A stretch of 64,000 nucleotides of DNA, from assembly GCA_029582155.1 (NCBI GenBank), contig CM055911.1, positions 26,313,590 through 26,377,589 of the forward strand. Reading direction: 5' to 3'. The DNA is from Panopea generosa. Taxonomy: Eukaryota; Mollusca; Bivalvia; Adapedonta; Hiatellidae. The position numbers and the translations under genes are program-made. Shown here piece after piece: positions 1-64,000 of this stretch. The notes beneath the pieces are model-generated. The model made no database searches. It had not been told where the DNA came from and saw only the letters and a program-made list of their open reading frames with translations. Position 1 is the first letter of the stretch, and every line of letters starts with the position of its first letter.

Positions 1-949
1 AAGACGAACATCATTTTGCTGCTGTGGACAGTTTTTGCGTCCTCAAAATAATAAAATGTAACAAAACATGTTTTTGGTTGTTGGGGTTTAATGTCAAAGA
101 TCTACAGATTCACTTTAAGTGTTACGAAACAGAATGTTTAAGGGAATAACTTAGCGGGCTTCAATTATCTTTGCATGATATCGCGACAAGGGAAGAGCGA
201 GGATGGTAATGACCGTTAACAAGGTTAAAACTCAATAATGGCGCTTACATACTGACCGTCCAAGGCGATGTCCTCTGTGGTCACTTTTATATGTTTTCAT
301 TGTACTTACTATTATTATGTCGTGATGCTTATATGACTAAAACATTAATACATTACATGATAATGCCACTAATTAAAAGCATTAAAAATATATAATAGAT
401 AAATTATACAACTTAAGCACAAAATTATATTGTGTTTTTACATTTGGTGACCGAAACCCAATTGATAACACACTGCAATGGTCTGGCCTTTTAGAAAAAT
501 AAAGGGTGTCTGGACTGTCCTGATAAACGCATCATTTTCGGAGTTTCGGCGTCAATTGAGGTTAAACGATAATCTGCAGTATTATTCCGCTATAGCAGTA
601 GATCAGATACTAAGAGATAAATTTAAGGTCCGACATTCCACCGTCACCAGGTACAAAAGCAAACTGGAATCTTTAATGAATTGTTTATCCTTAAATAGTC
701 TTTGTTTGCCTTTTAAGGACATGAGGTCAAAGCGTATTAATTACTATCATTGGATTTTGGGATATTTTTCGCTATAACCAAAACTACTGTAATCTCTTTG
801 TACATACGAAAGGCGGGCTTGGGAATCTATTACGCGGCCAGTATCTTGGATGGCAATAGCCGTTATACATCACTATAGGGTCATAAAGTGGCTACTCGTT
901 GTGACATCGCCTGAGTCAAAATCAAATCCGTGAGTGTTGAATTAAACAT
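1..949. other. no gene seen
   Basis: AT-rich single-copy DNA. A 99-codon frame at 478-777 has no recognised motif, Kozak context or splice support. Confidence 0.5.
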
Positions 950-1560
950 AAATTAATACAGCGGATGAAGGTCTTGTAGATATTTGGAAAATGAGTTTTG
1001 GTCTGTAGAAATAGCTCTTTTCAGCTGATTCTGGACAACAATTAAATAATAATGGACATCTTGACTGGCAGATAGATTAATAAGAGTGTTAAACACAAAA
1101 CATTTCAATATAAATTAATACAGCGGCTGAAGGTCTTGTAGCTATTTGGAAGATGAAATTTGGTCTGTAGAAATAACACTTTTCTGTTGATTCTGTACAA
1201 GAATGAAATAATGGACATATTGACAGGCAGATATTTTAATAAGGGTGTTAAACACCAAACATTTCAATATAAATTGATACAGCGGATGCGTGTCAAGAAC
1301 ATATTTGGAAGAGGAGTTTTGGTCTGTGATAATAGAACTTTTCAGTTGTTGCAAACACACATCATGCCAAATCTTGAATTAATACAAAGAGTGTTAAACA
1401 GAAAGCATTAAAACACAAATTGATACAAAGGATGAATGTCCTGTACACATTTGATAGAGGAGATTCTTTTTATCTCTTCACTTATTGCTGTAGTTTAAAA
1501 TAATGGAAACTCTTGACTGACTGATAGAATTAATAATTATAATTAAAAGTATTAAACAAC
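950..1560. repeat. ~160 bp tandem repeat, about 3.5 copies
   Basis: CAGCGG-type starts occur at 959, 1121, 1280 and, more diverged, 1426 (spacing 162, 159, 146). Units share TTTGGTCTGTAGAAATA, GGACATCTTGAC and GTGTTAAACAC. No gene is supported here. Confidence 0.85.
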
Positions 1561-2189
1561 CAACACAAGATTAAATGAATCCAACCAAAATGCTGATTAC
1601 ATTATTATTTACCCTGTACAAAAACAGCAACAAACACATATACAGATGTATCTAGTACCGGTTTTGTTTTTCTATTCTAAACATGCAATATATGTCGTTT
1701 TCTCCAGTACAAATATGTCCTGATCTAATTCTGTTTCTATTTAATTGATGTTTTATTTTATTTTAATTTGCGTTTAATGTTAAGGTGAAACATTGCGGTA
1801 TATAAAACATACTGAACGGTAAACCGCTTGATAAGCAAATAGCATTGTAAATATCTTGAGAATGATTTGCATTCTTAAATTGCTTATACAATTCAATGTA
1901 CTGTGTCGAAAATGTGCAAACTGTGATATAAAAACATCATTAGATGGTTCGCGTTTTGCACATTCAGCAATGACAATGAATCGCTCAGAATTCTCAATGC
2001 AAATCATTTTGAAAAAAAAAGTTTTTTTTAGTAACGGTAAGTTTTAAACGAGCGATACAAATGAACAAACGATTAAAGAGTTTGATTTTTATATGATATT
2101 GCACTTGTTGGCAAAGATTGAGACTTTCGCTATAAAAAAGCGATACATTACAATGCTGTCGGCTATTTTGATTAAGTCCTAGTATGTTT

Positions 2190-2400
2190 TTGGTGTATGG
2201 TATTTAGCATGGCTTTCAGCAATTTTTCAGTCATATCGCAACAGTGTTTTCTTGAGACAGTGTTCTGAGCAATACTGGAGTATCATGCCGTAGGTACATG
2301 GTATGGTACCCCCAACTCCTCACATTATATTACCACCGGGGCGATCAAACTTAGAATTTCATCTAAATGTTGAGGGGCATGCGACGAGTTTTATTGTACT
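2190..2400 (-). mobile_element. SINE family C copy, head truncated
   Basis: Has the tail side (GTATGGTATTTAGC), CGCAACAGTGTTTTCTTGAG and AGTATCATGCCGTAGG that mark the family. The tRNA-like head is missing or decayed. Confidence 0.6.
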
Positions 2401-2804
2401 AAGGTACTGCAAGGTGATGACTTCTGTAATACATAATGCACTTTATAAGTATTATTGTTGCCTTGGTGGCTGCGTTAATTGAATGCTATGTCATATGTCC
2501 GCCATATAGTTTCTTATGTGTTATTGTTTGTATTGTATAACAAATAGAAAGCAAATCAAATCAATATTTAAATGTGTATTATGAACATTTTCAAAAATAG
2601 CAATAACAACTTTCTCTATAGTAGTGTAATAAGTATATCGTTTAAAAGGCTTCAATTCGGTTCAATTAAAATATTTCAGGCATGAGATCATAATTTATTT
2701 TTGAACAATGATAAATAAATACTTATCAATTAACACTTTTATATACCATAACATAAACCGTGCCAGGTAGCATAGTTATAAAAAGAAGAATAAAAATGTA
2801 TGAT

Positions 2805-3332
2805 CTCACAACCTGGGATAACCCATCTCACAACCTTGGATAACCCATCTCACAACCTGGGACAACCCATCATACAACCTGGAATAACCCATCATACAAC
2901 CTGGGATAATCCATCTTACAACCTGGGATAACCCATCTCACAACCTGGGATAACCCATCTCACAACCTGGGACAACCCATCATACAACCTGGAATAACCC
3001 ATCATACAACCTGGGATAATCCATCTTACAACCTGGGATAACCCATCTCACAACCTGGGATAACCCATCATACAACCTGGGATAATCCATCATACAACCT
3101 GGGATAATCCATCGTACAACCTGGGATAACCCATCATACAACCTGGAATAACCCATCATACAACCTGGGATAACCCATCTCACAACCTGGGATAACCCAT
3201 CATACAGCCTGGGTTAACCAATCTCACAACCTGGGTTAACCAATCTCACATCCTGGGTTAACCAATCTCATTTTGGGTTAACCCATCATACATCCTGGGT
3301 TAACCCATCATACATCCTGGGTTAACCCATCA
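2805..3332. repeat. 22 bp minisatellite, about 24 copies
   Basis: The unit begins CACAACCTGGGATAACCC. A five-unit block (110 bp) is duplicated, shown by GGGACAACCC at 2859 and 2969. The right-hand copies change to CTGGGTTAACCC. No spacers, so not CRISPR-like. Confidence 0.92.
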
Positions 3333-3607
3333 AAGCAACATAAATGCGCATATTTCCATTTATGGATTTCACATTGTTAGAAATATACAGTAAGCAATGT
3401 CAGATATACCAGTGCAAGAGTCCTCCCAGAATGTTATTACTATCAATAAAACAACTTTCAAATGATTAAGTTAAATATATTAAAAGTTAAGGAGTGTATA
3501 AGCTATCAAGCAAATAGTGTTAAACTTCTATCTACTTAATTAAAATAAATCAAAATCAATAATTCAAGGTAACAAACACAATAAAAATGCCAACAAAATA
3601 GTTTCTT

Positions 3608-4001
3608 ACCATATTCCGTGCGCAAGGAAGAGGGTTGTTAACAAAACAAACTTGACGTCTATGTTAGTATTCGGTCGATAGACTCGCCTTCCGTTTATTT
3701 GGTGTCTCTTTGGATATTCTTTGCAAAAACAATTCAAGTCACTTTCTTTGTCACTTTCCAGGAACGACTCATTTTTAAATGCCCGCTCTAAGTATTCTCC
3801 GGAATCTTTGATACTTTCAGTTTCACTTTCATCGTCTATAACACATTTTAATTCCCTTGCTTTATTATTATCATTACAAACACGTGTACCCTGCTCGAGT
3901 AACAAAGAATGCTCCTGCATTATTCTTCCCTCCATTAAAGATTCCACAATACAACACAGAGTTGACGTCTTGCGAATGTAACTCGAGTCCAAGGACGACA
4001 T
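3608..4001 (-). CDS. candidate first coding exon, unrecognised, possible membrane protein
   Basis: On the minus strand an ATG at 4001 (G at -3) opens a 131-codon frame. Before its stop the frame meets a strong donor, ATATG|GTAAGA, so an exon 3608-4001 would encode about 131 residues and continue elsewhere. A TATA box (TATATATATAAGG) lies at about 4058-4072, some 60-70 bases upstream of the ATG, a workable spacing for a short leader. The translation has a Ser/Glu/Asp-rich middle (DDESETESIKDSGEYLE), basic residues (GRRVYR) and then a hydrophobic end (KFVLLTTLFLAHGIW) that could begin a membrane span. I do not recognise the family and found no second exon. It may be a chance frame. Confidence 0.35.
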
Positions 4002-4057
4002 ACCAAAACCACTTAAGCGATTGTCAAAAATAATTTCCTTGTTTGTTCACTCGTGGA

Positions 4058-4072
4058 CCTTATATATATACC
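4058..4072 (-). promoter_or_regulatory. candidate TATA box for the 4001 start
   Basis: Reads GGTATATATATAAGG on the minus strand, 57-71 bases upstream of the ATG at 4001. Such strings are common in AT-rich DNA, so its value rests on the exon downstream. Confidence 0.3.
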
Positions 4073-4079
4073 GTTACTG

Positions 4080-5335
4080 TTTCGTTCACTATCGGTCTGG
4101 AGTAATATCACTAGCTCCCGACAGTTTACATGTTATGCACTTTTTATTTGTTGAGGTGGGGTTATTGGTCATTTCGTAATTATACTATGTGATACAACTT
4201 ATTTGATAAACAGGAAGTCGATGAGTAAATCTCACACAAAAGACTCTCCGCCTCCGCGCTTAACGCTGTTAGTCAAGACAGTCCAATCCTCATATCGACC
4301 GACCTGTTGCATTGTTTATTTGGAAAATGTTGTCTTGAGAACACTTAGGAGTTCATCTTTAATTACTCATAGTTATAAAATTCATATTACTCCCAGGAGA
4401 GCGGTTTATTGTTCCAGTAAACCAATATTCAAAACATTTCAATTATGAAGCATCTTTGAAGTCACCGTGGAGTTTGCAACGCATGATCTCGTCAATTATG
4501 CATTCGATTAATTCCTTTATTCCGTATGGTAGTAAAACCACTTAGAGCTACCGAAAAAGTAGAGCGTATCGATAAAATGGATATGCAGTGGTTTTTGGGT
4601 AATTTTTGAGCAGCGATGCAATCTGCGGGTAAGTGTTGTAAATCTTTTAGACTTAAGTTGTTTTTGTTCAGTGAAAAAATATAAGCATCAACGTTGTTGT
4701 TTTTTCTGTTTATATGATACTTCTATTAATAGGTTGGCATGCTCGTCTAATATTTTTTCCTGATGAAATGCGTTAATTGGTTTGTTGACATCAATTTTAA
4801 CTCCACTGTGAATGCACTGGTTAGTCTGAAAAAGATAACACGTGGTACTATTAGTAAATACTATATATGTAAACAGGTTTTGTCAATTAACACAATTCCG
4901 TTTGTAAATGTTTTGTAAATGTCTACTAGGGCAACAGTAAAAAAGATACGGCGTGCCAACATGTTATTGGTTAAATGAAGACTGCATGATGGAAGATTCC
5001 TGACTCACTCTCCACGTACAAACAAAAACAACAAATACTGATTAACAAATGAATATGTAAAACGAACCTAGAACCTTCATATCTGCCGGATTGCAGAATT
5101 TCAAAAAAATACAAATTGTGTGCTTAATATGTTACCTCTTACAATATGTGTGAGCTAAAACGGTCATATTCGTACCATCACTCATTTTGCACCCTGGAAC
5201 TATACAGGGGTTGATGATTAAGCTACAATAAAATGACAAAATAATATAAAATAGAGATGAAACTTAGAAGACCCCTTAAACCTCTGCAGAGATCAACATT
5301 GAATCCCATCCCTATCCGGAATCATTTCATAATAA
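4080..5335. other. no gene seen
   Basis: AT-rich sequence upstream of the candidate minus-strand exon. No repeat or RNA gene recognised. Confidence 0.45.
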
Positions 5336-5357
5336 GCGGGAGAGGGGGTGGCGGAAT

Positions 5358-5384
5358 GGGGGGGGGGGGGGGGGGGGGGGGGGG
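5358..5384 (+). repeat. 27-base poly-G run
   Basis: An unbroken G run in a purine-rich tract (5336-5397), likely to form four-stranded structures and error-prone in sequencing. Confidence 0.85.
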
Positions 5385-6045
5385 AGGGGAGGGGGCGCTG
5401 ATCAGTCACTTTGAACAATGTAAAACATTTTAAATCAATTAAGGAATTAAATTTACATCGGTTTTACAGCTTTCAAGCTGTTTTAATAATAACATAATTC
5501 GGGATTTCTGGTTAAAAGTAATATTTATTAGACTGTTTGAGAAATATTTGTTTAATCAAAATTGATGTATACTGGAGAGAAAGGTTTAAAGGAATAAATT
5601 GTTATAGGCACATGAGTGTTAAATTCTTACAAATGATTAAAAAAATAGCTACACACGTCATGGGAGATCCGTCTAAATATTAAGACCGCGTTTTAAATTA
5701 AAGAGTATGTTTACATTATTTTTTGTTAAAAAAATGATATTCTTAGATTTTTATCAATAAAATATTTATTAAAGTGTCTCAAAATTGAATAAAGAAATGT
5801 TTTTCGTATCCTTTGTGCACTGCAAAAGTCTTGCTTTATATAGAATAAATTAAAATCAATTTATTTTAAATAACTCGTTACACCTCATTAAGTGAATATT
5901 AAATTGTAAATCATCAGGACCTTGAGATGGTAGCGAATTTACATTTTAGGTAGGAAAATGTATAAAGTTATATTATCAACAACAACTTTCGTCTCTTAGG
6001 TTGCTTTCTTCATCTGAAATAGTAGAAAATTGTAATAATTTCTAA

Positions 6046-6362
6046 CCGCAGTGTTGGTCTAGTGGTAGAGCGTCAGCCTCGAATTCCGAAGCACATGGGC
6101 TCTTTCCCTTGCCGTGTCTTACCAAAGATATGAATATTGAAATATGAAAATTCGCTTGGCGTTTAGCATTTAGAGGATAATTCTAGGTCTGGTCGACCCG
6201 GTGTTAGTATAAGGTGATTGGATGGGTTATATGCCATGTATCTGCGGCATGATACTCCAGTGATGCAGCGCTTTGAATAATATACTGTCTCAAGTAGAAA
6301 CCGTCGAGATATGGCTGAAAATGTGTTGAAAGCGATGCTAAACACCATACAACAACGATAGA
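6046..6362 (+). mobile_element. SINE family C copy, near full length
   Basis: The head GGTCTAGTGGTAGAGCGTC is tRNA-like (box A). The body has CTGGTCGACCCGGTG and CGGCATGATACTCCAG. The tail is CTAAACACCATACAACAAC. It is the most complete copy of the family in the window. Confidence 0.72.
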
Positions 6363-6399
6363 TAGTATAATGAGATCTGATAAAATGATAAAACAATAA

Positions 6400-6490
6400 T
6401 TGTCAACATTTTTTTACACAAAGTATTTGGACCGACCTGGGCTCGAACACAACACCTCAGCGGTGAGAGGGAAGTGGCCTTGAGACGACA
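6400..6490 (-). mobile_element. SINE family D head fragment
   Basis: Minus-strand head with a box B side (GTTCGAGCCCAGGTC) and CCGCTGAGGTGTTG, as in other family D copies. Confidence 0.45.
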
Positions 6491-6966
6491 ACACCTGTAA
6501 CTGAGAACCAACAGCCTGAGTGTACTGATATGTATTAAAAACAAAGTGCCATTATTATGTACAGTGATATTGACATTATCATCACAGAAGTGTTAGCAAA
6601 GTATTTTTATAAATAAAACCAATACAACAAAGGTTGATAACATGATTTAATATTGGCCTATAAGTCAAGATCGAAGAAAAATAGTCCTGCTCTCGCCCCA
6701 TCACCGCCCCCAGTCTCGCCCCCTCTTATATCCAGATTCACCTCCGTAACAATGACTCTTATAGTAACTGGTATTGCCAGATTAGGGGTAAGAAAACATG
6801 CAACACCTTTAACACTTTGTAAAATTTGTATATTTTTAAATATCATTTTTTTAAAGCCAACAGCCTATATAAAATTATAATCATTATACAAAGAAACCCT
6901 AATAGGTACAATGCATGTATACAGATGACCCAAATTAAAACAGATTTATCTAAAAAATAAATTTAT

Positions 6967-7190
6967 TGGGTTTAACGCCATATTCAACACATTTCAGGTT
7001 ATAAATGGCAATTTCAGTTTTACTGGTGATGGAAGACCTGAGTCAGGCTGAGCAGAACCACCGTCCTTCCGCAAGTAACTGGAAACTTTCTCAAATAAAG
7101 ATTTTGGCGCGAGCGGGACTCGAACATACGACCTAAGCGGTGAGAGGTAAGTGATCTTGAGACGGCACCATTCGGCCACGGAGGACCCTT
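6967..7190 (-). mobile_element. SINE family D copy, near full length
   Basis: Minus strand: head TCCGTGGCCGAATGGTGCC (Ser/Leu-tRNA-like, box A TGGCCGA), box B GTTCGAGTCCCGC, body GCGGAAGGACGGTGG, 3' end TGAATATGGCGTTAAACCC. Confidence 0.75.
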
Positions 7191-7739
7191 ATCTAAATAT
7201 ATACATAAACTAAAATTAAATGCCCAGAAATATACTCGATGAGACCAAATGATAATTTGCCAGAGAACAAAATACAGTAAACTGTTCATAACTAACTTCT
7301 TCATCATTTTTTACCTCGGTCCGGAGCACCCTAATAACGGCGTATCATATTGGAACAATTTGTGTTTATGGCTCACGTTCCCCTCCCCGTTTTAAACATA
7401 ACAGGTACACACGATACTTATTTATGCGAGCCAAATTAAAAGCTGGAGGCTGTCCATGTGTTTCCAATTAATAATTCTTTATTAGTTACCTACCGTGCTT
7501 GATTCATACGAACTTTTTGGATTATGGTTTACGGCTAAACTGCAAACGATAGCTTTACGTTTGTTTATTTGTTTGTCGGCAGAGAGTTTCATTGATGGTG
7601 AAACATTGTAGTAATGGAAAAGGAATCCTTAAGATATTAATAAGCCAGAAAAGAAGAGAGGAATCCACAGTGCAAATTGTTTTTATTATTCATAATGAAT
7701 AATGTGAAGACGTTTACGAGTTACCAATTTCAAAACAGG

Positions 7740-7975
7740 CTTTCTCAGAATCTGATATATTTAGGACTGTGCATTGGCATTTTTTCATCGGCGATGCGTA
7801 TCGCGATACTTTATTTTCAGAAACTCATATCTCTAGGGCTGTGCATTTGGCATTTTTTCATCTGTGATGCGTATCGCGATACTTTATTTTCAGAATCTCA
7901 TATCTCTAGGGCTGTGCATTTGGCATTTTTTCATCTGCGATGCGTATTTTCAAAACGATACGTATCGCAATGCAT
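7740..7975. repeat. 73 bp tandem repeat, about 3 copies
   Basis: The unit with GGGCTGTGCATTTGGC starts at 7836 and 7909 and a diverged copy precedes them. It contains CGTATCGCGATAC. The 130-codon frame from 7677 only reflects this repeat. Confidence 0.85.
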
Positions 7976-8369
7976 ATTGCCTGTGAAAATAAAAGGCGAA
8001 AAAAATATCTTTATTGACAGAGAACAACAGAACTTGTTACACTGCATAACTGCGAGAGTGATGAAATAAGCATAGTGAGATAGTATCTGATGGGAAGGAG
8101 ATGCTGTCCGTAATATCCATCACATGTTTAGTCAGTTCATATCCGAATATTCGTCTTGCTTCTTTTAAAAAAAAGGTTCTTTTTTGTTTGTAAGTTTTTT
8201 TTATGTTTCATCAAGAATGGAATTGCGATGCACGGTATCAGACAATCGTAGGTCTAAAGAATGCATTGCATCGCGATCTATTGGAAGTTTCATTTAACAT
8301 CCGATACACACATCGGCGGAAAGGTGAATCGCGATCCATCGATGCATCGGTGAATCGTTACATCTCTAG
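7909..8369. mobile_element. possible non-autonomous hAT-like element
   Basis: CTAGGGCTGTGCA on the left and GTTACATCTCTAG on the right look like weak inverted ends. The interior has CGATGCATCG palindromes of a kind I associate with hAT-derived repeats. No 8-base target duplication was found. Confidence 0.25.
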
Positions 8370-8852
8370 ATAGCTCCCGAATCAGGGGCCCCGTTTCACA
8401 AACCTTCGCAAGTCTTAAGAATTTTGAACGAACAAATTGTCTCATCTAGAAACGTTTTTATTCGCGCAGTAATTTTTAAATATTTTGGAAGAATAATTTT
8501 TATAAGACAAAAGATCGTGATATAAGTAGGCGACACACTAAATGAATTTCCCGACTTTTTCTTTTCAAAACTTAAAATTTTACACTAAGAAATGTTACTT
8601 ACGAACGTTAGTGAAAGGTGCACCCGATCTACACAACCCTGATGATGAAGCAGGGAATTTTATTCCTGTCCCACTATATAGATATTTAACGCTTTTGTAC
8701 TAGTTTCTTAATATCAAGATGAAATAATTTATTGTTTATAATTTCCTTTGACGACACTCGCTGTTACCCTCCCCCACCCCCATGAACATACCCAATAAAA
8801 TCAGAGTCTGTTTGGACGCTTTGTTGTTTTCTTTTTATATTTTCCTTTGTTA

Positions 8853-8855
8853 CCC

Positions 8856-8886
<31 letters not shown>

Positions 8887-8925
8887 ACACACCCACCCAC
8901 ACACACCCACACACCCACACACCCT
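8853..8925. repeat. C20 run and AC/CCCAC microsatellite
   Basis: Twenty C bases run into (AC)n mixed with CCCAC. Frames through it are low complexity (Pro/His/Thr) and not genes. Confidence 0.9.
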
Positions 8926-8929
8926 CGAA

Positions 8930-9765
8930 CAATGAAGCAATAGAGTCTGCTTTTAGTCCTTTGTCGGACGCGTACGGTGCTTCCAATAAATTCTTATATC
9001 AGATATTATTCTATTTATACAAGCATTGTTAGGTATTATTGGCAGTTAACCCAGTTTCAAAGAGGGTAAGAGCAAATATTAGCAACAAGTAGTTAAATTT
9101 GTTGTGACCTACATAGCACAGAGGGAGTTTTTACCCTTTTTAAAACATACTGTTACATAGGTTATGGGCACGTAGTTGCGCGTATTTGTAGTGTGTATAG
9201 GTAAGTTTTAGTTTGTAATAATATAGTAGGTATCTCAGTCTGTCGGCAGTATCGTCAGTCAGTCATTTCACTATTGTATATAGAAAATTGTTTGTTTTTG
9301 TGTTGTTTTGGGATATTTTCGTCCTCTGAAGAAGGCGTAAAGCCAAGAGCTAGCTAAGGATATTTTATTATGCGTTTTAGTACTGTAAAATGGTAATTCT
9401 CTCTACTGTATTTACTATTTCTATCATGTATGTACCCTTCGCGGATCCGGTGCTCCTGAATTTATATATACCGTGATTTTCTTGATTTCTTTATTTATTG
9501 TTTAATATTTGGGTGTGGACTAACACGGTGTTTCTTTCACCGCGAAGGTTCAGTGTTTTTGGCCAAGCCCGTTGCAAACACATTGAATGTGATGACATTT
9601 CCAGATACTTGTTAAATAGTTATATACACATGTATGTTTTAACCTTTTTCCTCCTACAATACAATATCATGTAATATTTAACTGGTTATGTATTGCAAAA
9701 TGGCATTTAACCCATACATATATTAAACACGGTTAAGAGGTCCGATGGTCCTGAACTTCTTGATA
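8930..9765. other. no gene seen
   Basis: Around 9320-9365, CCTCTGAAGAAGGCGTAAAGCC and AGCTAGCTAAGGA resemble a retroelement-derived segment, but nothing codes. Confidence 0.4.
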
Positions 9766-9769
9766 TTAC

Positions 9770-9945
9770 GTGGACCTTGATATTGGAGCCAGGATCGTGG
9801 GACCGTGGGTTCGATCCTCCATCACGGCTTTGTGTAATGCACTTGAGCAAGACACTAAATCCACACATACTTAGTACTGGCTCTGCCCAGGAATATTTTG
9901 AGCGTGATTTGTCTAAGATTACACAATCGATGTAAATTAAGTTTA
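9770..9945 (+). mobile_element. SINE family B copy, head decayed
   Basis: Keeps box B (GGGTTCGATCCTCC), CACTTGAGCAAGACACT, ACTTAGTACTGGCTCTGCCC and GAGCGTGATTTGT, the shared body of family B. Confidence 0.7.
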
Positions 9946-10129
9946 AATCAAACGTCTAAATGATGATAGATTAAACGTTTAAACGTGACTCAGTACATAT
10001 ATTATAAATTATCGGTCTATCGTATTTTTATACAGGTACACTGGTCTTATTAAATTTAGGCTACGTTCAGAACTATAACTAATCTATTTTAGTGTGGCTG
10101 TGTATTAAACCTGGCCATTACGATATCTG

Positions 10130-10645
10130 ACGATAGTGATGATTGTTGATTGTAACGATGAAGATGATGATGATGATGATTGTGTTGTTGTTGATGATGA
10201 TGATGATGATGATGATGGTGATGATGATGGTTATGTTGTTGATGAAGATGATGAAGATGATGATGATGATGATAACGATGATGATGATGATGATAATGAT
10301 GATGATGATGATAACGATGATGATGATGATCACGATAATGGTGATCACGATGATGATGATGGTTGTGTTGTCGATGATGATGATCACGATGATGATCATC
10401 ACGATGATGATGATGATAACGATGATGATGATGATCACGATAATGATAACGATGATGATGATGATAATGATGATGATGATCACGATAATGATCACGATGA
10501 TGATGATGGTTGTGTTGTTGATGATGATGGTGATGATGATGATGATGATGATGATAATGATGATGAACACGATGATGATCATCACGATGATGATCATCAC
10601 GATGATGATCATCACGATGATCACGATGATGATCACAATGATGAA
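10130..10645. repeat. interrupted GAT trinucleotide array
   Basis: About 500 bp of GAT units broken by AAC, CAC and GGTTGTGTTG inserts. The insert recurs at 10229, 10361 and 10508. The end has repeated ATGATCATCACG. Long frames on both strands are poly-Asp, poly-Met and poly-Ile artefacts. Confidence 0.93.
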
Positions 10646-10669
10646 ACTATGTTAACACGTGATTAAAAT

Positions 10670-11276
10670 GTATACAACATTTAAGTGGATATTATTTCGA
10701 CCGACCTAATATAAAATGTGTTGTTAATACAGTGTGTTAAATTCTTAAGAGATTGATTTATTTTGACAGGGATGTATTCATTCCTCCGTCCTCACTTTAT
10801 TTATCGAAACCATGTGTGCAGTTAGATGAATAGTTTGCTCTATTATTGCGCATGGATAGCAACACACGCTATTAATTAATAGATTTAAACGCAAACCTCA
10901 ATTGACTTTGCAATATATTCAAATATAATTAAAATAATAAATTAGATGATACATTTTATGTCGCAAATTTCGGCAGTTGAAAAAACCATTACAACGTTAT
11001 AAAATCTGTATGTTGCGAAGTAATTACATGAAATGATACAATAATTTACCATTTTATTTTTATTTTCTCTCTTTGCACTAATTTAATTTTGTATAATTAA
11101 TTAAGATATGAAAAGAAGGACAGAACAGTTAGGAATATAAGTATACAGTAATGTAATATACTGTTAAAACATACTACGGGATCTAAACCACTCCCTGTAG
11201 TTTTAATTTGAATGACGTCAAACTCATTTTTTATGTTTTACTTTTCGTTTAGAGCTTAAAGAGAATGAATATAGTG
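10670..11276. other. no gene seen, left flank of satellite
   Basis: AT-rich, no repeat recognised. A lone TGACGTCA at 11213-11220 is outside the dispersed module. Confidence 0.45.
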
Positions 11277-11291
11277 CCAATTATAAGGCAC

Positions 11292-11376
11292 ATATCGTCC
11301 CATTGGTGCAATGAGGTACCAAGCGTATATGCAATTAGACGGCACTTGGTACCTTTTTGCACTAATGGGGCGATAT
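11292..11376. repeat. 34 bp imperfect inverted repeat at the satellite edge
   Basis: Arms 11292-11325 and 11343-11376 pair over 34 bases with about 4 mismatches around a 17-base loop (arms contain GGTACC and TGCA). It sits where the 48 bp array begins. Confidence 0.75.
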
Positions 11377-12218
11377 ATAAGGCAAATATAACAAAAGTCA
11401 TATATGAGAGGTATAACAACTGTACACATATTATAAAAAGCATATATTATAAAGGGCACTTCTTATAACAGGCACATATTATCAAAAGTAAATATTACAA
11501 AGGGCACTTCTTATAACGGGCATATATTATAAAAAGCATATATTACAAAGGGCACTTGTAATAACGGGCACATATTATAAAGAGCATATATTACAATGGG
11601 CACTTTTCATAACAGGCACATTTTATAAAAAGCATATATTATAAAGGGCACTTCTTATAACGAGTACATATTATTAAAAGCATATATTATAAAGGTCACT
11701 TCTTATAACAGGTACATATTATAAAAAGCATATATTATAAAGGGCATTTCTTATAACGGGCACATATTATTTAAAGCATATATTATTAAGGTCACTTCTT
11801 ATAACAGGCACATATTATAAAAAGTATATATTATAAAGGGCACTTCTTATAACAGGCACATATTATAAAAAAACATATATTATAAAGGGCACTTCTAATA
11901 ACAGGCACATATTATAAAAAACATATATTATAAAGGGCACTTCTAATAACGGACACATATTATAAAAAGCATATATTACAAAGGGCACTTCTTATAACGG
12001 GCACATATTATAAAAAGCATATATATAAAGGGCACTTCTTATAACGGGCATATATTATCAAGGGCATATATATAAAGGGCACTTCTTATAACAGGCACAT
12101 ATTATGAAAAGCAAATATTATAAAGGGCACTTTTAATATCAGGCACATATTGTAAAAAACATATATATAAAGGGCATTTCTTATAACGGGCACATATTAT
12201 AAAAAGCATATATTATAA

Positions 12219-13020
12219 AGGGCACTTCTGATAACGGGCACATATTATAAAAAGCATATATTATAAAGGGCACTTCTTATAACAGGCACATATAATAAAA
12301 AGCATATATTACAAAGGGCACTTCTAATAACGGGAACATATTATAAAAAGCATATATTGTAAAGGACACTACTTATAACGGGCACATATTATAAAAAGCA
12401 TATATTATAAAGGGCACTTCTGATAACGGGCACATATTATAAAAAGCATATATTATAAAGGGCACTGCTTATAACAGGCACATAAAATAAAAAGCATATA
12501 TTACAAAAGGCACTTGTAATAACGGGAACGTATTATAAAAAGCATATATTATAAAGGACAATACTTATAACGGGCACATATTATTAAAAGCATATATTAT
12601 AAAGGGCACTTCTGATAACGGGCACATATTATAAAAAGCATATATTATAAAGGGCACTTCTTATAACCGGCACATATTATAAAAAGTAAATATTACAAAG
12701 GGCACTTCTAATAACGGGCATATATTATAAAAAGCATATATTATAAAGGGCACTTCTGATAACGGGCACATATTATAAAAAGCATATATTATAAAGGGCA
12801 CTGCTTATAACAGGCACATAAAATAAAAAGCATATATTACAAAGGGCACTTCTAATAACGGGAACATATTATAAAAAGCATATATTATAAAGGACAATAC
12901 TTATAACGGGCACATATTATAAAAAGCATATATTATAAAGGGCACTTCTGATAACGGGCACATATTATAAAAAGCATATATTATAAAGGGCACTTCTTAT
13001 AACCGGCACATATTATAAAA
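12219..13020. repeat. higher-order repeat, 336 bp (7 monomers)
   Basis: The rare variant GGCACTGCTTATAACAGGC, with CATAAAATAAAAAG after it, occurs at 12461 and 12797, 336 bp apart. Flanking variants (CTTCTGATAAC, GGACAATACTT) repeat in the same order. Confidence 0.75.
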
Positions 13021-14140
13021 AGTAAATATTACAAAGGGCACTTCTAATAACGGGCATATATTATAAAAAGCATATATTACAAAGGGCACTTGTAATAACG
13101 GGCACATATTATAAAGAGCATATATTACAATGGGCACTTGTAATAACAGGCACATATTATAAAAAGCATATATTATAAATGGGCACTTCTGATAACGAAC
13201 ACATATTATTAAAAGCATATATTATAAAGGTCACTTCTTATAACAGGTACATATTATAAAAAGCATATATTATAAAGTGCATTTCTTATAACGGGCACAT
13301 ATTATAAAAAGCATATATTATAAAAGTCACTTCTTATAACAGGTTCATATTATAAAAAGTATATATTATAAAGGGCACTTCTTATAACAGGCACATATTA
13401 TAAAAAGCATATATTACAAAGGGCACTTCTTATAACAGGCACATATTATAAAAAACATATATTACAAAGGGCACTTCTTAAAACGGGCACATATTATGAA
13501 GAGCATATATTACAAAGGGCACTTGTATTAACGGGCACATATTATAAAGAGCATATATTACAATGGGCACTTGTAATAACAGGCACATATTATAAAAAGC
13601 ATATATTATAAAGGCACTTCTTATAACCGGCTCATATTATCAAAAGTAAATATTACAAAGGGCACTTCTTATAACGGGCATATATTATAAAAAGCATATA
13701 TTACAATGGGCACTTGTCATAACAGGCACATATTATAAAAAGCATATATTATAAAGGGCACTTCTTATAACGAGCATATATTATTAAAAGCATATATTAT
13801 AAAGGTCACTTCTTATAACAGGTACATATTATAAAAAGCATATATTATAAAGGGCATTTCTTATAACGGGCACATATTATTAAAAGCATATATTATTAAG
13901 GTCACTTCTTATAACAGGCAAATATTATAAAAAGTATATATTATAAAGGGCACTTCTTATAACAGGCACATATTATAAAAAGCATATATTACAAAGGGCA
14001 CTTCTTATAACAGGCAAATATTATAAAAAGCATATATTACAAAGGGCACTTCTTAAAACAGGCACATATTATAAAGAGCATATATCATAAATGGCACTTC
14101 TTATAACGGGCACATATTATAAAAAGCATATATTACAAAG

Positions 14141-14640
14141 GGCTCTTCTAATAACAGGCACATATTATTAAAAGTATATATTATAAAGGTCATTTTTTAT
14201 AACAGGCACATATTATAAAAAGCATATATTATAAAGGGAACTTCTTATAACAGGCACATATTATAAAAAGCATACATTACAAAGGGCACTTCTTATAACA
14301 GGCACATATTATGAAAAGCATATATTACAAAGGGCACTTCTAATAACAGGCACATATTATAAAAAGCATACATTACAAAGGGCTCTTCTAATAACAGGCA
14401 CATATTATTAAAAGTATATATTATAAAGGTCATCTTTTATAACAGGCACATATTATAAAAAGCATATATTATAAAGGGAACTTCTTATAACAGGCACATA
14501 TTATAAAAAGCATACATTACAAAGGGCACTTCTTATAACAGGCACATATTATGAAAAGCATATATTACAAAGGGCACTTCTAATAACAGGCACATATTAT
14601 AAAAAGCATACATTACAAAGGGCTCTTCTAATAACAGGCA
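14141..14640. repeat. higher-order repeat, 240 bp (5 monomers)
   Basis: The variant GGGCTCTTCTAATAACAGGC recurs at 14140, 14380 and 14620, exactly 240 bp apart, with the intervening variants also repeated in order. Confidence 0.85.
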
Positions 14641-14710
14641 CATATTATTAAAAGCATATATTACAAAGGGCATTTCTAATAACGGGCACATATTATAAAA
14701 AGCATATATT

Positions 14711-15530
14711 ATCAAGGGCACTTCTTATAACGGGAACATATTATAAAAAACATATATTATAAAGGGCACTTCTAATAACGGACACATATTATAAAAAGCA
14801 TATATTATAAAGGGCACTTCTTATAATGGGCACATATTATAAAAAGCATATATCATAAAGGGCACTTCTAATAACGGGCACATATTATAAAAAGCATATA
14901 TTACAAAGGGCATTTCTAATAACGGGTACATATTATAAAAGCATATATTATAAAGGGCACTTCTTATAACGGGTACATATTATAAAAAGCATATATTATC
15001 AAGGGCACTTCTTATAACGGGAACATATTATAAAAAGCATATATTATAAAGGGCACTTCTAATAACGGACACATATTATAAAAAGCATATATTATAAAGG
15101 GCACTTCTTATAATGGGCACATATTATAAAAAGCATATATCATAAAGGGCACTTCTAATAACGGGCACATATTATAAAAAGCATATATTACAAAGGGCAT
15201 TTCTAATAACGGGTACATATTATAAAAGCATATATTATAAAGGGCACTTCTTATAACGGGTACATATTATAAAAAGCATATATTATCAAGGGCACTTCTT
15301 ATAACGGGAACATATTATAAAAAGCATATATTATAAAGGGCACTTCTAATAACGGACACATATTATAAAAAGCATATATTATAAAGGGCACTTCTTATAA
15401 TGGGCACATATTATAAAAAGCATATATCATAAAGGGCACTTCTAATAACGGGCACATATTATAAAAAGCATATATTACAAAGGGCATTTCTAATAACGGG
15501 TACATATTATAAAAGCATATATTATAAAGG
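14711..15530. repeat. higher-order repeat, 287 bp (6 monomers less one base)
   Basis: The variant ATCAAGGGCACTTC recurs at 14711, 14998 and 15285. The 287 bp period is six monomers minus one base; a TATAAAAGCAT monomer that lost one A is carried in each copy. Confidence 0.85.
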
Positions 15531-16954
15531 GCACTTCTTATAACGGGCACATATTATATAAAGCATATATTACAAAGGGCACTTCTTATAACAAGTACAT
15601 ATTATAAAAAGCATATATTATAAAGGGCACTTCTAATAACGGACACATATTATAAAAAGCATATATTATAAAGGGCACTTCTTATAACGGGCACATATTA
15701 TAAAAAGCATATATTATAAAGGGCACTTCTAATAACGGGCACATATTATAAAAAGCATATATTACAAAGGGCATTTCTAATAACGGGTACATATTATAAA
15801 AAGCATATATTATAAAGGGCACTTCTTATAACGGGCACATATTATATAAAGCATATATTACAAAGGGCACTTCTTATAACAGGTACATATTATAAAAAGC
15901 ATATATTATAAAGGGCACTTCTAATAACGGACACATATTATAAAAAGGATATATTATAAAGGGCACTTGTTATAACAGGCACATATTATAAAAAGCATAT
16001 ATTACAAAGTTCACTTCTTATAACGGGCACATATTATAAAAAGCATATATTATAAAGGACTCTTCTTATAACGGGCGCATAGTATAGAAAGCATATATTA
16101 TAAAGGGCACTTTTGATAACGGGCACATATTATAAAAAGCAAATATTAGAAAGGGCACTTCTTATAACGGGCACATATTATAAAAAACATATATTATAAA
16201 GGGCACTTCTAATAACGGACACATATTATAAAAAGCATATATTATAAAGGGCACTTCTTATAACGGGCATATATTATAAAAAACATATATTATAAAGGTA
16301 CTTCTAATCACGGACACATATTATAAAAAGCAAATATTACAAAGGGCACTTCTAAAAACGGACACATGTTATAAAAAGCATATATTACAAAGGGCACTTC
16401 TTATAACGGGCACATATTATATAAAGCATATATTACAAATGGCACTTCTAATAACGGGCACATATTATAAAATCATATATTACAAAGGGCACTTCTTATA
16501 ACGGGCAGATATTATAAAAAGCATATATTACAAAGGCACTTCTAATAACGGGCACACATTATAAAAAGCATATATTACAAAGGGCACTTCTTATAACGGG
16601 CACATATTATAAAAAGCATATATTATAAAGGGCAAGGTACATATTATAAATAGCATAAATTATAAAGAGCACTTCTTATAACAGGTACATATTATAAAAA
16701 GCATATATTATAAAGGGCACTTGTTATAACGGGCACATATTATAAAAAGCATATATTACAAAGTTCACTTCTTATAACGGGCACATATTATAAAAAGCAT
16801 ATATTAGAAAGGACTCTACTTATAACGGGCGCATAGTATAGAAAGCATATATTATAAAGGGCACTTTTGATAACGGGCACATATTATAAAAAGCATATAT
16901 TATAAAGGGCACTTCTTATAACCGGCACATATTATAAAAAGTAAATATTATAAA

Positions 16955-17330
16955 GGGCCCTTCTTATAACGGGCATATATTATAAAAAGCATATATAACA
17001 AAGGGCACTTGTAATAACGGGCACATATTATAAAGAGCATATATTACAAAGGGCACTTCTTATAACAGGCACATGTTATAAAAAGCATATATTACAAAGG
17101 GCACTTCTAATAACGGACACATATTATAAAAAGTAAATATTATAAAGGGCCCTTCTTATAACGGGCATATATTATAAAAAGCATATATTACAAAGGGCAC
17201 TTGTAATAACGGGCACATATTATAAAGAGCATATATTACAAAGGGCACTTCTTATAACAGGCACATGTTATAAAAAGCATATATTACAAAGGGCACTTCT
17301 AATAACGGGCACATATTATAAAAAGCATAT
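16955..17330. repeat. higher-order repeat, 192 bp (4 monomers)
   Basis: The variant GGGCCCTTCTTATAAC occurs at 16955 and 17147, 192 bp apart, followed by the same order of variants, just before the array ends. Confidence 0.75.
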
Positions 17331-17340
17331 ATTTTAAATC

Positions 17341-17580
17341 AACATATAAAAGGCATGTACTATAAAACATACATACGAAAGGCATATATGATGAAGTGAT
17401 CATATTGTAAAATTATTCAATAAAAGTCATGGTAGTAAATAGAACAGATTATAAATTGTACATATTATAAAATAACTACATTAAAGGCATACTTGTAAAA
17501 GGCACAAATTACAAAATGTATATAGTATAAAAGGCAAATATTATAAAGTGCACATACTATAAAATTCCAATATAAATAAC
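17341..17580. repeat. decayed satellite edge
   Basis: Scattered remains such as AAAGGCATATATG, AAAGGCACAAATTAC and GCAAATATTATAAAG show the array once reached further. Confidence 0.6.
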
Positions 17581-17750
17581 ATTTAATGATTAAAAGTTTA
17601 TTTATTTTTTCAGAAGAAGCTAATTCTGTATGATGATATTGATCATTCCATTTGACACAGGGGGAACACACTGCATTTTGTTGAGGGCCGCAAGGGAGAT
17701 TAGTGACTGCTGTATTATACTAATTGTGTTACCCTCTTGAAATAAAGTTG

Positions 17751-17751
<1 letters not shown>

Positions 17752-17801
<50 letters not shown>

Positions 17802-17813
17802 TTATTATTATTG

Positions 17814-17870
<57 letters not shown>
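17752..17870. repeat. TTA trinucleotide microsatellite
   Basis: About 115 bp of (ATT)n with two TTTTT interruptions. Confidence 0.92.
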
Positions 17871-17871
<1 letters not shown>

Positions 17872-18282
17872 CAAACCGTGAGTGTTTATAAGGCAGCTTA
17901 ATGAATGTTCACCATAACACGTCATATAAATATAAAACATTTAGCAATATCCCAATTTTGTTGAAATAAATGAAAGAACAACACTACATAAATACTAAAA
18001 TGTGTATTTAAATAATATTTTAGGAGTATCATTTCCTTATATTTAGGTAATTCTGTAATTCACTATTGTTTATTATTTGATTATTTGTTTACTTGTTAAA
18101 ATATATATAAACATATGTTATTCACTATTTGACTCTGTTTAAATTTTGAGTATTTCTTCATTTTTGGAAATATATATATAAATATAACAGTATAATATTA
18201 AAAAAAATAGATGAGTAATCAAGTGTGTACTTAACAATTGCTGTTTCCCCACATTTAAACAAGCATATGATTAATTACTTTA

Positions 18283-18289
<7 letters not shown>

Positions 18290-18334
<45 letters not shown>
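18290..18334. repeat. CT dinucleotide microsatellite
   Basis: About 22 CT units ending directly next to a SINE head at 18344. Confidence 0.92.
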
Positions 18335-18338
<4 letters not shown>

Positions 18339-18343
18339 ATATA

Positions 18344-18510
18344 TGGAATACGTGGTCCAGTGGTTGAGGAATGGGGCCCTAGATCAGGGTCGTTATTTCG
18401 ATCAACCGCCACGACTATGTGTCATTGAGCAGCTGGACACTTTATCCGCATATGCTTAGAAGACTTTGAGCATGATTTGTTAGATCTTCATTTACAATAG
18501 AAATAATATA
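18344..18510 (+). mobile_element. SINE family B copy
   Basis: Head TACGTGGTCCAGTGGTTGAG, box B decayed to GTTATTTCGATCAACC, body CTATGTGTCATTGAGC and TGAGCATGATTTGTTAG. Confidence 0.68.
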
Positions 18511-18534
18511 TATATATATATATCATTTGTAAAT

Positions 18535-18650
18535 GTTGTATTATATAGAATATTTAAACCTATATATAAATATATTATTTGTAAATGTTGTATTATACAG
18601 AATATATATATATAGGTTTAAATATTCTGTATAATACAACATTTACAAAT
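18535..18650. repeat. direct and inverted copies of a ~35 bp AT-rich unit
   Basis: ATTTGTAAATGTTGTATTAT occurs twice forward (from about 18525 and 18577) and once inverted (ending 18649), with AATATTTAAACCTATA between. The second and third copies form a large hairpin. Confidence 0.8.
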
Positions 18651-18654
18651 AATT

Positions 18655-20365
18655 ATATATTATTAACATAATAGTAGATTACCTATATACCTTTACAAAT
18701 AAAAGTAAAACAGTAAAACAGCATATTGATGTTTGGTAGCAAGATGTGTACTTAAACATCACTGTTTCAAACACCAATATTGTCATTAAACTTAGCACGT
18801 CATGTAATTCATTATTAATCACTGTCCACATCCTTTTGTCGAAATAAAGGTATTAACTGTCGCATAAGTAGAAAAATGTATGCATACACTCTGTATCAAC
18901 AAAATTAAAGGTGATTTACCGCAACTTAAGTGTAAAATAAAACGAGCCACTTAATTCAACAATGCACCGTACATCGCTATACAACGCTATACGATAGTTT
19001 AGCACCACCCAAAACTAATATTTGTGTATTCTATTTGCTAAAGCATTTGCTTTTCAAATATACTTAAAGTGGTAAATACTTGGTATATGAACGCATTGCG
19101 TCTTCAATTACAAAATGTGTGTCTATCAATGAAACGTCCCCTTGTTCGGTGTTCAATTGACCTAAACCTTTAATAATCCAAACTTTTTGCGCCGTATTCT
19201 TTCATCTCTTTATGTACTGTATTGATAACTCAACATTGGCAAACACTTTGATTGAGAAAAGAGACAGAAAACTCGAATTTTGACATTGATTTAAACCTTA
19301 TTTTATTTATAGATTTACATTTGAGCGCCTTTGTATGTGTTGTTCTCGGGCGATGATTACCTCGATTTAAATGCGGTGAAAACAGACTACCTAGTTCATG
19401 TGTACAGGCGTGTGTACCTTTAAACTGTTCTATGAATTTTAATGTTTTAATGTTTTACAAATTGCAGAGATTATAGTTCATAGGAGAATATATTAAAACA
19501 TTCTAATACTCAATAGGTCGTACGAATAGATTCAAGATCAAACACTTGTTTAGTTTGTTGATTAAAATATAATGAACATTTAAAAATCATGTTTAGATAA
19601 GATAGGTCGATGATATGAAAGAAGCATGTGTTTTATATTAAATCAAGATATCAAGTATTTCAGAAATGTTTAGGTCAACGAGGTTCAAGGTTGTCAAACT
19701 GAATACACAGGCACATATTACCAGTGGAAGGTTGGAGTAATCTGTATGATATTGTATAAGAAAAAAAGCTTAAAACTTGTATCAACATTTTTCTTTCTAA
19801 ATATATACATATACTGTTTATAATCAAACGTTTTAAAGAAGATAAATAAACTATACTTTATGTGAATGTTTATAAGTAAAACCATATATAATGAAGATGA
19901 TTGGATCTAAGCTTCAATCAGCCGTTTGCAAATTATGCAAAATATGAATACCATGATATAGAAAACGAGCATAAATTCAACAATTATATGTACTTGATGT
20001 ATAGTATTATGAAAATATGTTTTCAAGAAGTTGACATTCAAAAGATGTTTTCTAAAAATATAAAATAATTGAGTTTATACCGCTAAAAAGATTTTAAAGA
20101 ACTACGCATAAAAAATAAAGAAAAATAAATAAATTCCTAACAACTGAACTCAAGTTTGGATATGCATTTTATAATTGCGCATTCCGTCAGTTATAAAGAT
20201 AACAGGTATTCTTACTCCAAATATGTCGAAGCATTGTTCTCGTCAGATCAAAGTACGCTCATGGCCTCGTTACAAAGTGTAAAGGCTAACGTGAATGAAT
20301 CAGTGGCAGATTATGGTGTCAACAAGAAACACCGACTTGCACGGTAGTTATATTTGGTACTAAAA
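18655..20365. other. no gene seen
   Basis: AT-rich. A 63-codon frame at 20156-20347 has no recognised motif. Confidence 0.45.
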
Positions 20366-20369
20366 TCTT

Positions 20370-20665
20370 TTATATAAGTTAAACTGTAGAAGTGCTATTT
20401 TTTTTAAGACTTCGTGGTAGTTGTTGTCGGTAGTGAAACCTTTGATATAAAGTTAAACGAAAGAAGTGCTATTTGTTAGACTTAATGATGGCTGTTGTCG
20501 GTAGAGAGACCTTAAATATAAAGTTAAACGGTAGAAGTGCTATTTTTTTAGACTTAATGGTAGTCGTTGTCGGTGTAGAGACCTTCTATAATAAGTTGCT
20601 ATATTTTAGACTTCGTGGTAGTTGTTTTCGGTAGAGACCTTCTATAATAACTTTAACGGTAGTTG
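20370..20665. repeat. ~75 bp tandem repeat, about 4 copies
   Basis: Units share AGAAGTGCTATTTTTT, GGTAGTTGTTGTCGGTAG and ATATAAAGTTAAACG, with the last copies shortened. Confidence 0.8.
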
Positions 20666-21289
20666 CATTAAACGATTTCTTGTACTGACTGAATGTATAA
20701 ATCTTACTATTTCGTGTTGTGTTAGTTATATGACTATGATATTATCGCATAGCAGGCTGGTGTCGTATTCTTAAATTGTAAAAAGTAGAAAACAATGGAA
20801 TGTACATGTAGAAAACCTTATTCGTTTCATTATTAGAAATAAATTGCAGTAAAAAATGTAATACTATTTAAAACATCAAGCTCTCGTATCTTCTTGTCCA
20901 GAATTTACAATAGAAAGTGTTTACCTTTATAGAACATTTTTTAAAAAAGGAATAAGCATTGTCTTATGATGTGATGTCAGCGGAAACAGCAAGTGGTTTT
21001 GTATCCACCTCCCACGTGGTGGGTAGTTATTTCCAAGGCATTATTCTTTTTTGTAATTTTGTATGTATTTTGTTTAATACGTTTTATAAATATCAATAAT
21101 GACTATATATTTTAATTTTAACTGTTGTGGTGACTGTGACCTTTGACCACAGCGTCTCCTGTCAGATATACATTTTTAGTATTATTTGTTATAAATATTG
21201 GGGTCAGCTTTATCATTATAAAAGATTCGATTTTTAGAAATTATCACATGCATCTCAGAAAAGACGACACATCTTAATTGTTATATTAA

Positions 21290-21395
21290 GGCAGACGATG
21301 TATTAAGGCGCCATCAAAATATTAAGGTGGCATTCGAATATTAAGGCAGACGAATATTATGGTGGCAGTCGAATATTAAGGCAGACAAACGCGAC
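21290..21395. repeat. short imperfect repeat with ATTAAGGCAGAC
   Basis: ATTAAGGCAGACG and GAATATTAAGG recur four to five times at 20-30 bp spacing. Confidence 0.65.
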
Positions 21396-21614
21396 ACTTG
21401 ACAAGGGGCTCTTCAGCCCAACGTGATATATATTACACTCTTTAATTGCTGTTCAAACGAATAGATACCTGTATTGAGAAAATCCAAGGGGATTATCTCG
21501 ACATTATACTGAACGGAAGTACGCGACAGATGATAAATCGTGCTGCCGTCCAAACAACAATGACTAGACACGGTGATAACATGATTATGTGATCAAGCTC
21601 ATTTTTAGAGAGTT

Positions 21615-21945
21615 GTTGTTGGTGGTGGTTGTGGTGTTGTATGGTGTTTAGCGTCGTTTTAAACAACTTTTCAGTTCCAGTCATATTACGACGGTGTTTT
21701 ATTTGAAACTGTATTCTGGGCGCTGCCACGCTGAAGTATCATGCCGCAGACAAATGGTATGATATCCCAACCAGTCAAATTATACTAACACCGGGCCGAC
21801 CAGACCTAGAACTATCCTCTAAATGGTGAGAGCCAAGTGATGCAGCTTATAGTGCCTAATTCAAGTCTTTGATACAACCCGCCCCTCACCAACCCAGCGA
21901 ACATTTCCATGTATAACGTACGCTCTACCACTAGACCACCGCTGT
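21615..21945 (-). mobile_element. SINE family C copy, near full length
   Basis: Minus strand: head GGTCTAGTGGTAGAGCGTAC, body GGTCGGCCCGGTGTTAG and CATGATACTTCAGCG, tail CTAAACACCATACAACACC. It carries a longer middle than the 6046 copy. Confidence 0.72.
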
Positions 21946-21949
21946 GGTA

Positions 21950-23435
21950 TGTATTGTACAGAGGAACTGTAACACAATTTTAAGCTCCTCGGTAAGTAAG
22001 GTATGCTGCATCATTAATGCATTGTCAAGCTCTACCATAAAAATGCGATGGTCACTTCCCGCTGCATGTTTAAACTACTCTTATTTAATGTTAATCATTT
22101 ACTCTATGCATTACTTTGTTTATGTTTTGTTGCGTTAAATATTTTTAGTGAACGCAGTAACTCTTGTTGGACATGTGTTTGTATTCTTTACTTTAGTTCC
22201 AATCTTAGTATATATATTTCTTCAAATTCAATAGTGTATAGCTCTGTCAATGTTTGAAGCAGATTGTTAATCAAGCCAAGAATATATTTGACTGTCGGTA
22301 TTTTCTCAGTAAAGGCAATATTTCATGTTGATAAAGTGATTGATATATACAGCTTTTTTTTAGAAATAGTTAGATATCTTTACCTTAAAGATGATAGAAA
22401 TAGACAAAAATGTAACATCACAACGAAATGTGTATATACACTAGGACACCATAACAATATTATTACCAAAATATACTCATTTTAAAGTTTAAAGAAAATC
22501 CAAACAAATGAAATAAAAAATAAATATTTTGAAAGTGATAAAAATTAAGTTAATACTAAAACAATACCGGTGGCGATAACAGGTATCTAATTTTACAATT
22601 AAATTATTTATAAAGAGATTCTGCCTAAATCCTACAACTTAATGGCTATATAAAGGTATGGATAAAAAATACGCATATTTGAGAATGTTTTATTTTTATA
22701 TAACTGACGTTAATAAATTGATAATCAATAATGTTTATTTAAAAAATATTAACACTGAAAAGTTATCCAAATCATTTACACCATTTACAATCCGTTATGT
22801 CGTAGTTTACGACTAATGAAAATGATAAATAGAATACAATCAAACACAGCTAATGTTCATACTTACGGCAAATATTGAAAAAGTCCCAAACATAAAAACC
22901 CAAACACTGTCTTTATAATAATCTAACACACTGATAAAATTATCATTTAACAATCACTATTTGACCTGTTAAAACTTTGTTACCGTGATACGCGAATAAA
23001 ATACTTCAAAGTGAATTAAGCTTTCATTCACCGCCAGGCTTAGCGTATATACAACCACGACAACTACAGGCCGGTTCATATCATAACCTTCCATGCCGCT
23101 AAGTAGCGTATTTTTTTCTTTAACCCCTCCGTGCTTTGTATAATATAACATACTCACATGGTGTCAAAAGGATTTGAAGTAAAAGAGGAAATCAGTCCGC
23201 TTTTTTACATCAAATGTATAAAAAAAAAGAGGAAGTGAAAGGATGAATACGACGCCCTCCAATCACCCCCTAAGATCTATGTATGCTTATTTGAAATATG
23301 TCCCTCTTAAATTGTATTATGACCGCTTTGAATTAAAGTGTTTACAAAATACACAATGCACCAAAAGTGCTCCAACCGGATCTTGATTTTAGCAGTCTAT
23401 ACTGTAAACTGTAGGCACATACAGAAAAACAAATA
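21950..23435. other. no gene seen
   Basis: AT-rich; short frames of 60-75 codons show no family, signal or splice support. Confidence 0.45.
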
Positions 23436-23439
23436 TATA

Positions 23440-23715
23440 TATCTTATAGCAGATATATCATTCAAAGGACACGGTCACCACAACATCATAAATACAAAAA
23501 GTAGAAAATATATATCCTGTAGGAACCGTATTTTCCAAAGGACAAAATCACCACAACAACATAAATACACAAATAGCATATATATATATATGTGTCCTAC
23601 AGGAACCATAACTTTCAAAGGACACGGTAACGACAACAGCATAAATACAAAAATAAGAAAATACATATGTCCTACAGGAACCGTAGTTTTAAAAGGAAAA
23701 AAATACAACAACAAT
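23440..23715. repeat. ~75 bp tandem repeat, 3-4 copies
   Basis: Units share TTCAAAGGACACGGT, CAACAGCATAAATACAAA and CCTACAGGAACCGTA. The 148-codon frame from 23338 runs through this repeat. Confidence 0.8.
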
Positions 23716-24277
23716 TACATGATTACAAAAAAAGGCTTAAATCCAGTCTCATACACAATTGCGCTATTTCATGTTGTGGGTTAAACTCTTATATGAAAAC
23801 TGATAAAAATCCTCTATCCATTTATCTCTCTATAAATGAGTGTTTCCCTTTATTTAATATCTTCAATACTTCCCTGATATTTAATATCTGTTTATTCATA
23901 TTCTACCTCAAATACACTATGTGCACCGAGTAACGCTCTCTGACATTATTTATTGACATGTAAAAGATGAGCATGTAATAAATACAATATAAACAATGCA
24001 AAAATTTACAACTGATCGAGGCGGCATTATAAAACAATTGCCCTGCGTGGTATATGGGCTCATGCACCCATTTGTCACTTCACTCAAATAATATATATAT
24101 ATATCTTTTTTTCTACTTTAGTACTCTTTACTGTTATTTATCACAATCTGTGATTTATTATCATTCCCGATCATCGAGTTCAGTTACTAGGTCTCAAAAT
24201 AGAATACTGTTTATTGAAGAGGTGCAAAGGTACCTGTATATGCCGAACCGTAAGGTTTCATAACATAGTAATAGAGT

Positions 24278-24440
24278 GTTGGCCGCTCACGCCAGATGTT
24301 GCGGGTTCGATCCCCAGCTCGACCCGATGCCTCTATTAAAACAATACTCAGTACTGGTTTTACCCAGGAAGCAGACTCGACAGCGGATCATATAAGCTCT
24401 GAGCTTTCATCGCAATCCAGCTTAAATAAATTAGTATAAA
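24278..24440 (+). mobile_element. SINE family B-like copy with a different head
   Basis: Head GTTGGCCGCTCACGCCAGA with box B GCGGGTTCGATCCCC, then ACTCAGTACTGGTTTTACCC and an end in GCTTAAATAAATTAGT. The body matches family B but the anticodon half of the head does not. Confidence 0.6.
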
Positions 24441-24449
24441 CTAATTACA

Positions 24450-25975
24450 CAGTCAGATTTTGATACATAATTTATACAAATCAGTGTATGTCTGTTTCAT
24501 GATAACTTTTACACATACACTGTTTTTAAATGTGATTTTTTTCCAGAGAGTAAATAAATAAATAAATAATTTCCAGAGAGTGAATGCATTTCCCCCTAAA
24601 AATACACATTAAATGGCATGTTGACCAGCTTGATTATTTTAAATGCAGTGAAGTCCATGTTTGTTCCAAAATTCGCCCGCTTCCTAAAAACAACTTAAAC
24701 TCAGTTCCTGTGGATCTATTAGAGTCTCATCTCTGTATATTTTAGCATTACCGTGGCTCAAAGGGGACATAACTGTGTGGTGAGACGTTAAGAGGTGTAA
24801 TCCCACCATTGATTTTTGTTCTTTATTCTATAGTAAAATATAAAAGCTTGAAGGCCTTTCGTTCATAGAGAGGACCAAATGAAAGAAGTGAAACTTACTT
24901 TTTATTGTTTGTCAACCTCTGTACTACCAAAATAGGATGAGAAAAGTAGGAGTCATGTGTCATATAAGAAGGTTTTTTTTTCTGCTCAGTCTGTACACTG
25001 TTGACAAAGTGAAACTAGACTTCCGAAATTATACCCCAATTTCCAAGCATCAATTTGTTTGCTAAATTCACAATTCAAACATTTTTTTTTTTTTTTTTTC
25101 ATTTTTTTTTAATTTCAATCACTGAAAAGTGATCCATTTAATCACCCCGTAATAGGTCTGTGAGGGTCGGGGTAGGCCTTCCCTCAACAAACCGTACAAA
25201 TATATGTATCAATCAAGTTGTAACATACATTCATATATATATACACTGAAAGGAAAAAGAAAGCATACATTTTGGTTTTTAAAATTATTTTATTATTGAC
25301 AATTCAAAACATGTCAATGCTTTCAAAATGTTCAAAATACATCAATGATGTCATTTAAATAAAAAAGAGCATTAAAATAAGAAAAATGCATTTTTAAAGA
25401 AGAAGAAACAAGGGTTATTTTTAACCACCATTATGCGACTACCCCACGGAAGCACTTCCTTTTTCCAATGGTGGTTGTATACCTAAGAAAATCAAAGAGT
25501 TCTGTATATATGAAACATATATACACATAGCGTCTCGGTGCTCTTAAGGAGTCGAGATTTAATTTGATTTATTATTATCATGGCGAAGATTCATTTAACA
25601 TTTTCCATCATGAAAAATATCAATCATACCGAGACTGCCTTTGTTTACTTTTCATGATTACGCAATGTGCATCCAACAGATCCCGTTATCAGATAATGTT
25701 GTGCATGAACCATGCTCGGGTTTCAACAACTTGAACTTTACTAAGAGTATATTTAAAAACGAATAGGTTAATGTTCATGCAGGTATTTAATATTGTTTTA
25801 CCTAATTCAATATACATTTCTGCATGTTCTAAGTATTTGATTACTTTTTACTTAGTTCAGCACGTGCTCGTGACGCTGATACTTTAGTAAAATGTAAGTA
25901 ATATATTCAATGTATATAGTGTTCATTTATAATAAAGTGTATTGAGATCTAACCTTTTAATTGATTCATTAAATG
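24450..25975. other. no gene seen
   Basis: AT-rich with a poly-T tract. At 25245, ACACTGAAAGGAAAAAGAAA resembles one end of the 36076 MITE. Confidence 0.4.
25082..25100 (+). repeat. poly-T tract
   Basis: A run of about 19 T followed after two bases by another run of about nine T. Confidence 0.8.
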
Positions 25976-26065
25976 GTAAATGGACGTTCATGTTCCGTGT
26001 TGTTTTGTTTTGTTGTTGTTGTTTTTGTTTTCTCATGCTCTCTTATCTGTTTTGAAAACATCGCA

Positions 26066-26201
26066 GATTGAGGTCAAATGTCAAACCATTTTGGATAAAT
26101 CATTGGCAGATTACACATGTGTGATTGATACGACACCAACAATGGTAAACAAAAAATTGCAGGAATTGGCCTCCGTTTGTGAAGATGTCATTATGCATTA
26201 A
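26066..26201 (+). CDS. candidate terminal exon, unrecognised
   Basis: A pyrimidine-rich tract (26010-26050) leads to AACATCGCAG, and an open frame follows to a stop at 26199, encoding IEVKCQTILDKSLADY and about 28 more residues with three Cys in all. Read from the ATG at 25980 the same frame begins with a hydrophobic stretch that would mimic a signal peptide, but that stretch is the TG-rich tract itself. Both readings are weak. Confidence 0.18.
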
Positions 26202-26589
26202 GTTATTCATTTTGATTTTTATTCCTGAGAGAAAAGGACGTAAAATAATTGAAAACGAGATTTCACGAGAGTCTGCGTGAATGCTCGAGTTTTCACAAAA
26301 GAACGCAAATGTGTTGCATTTCCTTTTCTATATAGGTCCTGGAATTAACAAAATAATAAAAGAAGTGACAATAAGGTATTCGGTCAGCGCCGTCACTGTC
26401 ATGTTTAGTTCTGGTTTACGGCTGCTAGAAAAATAAACAATATCTTTCATCAATCGTTCATGACCCTTTTTCACAAACAGATTATTCATATAAAGTTTTA
26501 TTTTGGCAAAAACTCAAAATTTAAAATGTTATTGCAATATTTGGAGGTCGTCTTAATGTAAAAGATAAAAACAACAAAACATTTACTTT

Positions 26590-26800
26590 AGACAGCAGAT
26601 CGAACCCAGCTCTCCTAATGGGTTCCGTTAAATAGCAGACGCATTTGAGCACGTTAATTGGTCAGTTGCTTCAGGGAAAGTTTAAATGACGTCATAGTTA
26701 AGTAAGTGTTCAATTGCTATGATTTGTGGGACAGGCATAAATTACCTGCTTTAATAATTGAGAACAATATAACTGATTCGGGAGATATCATGTCATATAT
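26590..26800 (+). repeat. dispersed module with CRE and CCAAT motifs, copy 1
   Basis: Contains GATCGAACCCAGCTCTCC, TTTGAGCACGTTAATTGGTC, the palindrome TGACGTCA at 26687-26694, TCAATTGCTATGATT and CTGATTCGGGAGATATCA. The same order occurs at 37880, and inverted at 30207. Confidence 0.72.
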
Positions 26801-27789
26801 ATAGACTAAGTAATCGTCTACTTAGTGGAGACAGTCTTAAACCGAAATATTCAAAACGTTTTATCCGCAGTTAATTGGAACACATGGAACAGACTTTGTG
26901 AACATTTGAGTCAGAACCGCCCACTTCGAAATTTTCGGACAAATGAAAATATAGAAAATTGCGGAAAATCTTTCTTTTATGAAACTGATAATAATTTGCT
27001 ATGGCAATTTCACTCTTTCATATCGAAAAATGATTCACGTCGACACAATTCGAAAATAAGTTGTAGTTTGTTGCATCTCTGGGAATAAAACTGTAGTAAT
27101 ATTGAAGCAACTGGTCCTATTATAAAACATGATGCAAACATATGAATGTGTCATTTTGAAACATTTCTGATTAACTTTAAATACCACAAGCGTCATTCGC
27201 TAAGAGGAATATAAAAGTAAAGTAGGAATGTGTCTTTAAAAAATTGTTTATTTTAGATCAAATAAAAGCAACAAACAAAAATATTTATTTATCGAATGCA
27301 TTTAACAAATGTTTATAGTACTCCGTTATTTTGACTATCACTGTGTGTTAGATGGAAAATAAAAAAGAGAATTACAGGTGTGAAAGCAAAATAAAGCGAG
27401 TTCTTTGATATTGGAAAACATTTTAAAACATAATTTAGTGGTATTTAGCCCTAATTAAAAAATGGTATGAATTTGAAACACAATTCATTTACCCGTAATG
27501 AAGTAAATGGTATGATTTTGCAATTTAATATTATTTAACCTTCACTTGTAATTCACTGAGCAAAATTATGCCCCTTTATAAAAGCGAACTACATAATTTA
27601 TTATTTTATACATTGTGTTTAATTTTCAGGTCATTTTGACATATTGTAGTAATATTTGTTCTCGAAACATTGTTGAGTGATATATTTTTTAATGTGTCGA
27701 CAGTCTCTTTTAGTTCTTCCAAAGTGTTACTTCTGTGACAATATATGTATGTCTCCGTACACAGTTGCTTCCCTTTTTTGCCACGGTAA

Positions 27790-28180
27790 AAACATGATTG
27801 TTGCGCTTGTAAAAGACCTATGTAACTTTGGTTGAAATATTTTCAAAATTGTTCATAGTTGTTGTGATTTCTTGCTGCAGATGAGTAGTGCAAATGCAGT
27901 AACTGCAATAAGATATCACTGGTGGTAAAAAGTGACTTTTACAGGATTTTTTTGTTAAAATAGTCATATGATGTCACTGCACTGTCTTTTTTTAAAAAAA
28001 AGGCTGGTCAACCTATCAGTTAGTGTGCATAAGTTAGATGTGTCGATAAATTCCTGCTATGAAAAATAATGCTTTAAAAATGATATATATGAAATATTCT
28101 ATTAAGCGTGGAATTTCTAGACCTTATTTTATATGGACCAAAGAAAGAATTCAACTGTGTAGAGAGACCTGCTGTTTTAT
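27790..28180 (+). repeat. dispersed repeat, copy 1 of a pair
   Basis: Shares with 46910-47310 the run TTGTGATTTCTTGCTGCAGAT, TGCAATAAGA, ATCACTGGTG, GTCACTGCAC and CCTTATTTTATAT in the same order. Divergence is substantial. No protein is recognised in either copy. Confidence 0.6.
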
Positions 28181-28184
28181 ACAA

Positions 28185-29275
28185 CGCAATTAATAGATAT
28201 TTACTTTGCTAGAATTTTAAGTTGAACCATCGTTTTTCTCTTTAAAATATATGTTTATGTTTTTGTACAGGAAGATATAACTCAGATTTGTTTACAAGAC
28301 GGATTTCTCACTTTACCATTAAGATACCATTAAGATACAAATGAACCTTCGGCATTACTTAACAGAATGCATCCTATCAAAGACAGAACCCAGAGGCTGA
28401 CATATAGCAAACAATCAGCATAGACAAAATAATCAGTCAAACGATAATAGTGTCAATCAAACATCACTTATACCAATTGGAATGTGTTGCTGACGATGCA
28501 CGTGTTATTGTTTATAGAAGGTAATATATACAATGTCATGCTAACTATATTCTAGCATAAATAAGTGGGCGTGGATATATCTACGAAAGGTTGCGTTCAG
28601 TGGCTCCGAATATTTGGTAAAGTTATCGATTCTGTCTCATCCTCGTATTTGCACGAGTGCACTGTGTAATTTAAGATACTATGCAGCTAACTTATTTGCA
28701 ATTCTATATAACTGTACGCAGCCCAGATGTTTGGTTTACTTGTTTGTCAACACCAAAACAAAAATATACTTTTACTTAAGTATACAAAAATAAGCAATTA
28801 AAGGTTTGTCCGAAAGTAAATGTAACATTCAAACACGTTCATTGTAAACAATAAGCACAAAAACACTGTATACAATATAATGGATAGCCAGTGTGTTGAT
28901 TACCCAGGCGACGGCTATGTAAAATGTATACAACATAAACTAAAAGAGGCTTTATATTTAGCTTGCATAAGGAGGGTATTTTTCTACAACCGTTTGAAGC
29001 AACCAGTTCAGCTCACTTTGCTTTTCATCAACCATTAATTTTTCCTTTCCTCAATGTTAAAGTTATTGCAAATCTATATTCTTAAAACAATAGTTCATAG
29101 ATTGATATTAAAAAAGAACGTGTAGTCTTGAATAGAAAAAAGAGACAAAACAAATATATTTTGAACATGAGATGAATTATTCAAAGGTATTATCCAAAGC
29201 AATAGCGCATCAACCACATAACACATTGCACATCAATATCTATAGGAACGGCGCTATAAACATAAAGAATAAGAT
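28185..29275. other. no gene seen
   Basis: AT-rich single-copy sequence with nothing recognised. Confidence 0.45.
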
Positions 29276-29279
29276 GCAA

Positions 29280-29342
29280 TAATAATTATAATAATAATAA
29301 AAATATCAAAATATAATGATAATACTAATAATAATAATAAAG
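29280..29342. repeat. AAT-rich microsatellite
   Basis: Interrupted (AAT)n of about 60 bp, next to a short tail-like segment with TCTTTATTTAACGAGAT. Confidence 0.75.
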
Positions 29343-30206
29343 TCTTTATTTAACGAGATATGAACGAGCCAATCGTCCATAAGGCCCTCACACATATATA
29401 GATCTATAATATTGACATCAGTGTGCTATAAAACACACAAAACAGTAACAGTATATGAAATCATTCGTCAATTTTAAGTATAAGAAAATGAGTTATGAAT
29501 GTGGTTTTAACAATGCCAGTAATACTAACAGTGTTATACCAAAGTCAGTTATGAACTAGCTAGTGTGCTCTGGAACTTAACTCATCGCAGATGCAAAGTT
29601 TTAAAATGGTTCACTGAATTGGCATTGTTCTACACAATCGGAGTAATCGCTTCGGTACAAAAACCCTGCACCCAACCTCTCTCTTTCCCTGTCGTTACAG
29701 CTGGCCAATGTAACTCATTGTAGCTCTTCCACACTATTGCTTTTCATGTCAGTTAAATAAAACACTCGATAATCAGATCTTAAATTTTAAAACTTGCTAA
29801 ATGATTGCATATGCAGGTGGCTAATTAGAAAAAAAAACAACACTTAATACGCATGCAAATAATAAACTACGTGCGTCACTCTTAAATCAACAGTTCCTTT
29901 TCCTCTGCAGTTTGACGCAAGACTCTCCAAATTACTATGTTTTCAGACTGAATGCATAAACCATCGAAGAGTGCAGTGTAGCTTTATTTATTATAAAATT
30001 CCAACGCTAATTTATGACAAAAGTAACATTACTCAGCAATAACGTGAATCATGCCATATTGGAAAATAGCCGATCCGGTACAAAGACGTCCGTCAGTAGT
30101 TCATGTCGCACATAAACAAATTGTTTGCAGTATAGATTAAATTCCACGAATTGTGCGTACATGTGAAAAAGTGATAAATTAGTCCTCTTTGTTTGTCCCA
30201 AAAATT

Positions 30207-30345
30207 ACTAAATGTGACGTCATCAAACTTGCAGTTAAAACAACTGACCAATCAACGTGCTCAAAAGTGGCTTTCCCAGCATTGCTATTTAACGGACCCA
30301 ATCGGGAGAGCTGGGTCTGTGCTACAGACTACCCGAAACTAATAA
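30207..30345 (-). repeat. dispersed module with CRE and CCAAT motifs, copy 2 (inverted)
   Basis: On the minus strand: GAGCTCTCCCGATTGGG region variant, GGGAAAGCCACTTTTGAGCA, GATTGGTCAGTTG and TGACGTCA (30215-30222). It lacks the distal end seen in the other two copies. Confidence 0.65.
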
Positions 30346-30579
30346 CGTTCGTAGTAACCATTCTAATACTAACTAATCAGAAAGATATAAGAGATTTAGG
30401 AACCATCAACACAATATTCTGAGTTTAGCAATTTATTTTGTCAACGTTAGGGCTATTTATGACCCCGTCAGGATATAAATAACAACTGCCTAGTACTGTC
30501 CTAACAAATATTAACATGGTGCATCCGTGAACCAAGAACGTTAAAGCTTCTCTTGGCAGTTTTGATTCACTGGGGCGGT

Positions 30580-31870
30580 AGCCACTGTTGCAATGTACAG
30601 GTCCAGTTTGAGATGTTTATATAGGTTATGTAATGTACAAAACGGGTCTGTGATGTTTATTTTAATAATGTTATGTACTGGTTAAGTGTGTGCTGTTTAA
30701 TTTGGTTATGTAATGTACTGGTTGAGTTTGTTGTGTTTATTTTGATTATGCAATATACTGGTCAAGTTTGTGATGTTTATTTTGCTGCTTGTTTTTATTA
30801 TTTAATGTACTGGTTGACTTTGACATGTTTATTTGAATTATGTAATGCATTGGTCTAGTGTGTAAGGTAAATGTTGATTATTTAATTTACTGGTCGACTT
30901 CGTGGTGTTATTTTTTATTATGTTATGTTATTGGTCGAGCTTATGGTGTCATTTTTTACTATGTAATGTACTGGTCGAGTTTGTGGTGTTATATTTAGTT
31001 ATTTAATGTCATGGTCCAGTTTGTGGTGTTTTTGTCTATTATTTAATGTACTGGTCGGGTGTGTAAGGTTAATGTTTATAATTTAATGTACTGGTCGAGT
31101 TGGTGTTGTTTTTTTTTTAATTATTTAATGTACTGGTCAAATGTGTGGTGTTATTGTTGACTATTTAATGTACTGGTCGAGTTTGTGGTGTTATTTGTTC
31201 ATTATTTAATGTACTGGTCGAGTGTGTAAGGTTTATGTTGATTATTTAATGTACTGATCGAGTGTGTGGTGTTATTTTTGATTATTTAATGTACTGATCG
31301 ACTGTGTTGTGTTATTTTTGATTATTTAATTGGTCGAGTGTGTGGTGTTATTGTTGATTATGTAATGTACTGGTCGAGAGTATGATATCTATCTTGATTA
31401 TTTAATGTACTGGCCGAGTTTGTGGTGTTATTTTTGATTATGTAATGTACTGGTCGAGTTTGTGGTGTTATTTCTGATTATGTAATGAACTGGTCGAGTG
31501 TGTAAGGTTAATTTTGATTATGCAATGTGCCGATTGAGTGTTTCGTGTTATTGTTGATTAATCAATGTACTGGTCGAGTTATGGTGTTGTTGTTGAATAT
31601 ATAATGTACTGGTCGAGTGTGATGTTATTTTTGATTATGTAATGTACCGATCGAGTGCTTCGTGTTATTGTTGATTATTCAATGTACTGGTCGAGTTATG
31701 GTGTTATTGTTGAATATCTAATGTACTGGTCGAGTGTGTGATGTTATTTTTGATTATGTAATGTACCGATAGAGTGCGTAATGTTTATTTCTATTATGCA
31801 ATGTCCTGGTCAAGGGTATTATGTTTATCTTGATTATGTAATGTTTGGTCGAGTAAGTGATACTATTTTG
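30580..31870. repeat. 40 bp minisatellite, about 31 diverged copies
   Basis: The unit centres on ATTTAATGTACTGGTCGAGT and continues with GTGTGGTGTTATTTTTG. Period is about 40-41 bp (first clear pair 30673 and 30713). Copies at the left end are the most diverged. Confidence 0.92.
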
Positions 31871-31874
31871 ACTC

Positions 31875-33009
31875 TTTCCTTTTACCGATAAGACAGTTAG
31901 TCATTGAGTGTCTTACTTTACGGATAAAAAGGATATGGTAAGGTGCATGGATGATATAAAATAAAAAAGTACCATTATACTATTATAATTTTACGAGTGT
32001 TCACCAAAGACTATTTTGTTTGTTGTTTGCCTTAGGTGGGTGAACAGTTTACATTCTGACAATCAGCGATATTATTTTATACTCTTTATCCTACCTAACT
32101 TTACCCGGAGATATGAATTCAAAACTGTTGCTAAGTACTGGCCTACTGATACGTTACATTTTATAAACATTCTTTCGGAACCTTTATCTGCAATAGGCTG
32201 AGGCAATACGGCGGTACGGTTTCCAGTGTATGCTTTGATCTAAGTTAAACACGACTGGTCCTGCTGTACAGCTGGTGAATAACACGTCTGACATATGACG
32301 TAACAAATGTACGGTTCTCAAACTTTCTTCATTTGATTTCGTTTCATGTGCGAGTATTAGGGAAATTCTACAAACGCCCGGTGAAATGCTTAGAGTGAGT
32401 GCATGTGCTTTGTTCCTGATGATGATTTATTTTAAGTATCTTCAAAATGTATAGATGTTTTTTATACATGTCTTAGTCTTGAAACGCCGGTTCTGATAAT
32501 AATAGTTTTCTTCAATAAATAATTGTCTTTTCTGTAATAAGGTTGTATTCTTAATGATAATATACGCATGTAAGTGTTGCATTGATGTTTTTTAGGATTT
32601 TTTTGTTTCCAAACCATTTTTAGAAACTAAAACAGAATGGTTTCATTCCGAAAAGTAGTTTACCTTTCGCAAGACATATTCAATTTCATTATATATCAAC
32701 GCGTTTGTCATTGAAATAGTTCATTTCGCTTTTAGGAAGATTAGTTATAGGTGATATATGATTTTTTCTTATTTTCAGATTTAAGTAGCCTGTGGCGTGA
32801 AACGGCTCCAATCTTTTTATTACCAAGGTGGATACTTTAAACATATTTTACTTCAGATATTTTGAAATGGGGTTGGGCCACGAGTTCTTCCAGCTTAGAT
32901 TTGGTCCTCCCCCTACAAGTAACAAATTTACAGTGTATAACAAAACAAATTACATGTTAATGCTAATATAAACAATTATAAACATACAGTAGGTGATTGT
33001 GTGAGAGGC

Positions 33010-33010
<1 letters not shown>
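31875..33010. other. no gene seen
   Basis: AT-rich. A 61-codon frame at 32016 has no recognised motif. Confidence 0.45.

Positions 33011-33016
<6 letters not shown>

Positions 33017-33056
<40 letters not shown>
33017..33056. repeat. GA dinucleotide microsatellite
   Basis: About 20 GA units. Confidence 0.92.
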
Positions 33057-33060
<4 letters not shown>

Positions 33061-33193
33061 GTAAGCAGATAAAAGAAAATTAGTGGATACAAAGCAAACG
33101 AATACAGTTTTGACAATATATGCAATGTTTGTTTAATTGTTTAACTGTTTCAATATACTGTGCGTTTCCGTTATTCCATTTTCTAATATACAC

Positions 33194-33400
33194 CTAGGGG
33201 TCATCCGTGGCCGAGTGGTCAAAATCACATACCTCTTACCGCTCGCTCCTTAAACTTTGTGTGAGAAAGTTTGCCAGTTACTTGCGGCAGGACGGTGGTT
33301 CTTTTCAGTCTGAAGTCTTCCTCCACCAGTAAAACTGGATATGCCATATATAACCTGAAATATGTCGAAAATGGCGTTAAAACCAATTAAAAAATAATAA
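33194..33400 (+). mobile_element. SINE family D copy, plus strand
   Basis: Head TCCGTGGCCGAGTGGTC with TACCTCTTACCGCTCGCTCC, body GCCAGTTACTTGCGGCAGGA, end GTCGAAAATGGCGTTAAAACC followed by (AAT)n. It shows the 5'-3' order of the family most clearly. Box B is decayed. Confidence 0.75.
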
Positions 33401-34014
33401 TAATACACACCTGTGATTGGACAAAATTGGCAAACCGCAATGACGACACATACTAAAGTCCAGTAAATATATGTTTACTCGGAAATAGGTTTAAACCCTT
33501 CACACTGCTTTCATTGACAAAAATGTTTTACTTTCCAACTATCCACTTCGTTACACAACACGTTTGATACGTCAGTGTCGGAAAACCACATCAAACTACT
33601 AAGTGAGCGGACCAAATTAATTCTGCTTTGGTGGCCTAATAGACTTTGAATAAACTTTAAACGACAAACTCAAAGCTGTGGTCATTTGCTAATTACCGTC
33701 TCGCAATAAATCACTCGGTGTTTAACATTTAAGTACATTCTGACGCTCCTTGAGGTATGCAGACATTTTTTTCCGTATGCGTTATTCTAAACGTAAAAGA
33801 ACAGTAGTAGTCGATTGAATTTGGGTTATAGTCAAAGCAAGAGTTTCTTGAAGGTGAAAAGTTTAAATAAAAGGGAATACATGTCGATGTTATTATTGGA
33901 ATGGCATTTTAGGGGAAGAAGTGATGCCCTAATCGGGGAAAAAAACGTTGTGATTTCGTTTCATGTTTGCGTTCTAGAACGTACACTTGTACGTCTGAAT
34001 TTTTTTTTTTTTTT

Positions 34015-34252
34015 TGAAATTGGGTTTAACGCCATTTTCAATAAATTTCAGGTTATTATATGGCATATCCAGTTTTATTGGTGGAGGAAGACCTAAGAAT
34101 GAACATGAGTAGAACCGCTGCCTTTCCGCAACTAACTGAAAAACTGTCTTACATAAAGTTTTGATGCAAACCGGACTCGAGCCTATGACCTTAGCGGTGA
34201 GATGTTAGTTGTTTTTGGGACAGCATCTGAGACTATCGGCCACGAAGGACGC
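34015..34252 (-). mobile_element. SINE family D copy
   Basis: Minus strand: head TTCGTGGCCGATAGTCTCAG, CACCGCTAAGGTCATAGG, box B GCTCGAGTCCGG, 3' end TTGAAAATGGCGTTAAACCC, then a poly-A tail (a T run on the plus strand). Confidence 0.75.
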
Positions 34253-34309
34253 TCAAATAGTTTAAAAATAACAACACAGATAGGCAAAAGGGTTTGGCTA
34301 CAAGCTCTT

Positions 34310-34495
34310 TTGTTGATACTTGTTTATATTAGTTCGACTGTGAAAAGTTATTAAAACGTAGACAAGCCAAGCTCAAGGTCTTCCTAAGTAGAAACAGTAC
34401 TAAGCATATGCGGCTAAAAAGTATTGCTCAAGGACACCACACAAAACCGCGGCTGGGGATCGAACCTACGATCTTTCTGGACCTCGTACTCCATT
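34310..34495 (-). mobile_element. SINE family B copy
   Basis: Minus strand: box B TAGGTTCGATCCCC, GTGTCCTTGAGCAATAC, GCATATGCTTAGTACTG and AAGACCTTGAGCTTGGC. Confidence 0.65.
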
Positions 34496-34627
34496 GTAAA
34501 CGATTAACTAATTTAAGTAAAATTCCATATTGTTATGATACTGATTGTGAGTTCAATTAATGTGTTCTCTACAATCAATCATTTAAATGATAAAAAAAAT
34601 TAAAGAACAACTTATATATAGTTAGAG

Positions 34628-34715
34628 AATGGGTTTAACGCCTTTTTCAACATGTGGCAAGTTATATATGGTGTATCCTGTTTGATTGGCGAAGAAAGAC
34701 ATCAGAATAAATTTA
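34628..34715 (-). mobile_element. SINE family D 3' fragment
   Basis: Only the 3' part (TTGAAAAAGGCGTTAAACCC on the minus strand) and part of the body remain. Confidence 0.5.
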
Positions 34716-34734
34716 AGAAGAGATAGACAAAAAA

Positions 34735-36070
34735 ACATGACACAGGGTTTTAGTTTTATAATATAATAGTATAATTTCGTATTTCATTGGTTAAAACGAC
34801 CGGCATCTTGTGTGTGTTTATAAACCTTCAAATATATTACAGTACTGTTCTTTAAATCAAACACTACTTAATAAGAAGAAAACAAATCCCTACTGGCGCA
34901 CATATCATCCGCCGTCGGCGCAAAAAGGTAGTAGATGCACTCATAAATACTTCACACCCTCCACCTTATTGCCCTAACGGGACGACATATTGCCACTAAA
35001 CATGACGAAAGGAATCTCTAAGATGCGTCCCTTTCAAATTGGGACAACTGTTTAAATTATCATTTACAGCATCTAGACAGTAATCCATCTAAAGTGTTAA
35101 CAACATGCATAAACTTAACATTAAAACATTTCAGATAATGCATTTTAATGTAATTACATCAATAGTAGGACAAACTCTCATCTTCAGCTTTAGCAAGGGC
35201 TTGGTTGATATCATTTGTTTTGACTAATCTGTTTGTGTCAACTGTTCATCATACATTCCTTTTCTCAAATGATTCCCCGATACTTTAAAAGATAAAATAC
35301 TGACAGGAATTTTGTTTAGTCGTATCAGGTATGACACTACCAACATCAGTTGCAATTTTAATCCTTAAATATACCCGAATGACTTTATAGAGTGACTGGA
35401 GGTGATGAATCTGATATAAAACTCGGAGATAAATGTAATAATTTAAAGTAGGGATTTCTCCCACGCAAATTGAATAAAATCCAATTTATATTAAAATCAG
35501 GTAAAAAGTAGGGAAGCGAGAACGTGACCTCTTATTTAACATATCATTAAAGTTTGTATTCGCAAGAGCCATCAATTAAACGAAGACATGTAATGGAGTA
35601 TAGTTTATTGTGGTAGAGTATTTGAGAGATGACACAGACGATGTTAAAGGTGACTTTGTCATTTACATACAGGGATAGTTTGATGATTTGGACAGTATTT
35701 AAAATACCGTTAAATCAAATTAATGGGAATGTTTATGTAGTCATCGGAAGGACGATTCGTTAACAAGGAAGGTTTACAAAGTTTTTTCATCACTGACTAA
35801 AATATGAAGAAGGAGAAGAAGATTTCATTTCCTCGTGATAGGTTTAGTGGGGTCGAGGCCATCCCACACTTACAGTAGAAAGTATGAAAATTATTTACAA
35901 CAAAGCATTAAGACTTATAAGCTAAACAAGAATATCAACAAAATCATTTGTATGGTTTTTATTAAATATTCAATGGCGGAAATAGAGTTTGATTAAATTT
36001 TCTTACAACTCTTATCAAATGAAACTTTTTTTTTTTCAAAATGAGGATGTTTCCATAAAATTGTATATAA
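34735..36070. other. no gene seen
   Basis: AT-rich single-copy sequence, no repeat recognised. Confidence 0.45.
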
Positions 36071-36075
36071 GTATA

Positions 36076-36312
36076 TATACTGAAAGGATAAAGCAACGCC
36101 AGGTGAATTTGAGACCCACACTATCAAACGCTTGTAATATGTATGTAAAAGTATTTCACTAATGACTTTGTCACTATGATCAATATTTTTGACACAATCA
36201 TTAATTAACAAAATACCTTTACAAACATGTTCTAAAACTGTAAATATCGCTTACAATAATTTGAAAATTTCTCTCAGAAATTCACTCGGCGTTTCTTTAG
36301 CCTTTCCGTATA
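36076..36312. mobile_element. 237 bp MITE with ~38 bp inverted ends
   Basis: The left end TATACTGAAAGGATAAAGCA and the reverse complement of the right end (TATACGGAAAGGCTAAAGAA) match over about 38 bases with several changes. TA at both edges would fit a Tc1/mariner-type target. A related piece lies at 37755-37870. Confidence 0.7.
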
Positions 36313-36375
36313 GTGATTTTGGGTTAGCGTAGAAATTTTAAAACAGAAACATGCAAATGACGTGGACTCTCATGT

Positions 36376-36560
36376 GGAACACGTGATCCAGTAGAAGAGC
36401 ATCGAACCCAGGATCGAAGGGTCATTGGTTCGATCCTCCCTATGGCTATGTGTGGTGTCCTTGAGCAAGACACTTTTTCCGCATATACTTAGTACTGGTT
36501 CTACCCAGGAAGACTTCGAGCGTGATTTGTATAGTTAAACTAACTTAACAAATAACTGGA
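36376..36560 (+). mobile_element. SINE family B copy, near full length
   Basis: Head GAACACGTGATCCAGTAGAA, box B TGGTTCGATCCTCCC, CCTTGAGCAAGACACTTTTT, ACTTAGTACTGGTTCTACCC and CGAGCGTGATTTGTAT. Confidence 0.75.
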
Positions 36561-37754
36561 TAAAAAACAAGGAACATTTTGGGATAACTAGAATTACTGG
36601 CATATACTTCATGCCTTACAATACAAATTGCCCGGTGATTTTAATCTTTAACGGCCGTACTTCCGACACAACACGTTGAGTTTATAGAAGTAACTTAGTA
36701 TCTAGTTAAATAGTATACAATAGCTAACATTAAAGTGGTATGGTAGAACTGACCACAAGTTATTTGGATTACCAACGGCTTTATTTAGTATTCAAACAGC
36801 GTCAGTAAGATGTAAACAGCTTCTGTTAAATATTGTTTGATGTGGTTTCTCCACGTAACGCTTCATTGTAAGGTGTTATTATATTATCAATATCACAACC
36901 GCCTTGTTAGTAATTTTGACTTAATGCATCTACTCTCAACATGCAGTACAATCTTGGTGTTTTACCTGTAGACACTATATCATTCTTGAAAAGTACATAA
37001 CGCCTTTTTGTAATGTAAACAATGATAGCTTTGTTTAAAAAAGATGCTTTGAACATTTCGGTGTTTTTTCAACAAAGCATATAATCAAAAAAACCTATTC
37101 AGTGAAATGGCTGTAATTGTTTCTGTTAATTATGATAAAATTTAATTTTGAAATTGCAAATTTACTTTCTTCTCCGATAATTCAAATAAAACATTCTCAG
37201 TAAATGATACTATGAAACATTGGCTTATTACATCTATAAGTGTACATTAATTGGAATAAAATAAGCCGTGATGGAAACATTTAATTTCCAATGTGGCTGT
37301 GTATGTCTAATAACATATCAACATAGCATAGTATATATTTTATTTAAGTATCACCTCTATTACCTTACAACTATAAATACATAATATATTTACAAATATA
37401 AATAGAGAATTGAAAGAGACTCTTAACAGAACTCTGAGAGACTGGTTGCTACTTTTCCACAATAATAAATGTCAATAAAAATCAACTACATACGTAATTT
37501 ACAAGTTGAGCCATGATTTCAGCATTCAATTCCACTAAAAAAGAATAGATTTAAGGATTCTTTTTTGTATTAAAGATACATTTGAAAATATAAAGTAAGG
37601 ATTTTAACATAATAAAACATAATTACAATTAATCATTATATAAGCTAACAAAAATACAAAAATATTTATCCAACATAAGACTAGTATTTAAGCAGGACAC
37701 CGCCAATTCAACAGTAAAACCAAAATCAATATTATATAGAAATGTCTATTAAAC

Positions 37755-37870
37755 AGAATGCGTATACTGATAGGATAATAAAACGGCGGGTGAATTTTAG
37801 AGCAATTATCAAACTATTGTAAGCGATATTTACAGTTATAGAATATGTATGTAAAGGTATTCGTTAGTCT
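37755..37870 (+). mobile_element. fragment related to the 36076 MITE
   Basis: Shares TATACTGATAGGATAATAAA, GGTGAATTTTAGAG, ATCAAACTATTGTAA and ATATGTATGTAAA with the left half of that element, directly before CRE-module copy 3. Confidence 0.55.
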
Positions 37871-37879
37871 GTAGAACGG

Positions 37880-38085
37880 ACCCAGCTTTCCCTATTGAAT
37901 CCGTTAAATAGCAAGGTTGGGAAAGCAACATTTGAGCACGTCGATTGGCCAGTTGCTTCAACTGAAAGTTTGAATGACGTCATAGTTTGATAATCGTTCA
38001 ATTGCTATGAATTATGGGATAGCATAGAATCCACTACTTTTCATTGGGAGGTTAGTAAACCTGATTCGGGAGCTATCAGGTTCTG
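37880..38085 (+). repeat. dispersed module with CRE and CCAAT motifs, copy 3
   Basis: Contains ACCCAGCTTTCCC, GTTGGGAAAGCAACATTTGA, GATTGGCCAGTTGCTTCA, TGACGTCA (37975-37982), TTCAATTGCTATGAATT and CTGATTCGGGAGCTATCA. Confidence 0.72.
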
Positions 38086-38089
38086 GAAT

Positions 38090-40380
38090 GGACTTTTAAC
38101 GAAATGCATATTCAGATATTAAATTTTGAAGTCTTTGTTAAATGTAACTTGTAATATGATATGTTCATAATGATAAGAAATAAACAGATTGTTTTATATA
38201 ATCAAATTGCGTTGATTTCAAACGTGTGTATTAATTTATTTCGTAAGGTATATTGTTTTATTAAAGCAAGGATCCTGATTATTAGTACCACGAACAGGTA
38301 TTAAACAGCACGTGCAAAAATAAATAACTACTTCATGAACTCGAACTTTATTTGCACATAATTATAATTGGTTTAGAAAAATGTAAACATTTTACATGAT
38401 AATGTTCAAAATGTTGCAATTGCAAGTGGTTAGTCGAAAAAATGTGACGTTTTCTTACCCGAATAGTTTACGTGTTTAGATATAAATCATAAATCACAAA
38501 TTTATATAACTAAAGAATACGTTACTTGCCCTGGAGATAAATTAACCCACGTTGGCAAAATATGGTTAGCTACTATCAAGGCAATTCTTTACCTAAATAG
38601 CCTTCTATTTAAGCCTAAATAGTGTTGACCATGTCCTACTGATATGGTCTCTTTTGATACATGTTGACTTTCAACACCAACAAGCTCACACTTTACTGTA
38701 CAGTAGACACATTCCATATGTTATTATTTACATCGCATTTAAAACAAATCAGATCTTCGTTAAATTAGACTATTTAGTATAAAATTTCGATTAATCTTTA
38801 ATACTGATTAGTTAACAATCTCACCACAACAAAGACATTAAGTAGTTTAATTTGAAATACCTAATGGTTTGTAGAGACGTCATTAAGGACACAATATGTT
38901 AAAACTCTGCTATGAAAGGAATGTAAAGCATAAATCAAAGTCCTAAAATGAGGATCTGTTTAAAAGGTTTTTTTCTATTTTCCTTTTAGCAGTATGTTAT
39001 TACGGATACATGAAGCAAAGTGTTATTTATTTTGCTAACTAGGACCAGAGTTTTTAATCCATTAAGTACATGAGGTAATTAAATCTCTTAATCAATTGTT
39101 AATGGATGAATAAAGCAATTTGCAAAGGAGGGAAACACCGGCAGCACCAGCCATGTATACTTTATCTATTAATGACATCGCCTTTTAAGTTGGTTAATAT
39201 AATTTTAAAATATATGTTTATTAAATACTCGTACACTTCCTAAAGCATGTTTGTATTTTAAAGAGATTCTTTGTTTATTTTTATTTTTCAATATAAAATT
39301 TTCATACAAAATGCTTAAGGTTTTATTGTTGTTTTTGTTGTTTTTTGTAGTGTTGATATATGTAATTAATAGTATGTGAAAGTGTAATGAGGCTGAGCAA
39401 CTTCTGCTGTTGTTGTTGTTTTTTTTGTTTGTTTTTTTTGTTAAATTGTTTAAAAGTCATGTTATTAATTAATTTGCATTATAATGTTCATTCTCATGAA
39501 TTTATTGATGACCCAAATATTTATATTTTTTATAAAACGATTATAACATTTTTTATTGCAGAGATCAATTTAAAGTAAATTGCATACCTGCCATGTAACG
39601 AAATATTTGTTATATATGTATGTATGTATATGATGACGAGAAACTGTATATGATTTAAGTCAATAAATTATCTTATGTCTATTAAAATTGGGAATTACCG
39701 CGGATGCCTGCAAAATGGTTCAACCTTTATTCATTTTATTTTCTTTATATGTGTTTTGTGTTTGATATGTTAACAGTGTTTTCTACCGAAAGCTTAGCAG
39801 CATTTAGTATATAATTCATATAAACTTGTAAAGAGCGCTATGAATGAAAAATCAAAACATAAATGCTAGTGTATGGACTGATTTTATGCTCGTTTTCATT
39901 GAAAAATAAGTTTCTTAGATAAAGGCATTCACCCATTTTCCCATCCCCACCCATGTCTATAGTTTAATGCTGCATGCATGGCATATGCATTTTGATATGA
40001 AACAAAGTACCGCCCTTCAATAATTTTTTTTTGTATACGTTATTACAATTGGGCATTTTCAGGAAATTTCAATGGCGGATATTAAGCTGTTACATCGCCG
40101 CGTTGTACGATATGACGAAGCAATGTTGTCGATATGAACGTCTATGGATCAAGTGGGAGAAACCAATTTGGGTATGTCCGGGCACACGAACGGGTAGTTA
40201 AATGTCTAGGGTTTAGGGTTAGTAATTTTTATGGACAATTGAAAAGTAGTTGAAAAATAATTACGTGGCAGTTTCTAGACACTTAAAAACAGCTTTTATG
40301 TGGCTTTTTTTTATGTGGCTTAAATTTAGTCACACAAGTAATAAGCTTGACGCAAAGAAGCCACTTAAATACCCATTCGT
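38090..40380. other. no gene seen
   Basis: About 2.3 kb of AT-rich sequence with TTG-rich stretches (39320-39440). No exon or repeat recognised. Confidence 0.45.
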
Positions 40381-40384
40381 AGGA

Positions 40385-40780
40385 ACGTCCGTCAGTCAGT
40401 CCGTCTATCCGTCCCACTTTGGTTTCCGTGCAATAGCTTAAGAATGCCTGAATCAAATCTTTGGAAATTCTAACACGTTTATTATGACAAAACACAGGCT
40501 AAGTTCGATTTTTGGGGTTGTGACTTTTGGGGTTGTAGAGTTGTGCCCCTTTAACTTGTGAAAAATCGTCCCACTTTGGTTTCCGTGCAATAACTTTATT
40601 TTTGTATTTTGTATCTTTTATACAATGTTTACAATAATAAAACACAGGCTGATTTTCGGGGTTGTGACCTTTGGCATTGTAAAGTAATGCCCCTTTAATT
40701 TGTGAAAATCGTATTGGGTGGGGGGGGGGGGGGGGGGAGTTCCGTGCAATAACTTAAGAATACCTGAATCGAACCTTTTG
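40385..40780. repeat. ~157 bp tandem repeat, 2.4 copies, with a G18 run
   Basis: TTCCGTGCAATA occurs at 40424, 40581 and 40740. Units share AAAACACAGGCT, GGGGTTGTGAC and TGCCCCTTTAA. In the third copy a G18 run (40720-40737) stands where CCCACTTTGG is expected. The GTCCGTC-rich lead-in plus GTGCAATAACTT is a dispersed repeat type I have seen in molluscs. Confidence 0.75.
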
Positions 40781-40891
40781 AAAAAGTGAGGGATATAAAT
40801 TCACTGAATTTGCGTGTTGCTATCATCATGGTGGTGTCCTTTGATTGTTTGAACATCTATGGTTGAAAAAGATTAGAAATACATGTATCTG

Positions 40892-40916
40892 TGGGTGGGG
40901 TGGGGGGGGGGGGGGG
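40892..40916 (+). repeat. G-rich run
   Basis: GGGTGGGG, then T, then about 15 G. Likely to form four-stranded DNA. Confidence 0.8.
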
Positions 40917-41879
40917 TAAAATACAACGTAAATTATGTTACTGGACTACATTGTTAGTATGCCAAATACATCAAACACAAACCATAGGGAAATAAACTTA
41001 ACTGGATATATTTCGTACGTCAATGTTTGAAGATGGCGTGTGCATATTAAATAAAGAGGCACCGCTTGCATTAATAGAGCAATGTTCTTACACGATACAT
41101 ATTTAAGCACATACCCAATATATAAAACCATTTAGGCGGAACTACTTTTGTTTACACTGTAACAATGTCATATTTTGGATAAACAGAACGATCTTTTAAC
41201 ACACAATACATATTCATACGCCATATTTGTAAGATCATAGTATAGGGGACTACTTTTGTTTACACTATATCAATGACAACTTTTGCGCCAATTATCATAT
41301 ATTCGAATCTAGGAATTATATAGAGAAGAAAATGCAACTGATTGAGGTTTGTGGACGCTCGCGTATTCACGCAAAATCTTGCAATATCTCGTTTTCAATT
41401 ATCTTAACTTCCATTCACCTCGGGAGCACAAATCAAAATTCTTACATTGCAGAATAAAATTCTCATCAAAACAATACCATTCCCGACAATGTGTGTTTAA
41501 AATTGTTGAAGTGAATCTGATTACAAAATGTGTATACTGCAGCTTAAATAACGACAAATTACGACAATTTTTCTTCAAACCTCAATACCTTTAATTCAAG
41601 ATCGTTTTGCTTGATCGAAACATGTTTAAACGTCTAAGATTACATACAACTTACAGTTTATGTACAAGAAATCAGTTGCCTGTGAGTCATGAATGATTAA
41701 TTTGCCGAGTAATTAATCCTTATGTGCTGTTTTATCAACATAAAGTCAGGAATTACATGTTTCCTATCCTTCTATACAAGTCCTTGATATTTTCTGCGTT
41801 TTAAAACATCTTAGCAGATTTTAACAAATAATCTAATCACTTTGTTCATTTTTATAGCTTTACATATATAAACATTCAG

Positions 41880-41985
41880 ACAGTAAACACGGTAGCAATT
41901 TTAGCAAAAATATTTAATTCGCGATGGACGAAACTCGCGAAAAATAGCGAAAAAATAAGTTCTCGCTAATTAGTAGTGTTTTACA
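41880..41985. repeat. dispersed repeat fragment with TCGCG motifs
   Basis: TAAACACGGTAGCAATTTTA, AACTCGCGAAAAATAGCG and TTCTCGCTAATTAG resemble a short element common in bivalve genomes. From memory only. Confidence 0.35.
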
Positions 41986-42475
41986 GTAGTAACACACAGT
42001 ACACATTTGTAAACAGCACTAAATAGCTGTTTTGTATTAAAACGTATATATTAAACTGATTGCCAAAGCCGATGATACACTTCTAAATTAGAATGTTAAT
42101 AATAAAAGAAAAAAACATTCTGTCCGCTAATCTTTAATCATCTTTTATTATTAGTATCCATGACAAATACAGCCATGCATTGCAAATGAAAACACTCCGG
42201 AGCCATTAAACGCAATTAAATTAACGAACCCGGCTCTATAGACTTCAATATAATTTTGACTCATGCTGCGAAAATCTAGCCATTCGATACGGAGTCGTGC
42301 TGCGATGTAATTGTTTTATTCCGTAATGATTAACGTGCACAGTCTAATCGTATCCTTGGTAATTGAGTTCATTTGATAAACGGTAATATTATGTTCGCAT
42401 AGTTAACCTGATTGTAACCCACATTATTGCATTAATTTACCATCTAATCTTTAATGCATGCCATTTTGCAAAATA

Positions 42476-42776
42476 GACCGGTTAGCTTAGCCGGTAGCGC
42501 GTCCAACTATCAATCCCATAGGTCGTGAGTTCGAATCCCCGCCCGGCCTCAGTCTCCGTGATGATTGATATATGCCATTGCGTTTCATTGTCATTCGTCT
42601 CTCATCGTTGATTCAAGTGGGAAAGTTATCAGTTACTTGAGGAGGCGGGTATACTTGTACTCGAGAGTACTGGTTATATTCCAGGATCACAAAAAAAGAA
42701 TGGTTAGGTCAACTGGTCGTCTATTAGCCCTTGATGGCATAAAATTACACTAAATCTTCAATAAATCAATAAATCC
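42476..42776 (+). mobile_element. SINE family A copy, near full length
   Basis: The tRNA-like head has box A (TTAGCTTAGCCGG), a CTATCAA anticodon-type loop and box B (GAGTTCGAATCCC). The body has TTCAAGTGGGAAAGTTATCA and GGTTAGGTCAACTGGTCG, ending GATGGCATAAAATTACACTA and an ATCAATAA tail. Not a working tRNA: the acceptor stem has mismatches and the body follows directly. Confidence 0.82.
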
Positions 42777-43129
42777 CCACCAAAACTCTTAGACATATAT
42801 GAAAAGAGATGCATTGATTAATAAAATATGTACTATATATAACCCATAAATCATATGTAACCTAGCACATATGGTAGGGAATTTCCAAAAATCGATATTA
42901 TAATTTTATTTCTGAATACACGCACAAGAGATATGATAAAAAGCAACCCAGGATGAGATATGAAAACGCACCACGGGCTTACTGGGAAAATGAAACAAGT
43001 GACACCAATGTAGGATACCACAGCCATTGGCATCAAATATTACTGTAGGAAACGGATGTGTACACTGGTGCTAAATATGGTGCGTTTTCATAAATGTCAT
43101 GAATACAAAAAATATCACACTCATATAAC

Positions 43130-43360
43130 AAGAGTTGTCAGAAGACAACAAAGCTCGCCCCTTGGTGTCTAAGTCCAAAAAGGGACATAACTGTGCCAAA
43201 ATGCAATCCAGAGTTATGGTTTTTTAGTCATTGATGATGGTGAACACACATACTTAATTTCATTCACAGCCAATGATAGGTTGCGTAGATATCTTAAACT
43301 AAAGCGCAAAAGTTTAACCTGGGTGTCTACTGACGACACTGACACCGGGGTCATGGCAAT
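43130..43360 (+). repeat. dispersed mollusc-type repeat fragment
   Basis: Begins ACAAGAGTTGTCAGAAGACA and includes AAAAAGGGACATAACTGTGC and GACGACACTGACACCGGGGT. I know this kind of segment as a widespread bivalve repeat; the assignment is from memory. Confidence 0.45.
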
Positions 43361-43899
43361 AATCACAAAAATTACAAATATCAAATCACTGGATTACATA
43401 ATTTTTCACAAAGTTCAACTATAACAATTCTATATTGCTGTTTCATTTAAATACACAGCTTTGAGACATATATACACAATCCTATAACTTTTATTATTTT
43501 ACAATTTATTCGCAATCAGAACAATTATTGGAATCAATAGTACTAATCATATGTCTATCAACCAATTACGTATAAATAAAGCCATTGTTAAACTATTGTT
43601 AAAATTAACAAATATGTATTACATGTCAGAGACGTTTTCCGATTGTATATTAAATTCTTATCAGCGGACAATGTTCCCACTTATTCTACATCAGAACAAA
43701 CTTGTATTAACTGGTCTGACGACAAGTTGCATCATTTGTCAATTGTCAATAACTTAGTCGATAATTAAAGTAGTCGAAAATTAAGTCGATAATTTAGTCG
43801 GTATATTTTATTTCAATACTACATACCAAATGTAGTTAGACGGATAGTGCTGCCAACATATCATTGGTCGACGGATGTCACATGTACGTATTGTTACTA

Positions 43900-43906
43900 A
43901 AATTAA

Positions 43907-43940
<34 letters not shown>

Positions 43941-43947
43941 TTAATTT
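43900..43947. repeat. 48 bp perfect palindrome around a TA tract
   Basis: AAATTAAATC, then (AT)n, then GATTTAATTT. Able to extrude as a cruciform. Confidence 0.85.
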
Positions 43948-44172
43948 ACATATTTTTTTATTTCTGCTATACCATGCTCAGATGATCAATTTCAATTGCC
44001 TTATCGAAAGCACTGTATGTGGATTGGCGTATTTTTTTGTATTTTTTTTTTCTATTAAAAGTAGACAGTAACAGTTGTGCCATGCTGTCGACGCAGATGT
44101 ATCATACTATGACCTTCTGCTATTGTACCTCATAGATTTTGTTCTTGATCATCTGAACATGAGGACGCTACA

Positions 44173-44380
44173 CGTGCAGCGCATGGTCCAGCGGTAAAAC
44201 ATCGAATCCATGATCGGAGGGTCGTTGGTTCGATGCTCCCCCACGGCTATGTGTTGTGTCCTTGAGCAAGACATTTTTTTTCCGAATATGTTTAGTCCTG
44301 AGTCAACCTAGGAATACTTCAAGCGTGATTTGTATAAGTTGTAAGAGCTTGTTTCACAATCGAAGTAAAATAAATTAGTT
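44173..44380 (+). mobile_element. SINE family B copy, near full length
   Basis: Head CGCATGGTCCAGCGGTAAAA, box B TGGTTCGATGCTCCC, GTCCTTGAGCAAGACATT and CAAGCGTGATTTGTATAAG, ending CACAATCGAAGTAAAATAAA. Confidence 0.75.
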
Positions 44381-44517
44381 TAAGATAAACATACGTCACC
44401 ACCCTTTGAATGCACAAAACATACAGAGGAAGTAGAACCAGTGGTCACCGCCTTCGGAGGTACAATGTCAAAACAACTATTGTATTGGACTCTTAACTGT
44501 AGCCCACCCTTGTTCTC

Positions 44518-44802
44518 TCACTCCCATCTGATGTCGTCACATCGTGTAACCAAACACATGGTGAAGGTTTCAATCAGAGCAGTGAACATCATCCATTGTT
44601 TATGCATCAAAGTGACAAACATTGGTTGAGTTAACGTGTATTTCATACTAAACTCAGATTCAATGTGAAACTTGTCAGAATTGAGATTCAATTGTCTTGC
44701 AAACCACATCACAATATCAATAAAAAACACTTTAGGAAAATCTACAAATTTTACAAAGATGGCGGCAACCCCACACTTAATCGGTATACTGTCTGCCGGC
44801 AA
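44518..44802 (-). pseudogene. unassigned open frame, possible gene fossil
   Basis: A 94-codon frame on the minus strand with hydrophobic and aromatic stretches (FPKVFFIDIVMWFARQL and KQWMMFTALIETFTMC). Base composition is less AT-biased than the surroundings. I recognise no family and see no splice support. Listed only as a candidate. Confidence 0.15.
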
Positions 44803-45636
44803 TTAGGCCGGAGACAGCCAGATTGATAATTTAATTCAATCAAACGTATTGATGTATTGACTTCAAAGGTTATTAATTGCAAAAGTATGATAGGATAAAA
44901 CAGTTGATATTCTTTAAAATTATCAATAATGTTACAAGTAGGTAAAGCAAGCAGATGCTTCAATCTGACACCTATGACACTCTTTGTTGTTTGTTTTTTT
45001 TGTTATATCTGAATGGGGTTTAACGTCATTATTTTAATTACATGTACATATTATATAAATTATATAATCTTAAAATAAACCAAATCACATTGGTCCATTT
45101 TCTCTTGGTGTAAAATAAAATCTTGTTCAATTTATCCTCTTGGTTGTTGATATTTACAATTTTATAAATTAGCAACATTTACGATTTACCTTGTATATAT
45201 TACCTTTTTTTCATTAGACTTATTCTATTATTCCCGTCCCGATGGATTATATAATACATGTATAGCCTTTTCATCTGGTCAATATCATGTGATGTGCACA
45301 CGAAAAAATGAATTTTGACCAAGACTGTATGAATCTGATATCTATCTTCTTCCACAAACACGTGTTATTTTCAAATTTTCTTACTGAAGATATTGGACCG
45401 ACTTTGGCTCGAACCCATAACCTCATTTTGTGTTTTTTTATTTGTTTGTTTATGTGCTTTTTATGTCTTTTTCGAAGAGTATTTCAGTTTAATGGCGACC
45501 AATACACCTAATATTGTTCCTTGGAACCAGTACTAGACGCATATTAACTCTGCAAATCACAGATTACTTCCCCACATATCCAGAGGTGAAAGACCCATGA
45601 CCGTAGAAAAAAAAGTTCATGACCAATAATCATGGA

Positions 45637-45716
45637 CTGTGGTAGGGCGGATATTTGAACTTACGACTCCTAGCTTGACAATCAGACGAGTTACCGACGG
45701 AGCTAGCCGGACCTGG
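45637..45716 (-). mobile_element. SINE family A head fragment
   Basis: Minus strand: CCGGCTAGCTCCGTCGGTAA with GTCGTAAGTTCAAATATCC as the box B region. The body is absent. Confidence 0.55.
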
Positions 45717-45844
45717 CTGTAAATGATCTTGAGAAGGCTCTGTAGCAATATATATGAGTGTTTGAAAAAAAATGAATACCATTTATAATTTCACTTTGAT
45801 TTAAACAGTGATCTTATCAACGATGTTTATACAAGAAGTAAAAC

Positions 45845-46039
45845 ATGACGCAATTTTGCAAGTTTAAAGCAAGACATGTACCAGTGCCTGCAAACCATTG
45901 TAGATTATTTTGCAGTTTCTCAATGCCCTGTTACCACAAAGATGGGTGTTTTTTCTGTTTTAAAAAAATGACCTATCAAACAAAAATAAAAAAATTCCTT
46001 CAGTATTATAATCAACCGCAGAAACGTAGGAGGTCATAA
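45845..46039 (+). CDS. small Cys-rich basic ORF, unrecognised
   Basis: A 64-codon frame with six Cys within residues 5-38 (spacing 13, 3, 5, 5, 2) and a basic tail (QPQKRRRS). There is no signal peptide. It could be one exon of a zinc-binding or disulphide-rich protein, or chance. No flanking splice sites or promoter stand out. Confidence 0.2.
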   Translation: MTQFCKFKARHVPVPANHCRLFCSFSMPCYHKDGCFFCFKKMTYQTKIKKFLQYYNQPQKRRRS

Positions 46040-46486
46040 ATCAAGATCAATTTACTGACTTTATTCTCATAAACTAACTTTCAATCAGTTTACACATTAT
46101 GCATTAAAGATTATTAAACGTATGCGGTCATAAAAGCTTTGTGTGAAAAAAGCATGCACTATTAGGTGTGGGGTATAAAATATAAACGATTTGCATATTT
46201 GTCATATTTTTGTTATACCATATGTATAATTTTCGTCTTTTATGTAGTGTTTCTTTCAATGATTATATTCCCTTATAGTCCACGAGCATGCGTTTACAGG
46301 AATTTAGGTTTAGAGCACAGGTGTTCCGAGGTTACTGGCACATTAGAGATATTGTTAAAATCAAAGTATCACAAGTACTGATAGTCGGTCTTTAATAAAT
46401 ATTTATACGACTTCCTAATTCGATAGTAATGTAGCGTTAGGTATATTTTATGCAACTTTTTTTTTAAAAAATGACATTCATGAATA

Positions 46487-46624
46487 TCGACAATATAGTT
46501 TACTTACATACATAACTGTCGACAATATAGTTTATTTACATACATAACTGTCGACAATATAGTTTACTTGCATACATCAATGTCGACAATATAGTTTACT
46601 TGCATACATCAATGTCGACAATAG
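46487..46624. repeat. 32 bp tandem repeat, 4.3 copies
   Basis: TCGACAATATAGTTTAC starts at 46487, 46519, 46551, 46583 and 46615, an exact 32 bp period. Four junctions carry the palindrome GTCGAC. Confidence 0.9.
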
Positions 46625-46909
46625 GTAGGTTAATCTATAGTTTCTGTACATAGAGAGGGGGTCTGGAATTGTCCTTCTTGTTGAAGTAATACGTCGATAC
46701 GCCGTAAAACCACAATGATTACCATTCAAAGCATGAGATTAATTCACCATCTTATACTGTTACATATTAAGGACAAAATGCAATAAGACAACTTTACGTT
46801 GTAGTAACATATGTGTTACACCTATTTTAAAACTGACTATGTAATGCTAGTGCAGTTAGTATTATTCCCGTCTCACTAAACAGTCTCACCCCTTTCCCAC
46901 CTTAATAAC

Positions 46910-47310
46910 ACGATTCTTGCGCTTAAAAAAGTCCTACGCAATTTGGATTGAAATATTTTTAAAATGGTTCATAGTGGTTGTGATTTCTTGCTGCAGATTA
47001 GTAGAGCGAAAACTGTCATAGCATATACTGCAATAAGACATCACTGGTGTTAAAAAAGTGACCTTTATAGAATATTAGCAGATGCATGTATTTATGAGCA
47101 ATTGAGATTTGAGCATTTTTTCAAAAAGCATAAGTTGTCACTGCACACTCTTTAAAAAGCAAAGCTGCCTTTTTCTGTGGGAATACATTTTTGCTATAAA
47201 GAAAACTTTAAAACAAATTCCATGAGGATTTTCTTTTACCGTGGAAATCCTATACCTTATTTTATATAGAGCGGGAAAAAACAAAAGTCAAATGTGTAGT
47301 GAGACCTGAA
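46910..47310 (+). repeat. dispersed repeat, copy 2 of a pair
   Basis: Partner of 27790-28180, with GGTTGTGATTTCTTGCTGCA, ACTGCAATAAGACATCACTG and TACCTTATTTTATATAGAG. Confidence 0.6.
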
Positions 47311-47314
47311 GATA

Positions 47315-48950
47315 GCAATACAAATCAACTCTTTCAGTTAGAGTTAATTTTATGTTTCGTACAAATATATAATCCAGTGACACTCATTTATCAACATATT
47401 GAACCATCGTTATTCCGTGGCGAAGATTTAAATCCAAACCAAAAGTATAATTACAAATGAATTTTAGACAAATCCAGAAATATTAACAAATTGTAGGATC
47501 TAATCTAATTTGCGTTTTATCGAGAATACATTTCAATGTATCAAATTATCCAATTAAGGTGTTGATTAAAATGCAAAATAGTCCCATGGTGGTCCACAAA
47601 CCAAACCCCATCACGTAACAGTCGGCTGCTGCAATTACATAAACCCTACAATAAACACCTCGCCCCGTCCTCCCATTCATCCAAACCCCTAGCAAGTATA
47701 GATCCACCAAATCCTCACCTGCAATTTGTCTTATAAGAATGAATTCAGTATATTACAGGTTAGGTATAGCACCAAGTTCTATATTATGTATATCATCATA
47801 TACATGAGCAGAATCACCGCACTTCCTCAAATAATGACACAGTATCTCACATAAAGTGTTTGGACAGAGCTCGTCTATATTCTATGTTTTAAGAGGCATT
47901 CGTTTAACAAATATTGAAACGTAAGATTTTCTTTTATAATTGGTCTACATTTAAATGTATTATTAGATGATACATTTGCCTGGGGTCAGTGTCAATGATA
48001 TTAGAAAATATTCCACCCCCACGGTGGACCAATCATCGGGGTCCAATTTCACCACCAACTTTTCTAAATTGATACTTAACAAAACTTACAGTATTAATGT
48101 TATATAGGCATTTAAGTTTATTTTATTTAAATCGATATATAATTCTACATATGTTTTAAGTGTTTAAAATATTTACATTTCATTTAAGTTTATTTTACTT
48201 AAAATCAGTATAAATTTCTACATGTTTTAAATGATTAAGTATTTAATTTAAAACCGGCCAAACTCGACCATAAATCCAATTATTAAACAATCCTTACAAT
48301 AACGACTAAGCCCCGCCCCCTTCGTATCCCTTCCATTAAGTGTCAATAACACCGACGCAACATGGATCCTAACATCCGACAAGGGGTTCGGTTGTTAATT
48401 AAAACGTGTAAACATATTTTATTTATAAAAAAAAAAGAAAGATTCCCTTCTATTATATTAGTTAAGTCCCTTTAACCGCCCTTTAAACAGTAAATTCAGT
48501 GATGGCCTCTTATAAGTACGCACACTGTCTATACAGCGAATCGCTATCTGGTGACAAAATAAACTTCGACAGGTAATTAGCGATGACCGAATAGGAACAA
48601 TGCAGCTTAACAAACCAGCCCATACATCATTGAGAGCGCTCTTATCTGGCTATTCTTAATCCAACTACCTGCCATTCGTCAATTAACGTAATTTTCTCAT
48701 AAAGGAGGCCCTGTCCAACACCGATTCCTATTGATTTATTATCATTTAGTCACGATTAAAATTTCAACATTTTCTACTTAATAAAGATTTAAGGTTCAAA
48801 TTGACTTTATGGAACAAAGGTCATAGGTGCGCAAAATTGCGGTGGAGAATTTGCATGGTTTTTATAAAAAAAAAAATGACTTTGAAGTCTCGTTAATTAT
48901 GTGGTTAAAGTCGGCTTTTTTCATATCCAATTACGTTTTGGGAAGAATAA
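47315..48950. other. no gene seen
   Basis: AT-rich, with two short similar segments (ATTTAAGTTTATTTTA near 48112 and 48183). No gene signal. Confidence 0.45.
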
Positions 48951-49403
48951 TTACATACCCATGCGAAAACCTATTCTACGCTCTCTTAACAAAGTTGAGC
49001 GTTTTTGAATAGCAACAATAAAAAAAACATTGAGTCTTGCCAAAAAAACGTTTAAAGGCAATTTAATACGAGTACTGCGTGTTCTCATAGGAGGGGATGT
49101 CCGAGGTGGGTATGTACAGTTATCAATGGCGGACTGATCGAATGGACAACCGTAATGCTGAAACCGGTTATTAAACGAAAGATAATAAACTAGACCTCGA
49201 ATTTCGGAAATCGAAAAATAAAGATAAGCATGCAGGTTGCACATATTTGTCAAAGGGGTTAGGCAATAGGTACTAATTATGATATGTATATCTTTACGGT
49301 ATGCAGTACATGGACCCCGTACTTGATGACAAGTCAATGTTCTGATGATTGAGTAATAGCGTGCCGATTTAAAAGTTACTGAATCAATTTGAAGGATTTC
49401 CAA
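48951..49403 (-). other. unassigned 150-codon open frame
   Basis: Longest minus-strand frame in its neighbourhood, with seven Cys and no recognised motif, signal peptide or splice boundary. It may be an old degraded element or chance. Confidence 0.15.
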
Positions 49404-49598
49404 TTATAATAAAAAAAAAACAGAAATGATTTATGCACATTTGAAATCATTTAAAATTATCTAAATTAGTTTTATGCTATAAATTGAAAAATGTAATTTG
49501 ATAGCTACTTTTAACATGGTACCAGTTACAACTACACAGGAGTGGCGACTGTTCAGGTTTGACTACACTATACATATATATTTATTTTTGGAATGGGT

Positions 49599-49854
49599 GC
49601 CGGACCCGATTAGCTCAGTCTGACTATCAACCAAGGGGTCGTTGAGTTCGAATCCCCGCCTGGCAACAGTCTCCGTGATGACTGAATTACGACATTGTGT
49701 CTCATAATCATTCGTTTCTCACCGTTGATTCAAGTGGGAAAGTCATCAGTTACTTGCGGAGATGAGATGAGCTCGAGTACTGGTAAATCCCAGGAAACAG
49801 TGGTTAGGTTAACTGATTGCCTGTTAGCTCTCGATGGCATAAAATGACGCTAAA

Positions 49855-49890
<36 letters not shown>
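49599..49890 (+). mobile_element. SINE family A copy with (AATC) tail
   Basis: Head GACCCGATTAGCTCAGTCTG, box B GAGTTCGAATCCC, body GTTGATTCAAGTGGGAAAGT and GGTTAGGTTAACTGATTG, end GATGGCATAAAATGACGCTA and a tail of about eight AATC units. The best full-length example of family A. Confidence 0.85.
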
Positions 49891-49892
49891 TT

Positions 49893-50085
49893 TCTGAATG
49901 GGGTTTAACGCCATGTTCAACATAGTTCATGTTATAAATGGCATATCAAGTTTTATTGGTGGCGGAAGACCTCAGAATGAATCTGAGTGGAGCCATCGCC
50001 CCTACGCAAATATCTGACAACTTTTGTCACATATTTGTTTGGAGCAATTGGGACTCAAACCTGCGGCCTGAGGTCTATGTCTTCT
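49893..50085 (-). mobile_element. SINE family D copy abutting a family A tail
   Basis: The 3' end (TTGAACATGGCGTTAAACCC on the minus strand) meets the AATC tail of the neighbouring SINE within a few bases. Box B reads GTTTGAGTCCC. Confidence 0.72.
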
Positions 50086-50217
50086 TTAAACTATTTTGAA
50101 AATAGCACAACCCAAGGGTTTCGAAGTTAGGGGTGGTAGGGCCGACTCTGCCGCCGAAATATTATCGGCATTAAATGGGTTTTTACCTTCTTCTATTTCA
50201 TTTTTTTTTTTGTAAAA

Positions 50218-50530
50218 GGTTGATGATGATGATGATAATAATTTTATTTATCGTCGCCACCAGTTTCCCATATGGGCGACGCCACCAGAAGAGTATTAGT
50301 CATTTTAGATTTTTGGAGGACAGTGCAGAGATACAGAAGTCCCTTTCGTAGCGTCCCTGGTTCTTTTACATGACCGGTGTTAAACAACGAAACATGAGAC
50401 CTCGAATTTTGTTAAAGGCCCATCTGAGAGTGTGATAAGTATTTTATTAGTTGGAGGAGAAGGGGGCCGAACCTGCGACATCTGGATTCGTAATCCATGG
50501 TCTCATCCACCGGACCAATAATCCGTCCCC
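50218..50530 (-). mobile_element. SINE with a tRNA-Arg(ACG)-like head
   Basis: Minus strand: box A ATTGGTCCGGTGGATGAG, anticodon arm GGATTACGAATCC (loop anticodon ACG), box B GCAGGTTCGGCCCCC. The body has CCCATCTGGGAAACTGGTGG-like pairing around GGGCGACG, and the tail is (ATC)n at 50220-50240. A separate family from A-D. Confidence 0.65.
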
Positions 50531-50839
50531 TGTTTTTATACCTTTCACTCGCTGTGAAAACTAATAGCGTGTTGAAATGCACTGTCAATTACAGATAATT
50601 AGTAAACTTGAAATCAATAACCGACGCCAAATTTTAACGTAAAAAAGGCAACACAGCCTCACACACGGGGCACAACTCTTAAGATAAAGGAGAGACGATC
50701 ATCGATGTTATGTGACGCTACGAACATTCAAAACTAAATGAATCGCACAATAGAAGTTTAAAACTGCAAATATATCCGAAAGGATACGGATACCCCAGCT
50801 TGAGTTTAATTTTACTATATTTTTTAAACATTTATTTTA

Positions 50840-51020
50840 CATCGACTGTGAAAGTTCTTACAATTTAGACAAATCGCGCTCGCAATATTCCTGGGTTGAA
50901 CCAGTACTTACTTAATGCGGAGAGCTGTCCATGCTCTAGGACAGCACACAGAACCTTGGCGGAGGATTGAACGCATGACCTCCCGACAGCGGATCCAATG
51001 CTGTATCACTGGGCCATTTG
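50840..51020 (-). mobile_element. SINE family B copy
   Basis: Minus strand: head ATGGCCCAGTGATACAGCAT, box B TGCGTTCAATCCTCC, then AAGTACTGGTTCAACCCAGG and a 3' part near TAAATTGTAAGAACTTTCAC. Confidence 0.65.
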
Positions 51021-51267
51021 CTACAAAATTAAGTCGAAAATGTGTCATAACTCCTGTATAATTTTACCTGATAATACCAAACTTGGCCTGTATTCTATAA
51101 TTATATAGCTACGCGTCTAATAGTATGTCATTATAAAGACCCTTTTAAAAGTTATTAATCGGACCCCCCTCCCGCCTTTACGTACGGACGCACAAATAGA
51201 CGAATACTCGATGTCCTTCACCATTCTTCGAATGGCGGGGGCATGGAAAAAACATCCAAAAAAATAG

Positions 51268-51426
51268 TTGGTTGGTTGGTTGGTTGGTTGGTTGGTTGGT
51301 TGGTTGGTTGGTTGGTTGGTTGGTTGGTTGGTTGGTTGGTTGGTTGGTTGGTTGGTTGGTTGGTTGGTTGGTTGGTTGGTTGGTTGGTTGGTTGGTTGGT
51401 TGGTTGGTTGGTTGGTTGGTTGGTTT
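51268..51426. repeat. (TTGG)n tetranucleotide, about 40 copies
   Basis: A near-perfect 159 bp array directly at the tail end of the SINE at 51427. Frames through it (WLVG and NQPT repeats) are artefacts. Confidence 0.95.
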
Positions 51427-51695
51427 TTAGTGTCGCTTTCAACATTTGTTCAGCTATGTCGCGACAGTGTCTACTTGAGACAGTATTCTAAACGCTACCA
51501 CACTGGGGTATCATGTCGCAGGCACGTGGTATGATACCCCACCCAGTCACATAATACTGTAACTGGACTGATCAACCCTAGAACTATCTTCTTAATGCTG
51601 AACACCAAGCGAGGAAGCTTCTAATACCATTATTTCAGTCTTTGGTATGACCCGACCAGGCGAGTTGGGCGCTCTATGGCTACACCATCGCAACA
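51427..51695 (-). mobile_element. SINE family C copy fused to (TTGG)n
   Basis: Minus strand: TACCAAAGACTGAAAT, GGTATCATACCACGTGCC, AGACACTGTCGCGACATAGC, tail GAAAGCGACACTAAAAACC running into (CCAA)n. Confidence 0.72.
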
Positions 51696-51821
51696 GTAAA
51701 TAGTACATACCTCATTAACTTCAGTTCTTCATTCGTGCATACATTGGTTATTCGTTAACATTTTGTATATATGACATGTCAATAATAATAAGTCGTTTCT
51801 ATATTACATGGGGGAGCCGAA

Positions 51822-51900
51822 GCGGTGTTTTAAGGGTAGAGCGTCCGCATCCGCGCATGCGGAAAATCGCGAGTTCGATCTATGTGTTGAATTAATATTT
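51822..51900 (+). mobile_element. SINE head fragment (family C-like)
   Basis: AAGCGGTGTTTTAAGGGTAG with AGCGTCCGCATCCGCGCATG and box B GCGAGTTCGATC. The body is lost. Confidence 0.45.
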
Positions 51901-52109
51901 GGCGTGTAGCGGGACCATACTACAAAATGACATGGGGACAAGATCACAGTGAAACATATATCTTCTCAGCTTTTCATGATAGTGTATGGAAGACCAAATG
52001 TGTCTTCATGCTATTTATTTATTCATCATGATATATGCTGAGCTGTTTTATTATATACTAAATGTACCGTTTGTACAAAACGTCCTTCCGAAATATCTGA
52101 TAGAATTTC

Positions 52110-52205
52110 TCACAAACAGGTTTCGGACCGAGCTTGGCTCAAACACAAGACCTCAATAAATGATCTGAGACAACCCCTTAGAACACTAGGTCATGAAGGA
52201 ACACG
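52110..52205 (-). mobile_element. SINE family D head fragment
   Basis: Minus strand: TCCTTCATGACCTAGTG and box B TGTTTGAGCCAAGC, as in the fragments at 6400 and 45385. Confidence 0.45.
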
Positions 52206-52928
52206 GAGTATAAATATGGGCCCTGTCGAACTTCCATGTGAGGTAAGAATAAACGAAAAATAGTTTTCATGTTCACTTTATCAGTATTTTGCTATGCTCG
52301 TTATTTCGATCAAATTATCAATCCGGCGACATTCACGGAGACGTAACTTAAAAATTAAACAAAATAAATTACCGAATCCATATAGTTATGACTCATGCGC
52401 AAAATATTGTAAAACATATATATGCATATAATATATTTAGATTGCGATGTATTTCAAAATGCATATCATTTATTTTTTTTTTTTTATGATAATAATTTGA
52501 AAATATCTATTTATTAAACGATAATCGTACATAAGAAGAAAGAATGGGACTGCGGCGAAAGCTTTGATCAGTGAGCCGTATTATAAAATTAGTGTCACAT
52601 AATGCGAATAGTTTCCTTTATCATCAAAACGTAATAACACATTTAGTTTAAACATATTTTATTCACAAATAGTATACAATTACATTGAAAATATCACATA
52701 TTAGTTAACACATGTGTATACAATTATGAAAGGGATTCAGAAGAAAGCTTACAGCTTTTGTGAATCTGTCTCCCAAAATCAATCTATTAAATATGTGACA
52801 GTATTACAATTATATATATATATATATAAATGAATGATAGTATAAGGATCTGTAGATGTTCCTACATATTATATATAGAGATATAAATTTCTTAATAGAA
52901 TATGTCAAGAAACTTTGCATATTGTAAC

Positions 52929-52930
<2 letters not shown>

Positions 52931-52972
<42 letters not shown>
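52931..52972. repeat. GA dinucleotide microsatellite
   Basis: About 21 GA units within 52930-52974. Confidence 0.92.
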
Positions 52973-52976
<4 letters not shown>

Positions 52977-53384
52977 GTGAAATTTTGCTGTTCCTCTCAA
53001 CAGGAATAGGAATAGCCATTGGGGGACTTAATTGTATGGTCAATTATGTACAGATATATCGAAACTAAGTTCAGATAAATGTTAGTTAAAATTAAGATTT
53101 GAAAGGATTTGAAAATATTAACTGTTAAGTGGTTTATGCGCTACTTGAATCTTTTTGATGCTATTATATAGTCTTGTACTGTTAGAAATAAGCTTGTATT
53201 GATTTCAATGGATAACAAGGGATCTCCAAACAAAAGTGTATTTACAGTTGGTTGTATGTTTAATTCTCGTATTTTTTGTAACATAATGTCTCTCTGCTCC
53301 GTATACAAAGAACAAATGAAGAGGTAATGATCTGTGTTTTCTATTTATAAATAACACATTTATATTAAAAAGAACCGGGTGTAG

Positions 53385-53925
53385 GGGCAGCGAGAAAATT
53401 AAGCATATTACAAAGGCGGGTGGGGGAGGTATAAGAGAGAAAATAAAACATTTACAAGGGCGGGCGGGGGAGAGGGCAGAGAGAACATAAAACATTTATA
53501 AGGGCGGGCGGGGGGAGGTGGAAGAGAGAAAATAAAACATTTGCAAGGGCGGGCGAGGGAGGGGGCAGACAGAAAATAAAACATTTACAAATGCGGGCGG
53601 GAGAGGGGACAGAGAGGAAATTAAACATTTACAAGGGTTAGAGTGAGAGGGGGGGGGGGGGGGGTGGAGAGAGAAAATAAACACTCACAAGGGCGTGCGG
53701 CCGGGTGAGAGACAGCATGGACCCCTAACACGAGTGCGTGAGAGTGACAGACAGCATGACACATTTACAAGAGTTAAGGAGGGGGCAGAGAGAATGAAAC
53801 ATTTACTAATGGGGGCGGTGAGGGGGTGGGGCAGAGAGAATGAAACATTTACTAGTGGGAGGCGGTTGAGGGGGTGGGGGTGCAAAGAGAATAACACATT
53901 TAGAAGGGTGCAGAAGGGGTAGAGT
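53385..53925. repeat. G-rich ~47 bp minisatellite, about 11 copies
   Basis: Units share AAACATTTACAAGGGCGGGC and a GGGGGAGGGGGCAGAGAGA stretch, and diverge to the right. Strong purine bias on the plus strand. Confidence 0.88.
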
Positions 53926-54239
53926 CACGGAGAATGAATCATGTACACTATTCATGATGTTATACTCTCCAGTGCACGAGGGAACAAATCAATGAATCAA
54001 TCAATACCGCGGGGACAGGGGCACTTGAGCCAACGTCTGACTAGGGCTCAGCGGTGTAGTACATAATTATCGCCGTCAATACTTCTAGTGATGATGCAGA
54101 TAAAAGGAGAACATTAGACACTTGTTTACGTTATACATATATATCGCATCAAGTCATGTTATGTGTTGAAAAGTCAGTATTTTAAAAGGTGAGCCATAGG
54201 TTATTTTTAGCAATTTTTTTTTTGGTTTTAACTAATTTA

Positions 54240-54395
54240 TTTTAGCTCGGTTGAGATTTATGTGACTCGCGATCGAGACCGTTTCGTGAGTAGAACCAGT
54301 ACTGGGTAATATTTTAGAGACCATTGGGTCGGGACCTTTGGATCTAACCCGGGGTTTCTGGTGTGGACGGCCTTCCAACACTCTACCCGCCGCAC
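54240..54395 (-). mobile_element. SINE family B-like fragment
   Basis: AGTAGAACCAGTACTGGGTA and the reverse of a box B region (GGATCTAACCCGGGG) are kept. Strongly decayed. Confidence 0.4.
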
Positions 54396-54399
54396 TGCC

Positions 54400-55410
54400 T
54401 CCCATATTCTCTTGGCGAGTCGAATAGCATTGTTGACAGATTACTTACATACCATTTGCAGGGGCGTAGTCTAATGAACATAACGCGCAGTTATAGAAAT
54501 GTTGATGGGGGTATGGGTGTCAATGACAAATGGTGCATACCAAGGACTTATATAAAACAAGGACTTACATGAGTTCTTGTATACAGCTATACGTCCTTGT
54601 GCATACCAAGGGGATTTTAGTGTATTTTTTTTTATGTCTAAAAGATATCAATTACTAACGCATTTTTATTTATTCTTGGAAAAGTGAAGATCCGCACCTG
54701 CAGTGCCTACGTGAAGCCATGCCACTGATTTGGCCGATAGGTAACTCATTTAAACGGTTTAACATTGCAATGGGGATATGTGGGAAAGAGAATAGAAATG
54801 CGAGGCGAGTTTGTAGCCCCTGGATTTCTCCGAACCTCTTCCTTCGGGTGCCTGTTCAAAAATCGTCTTGATTATATTATTGAATGAAATAAAATAAAGT
54901 CAGCCATCGGCTCTTGTAGATGTTATTTTCGATTCTGAAAAATAACGCAGCTTGTCAGATATAGACGACAACGCCAGAAATCATTTTATTCGTGTACGCT
55001 ATTAAATCTAATCTATTAATAGATATCATGTGGTCATCCCGGAAGAAGTTAACAACAAAAACTTTATGAGGTATTTTGGATGGTTATTCGCTTCTTTTGT
55101 TATGGTTACGTAACAAATTAAGAAAATGACAGGGATCAGTAAAAAATCCTGAATGTGGAATTGAAAATGACAACGGATTATTTTTAACGCTTGAAATTTG
55201 AGACTTCGGTAAAATTTATTTATCATCATTGGATATTTACAGTGGGTGGGGTAATTTTTGAAAAGTTTTTTTTACAAAGGTTGTGGAACTAATTTATTTT
55301 GTAAAGCTGATTAAACCCAATAAAACTGGTTTGCTGTATCTGTAAATAGAACCAGTAGTCTTTAAACGTGGATTAAAGAGTTCCAGCACTCAGATGAACT
55401 ATATCCTGGT
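54400..55410. other. no gene seen
   Basis: TGCATACCAAGG recurs at 54533 and 54601 with a short inverted partner. Nothing codes. Confidence 0.4.
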
Positions 55411-55414
55411 ATGG

Positions 55415-56759
55415 ACAGGGACACTTTGCTGGTAAAAGCCCTCATAAAGGCCACCGGGAACCTCTTATTGTTATACATCTATAACCAGGGTTCTCCACAG
55501 GAACGAATGCAAGCACTGGGATAAGAGCGCATAAATACTTTCAACACATTTTCACAGTGCTGTGTAAGGCACACATTGAAATATATTTCATTGGTAAAAC
55601 TTGGATTAATCAGTTAAAGTCATCATATTTAGTATGTTTCATTTTAGGCATCAAAATGAGAAAAGATATGAAAAAAAAAATTATGGATCCCTGTTGGTGA
55701 TCTGTGTATCTATACACACTAATACGCTATCAGTGATTGTACGTGCCCATTGTTAGTGTTGTTTCCAAGGTGTGAATGATATTGGGTACTTGTATCATTA
55801 ATTAAGATAGTTTTAAGTGGAGTGAGATGAAGCCTATACAGGATGTTGCTTTCTCGGCACCTATGGCTTTATATCATGCCCTTTGTAAGAGGGCATGCTT
55901 TCACATTGCTAAAATAAGGGACGGTGGGAACACGTTTGAAAAACATGAAGGTGATCACACATGGAATTGAAGGAAAGGACCTCTGGGTCTTGGAGCAAGC
56001 TTGCTTATACATTAGACCACCGTAATGCACTGGTCAGTCATTTGTTATCAAGGCTCACATCAGCTCTTACTACATCAACATTCCCGCAGAATAGTACCCT
56101 GGAAGTACTAGAGTTTTACTTTGCTCCAACAAAAGCTATTTCAATGCCTCTTATCTTGGACCGGCCTTATCACTTTTATTACTGTCTGAGTTACCTGCCA
56201 ATAGCACTCTCATATTTCAAGTGATCCAATCTTTTGTGTAGCAGACTTGGTAGTTTCAATACAGGAACACACATTTCCATTTCATTTCCATGGATGTAGC
56301 AAGTCGTATTGTTTATACTAAACTAAAGGTAGTAATATTATTTCTACAGAGTGGGTAGTTATACAGGCTTCTCAACAGGCCATTTAAGTACAGGGGCACC
56401 CAAGCGTTTGGCTTCAGAAATGGTATTCCCCAAGCGCTTGAATTATTTAACAAAATTTTGCAAAAGCTTATTTTCCTCTTAATCATTAATTTTTTTTTTC
56501 ATATCTTTTCTCATTTTGATGCCTAAAATGAAACATACTAAATATGATGACTTTAACTGATTAATACAAGTTTTACCAATGAAATATATTTCAATGAGTG
56601 CCTTACACAGCACTGTGAAAGAAAATGTGTTGAAAGTATTTATGCGCTCTTATCCCAGTGCTTGCATTCGTTCCTGTGGAGAACCCTGGTTATAGATGTA
56701 TAACAATAAGAGGTCCCCGGTGGCCTTTATGAGGGCTTTTACCAGCAAAGTGTCCCTGT
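55415..56759. mobile_element. foldback element with ~270 bp inverted arms
   Basis: The left arm (55415-55684) and the reverse complement of the right arm (56487-56759) match base for base except for about three substitutions and one 4-base insertion. About 800 bp of unrelated sequence lies between them. The outer ends read ACAGGGACACTTTGCTGG. No coding region or transposase was seen in the interior, and no clear target duplication. It is a non-autonomous foldback transposon or a recent inverted duplication. It ends about 330 bases before the candidate leader of the Roco gene. Confidence 0.8.
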
Positions 56760-57090
56760 ACTGACATAACATGTGCTCTGCGGGGATAAAAATCTGTCAC
56801 AGCCTAGGGAAGTAAGGGTTTACAAATTTGTGACTAGTGCAAAGTATGATACTACATAAAAAATATATAAAATTTACAAGGCACTATGAAATCATGCCAT
56901 CAATCAGAGGAAATGAAAATCCATTAGTCCTGTATGCAGTGAACGTAAATATCTTACTGAACTTCTATGTTAACTTATATATGCTATCAACTTGCATATA
57001 TATTATATATTTACATCATGACTGATTGCTTGCTACCGTAAGTTAACTAACTAGTATTAACCTTTTAAAATCTATCACACTTTTTTCCAG

Positions 57091-57210
57091 AGTCAAACTA
57101 TGTGAGTGAAGCTGCGACACTAAATGTGGTCAAACATAGCTGGGGCTACCTCAGTTAGCTAGTGACATGCTGAGATCTTGGTAGCAGCCAGTTAGCACAA
57201 ACAGTAAAAC
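57091..57210 (+). promoter_or_regulatory. candidate 5' UTR exon start and leader of the Roco gene
   Basis: A good acceptor (pyrimidine-rich CACTTTTTTCCAG) ends at 57090, 120 bases before the ATG. The leader may therefore begin with a spliced exon, with the promoter further upstream beyond the foldback element. No TATA box convincingly placed for this start was seen. Confidence 0.35.
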
Positions 57211-57775
57211 ATGGGTGATGAGTCACACCAAAGATGTTGTGTGTTTGCCACTCGGACTGTGCACTCGCCATTCCCGTCTCATCTACCTGTAATCAAAGGT
57301 GACATTTTGACAGTGATTCAACCGGAAACAGATTCTTTCATACTCGCGGAAAACAAACACTTCATACGAGGTTTGGTAAATGTACAGAATGTCAGGCCTG
57401 TTGATCTTTATACAAATGAAGATTTCTTTCTTGTGGATTTCACCGCTAAAATGGCACAGATAATTTTAGCAGATAAACCATGTGGGACTTTTCTCGTCCG
57501 GTCGTACTCCCGAGACTCCGAGAAAATCGTCATTAGCGTAATCTTCAACAGTGTCAGGCACTACACCTTCGTTAAAAATGGTGGCGGAATTGAATATGAT
57601 GGTGTTGTGTATCAGTCGATACCAAGATTTGTGAACAAATGTTGCAATACGCAGAATCAGCCAATATTGGATGGATATCTAGGTCACTGGATCAAACAGT
57701 CGGAGGTTGTCCAACTACCCCTGGTTACTTCGCAGAACTACATGACAATGCAAAAAATGATATTAAGGATAGTAG
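57211..57775 (+). CDS. exon 1: SH3-like plus first SH2 domain
   Basis: Encodes residues 1-188 plus one base. Residues 9-66 read as an SH3-like fold, with KGDILTVI at 29-36 and GLVNVQNVRPV at 54-64, but the paired Trp of the ligand groove is replaced by Phe-Ile-Leu (43-45). Residues 70-145 form an SH2 domain: GTFLVRS at 92-98 holds the phosphotyrosine-binding Arg97, VRHYTF at 115-120 holds the strand-D His117, and YQSIPRFVNKC matches the C-terminal helix. The usual N-terminal Trp and the helix-A Arg are not apparent. The donor is TAG|GTATGA. An in-frame read-through continues to a stop at 57951 and would give a 246-residue short form with only SH3-SH2, if intron 1 were retained. Confidence 0.85.
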
Positions 57776-60700
57776 GTATGACTCTGGCAGTGTATAACAT
57801 GTTTTTTGTTGAGCCCAATTGCGGCAAGGTCAATATATTTCTCAATGGTGGTGCAGTGAATGCATGTGACTGTCCCTATAGTATTATTTTAACTGAACTA
57901 CATACATTTCACTGTATAGATGGCTTTACTGGTCACAGCAAAATATGTTGATTCCCCCAAAGTAGGTAAGTTGCTAGTGGTCGGTATCAGGAGTTGACCA
58001 TGATTGAAGGGATTACAAGGTGTGACATATTGAACATTTGTGGTAGTCCACTGGAGTATCAGCGAAAAAGTCTGGTTACCCTGTCCCAGTAGCCTGATTA
58101 AATTAAATAAGGCGTGGATGAACAGCTTTTTTATATTTGGATATATATCCTATGTTCTTTCTTGGAAGACGCAAAATAAACAATCGTCAAAAGGCTCCTT
58201 AGAAACATACAACATGTCACACAAGTACCCAGCACAATGTAATTGAAAGCTCAGCATAAACTCATGGTGATCAAGCTAACATGCACCCCTTGTGATTGGA
58301 CTTGAGTTATATTCACATTCTATGTACCATTGTAAAAACTGTACATGTGGTTCTGTTTATAAGCTATTTGAGCAGACATTCTTACATCGCTTTTAACATT
58401 ATTTCCTGTTTCCTGATATTTTTAGTTGTATTGTAACGTACTTCAAGAACACGTAATCTTTTCTATTGTTACTTAATTATGTAGATCATGAAACTTCCTT
58501 TGTTAACATGATGATGTTAATTGTATTTTCTGTTTTAATAAGTGTTTTTTTTCAATTAGTGCTTGTATTGTTTTGATACTAGGAAGAACTGTGTACTGAG
58601 AAAAAAGAGATAATGAAACTAACTACTACTTAGTGTTCTGTGAAATGAATGAAACAATTACATCAAACTATCGATAGATTGCAATTAAGTAAGAGTTTCG
58701 ATGGTATACATCAATTGTAAGAGTGGCACATTAGGCCATGTTAGATTATCATCCCGACCGTTCGCACCTTTAATTTTCATGCCACCTCGACCATTTTTAT
58801 TTCCATAAAAATAAAAAATAAAAAAAATAATTTTTTTTTTTAAAAAAATCCCCCTTTTTAAGAAAAAATTTGGATGATAATCTTGCAATTAATTTATTAT
58901 GGCCTTATACCACTTGATGCACCTTTCTTACTTCCCTATACATATAGTCAAACAATCTGTTGATAACACAATGGCTTTACTATAAACATGTACACACATA
59001 TTCAATTAAATATAAGTGGCAATATATATAAACTACAGTAAAACAATTTGATGTATATATTCACATTAACTCAACTACCACAGCAGTGGGATAATGGTAG
59101 GGCATCCGCTTCACATGTGGAAGGCTGTGGGTTCAATGGCAAGCAGGGTCATACCAAAGACTTGAGTTTCCTTGATTGGTGTTTAGTGGGTAGTTCAGGT
59201 CTGATCGACCTGGTGCCAGTATAATGTGACTAGTTGGGGTATCATATGTCTGTGGCATGATATTCCATTGTGGCAACGCTCAGAATTCTGTCTCAAGTAG
59301 ACACCGTCACAACATAACTGAAAAGCGACACTCAACACCATAAAGCAATAACTTCATCTTGAATTATTTATATTATTTCAGCTGGGTCCATAGCAGTGGC
59401 TGTAGATGACTATGTGTCCAACCACAGCCTGTTTCTTTCACTCAGCAAAGGGAACCAGTATACAGTGATACGAGCTAGCCGTGATCCTCAGTTTTACATC
59501 GCAAGAGATGAAGAGGAGAATGAAGGGTAAAAACATCGAATAACATCTTGCTTTGAAGCGATAAATTTTTATTATTTTGATTTTATCTCCATTATCATAG
59601 TCAGCGATTTCATGCATGGTACGAAGAAACCAAGGCTTGATGACATGTTGGAGAACTAGTGTTTAAGCAAGTAAAAACAGTTGCTTTTCTTTAAGGGCAC
59701 ACACAATGCATGGTTTTAAGTTTGTCATCGAGGGCTAACAGATGATCAGATCCTGGATGGTTAAACAGGAGTCAAGCACATCCATCACTGCAAGTAACTG
59801 ATAGCTTTCTTACTTGCATTAGTGATGAGAGGTCTATGTATGACAATGAGGCGCAATGTCATCAATCAATCATCAGTGAGACTGTGGTCCAGCAGGGATT
59901 CGAACTCACCCCCTGGATTGATAGTCAGACACAATACCGGACTGAGCTAATGGGGCCTGGCTAGTTTGACATCATTGTGAATCTGAGTAGAATCACCATC
60001 AAGTAACTGGCAAACTTTCTCACAGAACTTTTTTGGACAGGGTGAGGCTCGTACTTATAACCAGAGCAGCGAGAGGTATTTTATAAATCTCAGATCTTTC
60101 GAGGAATATAGCCTATTAGTCAGTGCAAAGTGTTGAAAATGGCTTTAATCCCCATTACTCCCCATTACAACACTTGTATACATGGTCATTGCAGGTATGT
60201 GGCGGCATCGATGTTGGAGTGCTACATACCGGAGTGGTTCCATGGTAGAATGGAAAGGGAAGAAGCCGAACAAATACTGAACAAAACTTGTCGTGATGGA
60301 ACATTTCTGGTGCGTGAACGTCCGTCCAAACCTGGCATGTTTGCGCTGTCTGTGTGGTGCCCTGATGGTATCATCCATGTACCTTTAGGTAAAGATCAAA
60401 TTTAGTATTATTTGTGGTGATTGTTAAAATACTGTACTTTCAGACTGTCAGCTGACATTAACCAGAGTGTGAGACCCAAGCTTGACCTGTACCTTTATGT
60501 CCTCTGTTTCCGAACGTGTGTGTTTATACACCATTAATCACTGACAACTGCCAATTAGATTTGTTTTTATTTAGTATTAAATGATAAGAATGGGGAGACT
60601 ATGTTATTCTATGATTCTCTGGGGTGTATGCATGTATCAAATTGGTAGTTTTGAATCACTTCTCAAGCATCCTCTGAATAGTAAAGTTTGTTATTAAAGA

Positions 60701-63700
60701 AGTCTTGTTCCACAGATATGTGTTTTTGGATGTATTAAACCCCAGCCTCTGAATTACAAATAGTGACTTGTAGCAATGATAGATGGTGACACTACTTTGT
60801 TTTTATTGTAGTACACTGTAGTTGATGTGTCCTCTTGTCGATTTGACAGAAAAATGCCTGGCAATCAATATCTATTTTCTTTCAGCTGTTCACTTACAAT
60901 TGTCCTTGTGTTCATTATTTATTAATATAACTATGTCTCCATCTCTCACAGAGACACATTGATGTTTTTTCTCGAGCTCACTTGGGGTGAACTTGACATA
61001 GTCATTACATTGGCGGCAAAGTGTAATGAGAGTTCAGAAATGAGTAAAAATATTCTTGTCAGTTCCGTATCTTAAAAACCACTGGGCAGATTTTGAGTGT
61101 TTAAACATAATAATACAAAGTGTTGCACGAATAACTAAGGTCAAGGTCATTGCTTAGAAGTTCTTATTTTTTTTGGCTTTTACATTAATTGTTGCGCCTT
61201 AGTCAATTAAAGTTAGGTCCATATCTTTTTTCTTATAGTTGCCTTAGATAAAACAGCAACTTTCTATGATGCTGATTGTTTGTTTGAATATTTAGCATCA
61301 TTTTATGCCATTGAGGGCTAATAGACGATCAGTTAACCTTACCGCTTCTACCTGGGAGTGTTGGAGGTGAATCAGTAATCAAACACACCCATCTTACCAA
61401 GTAACTGATCACTTCCCCAATTGAATTGGTGGTGAGAGATGAATGACAATGAGATGCATTGTCATATATCAGTCATTGCAGAGAATGTGGCCAGGTGGGG
61501 ATTAGAACTCATGAACCCTAGTTTGATAGTCAGACATGCTACTGACTGAGCTAACCGGGCCTAACAATACCGACCAGTAAATGCTCACATGTCTGAAAGG
61601 AACAGTTGTATATATCCAGTTTTCTTAAATAAAGCATGTGACATAACCCATGAACACCATATTTCAGCCTACAGTAACACCGGTCAGTTGACCACGGGTA
61701 ACAGTCCAGATCTGCCCGTGTTTGACTGCCTGCTGGATCTTGTTGACCACTATAGAAGACAAACAGCTTTCTGGACCATCAGCGGAGAATGTGTACGGAC
61801 ATTGTTTCCTCTGTCGAGAAGGGAATCCCTGCTCCCTGATGAGATACAGAGAATGGATTTACCTGAGATTGAGATGTACTTCAAAGCATTAAAAGAGGGA
61901 AAGGAGCACGTTCGGGATATAAGGTTAGGCCATCTTTAAAAAAAAGTCCTCATCTACTGTTCCCCACCCAATTCATGATTTTTTGTTTGTTGAAGAATTG
62001 TGATAAAATAGTAAAAGAAATAAAAGTTATATATTTTTTATGTAGGATCATTCTGCTTGGGTAAGTGGCCAGATGGGGATTTAAACTCATGACCCCTGGT
62101 TTGATAGTCAGACATGCTATCGACCGAGCCAACTGGGCCTGGCCTGGTCATTTTAAAACAGTACAAAGTTCATATGAACAAAATGCTCCTTGAAAGTCAA
62201 TAAAAAAAATGTGGTAGTTGCATTAAGTCACATATCACCTTGGTGTTCCCAGGGGTTAATGTGCATCGTTTTTTCACTTGGAACATTTCTTGTTGATTGG
62301 TATTGTTACTGTATTCAGGTTGATGGTTGTTGGTCACTACGGGGCTGGTAAATCTACCCTGACACAGAGACTGATGGGTCGCCCCTTTACCCAGTTGGGC
62401 AGCACAAATGGTATAGAAATTCACGTACGGCAATGCCAGTATAACATTAAGACAGGTCAGTGGTGTAAAAACAGACCGGGCTCAGCGTTCATGGATGACG
62501 AAGAAACTCATGCTATGAGGTATTTATTGCCCACTGCTAACATTTATTAACACTTAAAAATCAAACTTGGTATTTCAAGCGATTGATATAAAAATTAACT
62601 GGTAAACCTGGGTCTGAGATTATAAAACTTTGTTCCATATTCAACTTAAAAAGGAATGTACTCATTATAACAAAATACAGTCAAACCTGTCCTAAACAGC
62701 CAGTCATGGTAATTAACAAAAGTGGCCTTTTAAGACAGTTTATTGCATAATACAGGTTACTTTGGACTTTGAACCCACAAGTTTAGTTAGTGTAACTTAA
62801 TTAACATATTTATTCAAATTTACATACATACAAATCTGTTTAATCATAATAATTGATAAGAATGGTAGATAAAATGTTTTAAAGTTCTTCTCCCAATTTA
62901 ATTCCAGATTGCAACGTCTCTTAGAATCACCTGACGAGGAAAGAACTTCAGTCATGGAGGACTTCAAACGTCTGACCAATGCAAGATCTTCATCAAATAG
63001 AAATTCAGGGGACTTCACTCTTAATAGTACATCTAGTGATATCAGCATGTTGTCTCAGAATGATTCCTGCGCCTCCTTACAGGAGTCTCTGTCTGACCCA
63101 ACCCTCAGTAAGACTTCTACCGAGCTTGAAGAAAGTCTTAAAACATCTGTAAGTGACTACCAAATAGATATGGACAAAAATAATGTAGCACGCTACAAGT
63201 TCTCAGAAAGTACTCTGAAGGCCATATCACAAACATTTGGACGTAACAGACATGATAGTAAAAGTGAAAAATATGGTTTTATCTCGATGTGGGACTTTGC
63301 TGGACAGTACATATTCTATGCAACGCATCAAGTGTTCTTAAGTTCTCATGCAGTTTATCTGCTGGTTCTTGATCTGTCAAAAGATCTGGATGAGTTTGTT
63401 CAAGATGAAGAATTTCCACTCGAGTGCGTCAACATACAGGGTCATTGTGTGAAGGATTACGGGACATTCTGGCTACGATCCATACACACATTTTGCGGAA
63501 ATGTCCCGGGTCAGCCACCAGTCATTTTGATTGGAACGCACAAAGACCAAATGAAATGCTGCGAAGAAAGACGGGAAGAATTCGCAGAGAAATATTTTGA
63601 AGATTTCAGAAAGTTGGTTGAAAAACTGCCTGTGTCGAATCATATTCAGCCGGAGCAATTCATAGTGGATAATACATTGTCAGAGGAGGAGTTCACAAAA

Positions 63701-63783
63701 CTGAAGACAGCATTGGTCAATGTTGCTAAGCGACAACAGCAGTGGCACCAAGAGATTCCTGCAAGGTGGCTCCCGTTAGAAAG
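57211..63783 (+). CDS. Roco-family GTPase with tandem SH3-SH2 modules (six exons, 3' partial)
   Basis: Six exons join in frame: 57211-57775, 59382-59526, 60195-60388, 61668-61923, 62319-62519 and 62908-63783. Every intron is GT-AG and the phases are compatible (1, 2, 1, 2, 2; the last donor again leaves two bases). The product is at least 745 residues. Domains in order: SH3-like (about 9-66), SH2 (about 70-145, FLVR Arg97), SH3 (about 193-245), SH2 (about 250-335, FLVR Arg277), linker, Roc GTPase (about 386-730; P-loop GHYGAGKS at 392-399, DFAGQ at 583-587, THKD at 664-667), and the start of COR (IPARWLPLE at 737-745). The start ATG has A at -3 and G at +4. From family knowledge, Roc-COR is a dimerising GTPase switch and SH2 domains bind phosphotyrosine. 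Acting as a cytoplasmic tyrosine-signalling adaptor GTPase is inference. No kinase domain lies inside the window; the C-terminus is cut off by the window edge. Confidence 0.88.
58731..58905. mobile_element. hairpin-like MITE candidate in intron 1
   Basis: Both ends carry inverted copies of a segment with AGGCCAT and GATTATCATCC. Between them lie long runs of A and T. This suggests a small non-autonomous element, but no target duplication was made out. Confidence 0.35.
59092..59352 (+). mobile_element. SINE family C copy in intron 1
   Basis: The head resembles a tRNA (GATAATGGTAGGGCATC, then GTGGGTTCAATGGC). The body has TCATACCAAAGACTTGAG and GATCGACCTGGTGCC. The tail ends in CACTCAACACCATAAAGC. 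It has the same layout as copies at 6046, 2190, 21615 and 51427. Confidence 0.65.
59382..59526 (+). CDS. exon 2: second SH3 domain, first part
   Basis: Follows a TTATTTCAG acceptor and ends at GG|GTAAAA. It encodes residues 190-236 with split codons on both sides. VAVDDYV at 194-200 matches the ALYDY motif of SH3, and LSLSKGNQYTVI at 207-218 matches the acidic/KGD strand. The usual Trp pair is replaced by Phe226-Tyr227. The SH3 fold finishes in exon 3 with EGYVAASMLE. No open frame from an ATG marks this exon; it was found from splice signals and homology, and it is needed to keep exons 1 and 3 in phase. Confidence 0.82.
59721..59960 (-). mobile_element. SINE family A copy in intron 2
   Basis: Read on the minus strand it starts with a tRNA-like head (CCATTAGCTCAGTCCGG, box B as GAGTTCGAATCCC) and runs through a body ending near GTTAGCCCTCGATG. 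It lacks the (AATC) tail seen at 49599-49890. Confidence 0.7.
60000..60115 (-). mobile_element. SINE family D fragment in intron 2
   Basis: Keeps the AGTAACTGGCAAACTTTCTCAC stretch and a degraded box B side (GAGGCTCGTACTTATAACC) shared with the copies at 6967 and 33194. Truncated. Confidence 0.5.
60195..60388 (+). CDS. exon 3: end of SH3 and core of second SH2
   Basis: The acceptor is ATTGCAG and the donor is TTAG|GTAAAG. Encodes residues 238-301. YVAASMLE (238-245) closes the SH3. The SH2 then starts with a textbook EWFHGRMEREEAEQIL (250-265), including Trp251 and the helix-A Arg258, followed by GTFLVRERP (272-280) with Arg277 and GIIHVPL (295-301) with the strand-D His298. All three phosphate-contacting positions are kept, so this is the better candidate of the two SH2 domains for real phosphotyrosine binding. 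The close SH3-SH2 spacing resembles Src, Csk and Tec family proteins. Confidence 0.88.
60389..61667 (+). other. intron 3 of the Roco gene
   Basis: A 1279 bp intron with no coding signal seen. Its last third is a family A SINE on the opposite strand (61284-61562), ending about 100 bases from the acceptor of exon 4. Confidence 0.75.
61284..61562 (-). mobile_element. SINE family A copy in intron 3
   Basis: On the minus strand: head CCCGGTTAGCTCAGTCAGTA, box B GAGTTCTAATCCC, body with AGTGATCAGTTACTTGG and end GATGGCATAAAATGATGC. Near full length and close in sequence to the copies at 42476 and 49599. Confidence 0.75.
61668..61923 (+). CDS. exon 4: end of second SH2 and linker to Roc
   Basis: The acceptor is ACCATATTTCAG and the donor is AAG|GTTAGG. 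Encodes residues 303-386. LPVFDCLLDLVDHYRRQ (317-333) is the C-terminal helix of the SH2 (the FxSLxDLVxHY pattern). Residues 340-386 are a charged linker ending in LPEIEMYFKALKEGKEH, probably helical, which leads into the first strand of Roc. An upstream ATG in the same frame at 61589 lies in the intron and is not needed. Confidence 0.86.
62058..62143 (-). mobile_element. SINE family A head fragment in intron 4
   Basis: Only the tRNA-like head remains, with CCCAGTTGGCTCGGTCGA and GAGTTTAAATCCCC on the minus strand. The body is missing. Confidence 0.6.
62319..62519 (+). CDS. exon 5: Roc GTPase P-loop and switch I
   Basis: The acceptor is GTATTCAG and the donor is ATGAG|GTATTT. Encodes residues 388-453. 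LMVVGHYGAGKSTLTQRL (388-405) is a Walker A/G1 loop with Lys398 and Ser399 for phosphate and Mg contacts. GSTNGIEIHV (414-423) resembles the switch I/G2 segment of Roc domains, with Thr416 in the place of the catalytic-loop threonine. The acidic DDEETHAMR end begins a long insertion that continues in exon 6. Confidence 0.88.
62676..62765. repeat. dispersed repeat fragment in intron 5
   Basis: The segment with CAGTCAAACCTGTCCTAAAC and GTGGCCTTTTAAGACAG resembles a short element I have seen in many invertebrate genomes. The assignment is from memory and weak. Confidence 0.3.
62908..63783 (+). CDS. exon 6: Roc insertion, G3-G5 region and COR start
   Basis: The acceptor is AATTCCAG and the donor is AAG|GTATAC; the gene continues past the window. 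Encodes residues 455-745. About residues 472-575 are rich in Ser, Thr and acidic residues and look disordered; they sit between G2 and G3 and are longer than the usual spacing. SMWDFAGQYIFYATHQVFL (580-598) is G3/switch II, with Gln587 at the Ras Gln61 position by motif. ILIGTHKD (660-667) is G4. RQQQWHQEIPARWLPLE (729-745) is the typical Roc-COR junction. There is no extra leucine-rich repeat region. Confidence 0.9.
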
Positions 63784-64000
63784 GTATACACATGTACATT
63801 TATGTGTTCACACAAGATATGAATTAACAATTGTATGAATGAATGAGTTTAATTTATGCAATTTTAAAATTACGTTTAAAATAAGAATAATTTTTGTCTC
63901 CATTGTATTTAATTCTATAGCATATCATGGAGACAGCAAAAAAAAAAGAAGTTTTGACTCTCCAGATTTTTGGGTCAGGGTTCAAATAACTCTCCGCTTT

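Follow-up and report, generated by a model that had tools for sequence, protein, structure and literature searches.

An SH3-SH2-SH3-SH2-Roc-COR-Death protein encoded in Panopea generosa and its bivalve relatives

Roco proteins of the DAPK1 group carry Roc-COR followed by a C-terminal Death domain and lack leucine-rich repeats (LRR). DAPK1 itself contains ankyrin repeats. In the available text of a 2019 review (PMC6337361), the kinase of DAPK1 precedes Roc, Rocos are divided into LRR-only, LRR-kinase and DAPK groups, and the term SH2 is absent. The protein described here, whose first six exons lie in a 64,000-nucleotide stretch of DNA (the window; C18:26313590-26377589 of a 1.47 Gb genome), resembles the DAPK1 group in its Roc-COR-Death end, but has four SH3/SH2 domains in the place of those N-terminal modules and a long disordered insert within Roc. 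In contrast to LRRK1, LRRK2 and the prokaryotic Rocos of C. tepidum and M. barkeri, it has no LRR or kinase match and ends in a Death domain.

The succession SH2-1, SH3-2, SH2-2 in the window protein repeats the SH2-SH3-SH2 cassette order of p120RasGAP. To our knowledge, p120RasGAP, PLC-gamma, SHP2 and Grb2 carry a GAP, a lipase, a phosphatase or no enzyme, and none has Roc-COR or a Death domain. The solved Death domains nearest to that of the window protein belong to CRADD/RAIDD, PIDD and RIPK1. PIDD carries LRR-ZU5 before its Death domain, whereas in the window protein a predicted GTPase switch precedes it.

The window protein resembles the Rocos of Trichoplax and Aplysia in that lineage-specific modules surround Roc-COR (PMC4104024, PMC9334734). 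As far as the available portions of these sources go, SH3, CARD, TIR, death, tetratricopeptide and MBT modules are described in Trichoplax Rocos in the 2014 survey (PMC4104024), TIR-ROCO proteins are described in the Aplysia immunome (PMC9334734), and SH2 occurs 0 times in either main text. A joint SH2-Roco protein is likewise unmentioned in the accessible parts of PMC4053784, PMC6563779, PMC8195603, PMC1420674, PMC7573214, PMC3188802 and PMC9138534. The original prediction knew of no SH2 domains in animal Rocos, and no SH2-Roco was found described in the open-licence literature searched, to the extent that its text was available; most subscription papers lay outside this scope.

Splice inspection of the six predicted exons (window 57211-63783) showed exact borders, GT-AG ends for all five introns and phases of 1, 2, 1, 2 and 2. 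The spliced product was 745 aa long and free of stops, as expected of the clean splicing that had been claimed. The features of the gene are as follows, with positions beyond the end of the window numbered as its continuation.

57211..57775, plus strand: exon 1, aa 1-188 and 1 base, with the start Met, SH3-1 and SH2-1
57232..57399, plus strand: SH3-1, aa 8-63, SH3_2 at 9e-4 (below cut-off), Foldseek match to Src/Hck/Csk SH3-SH2
57418..57648, plus strand: SH2-1, aa 70-146, Pfam SH2 at 4.3e-6 with exon 1 alone, GTFLVR arginine and H-Y
59382..59526, plus strand: exon 2, most of SH3-2 (aa 190-237)
60195..60388, plus strand: exon 3, C-terminal end of SH3-2 and N-terminal half of SH2-2 (from 60229), GTFLVR arginine
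61668..61923, plus strand: exon 4, C-terminal half of SH2-2 (to about 61813) and linker to Roc
62319..62519, plus strand: exon 5, N-terminal half of Roc, P-loop GHYGAGKS at 62332-62355
62479..63256, plus strand: Roc insert (aa ~441-570), split by intron 5
62908..63783, plus strand: exon 6, rest of the Roc insert, rest of Roc and start of COR
63290-63307, 63533-63547 and 63752-63781, plus strand: in exon 6, switch II WDFAGQ, GTHKD and the COR start
64825-64941 (L009:1825-1941): exon 7, from the orthologue-guided search
65774-67001 (L009:2774-4001): exon 8, COR and Death domain, ending in a stop

Exons 7 and 8 were located by searching about 20 kb from window position 63001 onward with three orthologues. 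The full gene comprises eight exons and seven introns over 9.8 kb and encodes a protein of 1193 aa with the domain order SH3-SH2-SH3-SH2-Roc-COR-Death. Within the window, the predicted series was found from the first SH3 through Roc. The COR assigned there amounted to its first ten or so residues (..IPARWLPLE), since COR and the Death domain are encoded by exons 7 and 8; the C-terminal domain for which a 3′ extension had been proposed is thus a Death domain beyond the window.

Pfam analysis of the 745-aa product recovered both domains on which the original prediction turned, SH2 (1.7e-24) and Roc (3.1e-13), each in two stretches, those of Roc being parted by the long insert. When exons were searched singly, SH2 was matched by exon 3 (4.7e-15), Roc by exon 6 (3.9e-9), and COR-A (38.6 bits) and Death (24.5 bits) by exon 8, the last two both above the Pfam cut-offs; exon 2 gave SH3_1 at 0.009 and exon 5 gave Roc at 7.9e-4 (20.1 bits against a cut-off of 27), both under cut-off. 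SH2-1 was also supported by a profile built from the SH2s of the family itself. The SH3 domains were weak by sequence in the spliced protein (SH3_2 9e-4 and SH3_1 3e-3, both below cut-off). The fold of SH3-1 was clear, the exon-1 model matching SH3-SH2 units from Csk, Lck, Src and Hck along ~150 columns (Foldseek), and the strands of SH3-2 were present in the structure model of the Mactra relative. SH3-2 and SH2-2 together aligned to the SH3-SH2 of Grb2 (residues 193-332, 3.1e-11), and the SH2-2 region had SHP2, PLC-gamma, RasGAP and Grb2 among its top sequence matches.

Consistent with these assignments, the models matched Src/Hck/RasGAP-type SH3-SH2 and LRRK2/C. tepidum Roc-COR, with RasGAP as the best non-Roco fold match; the Mactra model matched LRRK2 Roc in a structural alignment that ran through COR. 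The solved structures nearest to the Death domain were CRADD and RIPK1, and the Dreissena copy of this domain matched CRADD at 1.4e-9 and an entry named PIDD-CC at 1.9e-6. The P-loop, WDFAGQ and GTHKD motifs of the G-boxes were intact, from which GTP binding and hydrolysis by Roc are predicted. Both SH2 domains of the window protein kept the FLVR arginine (GTFLVR), followed on the next strand by H-Y in SH2-1 and H-V in SH2-2; phosphotyrosine binding is predicted by analogy with the SH2 family, and by the usual specificity rules SH2-1 (H-Y) would prefer Src-like pYEEI and SH2-2 (H-V) pY-hydrophobic peptides. No kinase, ankyrin or leucine-rich repeat match was obtained by Pfam in the window part at E up to 1 (HMMER filters drop most matches above 0.1) or in five full-length relatives at E up to 0.1. 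The NTPase is a Roc, and the NACHT or NB-ARC by which NLR/STAND switches are recognized was not found; nSTAND3 appeared only as under-cut-off matches, in P0005 and the paralogues L013 and L020. A search of NCBIfam gave no useful match.

A layout of this kind could be produced if an adjacent SH3-SH2 adaptor gene and a Roco gene had been fused by assembly or annotation. The seven introns of the gene leave room for such an error, as does the absence of an SH2 match by Pfam in exon 4 alone, although the latter is accounted for by exon 4 holding just the second half of SH2-2. Indeed, the SH2 match at residues 251-330 of the spliced protein spans the exon 3/4 junction at 301/302, and exon 4 continues into the linker to Roc, so that this exon joins SH2 and Roc as had been proposed. 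Five full-length database proteins, from Mactra antiquata, Mercenaria mercenaria, Mya arenaria, Dreissena polymorpha and the source of P0004, matched the window protein end to end with 51-62% identity over the whole length, which excludes chance. All seven exon junctions were free of gaps in their alignment; the closest gap columns lay 4 and 5 residues off at junctions 3 and 2, and the linker/exon 4 region was conserved. SH3-1 was the least conserved domain (30-41%), COR-A was above cut-off in 5/5 and Death scored 22.8-43.0 bits (Pfam cut-off 22.6). P0004 derives from a 4234-base contig holding 1176 codons, which, compared with the intron-bearing gene of 9.8 kb, is probably a transcript. Database entries for such proteins exist under names such as 'uncharacterized', 'hypothetical', 'CRADD-like', 'pats1' and 'non-specific serine/threonine protein kinase'.

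A second search with residues 570-1193 added a protein of Sinanodonta woodiana with two SH2, Roc, COR-A and Death, together with proteins of Mizuhopecten yessoensis and Ylistrum balloti and further rows, and so the search of other mollusc proteins suggested at the outset found SH2 with Roc in several other bivalves. Within the same genome, three paralogues each encode SH2, Roc, COR and Death in a single unbroken reading frame: L013 (1213 aa), L014 (1158 aa) and L020 (1039 aa). The Pfam SH2 cut-off was passed by L020 (49.1 bits) and L013 (28.3 bits); the SH2 of L014 was detected by the family SH2 profile only. L020 by itself matched the SH2 of SHP2 (3.2e-9) and Roc-COR of LRRK2 (2.3e-11), and, with SH2 and Roc in one frame, requires no splicing model. 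Given the identical domain order in independent genomes, the ungapped junctions and the single-frame paralogues, a fusion artefact was rejected as extremely improbable, in agreement with the original judgement. A frame 1 piece of L039 at 6563, which precedes the L020 frame by slightly more than 2 kb, is weakly SH3-1-like (E 0.003) and is possibly an upstream exon with SH3-1.

The reading preferred here, with confidence at about the midpoint of the scale, is that the window protein is a phosphotyrosine-targeted, GTP-switched platform for Death-domain assembly. By analogy with the families concerned, the protein would bind phosphotyrosine, switch with GTP and assemble through its Death domain, and steering of Roc-COR by phosphotyrosine, as originally proposed, may reasonably be supposed. 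The two SH3-SH2 units would dock on tyrosine-phosphorylated partners, such as activated receptors or their adaptors, and docking would relieve or align the Roc-COR GTPase. The GTP/GDP state of Roc-COR would then control exposure or clustering of the Death domain, which could thereby seed death-fold assembly of the kind formed by RAIDD, PIDD and RIPK1. With a Death domain at the C-terminus, death-fold assembly becomes a likelier output than Src-like signalling.

This reading was compared with the conservation of the FLVR arginine. In the seven proteins formed by the window group and Sinanodonta, arginine is present in SH2-1 of 7/7 and in SH2-2 of 5/7, Mya and Dreissena having Lys at the SH2-2 position. 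The six proteins aligned all keep the H of the H-Y/H-V pair. In the P0046 group (P0046-P0048, P0051-P0053 and P0056), neither SH2 has arginine at the FLVR column in any of the seven proteins, SH2-1 having Trp and SH2-2 Ala or Val, although an Arg or Lys follows at the next position in several of them. In L020 the column is occupied by Ser in the first SH2, and in L013 and L014 the equivalent stretches are degenerate (FFISK and FIIAK), with a weak SH2 profile match or none. The absence of the arginine from several relatives indicates that not all members retain phosphotyrosine binding. The SH3-SH2 units might instead be structural modules that pack on Roc-COR without reading phosphotyrosine, the protein dimerising in a GTP-dependent manner like other Rocos. 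The arginine-free P0046 group, the Ser of L020 and the Lys of Mya and Dreissena are as this alternative would predict, and the full-length model (pTM 0.72) suggests that the domains may pack; however, the arginines and the invariant H retained in the window orthologue group argue against it, and it is considered unlikely.

In the platform model, the disordered Roc insert could, as a guess, be the place where phosphorylation and the SH2s meet. Most of the insert has low confidence in the structure predicted for the Mactra relative, and two of the insert tyrosines, Tyr538 (63158-63160) and Tyr550 (63194-63196), are invariant across six aligned orthologues. ITAM-like tyrosine pairs were present in the inserts of 6/21 SH2-Rocos compared with 1/102 other rows (12/114 non-SH2 rows yielded no insert by the pattern used), against shuffled means of 0.36 and 1.8, respectively. 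All 6 positive SH2-Rocos belong to the P0046 group, a single clade without SH2 arginines, which speaks against a general SH2-to-insert switch. A looser single-motif count with an earlier, narrower pattern gave no clear difference (13/18 versus 14/25), and the tyrosine content of the inserts was alike (2.24% in the SH2 set and 2.17% in the non-SH2 set). The ITAM-like switch was therefore not used, the ITAM-motif and arginine comparisons having given no support for an internal switch from SH2 to insert. YxxI/V motifs were seen in the Roc insert of P0046-P0048, P0051-P0053 and P0056, 6/7 of which fit an ITAM-like pair.

The wider family was drawn from a word-limited protein search in which 7990 candidates were scored and 120 of 311 matches were listed; a search with a nine-sequence alignment returned no further Roco. 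A profile built from the family's own SH2s detected SH2 in 22/136 family rows, these being the best matches among those listed plus 15 own-genome frames and not a random sample. The SH2-bearing rows with species names are all bivalves, a statement that leaves aside nine SH2 rows (P0004, P0046-48, P0051-53, P0055 and P0056); Mactra, Dreissena, Sinanodonta and Mizuhopecten are bivalves by their taxonomy records, and Mercenaria, Mya and Ylistrum are bivalves too. By hand count, about 74 of the 120 relatives listed have a precomputed Death domain, and many carry other modules; eight proteins chosen for display had Pfam-confirmed TIR, CARD, caspase, HEPN_DZIP3, OTU, Macro, Ig and EH/EF-hand/SH2 domains. 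P0049 and P0055, of scallop type, combine EF-hand/EH and Macro domains with two SH2 ahead of Roc-COR-Death, and so seem to have an SH2-Roco architecture of their own. Two pairs of near-identical Roc-COR-Death genes in the same genome (G000 C3:37737034/37930072 and C3:49451946/50024937) reflect either recent duplication or haplotypes left uncollapsed.

The Roc-COR-Death portion was used to build trees, from 135 rows with FastTree and from 57 rows with a quick IQ-TREE run, P0006 being omitted from both. The window clade of six had support of 100 in both trees, and in the second tree only, the window group fell with Sinanodonta and the P0046 group into one clade (12 rows, SH-aLRT 87, not starred). 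The SH2-bearing rows cluster, yet both trees require 4 changes of the SH2 label, so that on these trees SH2 joined or left the Roc-COR-Death core more than once. With the root insecure, the SH2-Rocos may have one old origin with losses or several gains. Missed upstream SH2 exons were rejected as a source of the label changes, as no SH2 was found in the stretches upstream of 8 of the 12 own-genome non-SH2 frames (~9.5-9.9 kb each, running into the frame start). Three SH2-bearing frames were recovered likewise, as a control of detection only because their SH2 lies inside the frame, and the remaining non-SH2 rows were database proteins taken as given.

The breadth of this family bears on a further alternative to the platform model, in which the protein is an integrated decoy or guard whose SH2 and SH3 domains mimic host phosphotyrosine adaptors, interference with tyrosine signalling by a pathogen tripping the Roc-COR-Death switch. 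Swapped modules act as sensors in NLR-type immune receptors. At least 133 exon-level Roc matches were found in the same genome (150/339 candidates scored), consistent with wide multiplication, Roc-COR is joined to many other modules, several of them known from immunity, and, in the available text of PMC11378527 and PMC8195603, a role as immune receptors or conflict systems is proposed for Rocos of brown algae and bacteria. Nevertheless, the window gene has no close duplicate in its own genome, where the next full-length match is 34% identical, and its closest relatives are in other species, unlike what would be expected of a sensor that multiplies fast. The decoy model is thus regarded as quite unlikely. 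A broader and tentative proposal, for which we hold a somewhat low expectation, is that Roc-COR has become, in bivalves, the core of a family of intracellular switches comparable to NLRs, whose sensor and death-fold modules can be exchanged. The SH2-Rocos of this family would convert a host phosphotyrosine signal, or its corruption by a pathogen, within one chain and via the GTPase into Death-domain assembly.

Repeats were also present in the window. Matches to a tRNA-head-like repeat, GGCCCGGTTAGCTCAGT...GTTCNAATCCC, lie at 59941-59957, 61545-61561 and 62123-62139 (minus strand), inside introns 2-4 of the SH2-Roco gene, and at 49603-49619 (plus strand) and 45697-45713 (minus strand). These five matches with up to 3 mismatches, compared with 0.08 expected, probably represent a tRNA-derived SINE; they were not called as tRNA by ARAGORN, and tRNA and Rfam scans of the window returned nothing. 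Tandem arrays occupy 11425-17338 (5.9 kb, 48/144-base unit, about 41 copies of the 144-mer), 30592-31854 (40/80-base unit), 51267-51425 (perfect GTTG x40) and 2808-3332 (22-base unit x24).

The window protein unites three signalling vocabularies, phosphotyrosine, GTPase and death fold, in one chain, and the combination of SH3-SH2, Roc-COR and Death, as assigned from sequence, is kept in several clams and mussels. Its likely input, a phosphopeptide, can be synthesized and titrated, and assembly of its likely output, a Death domain, can be scored, so their coupling is directly testable. How Roc-COR is controlled from upstream is a question that the LRRK2 field has yet to answer. These data point to a large, little-described radiation of Roco proteins in bivalves.
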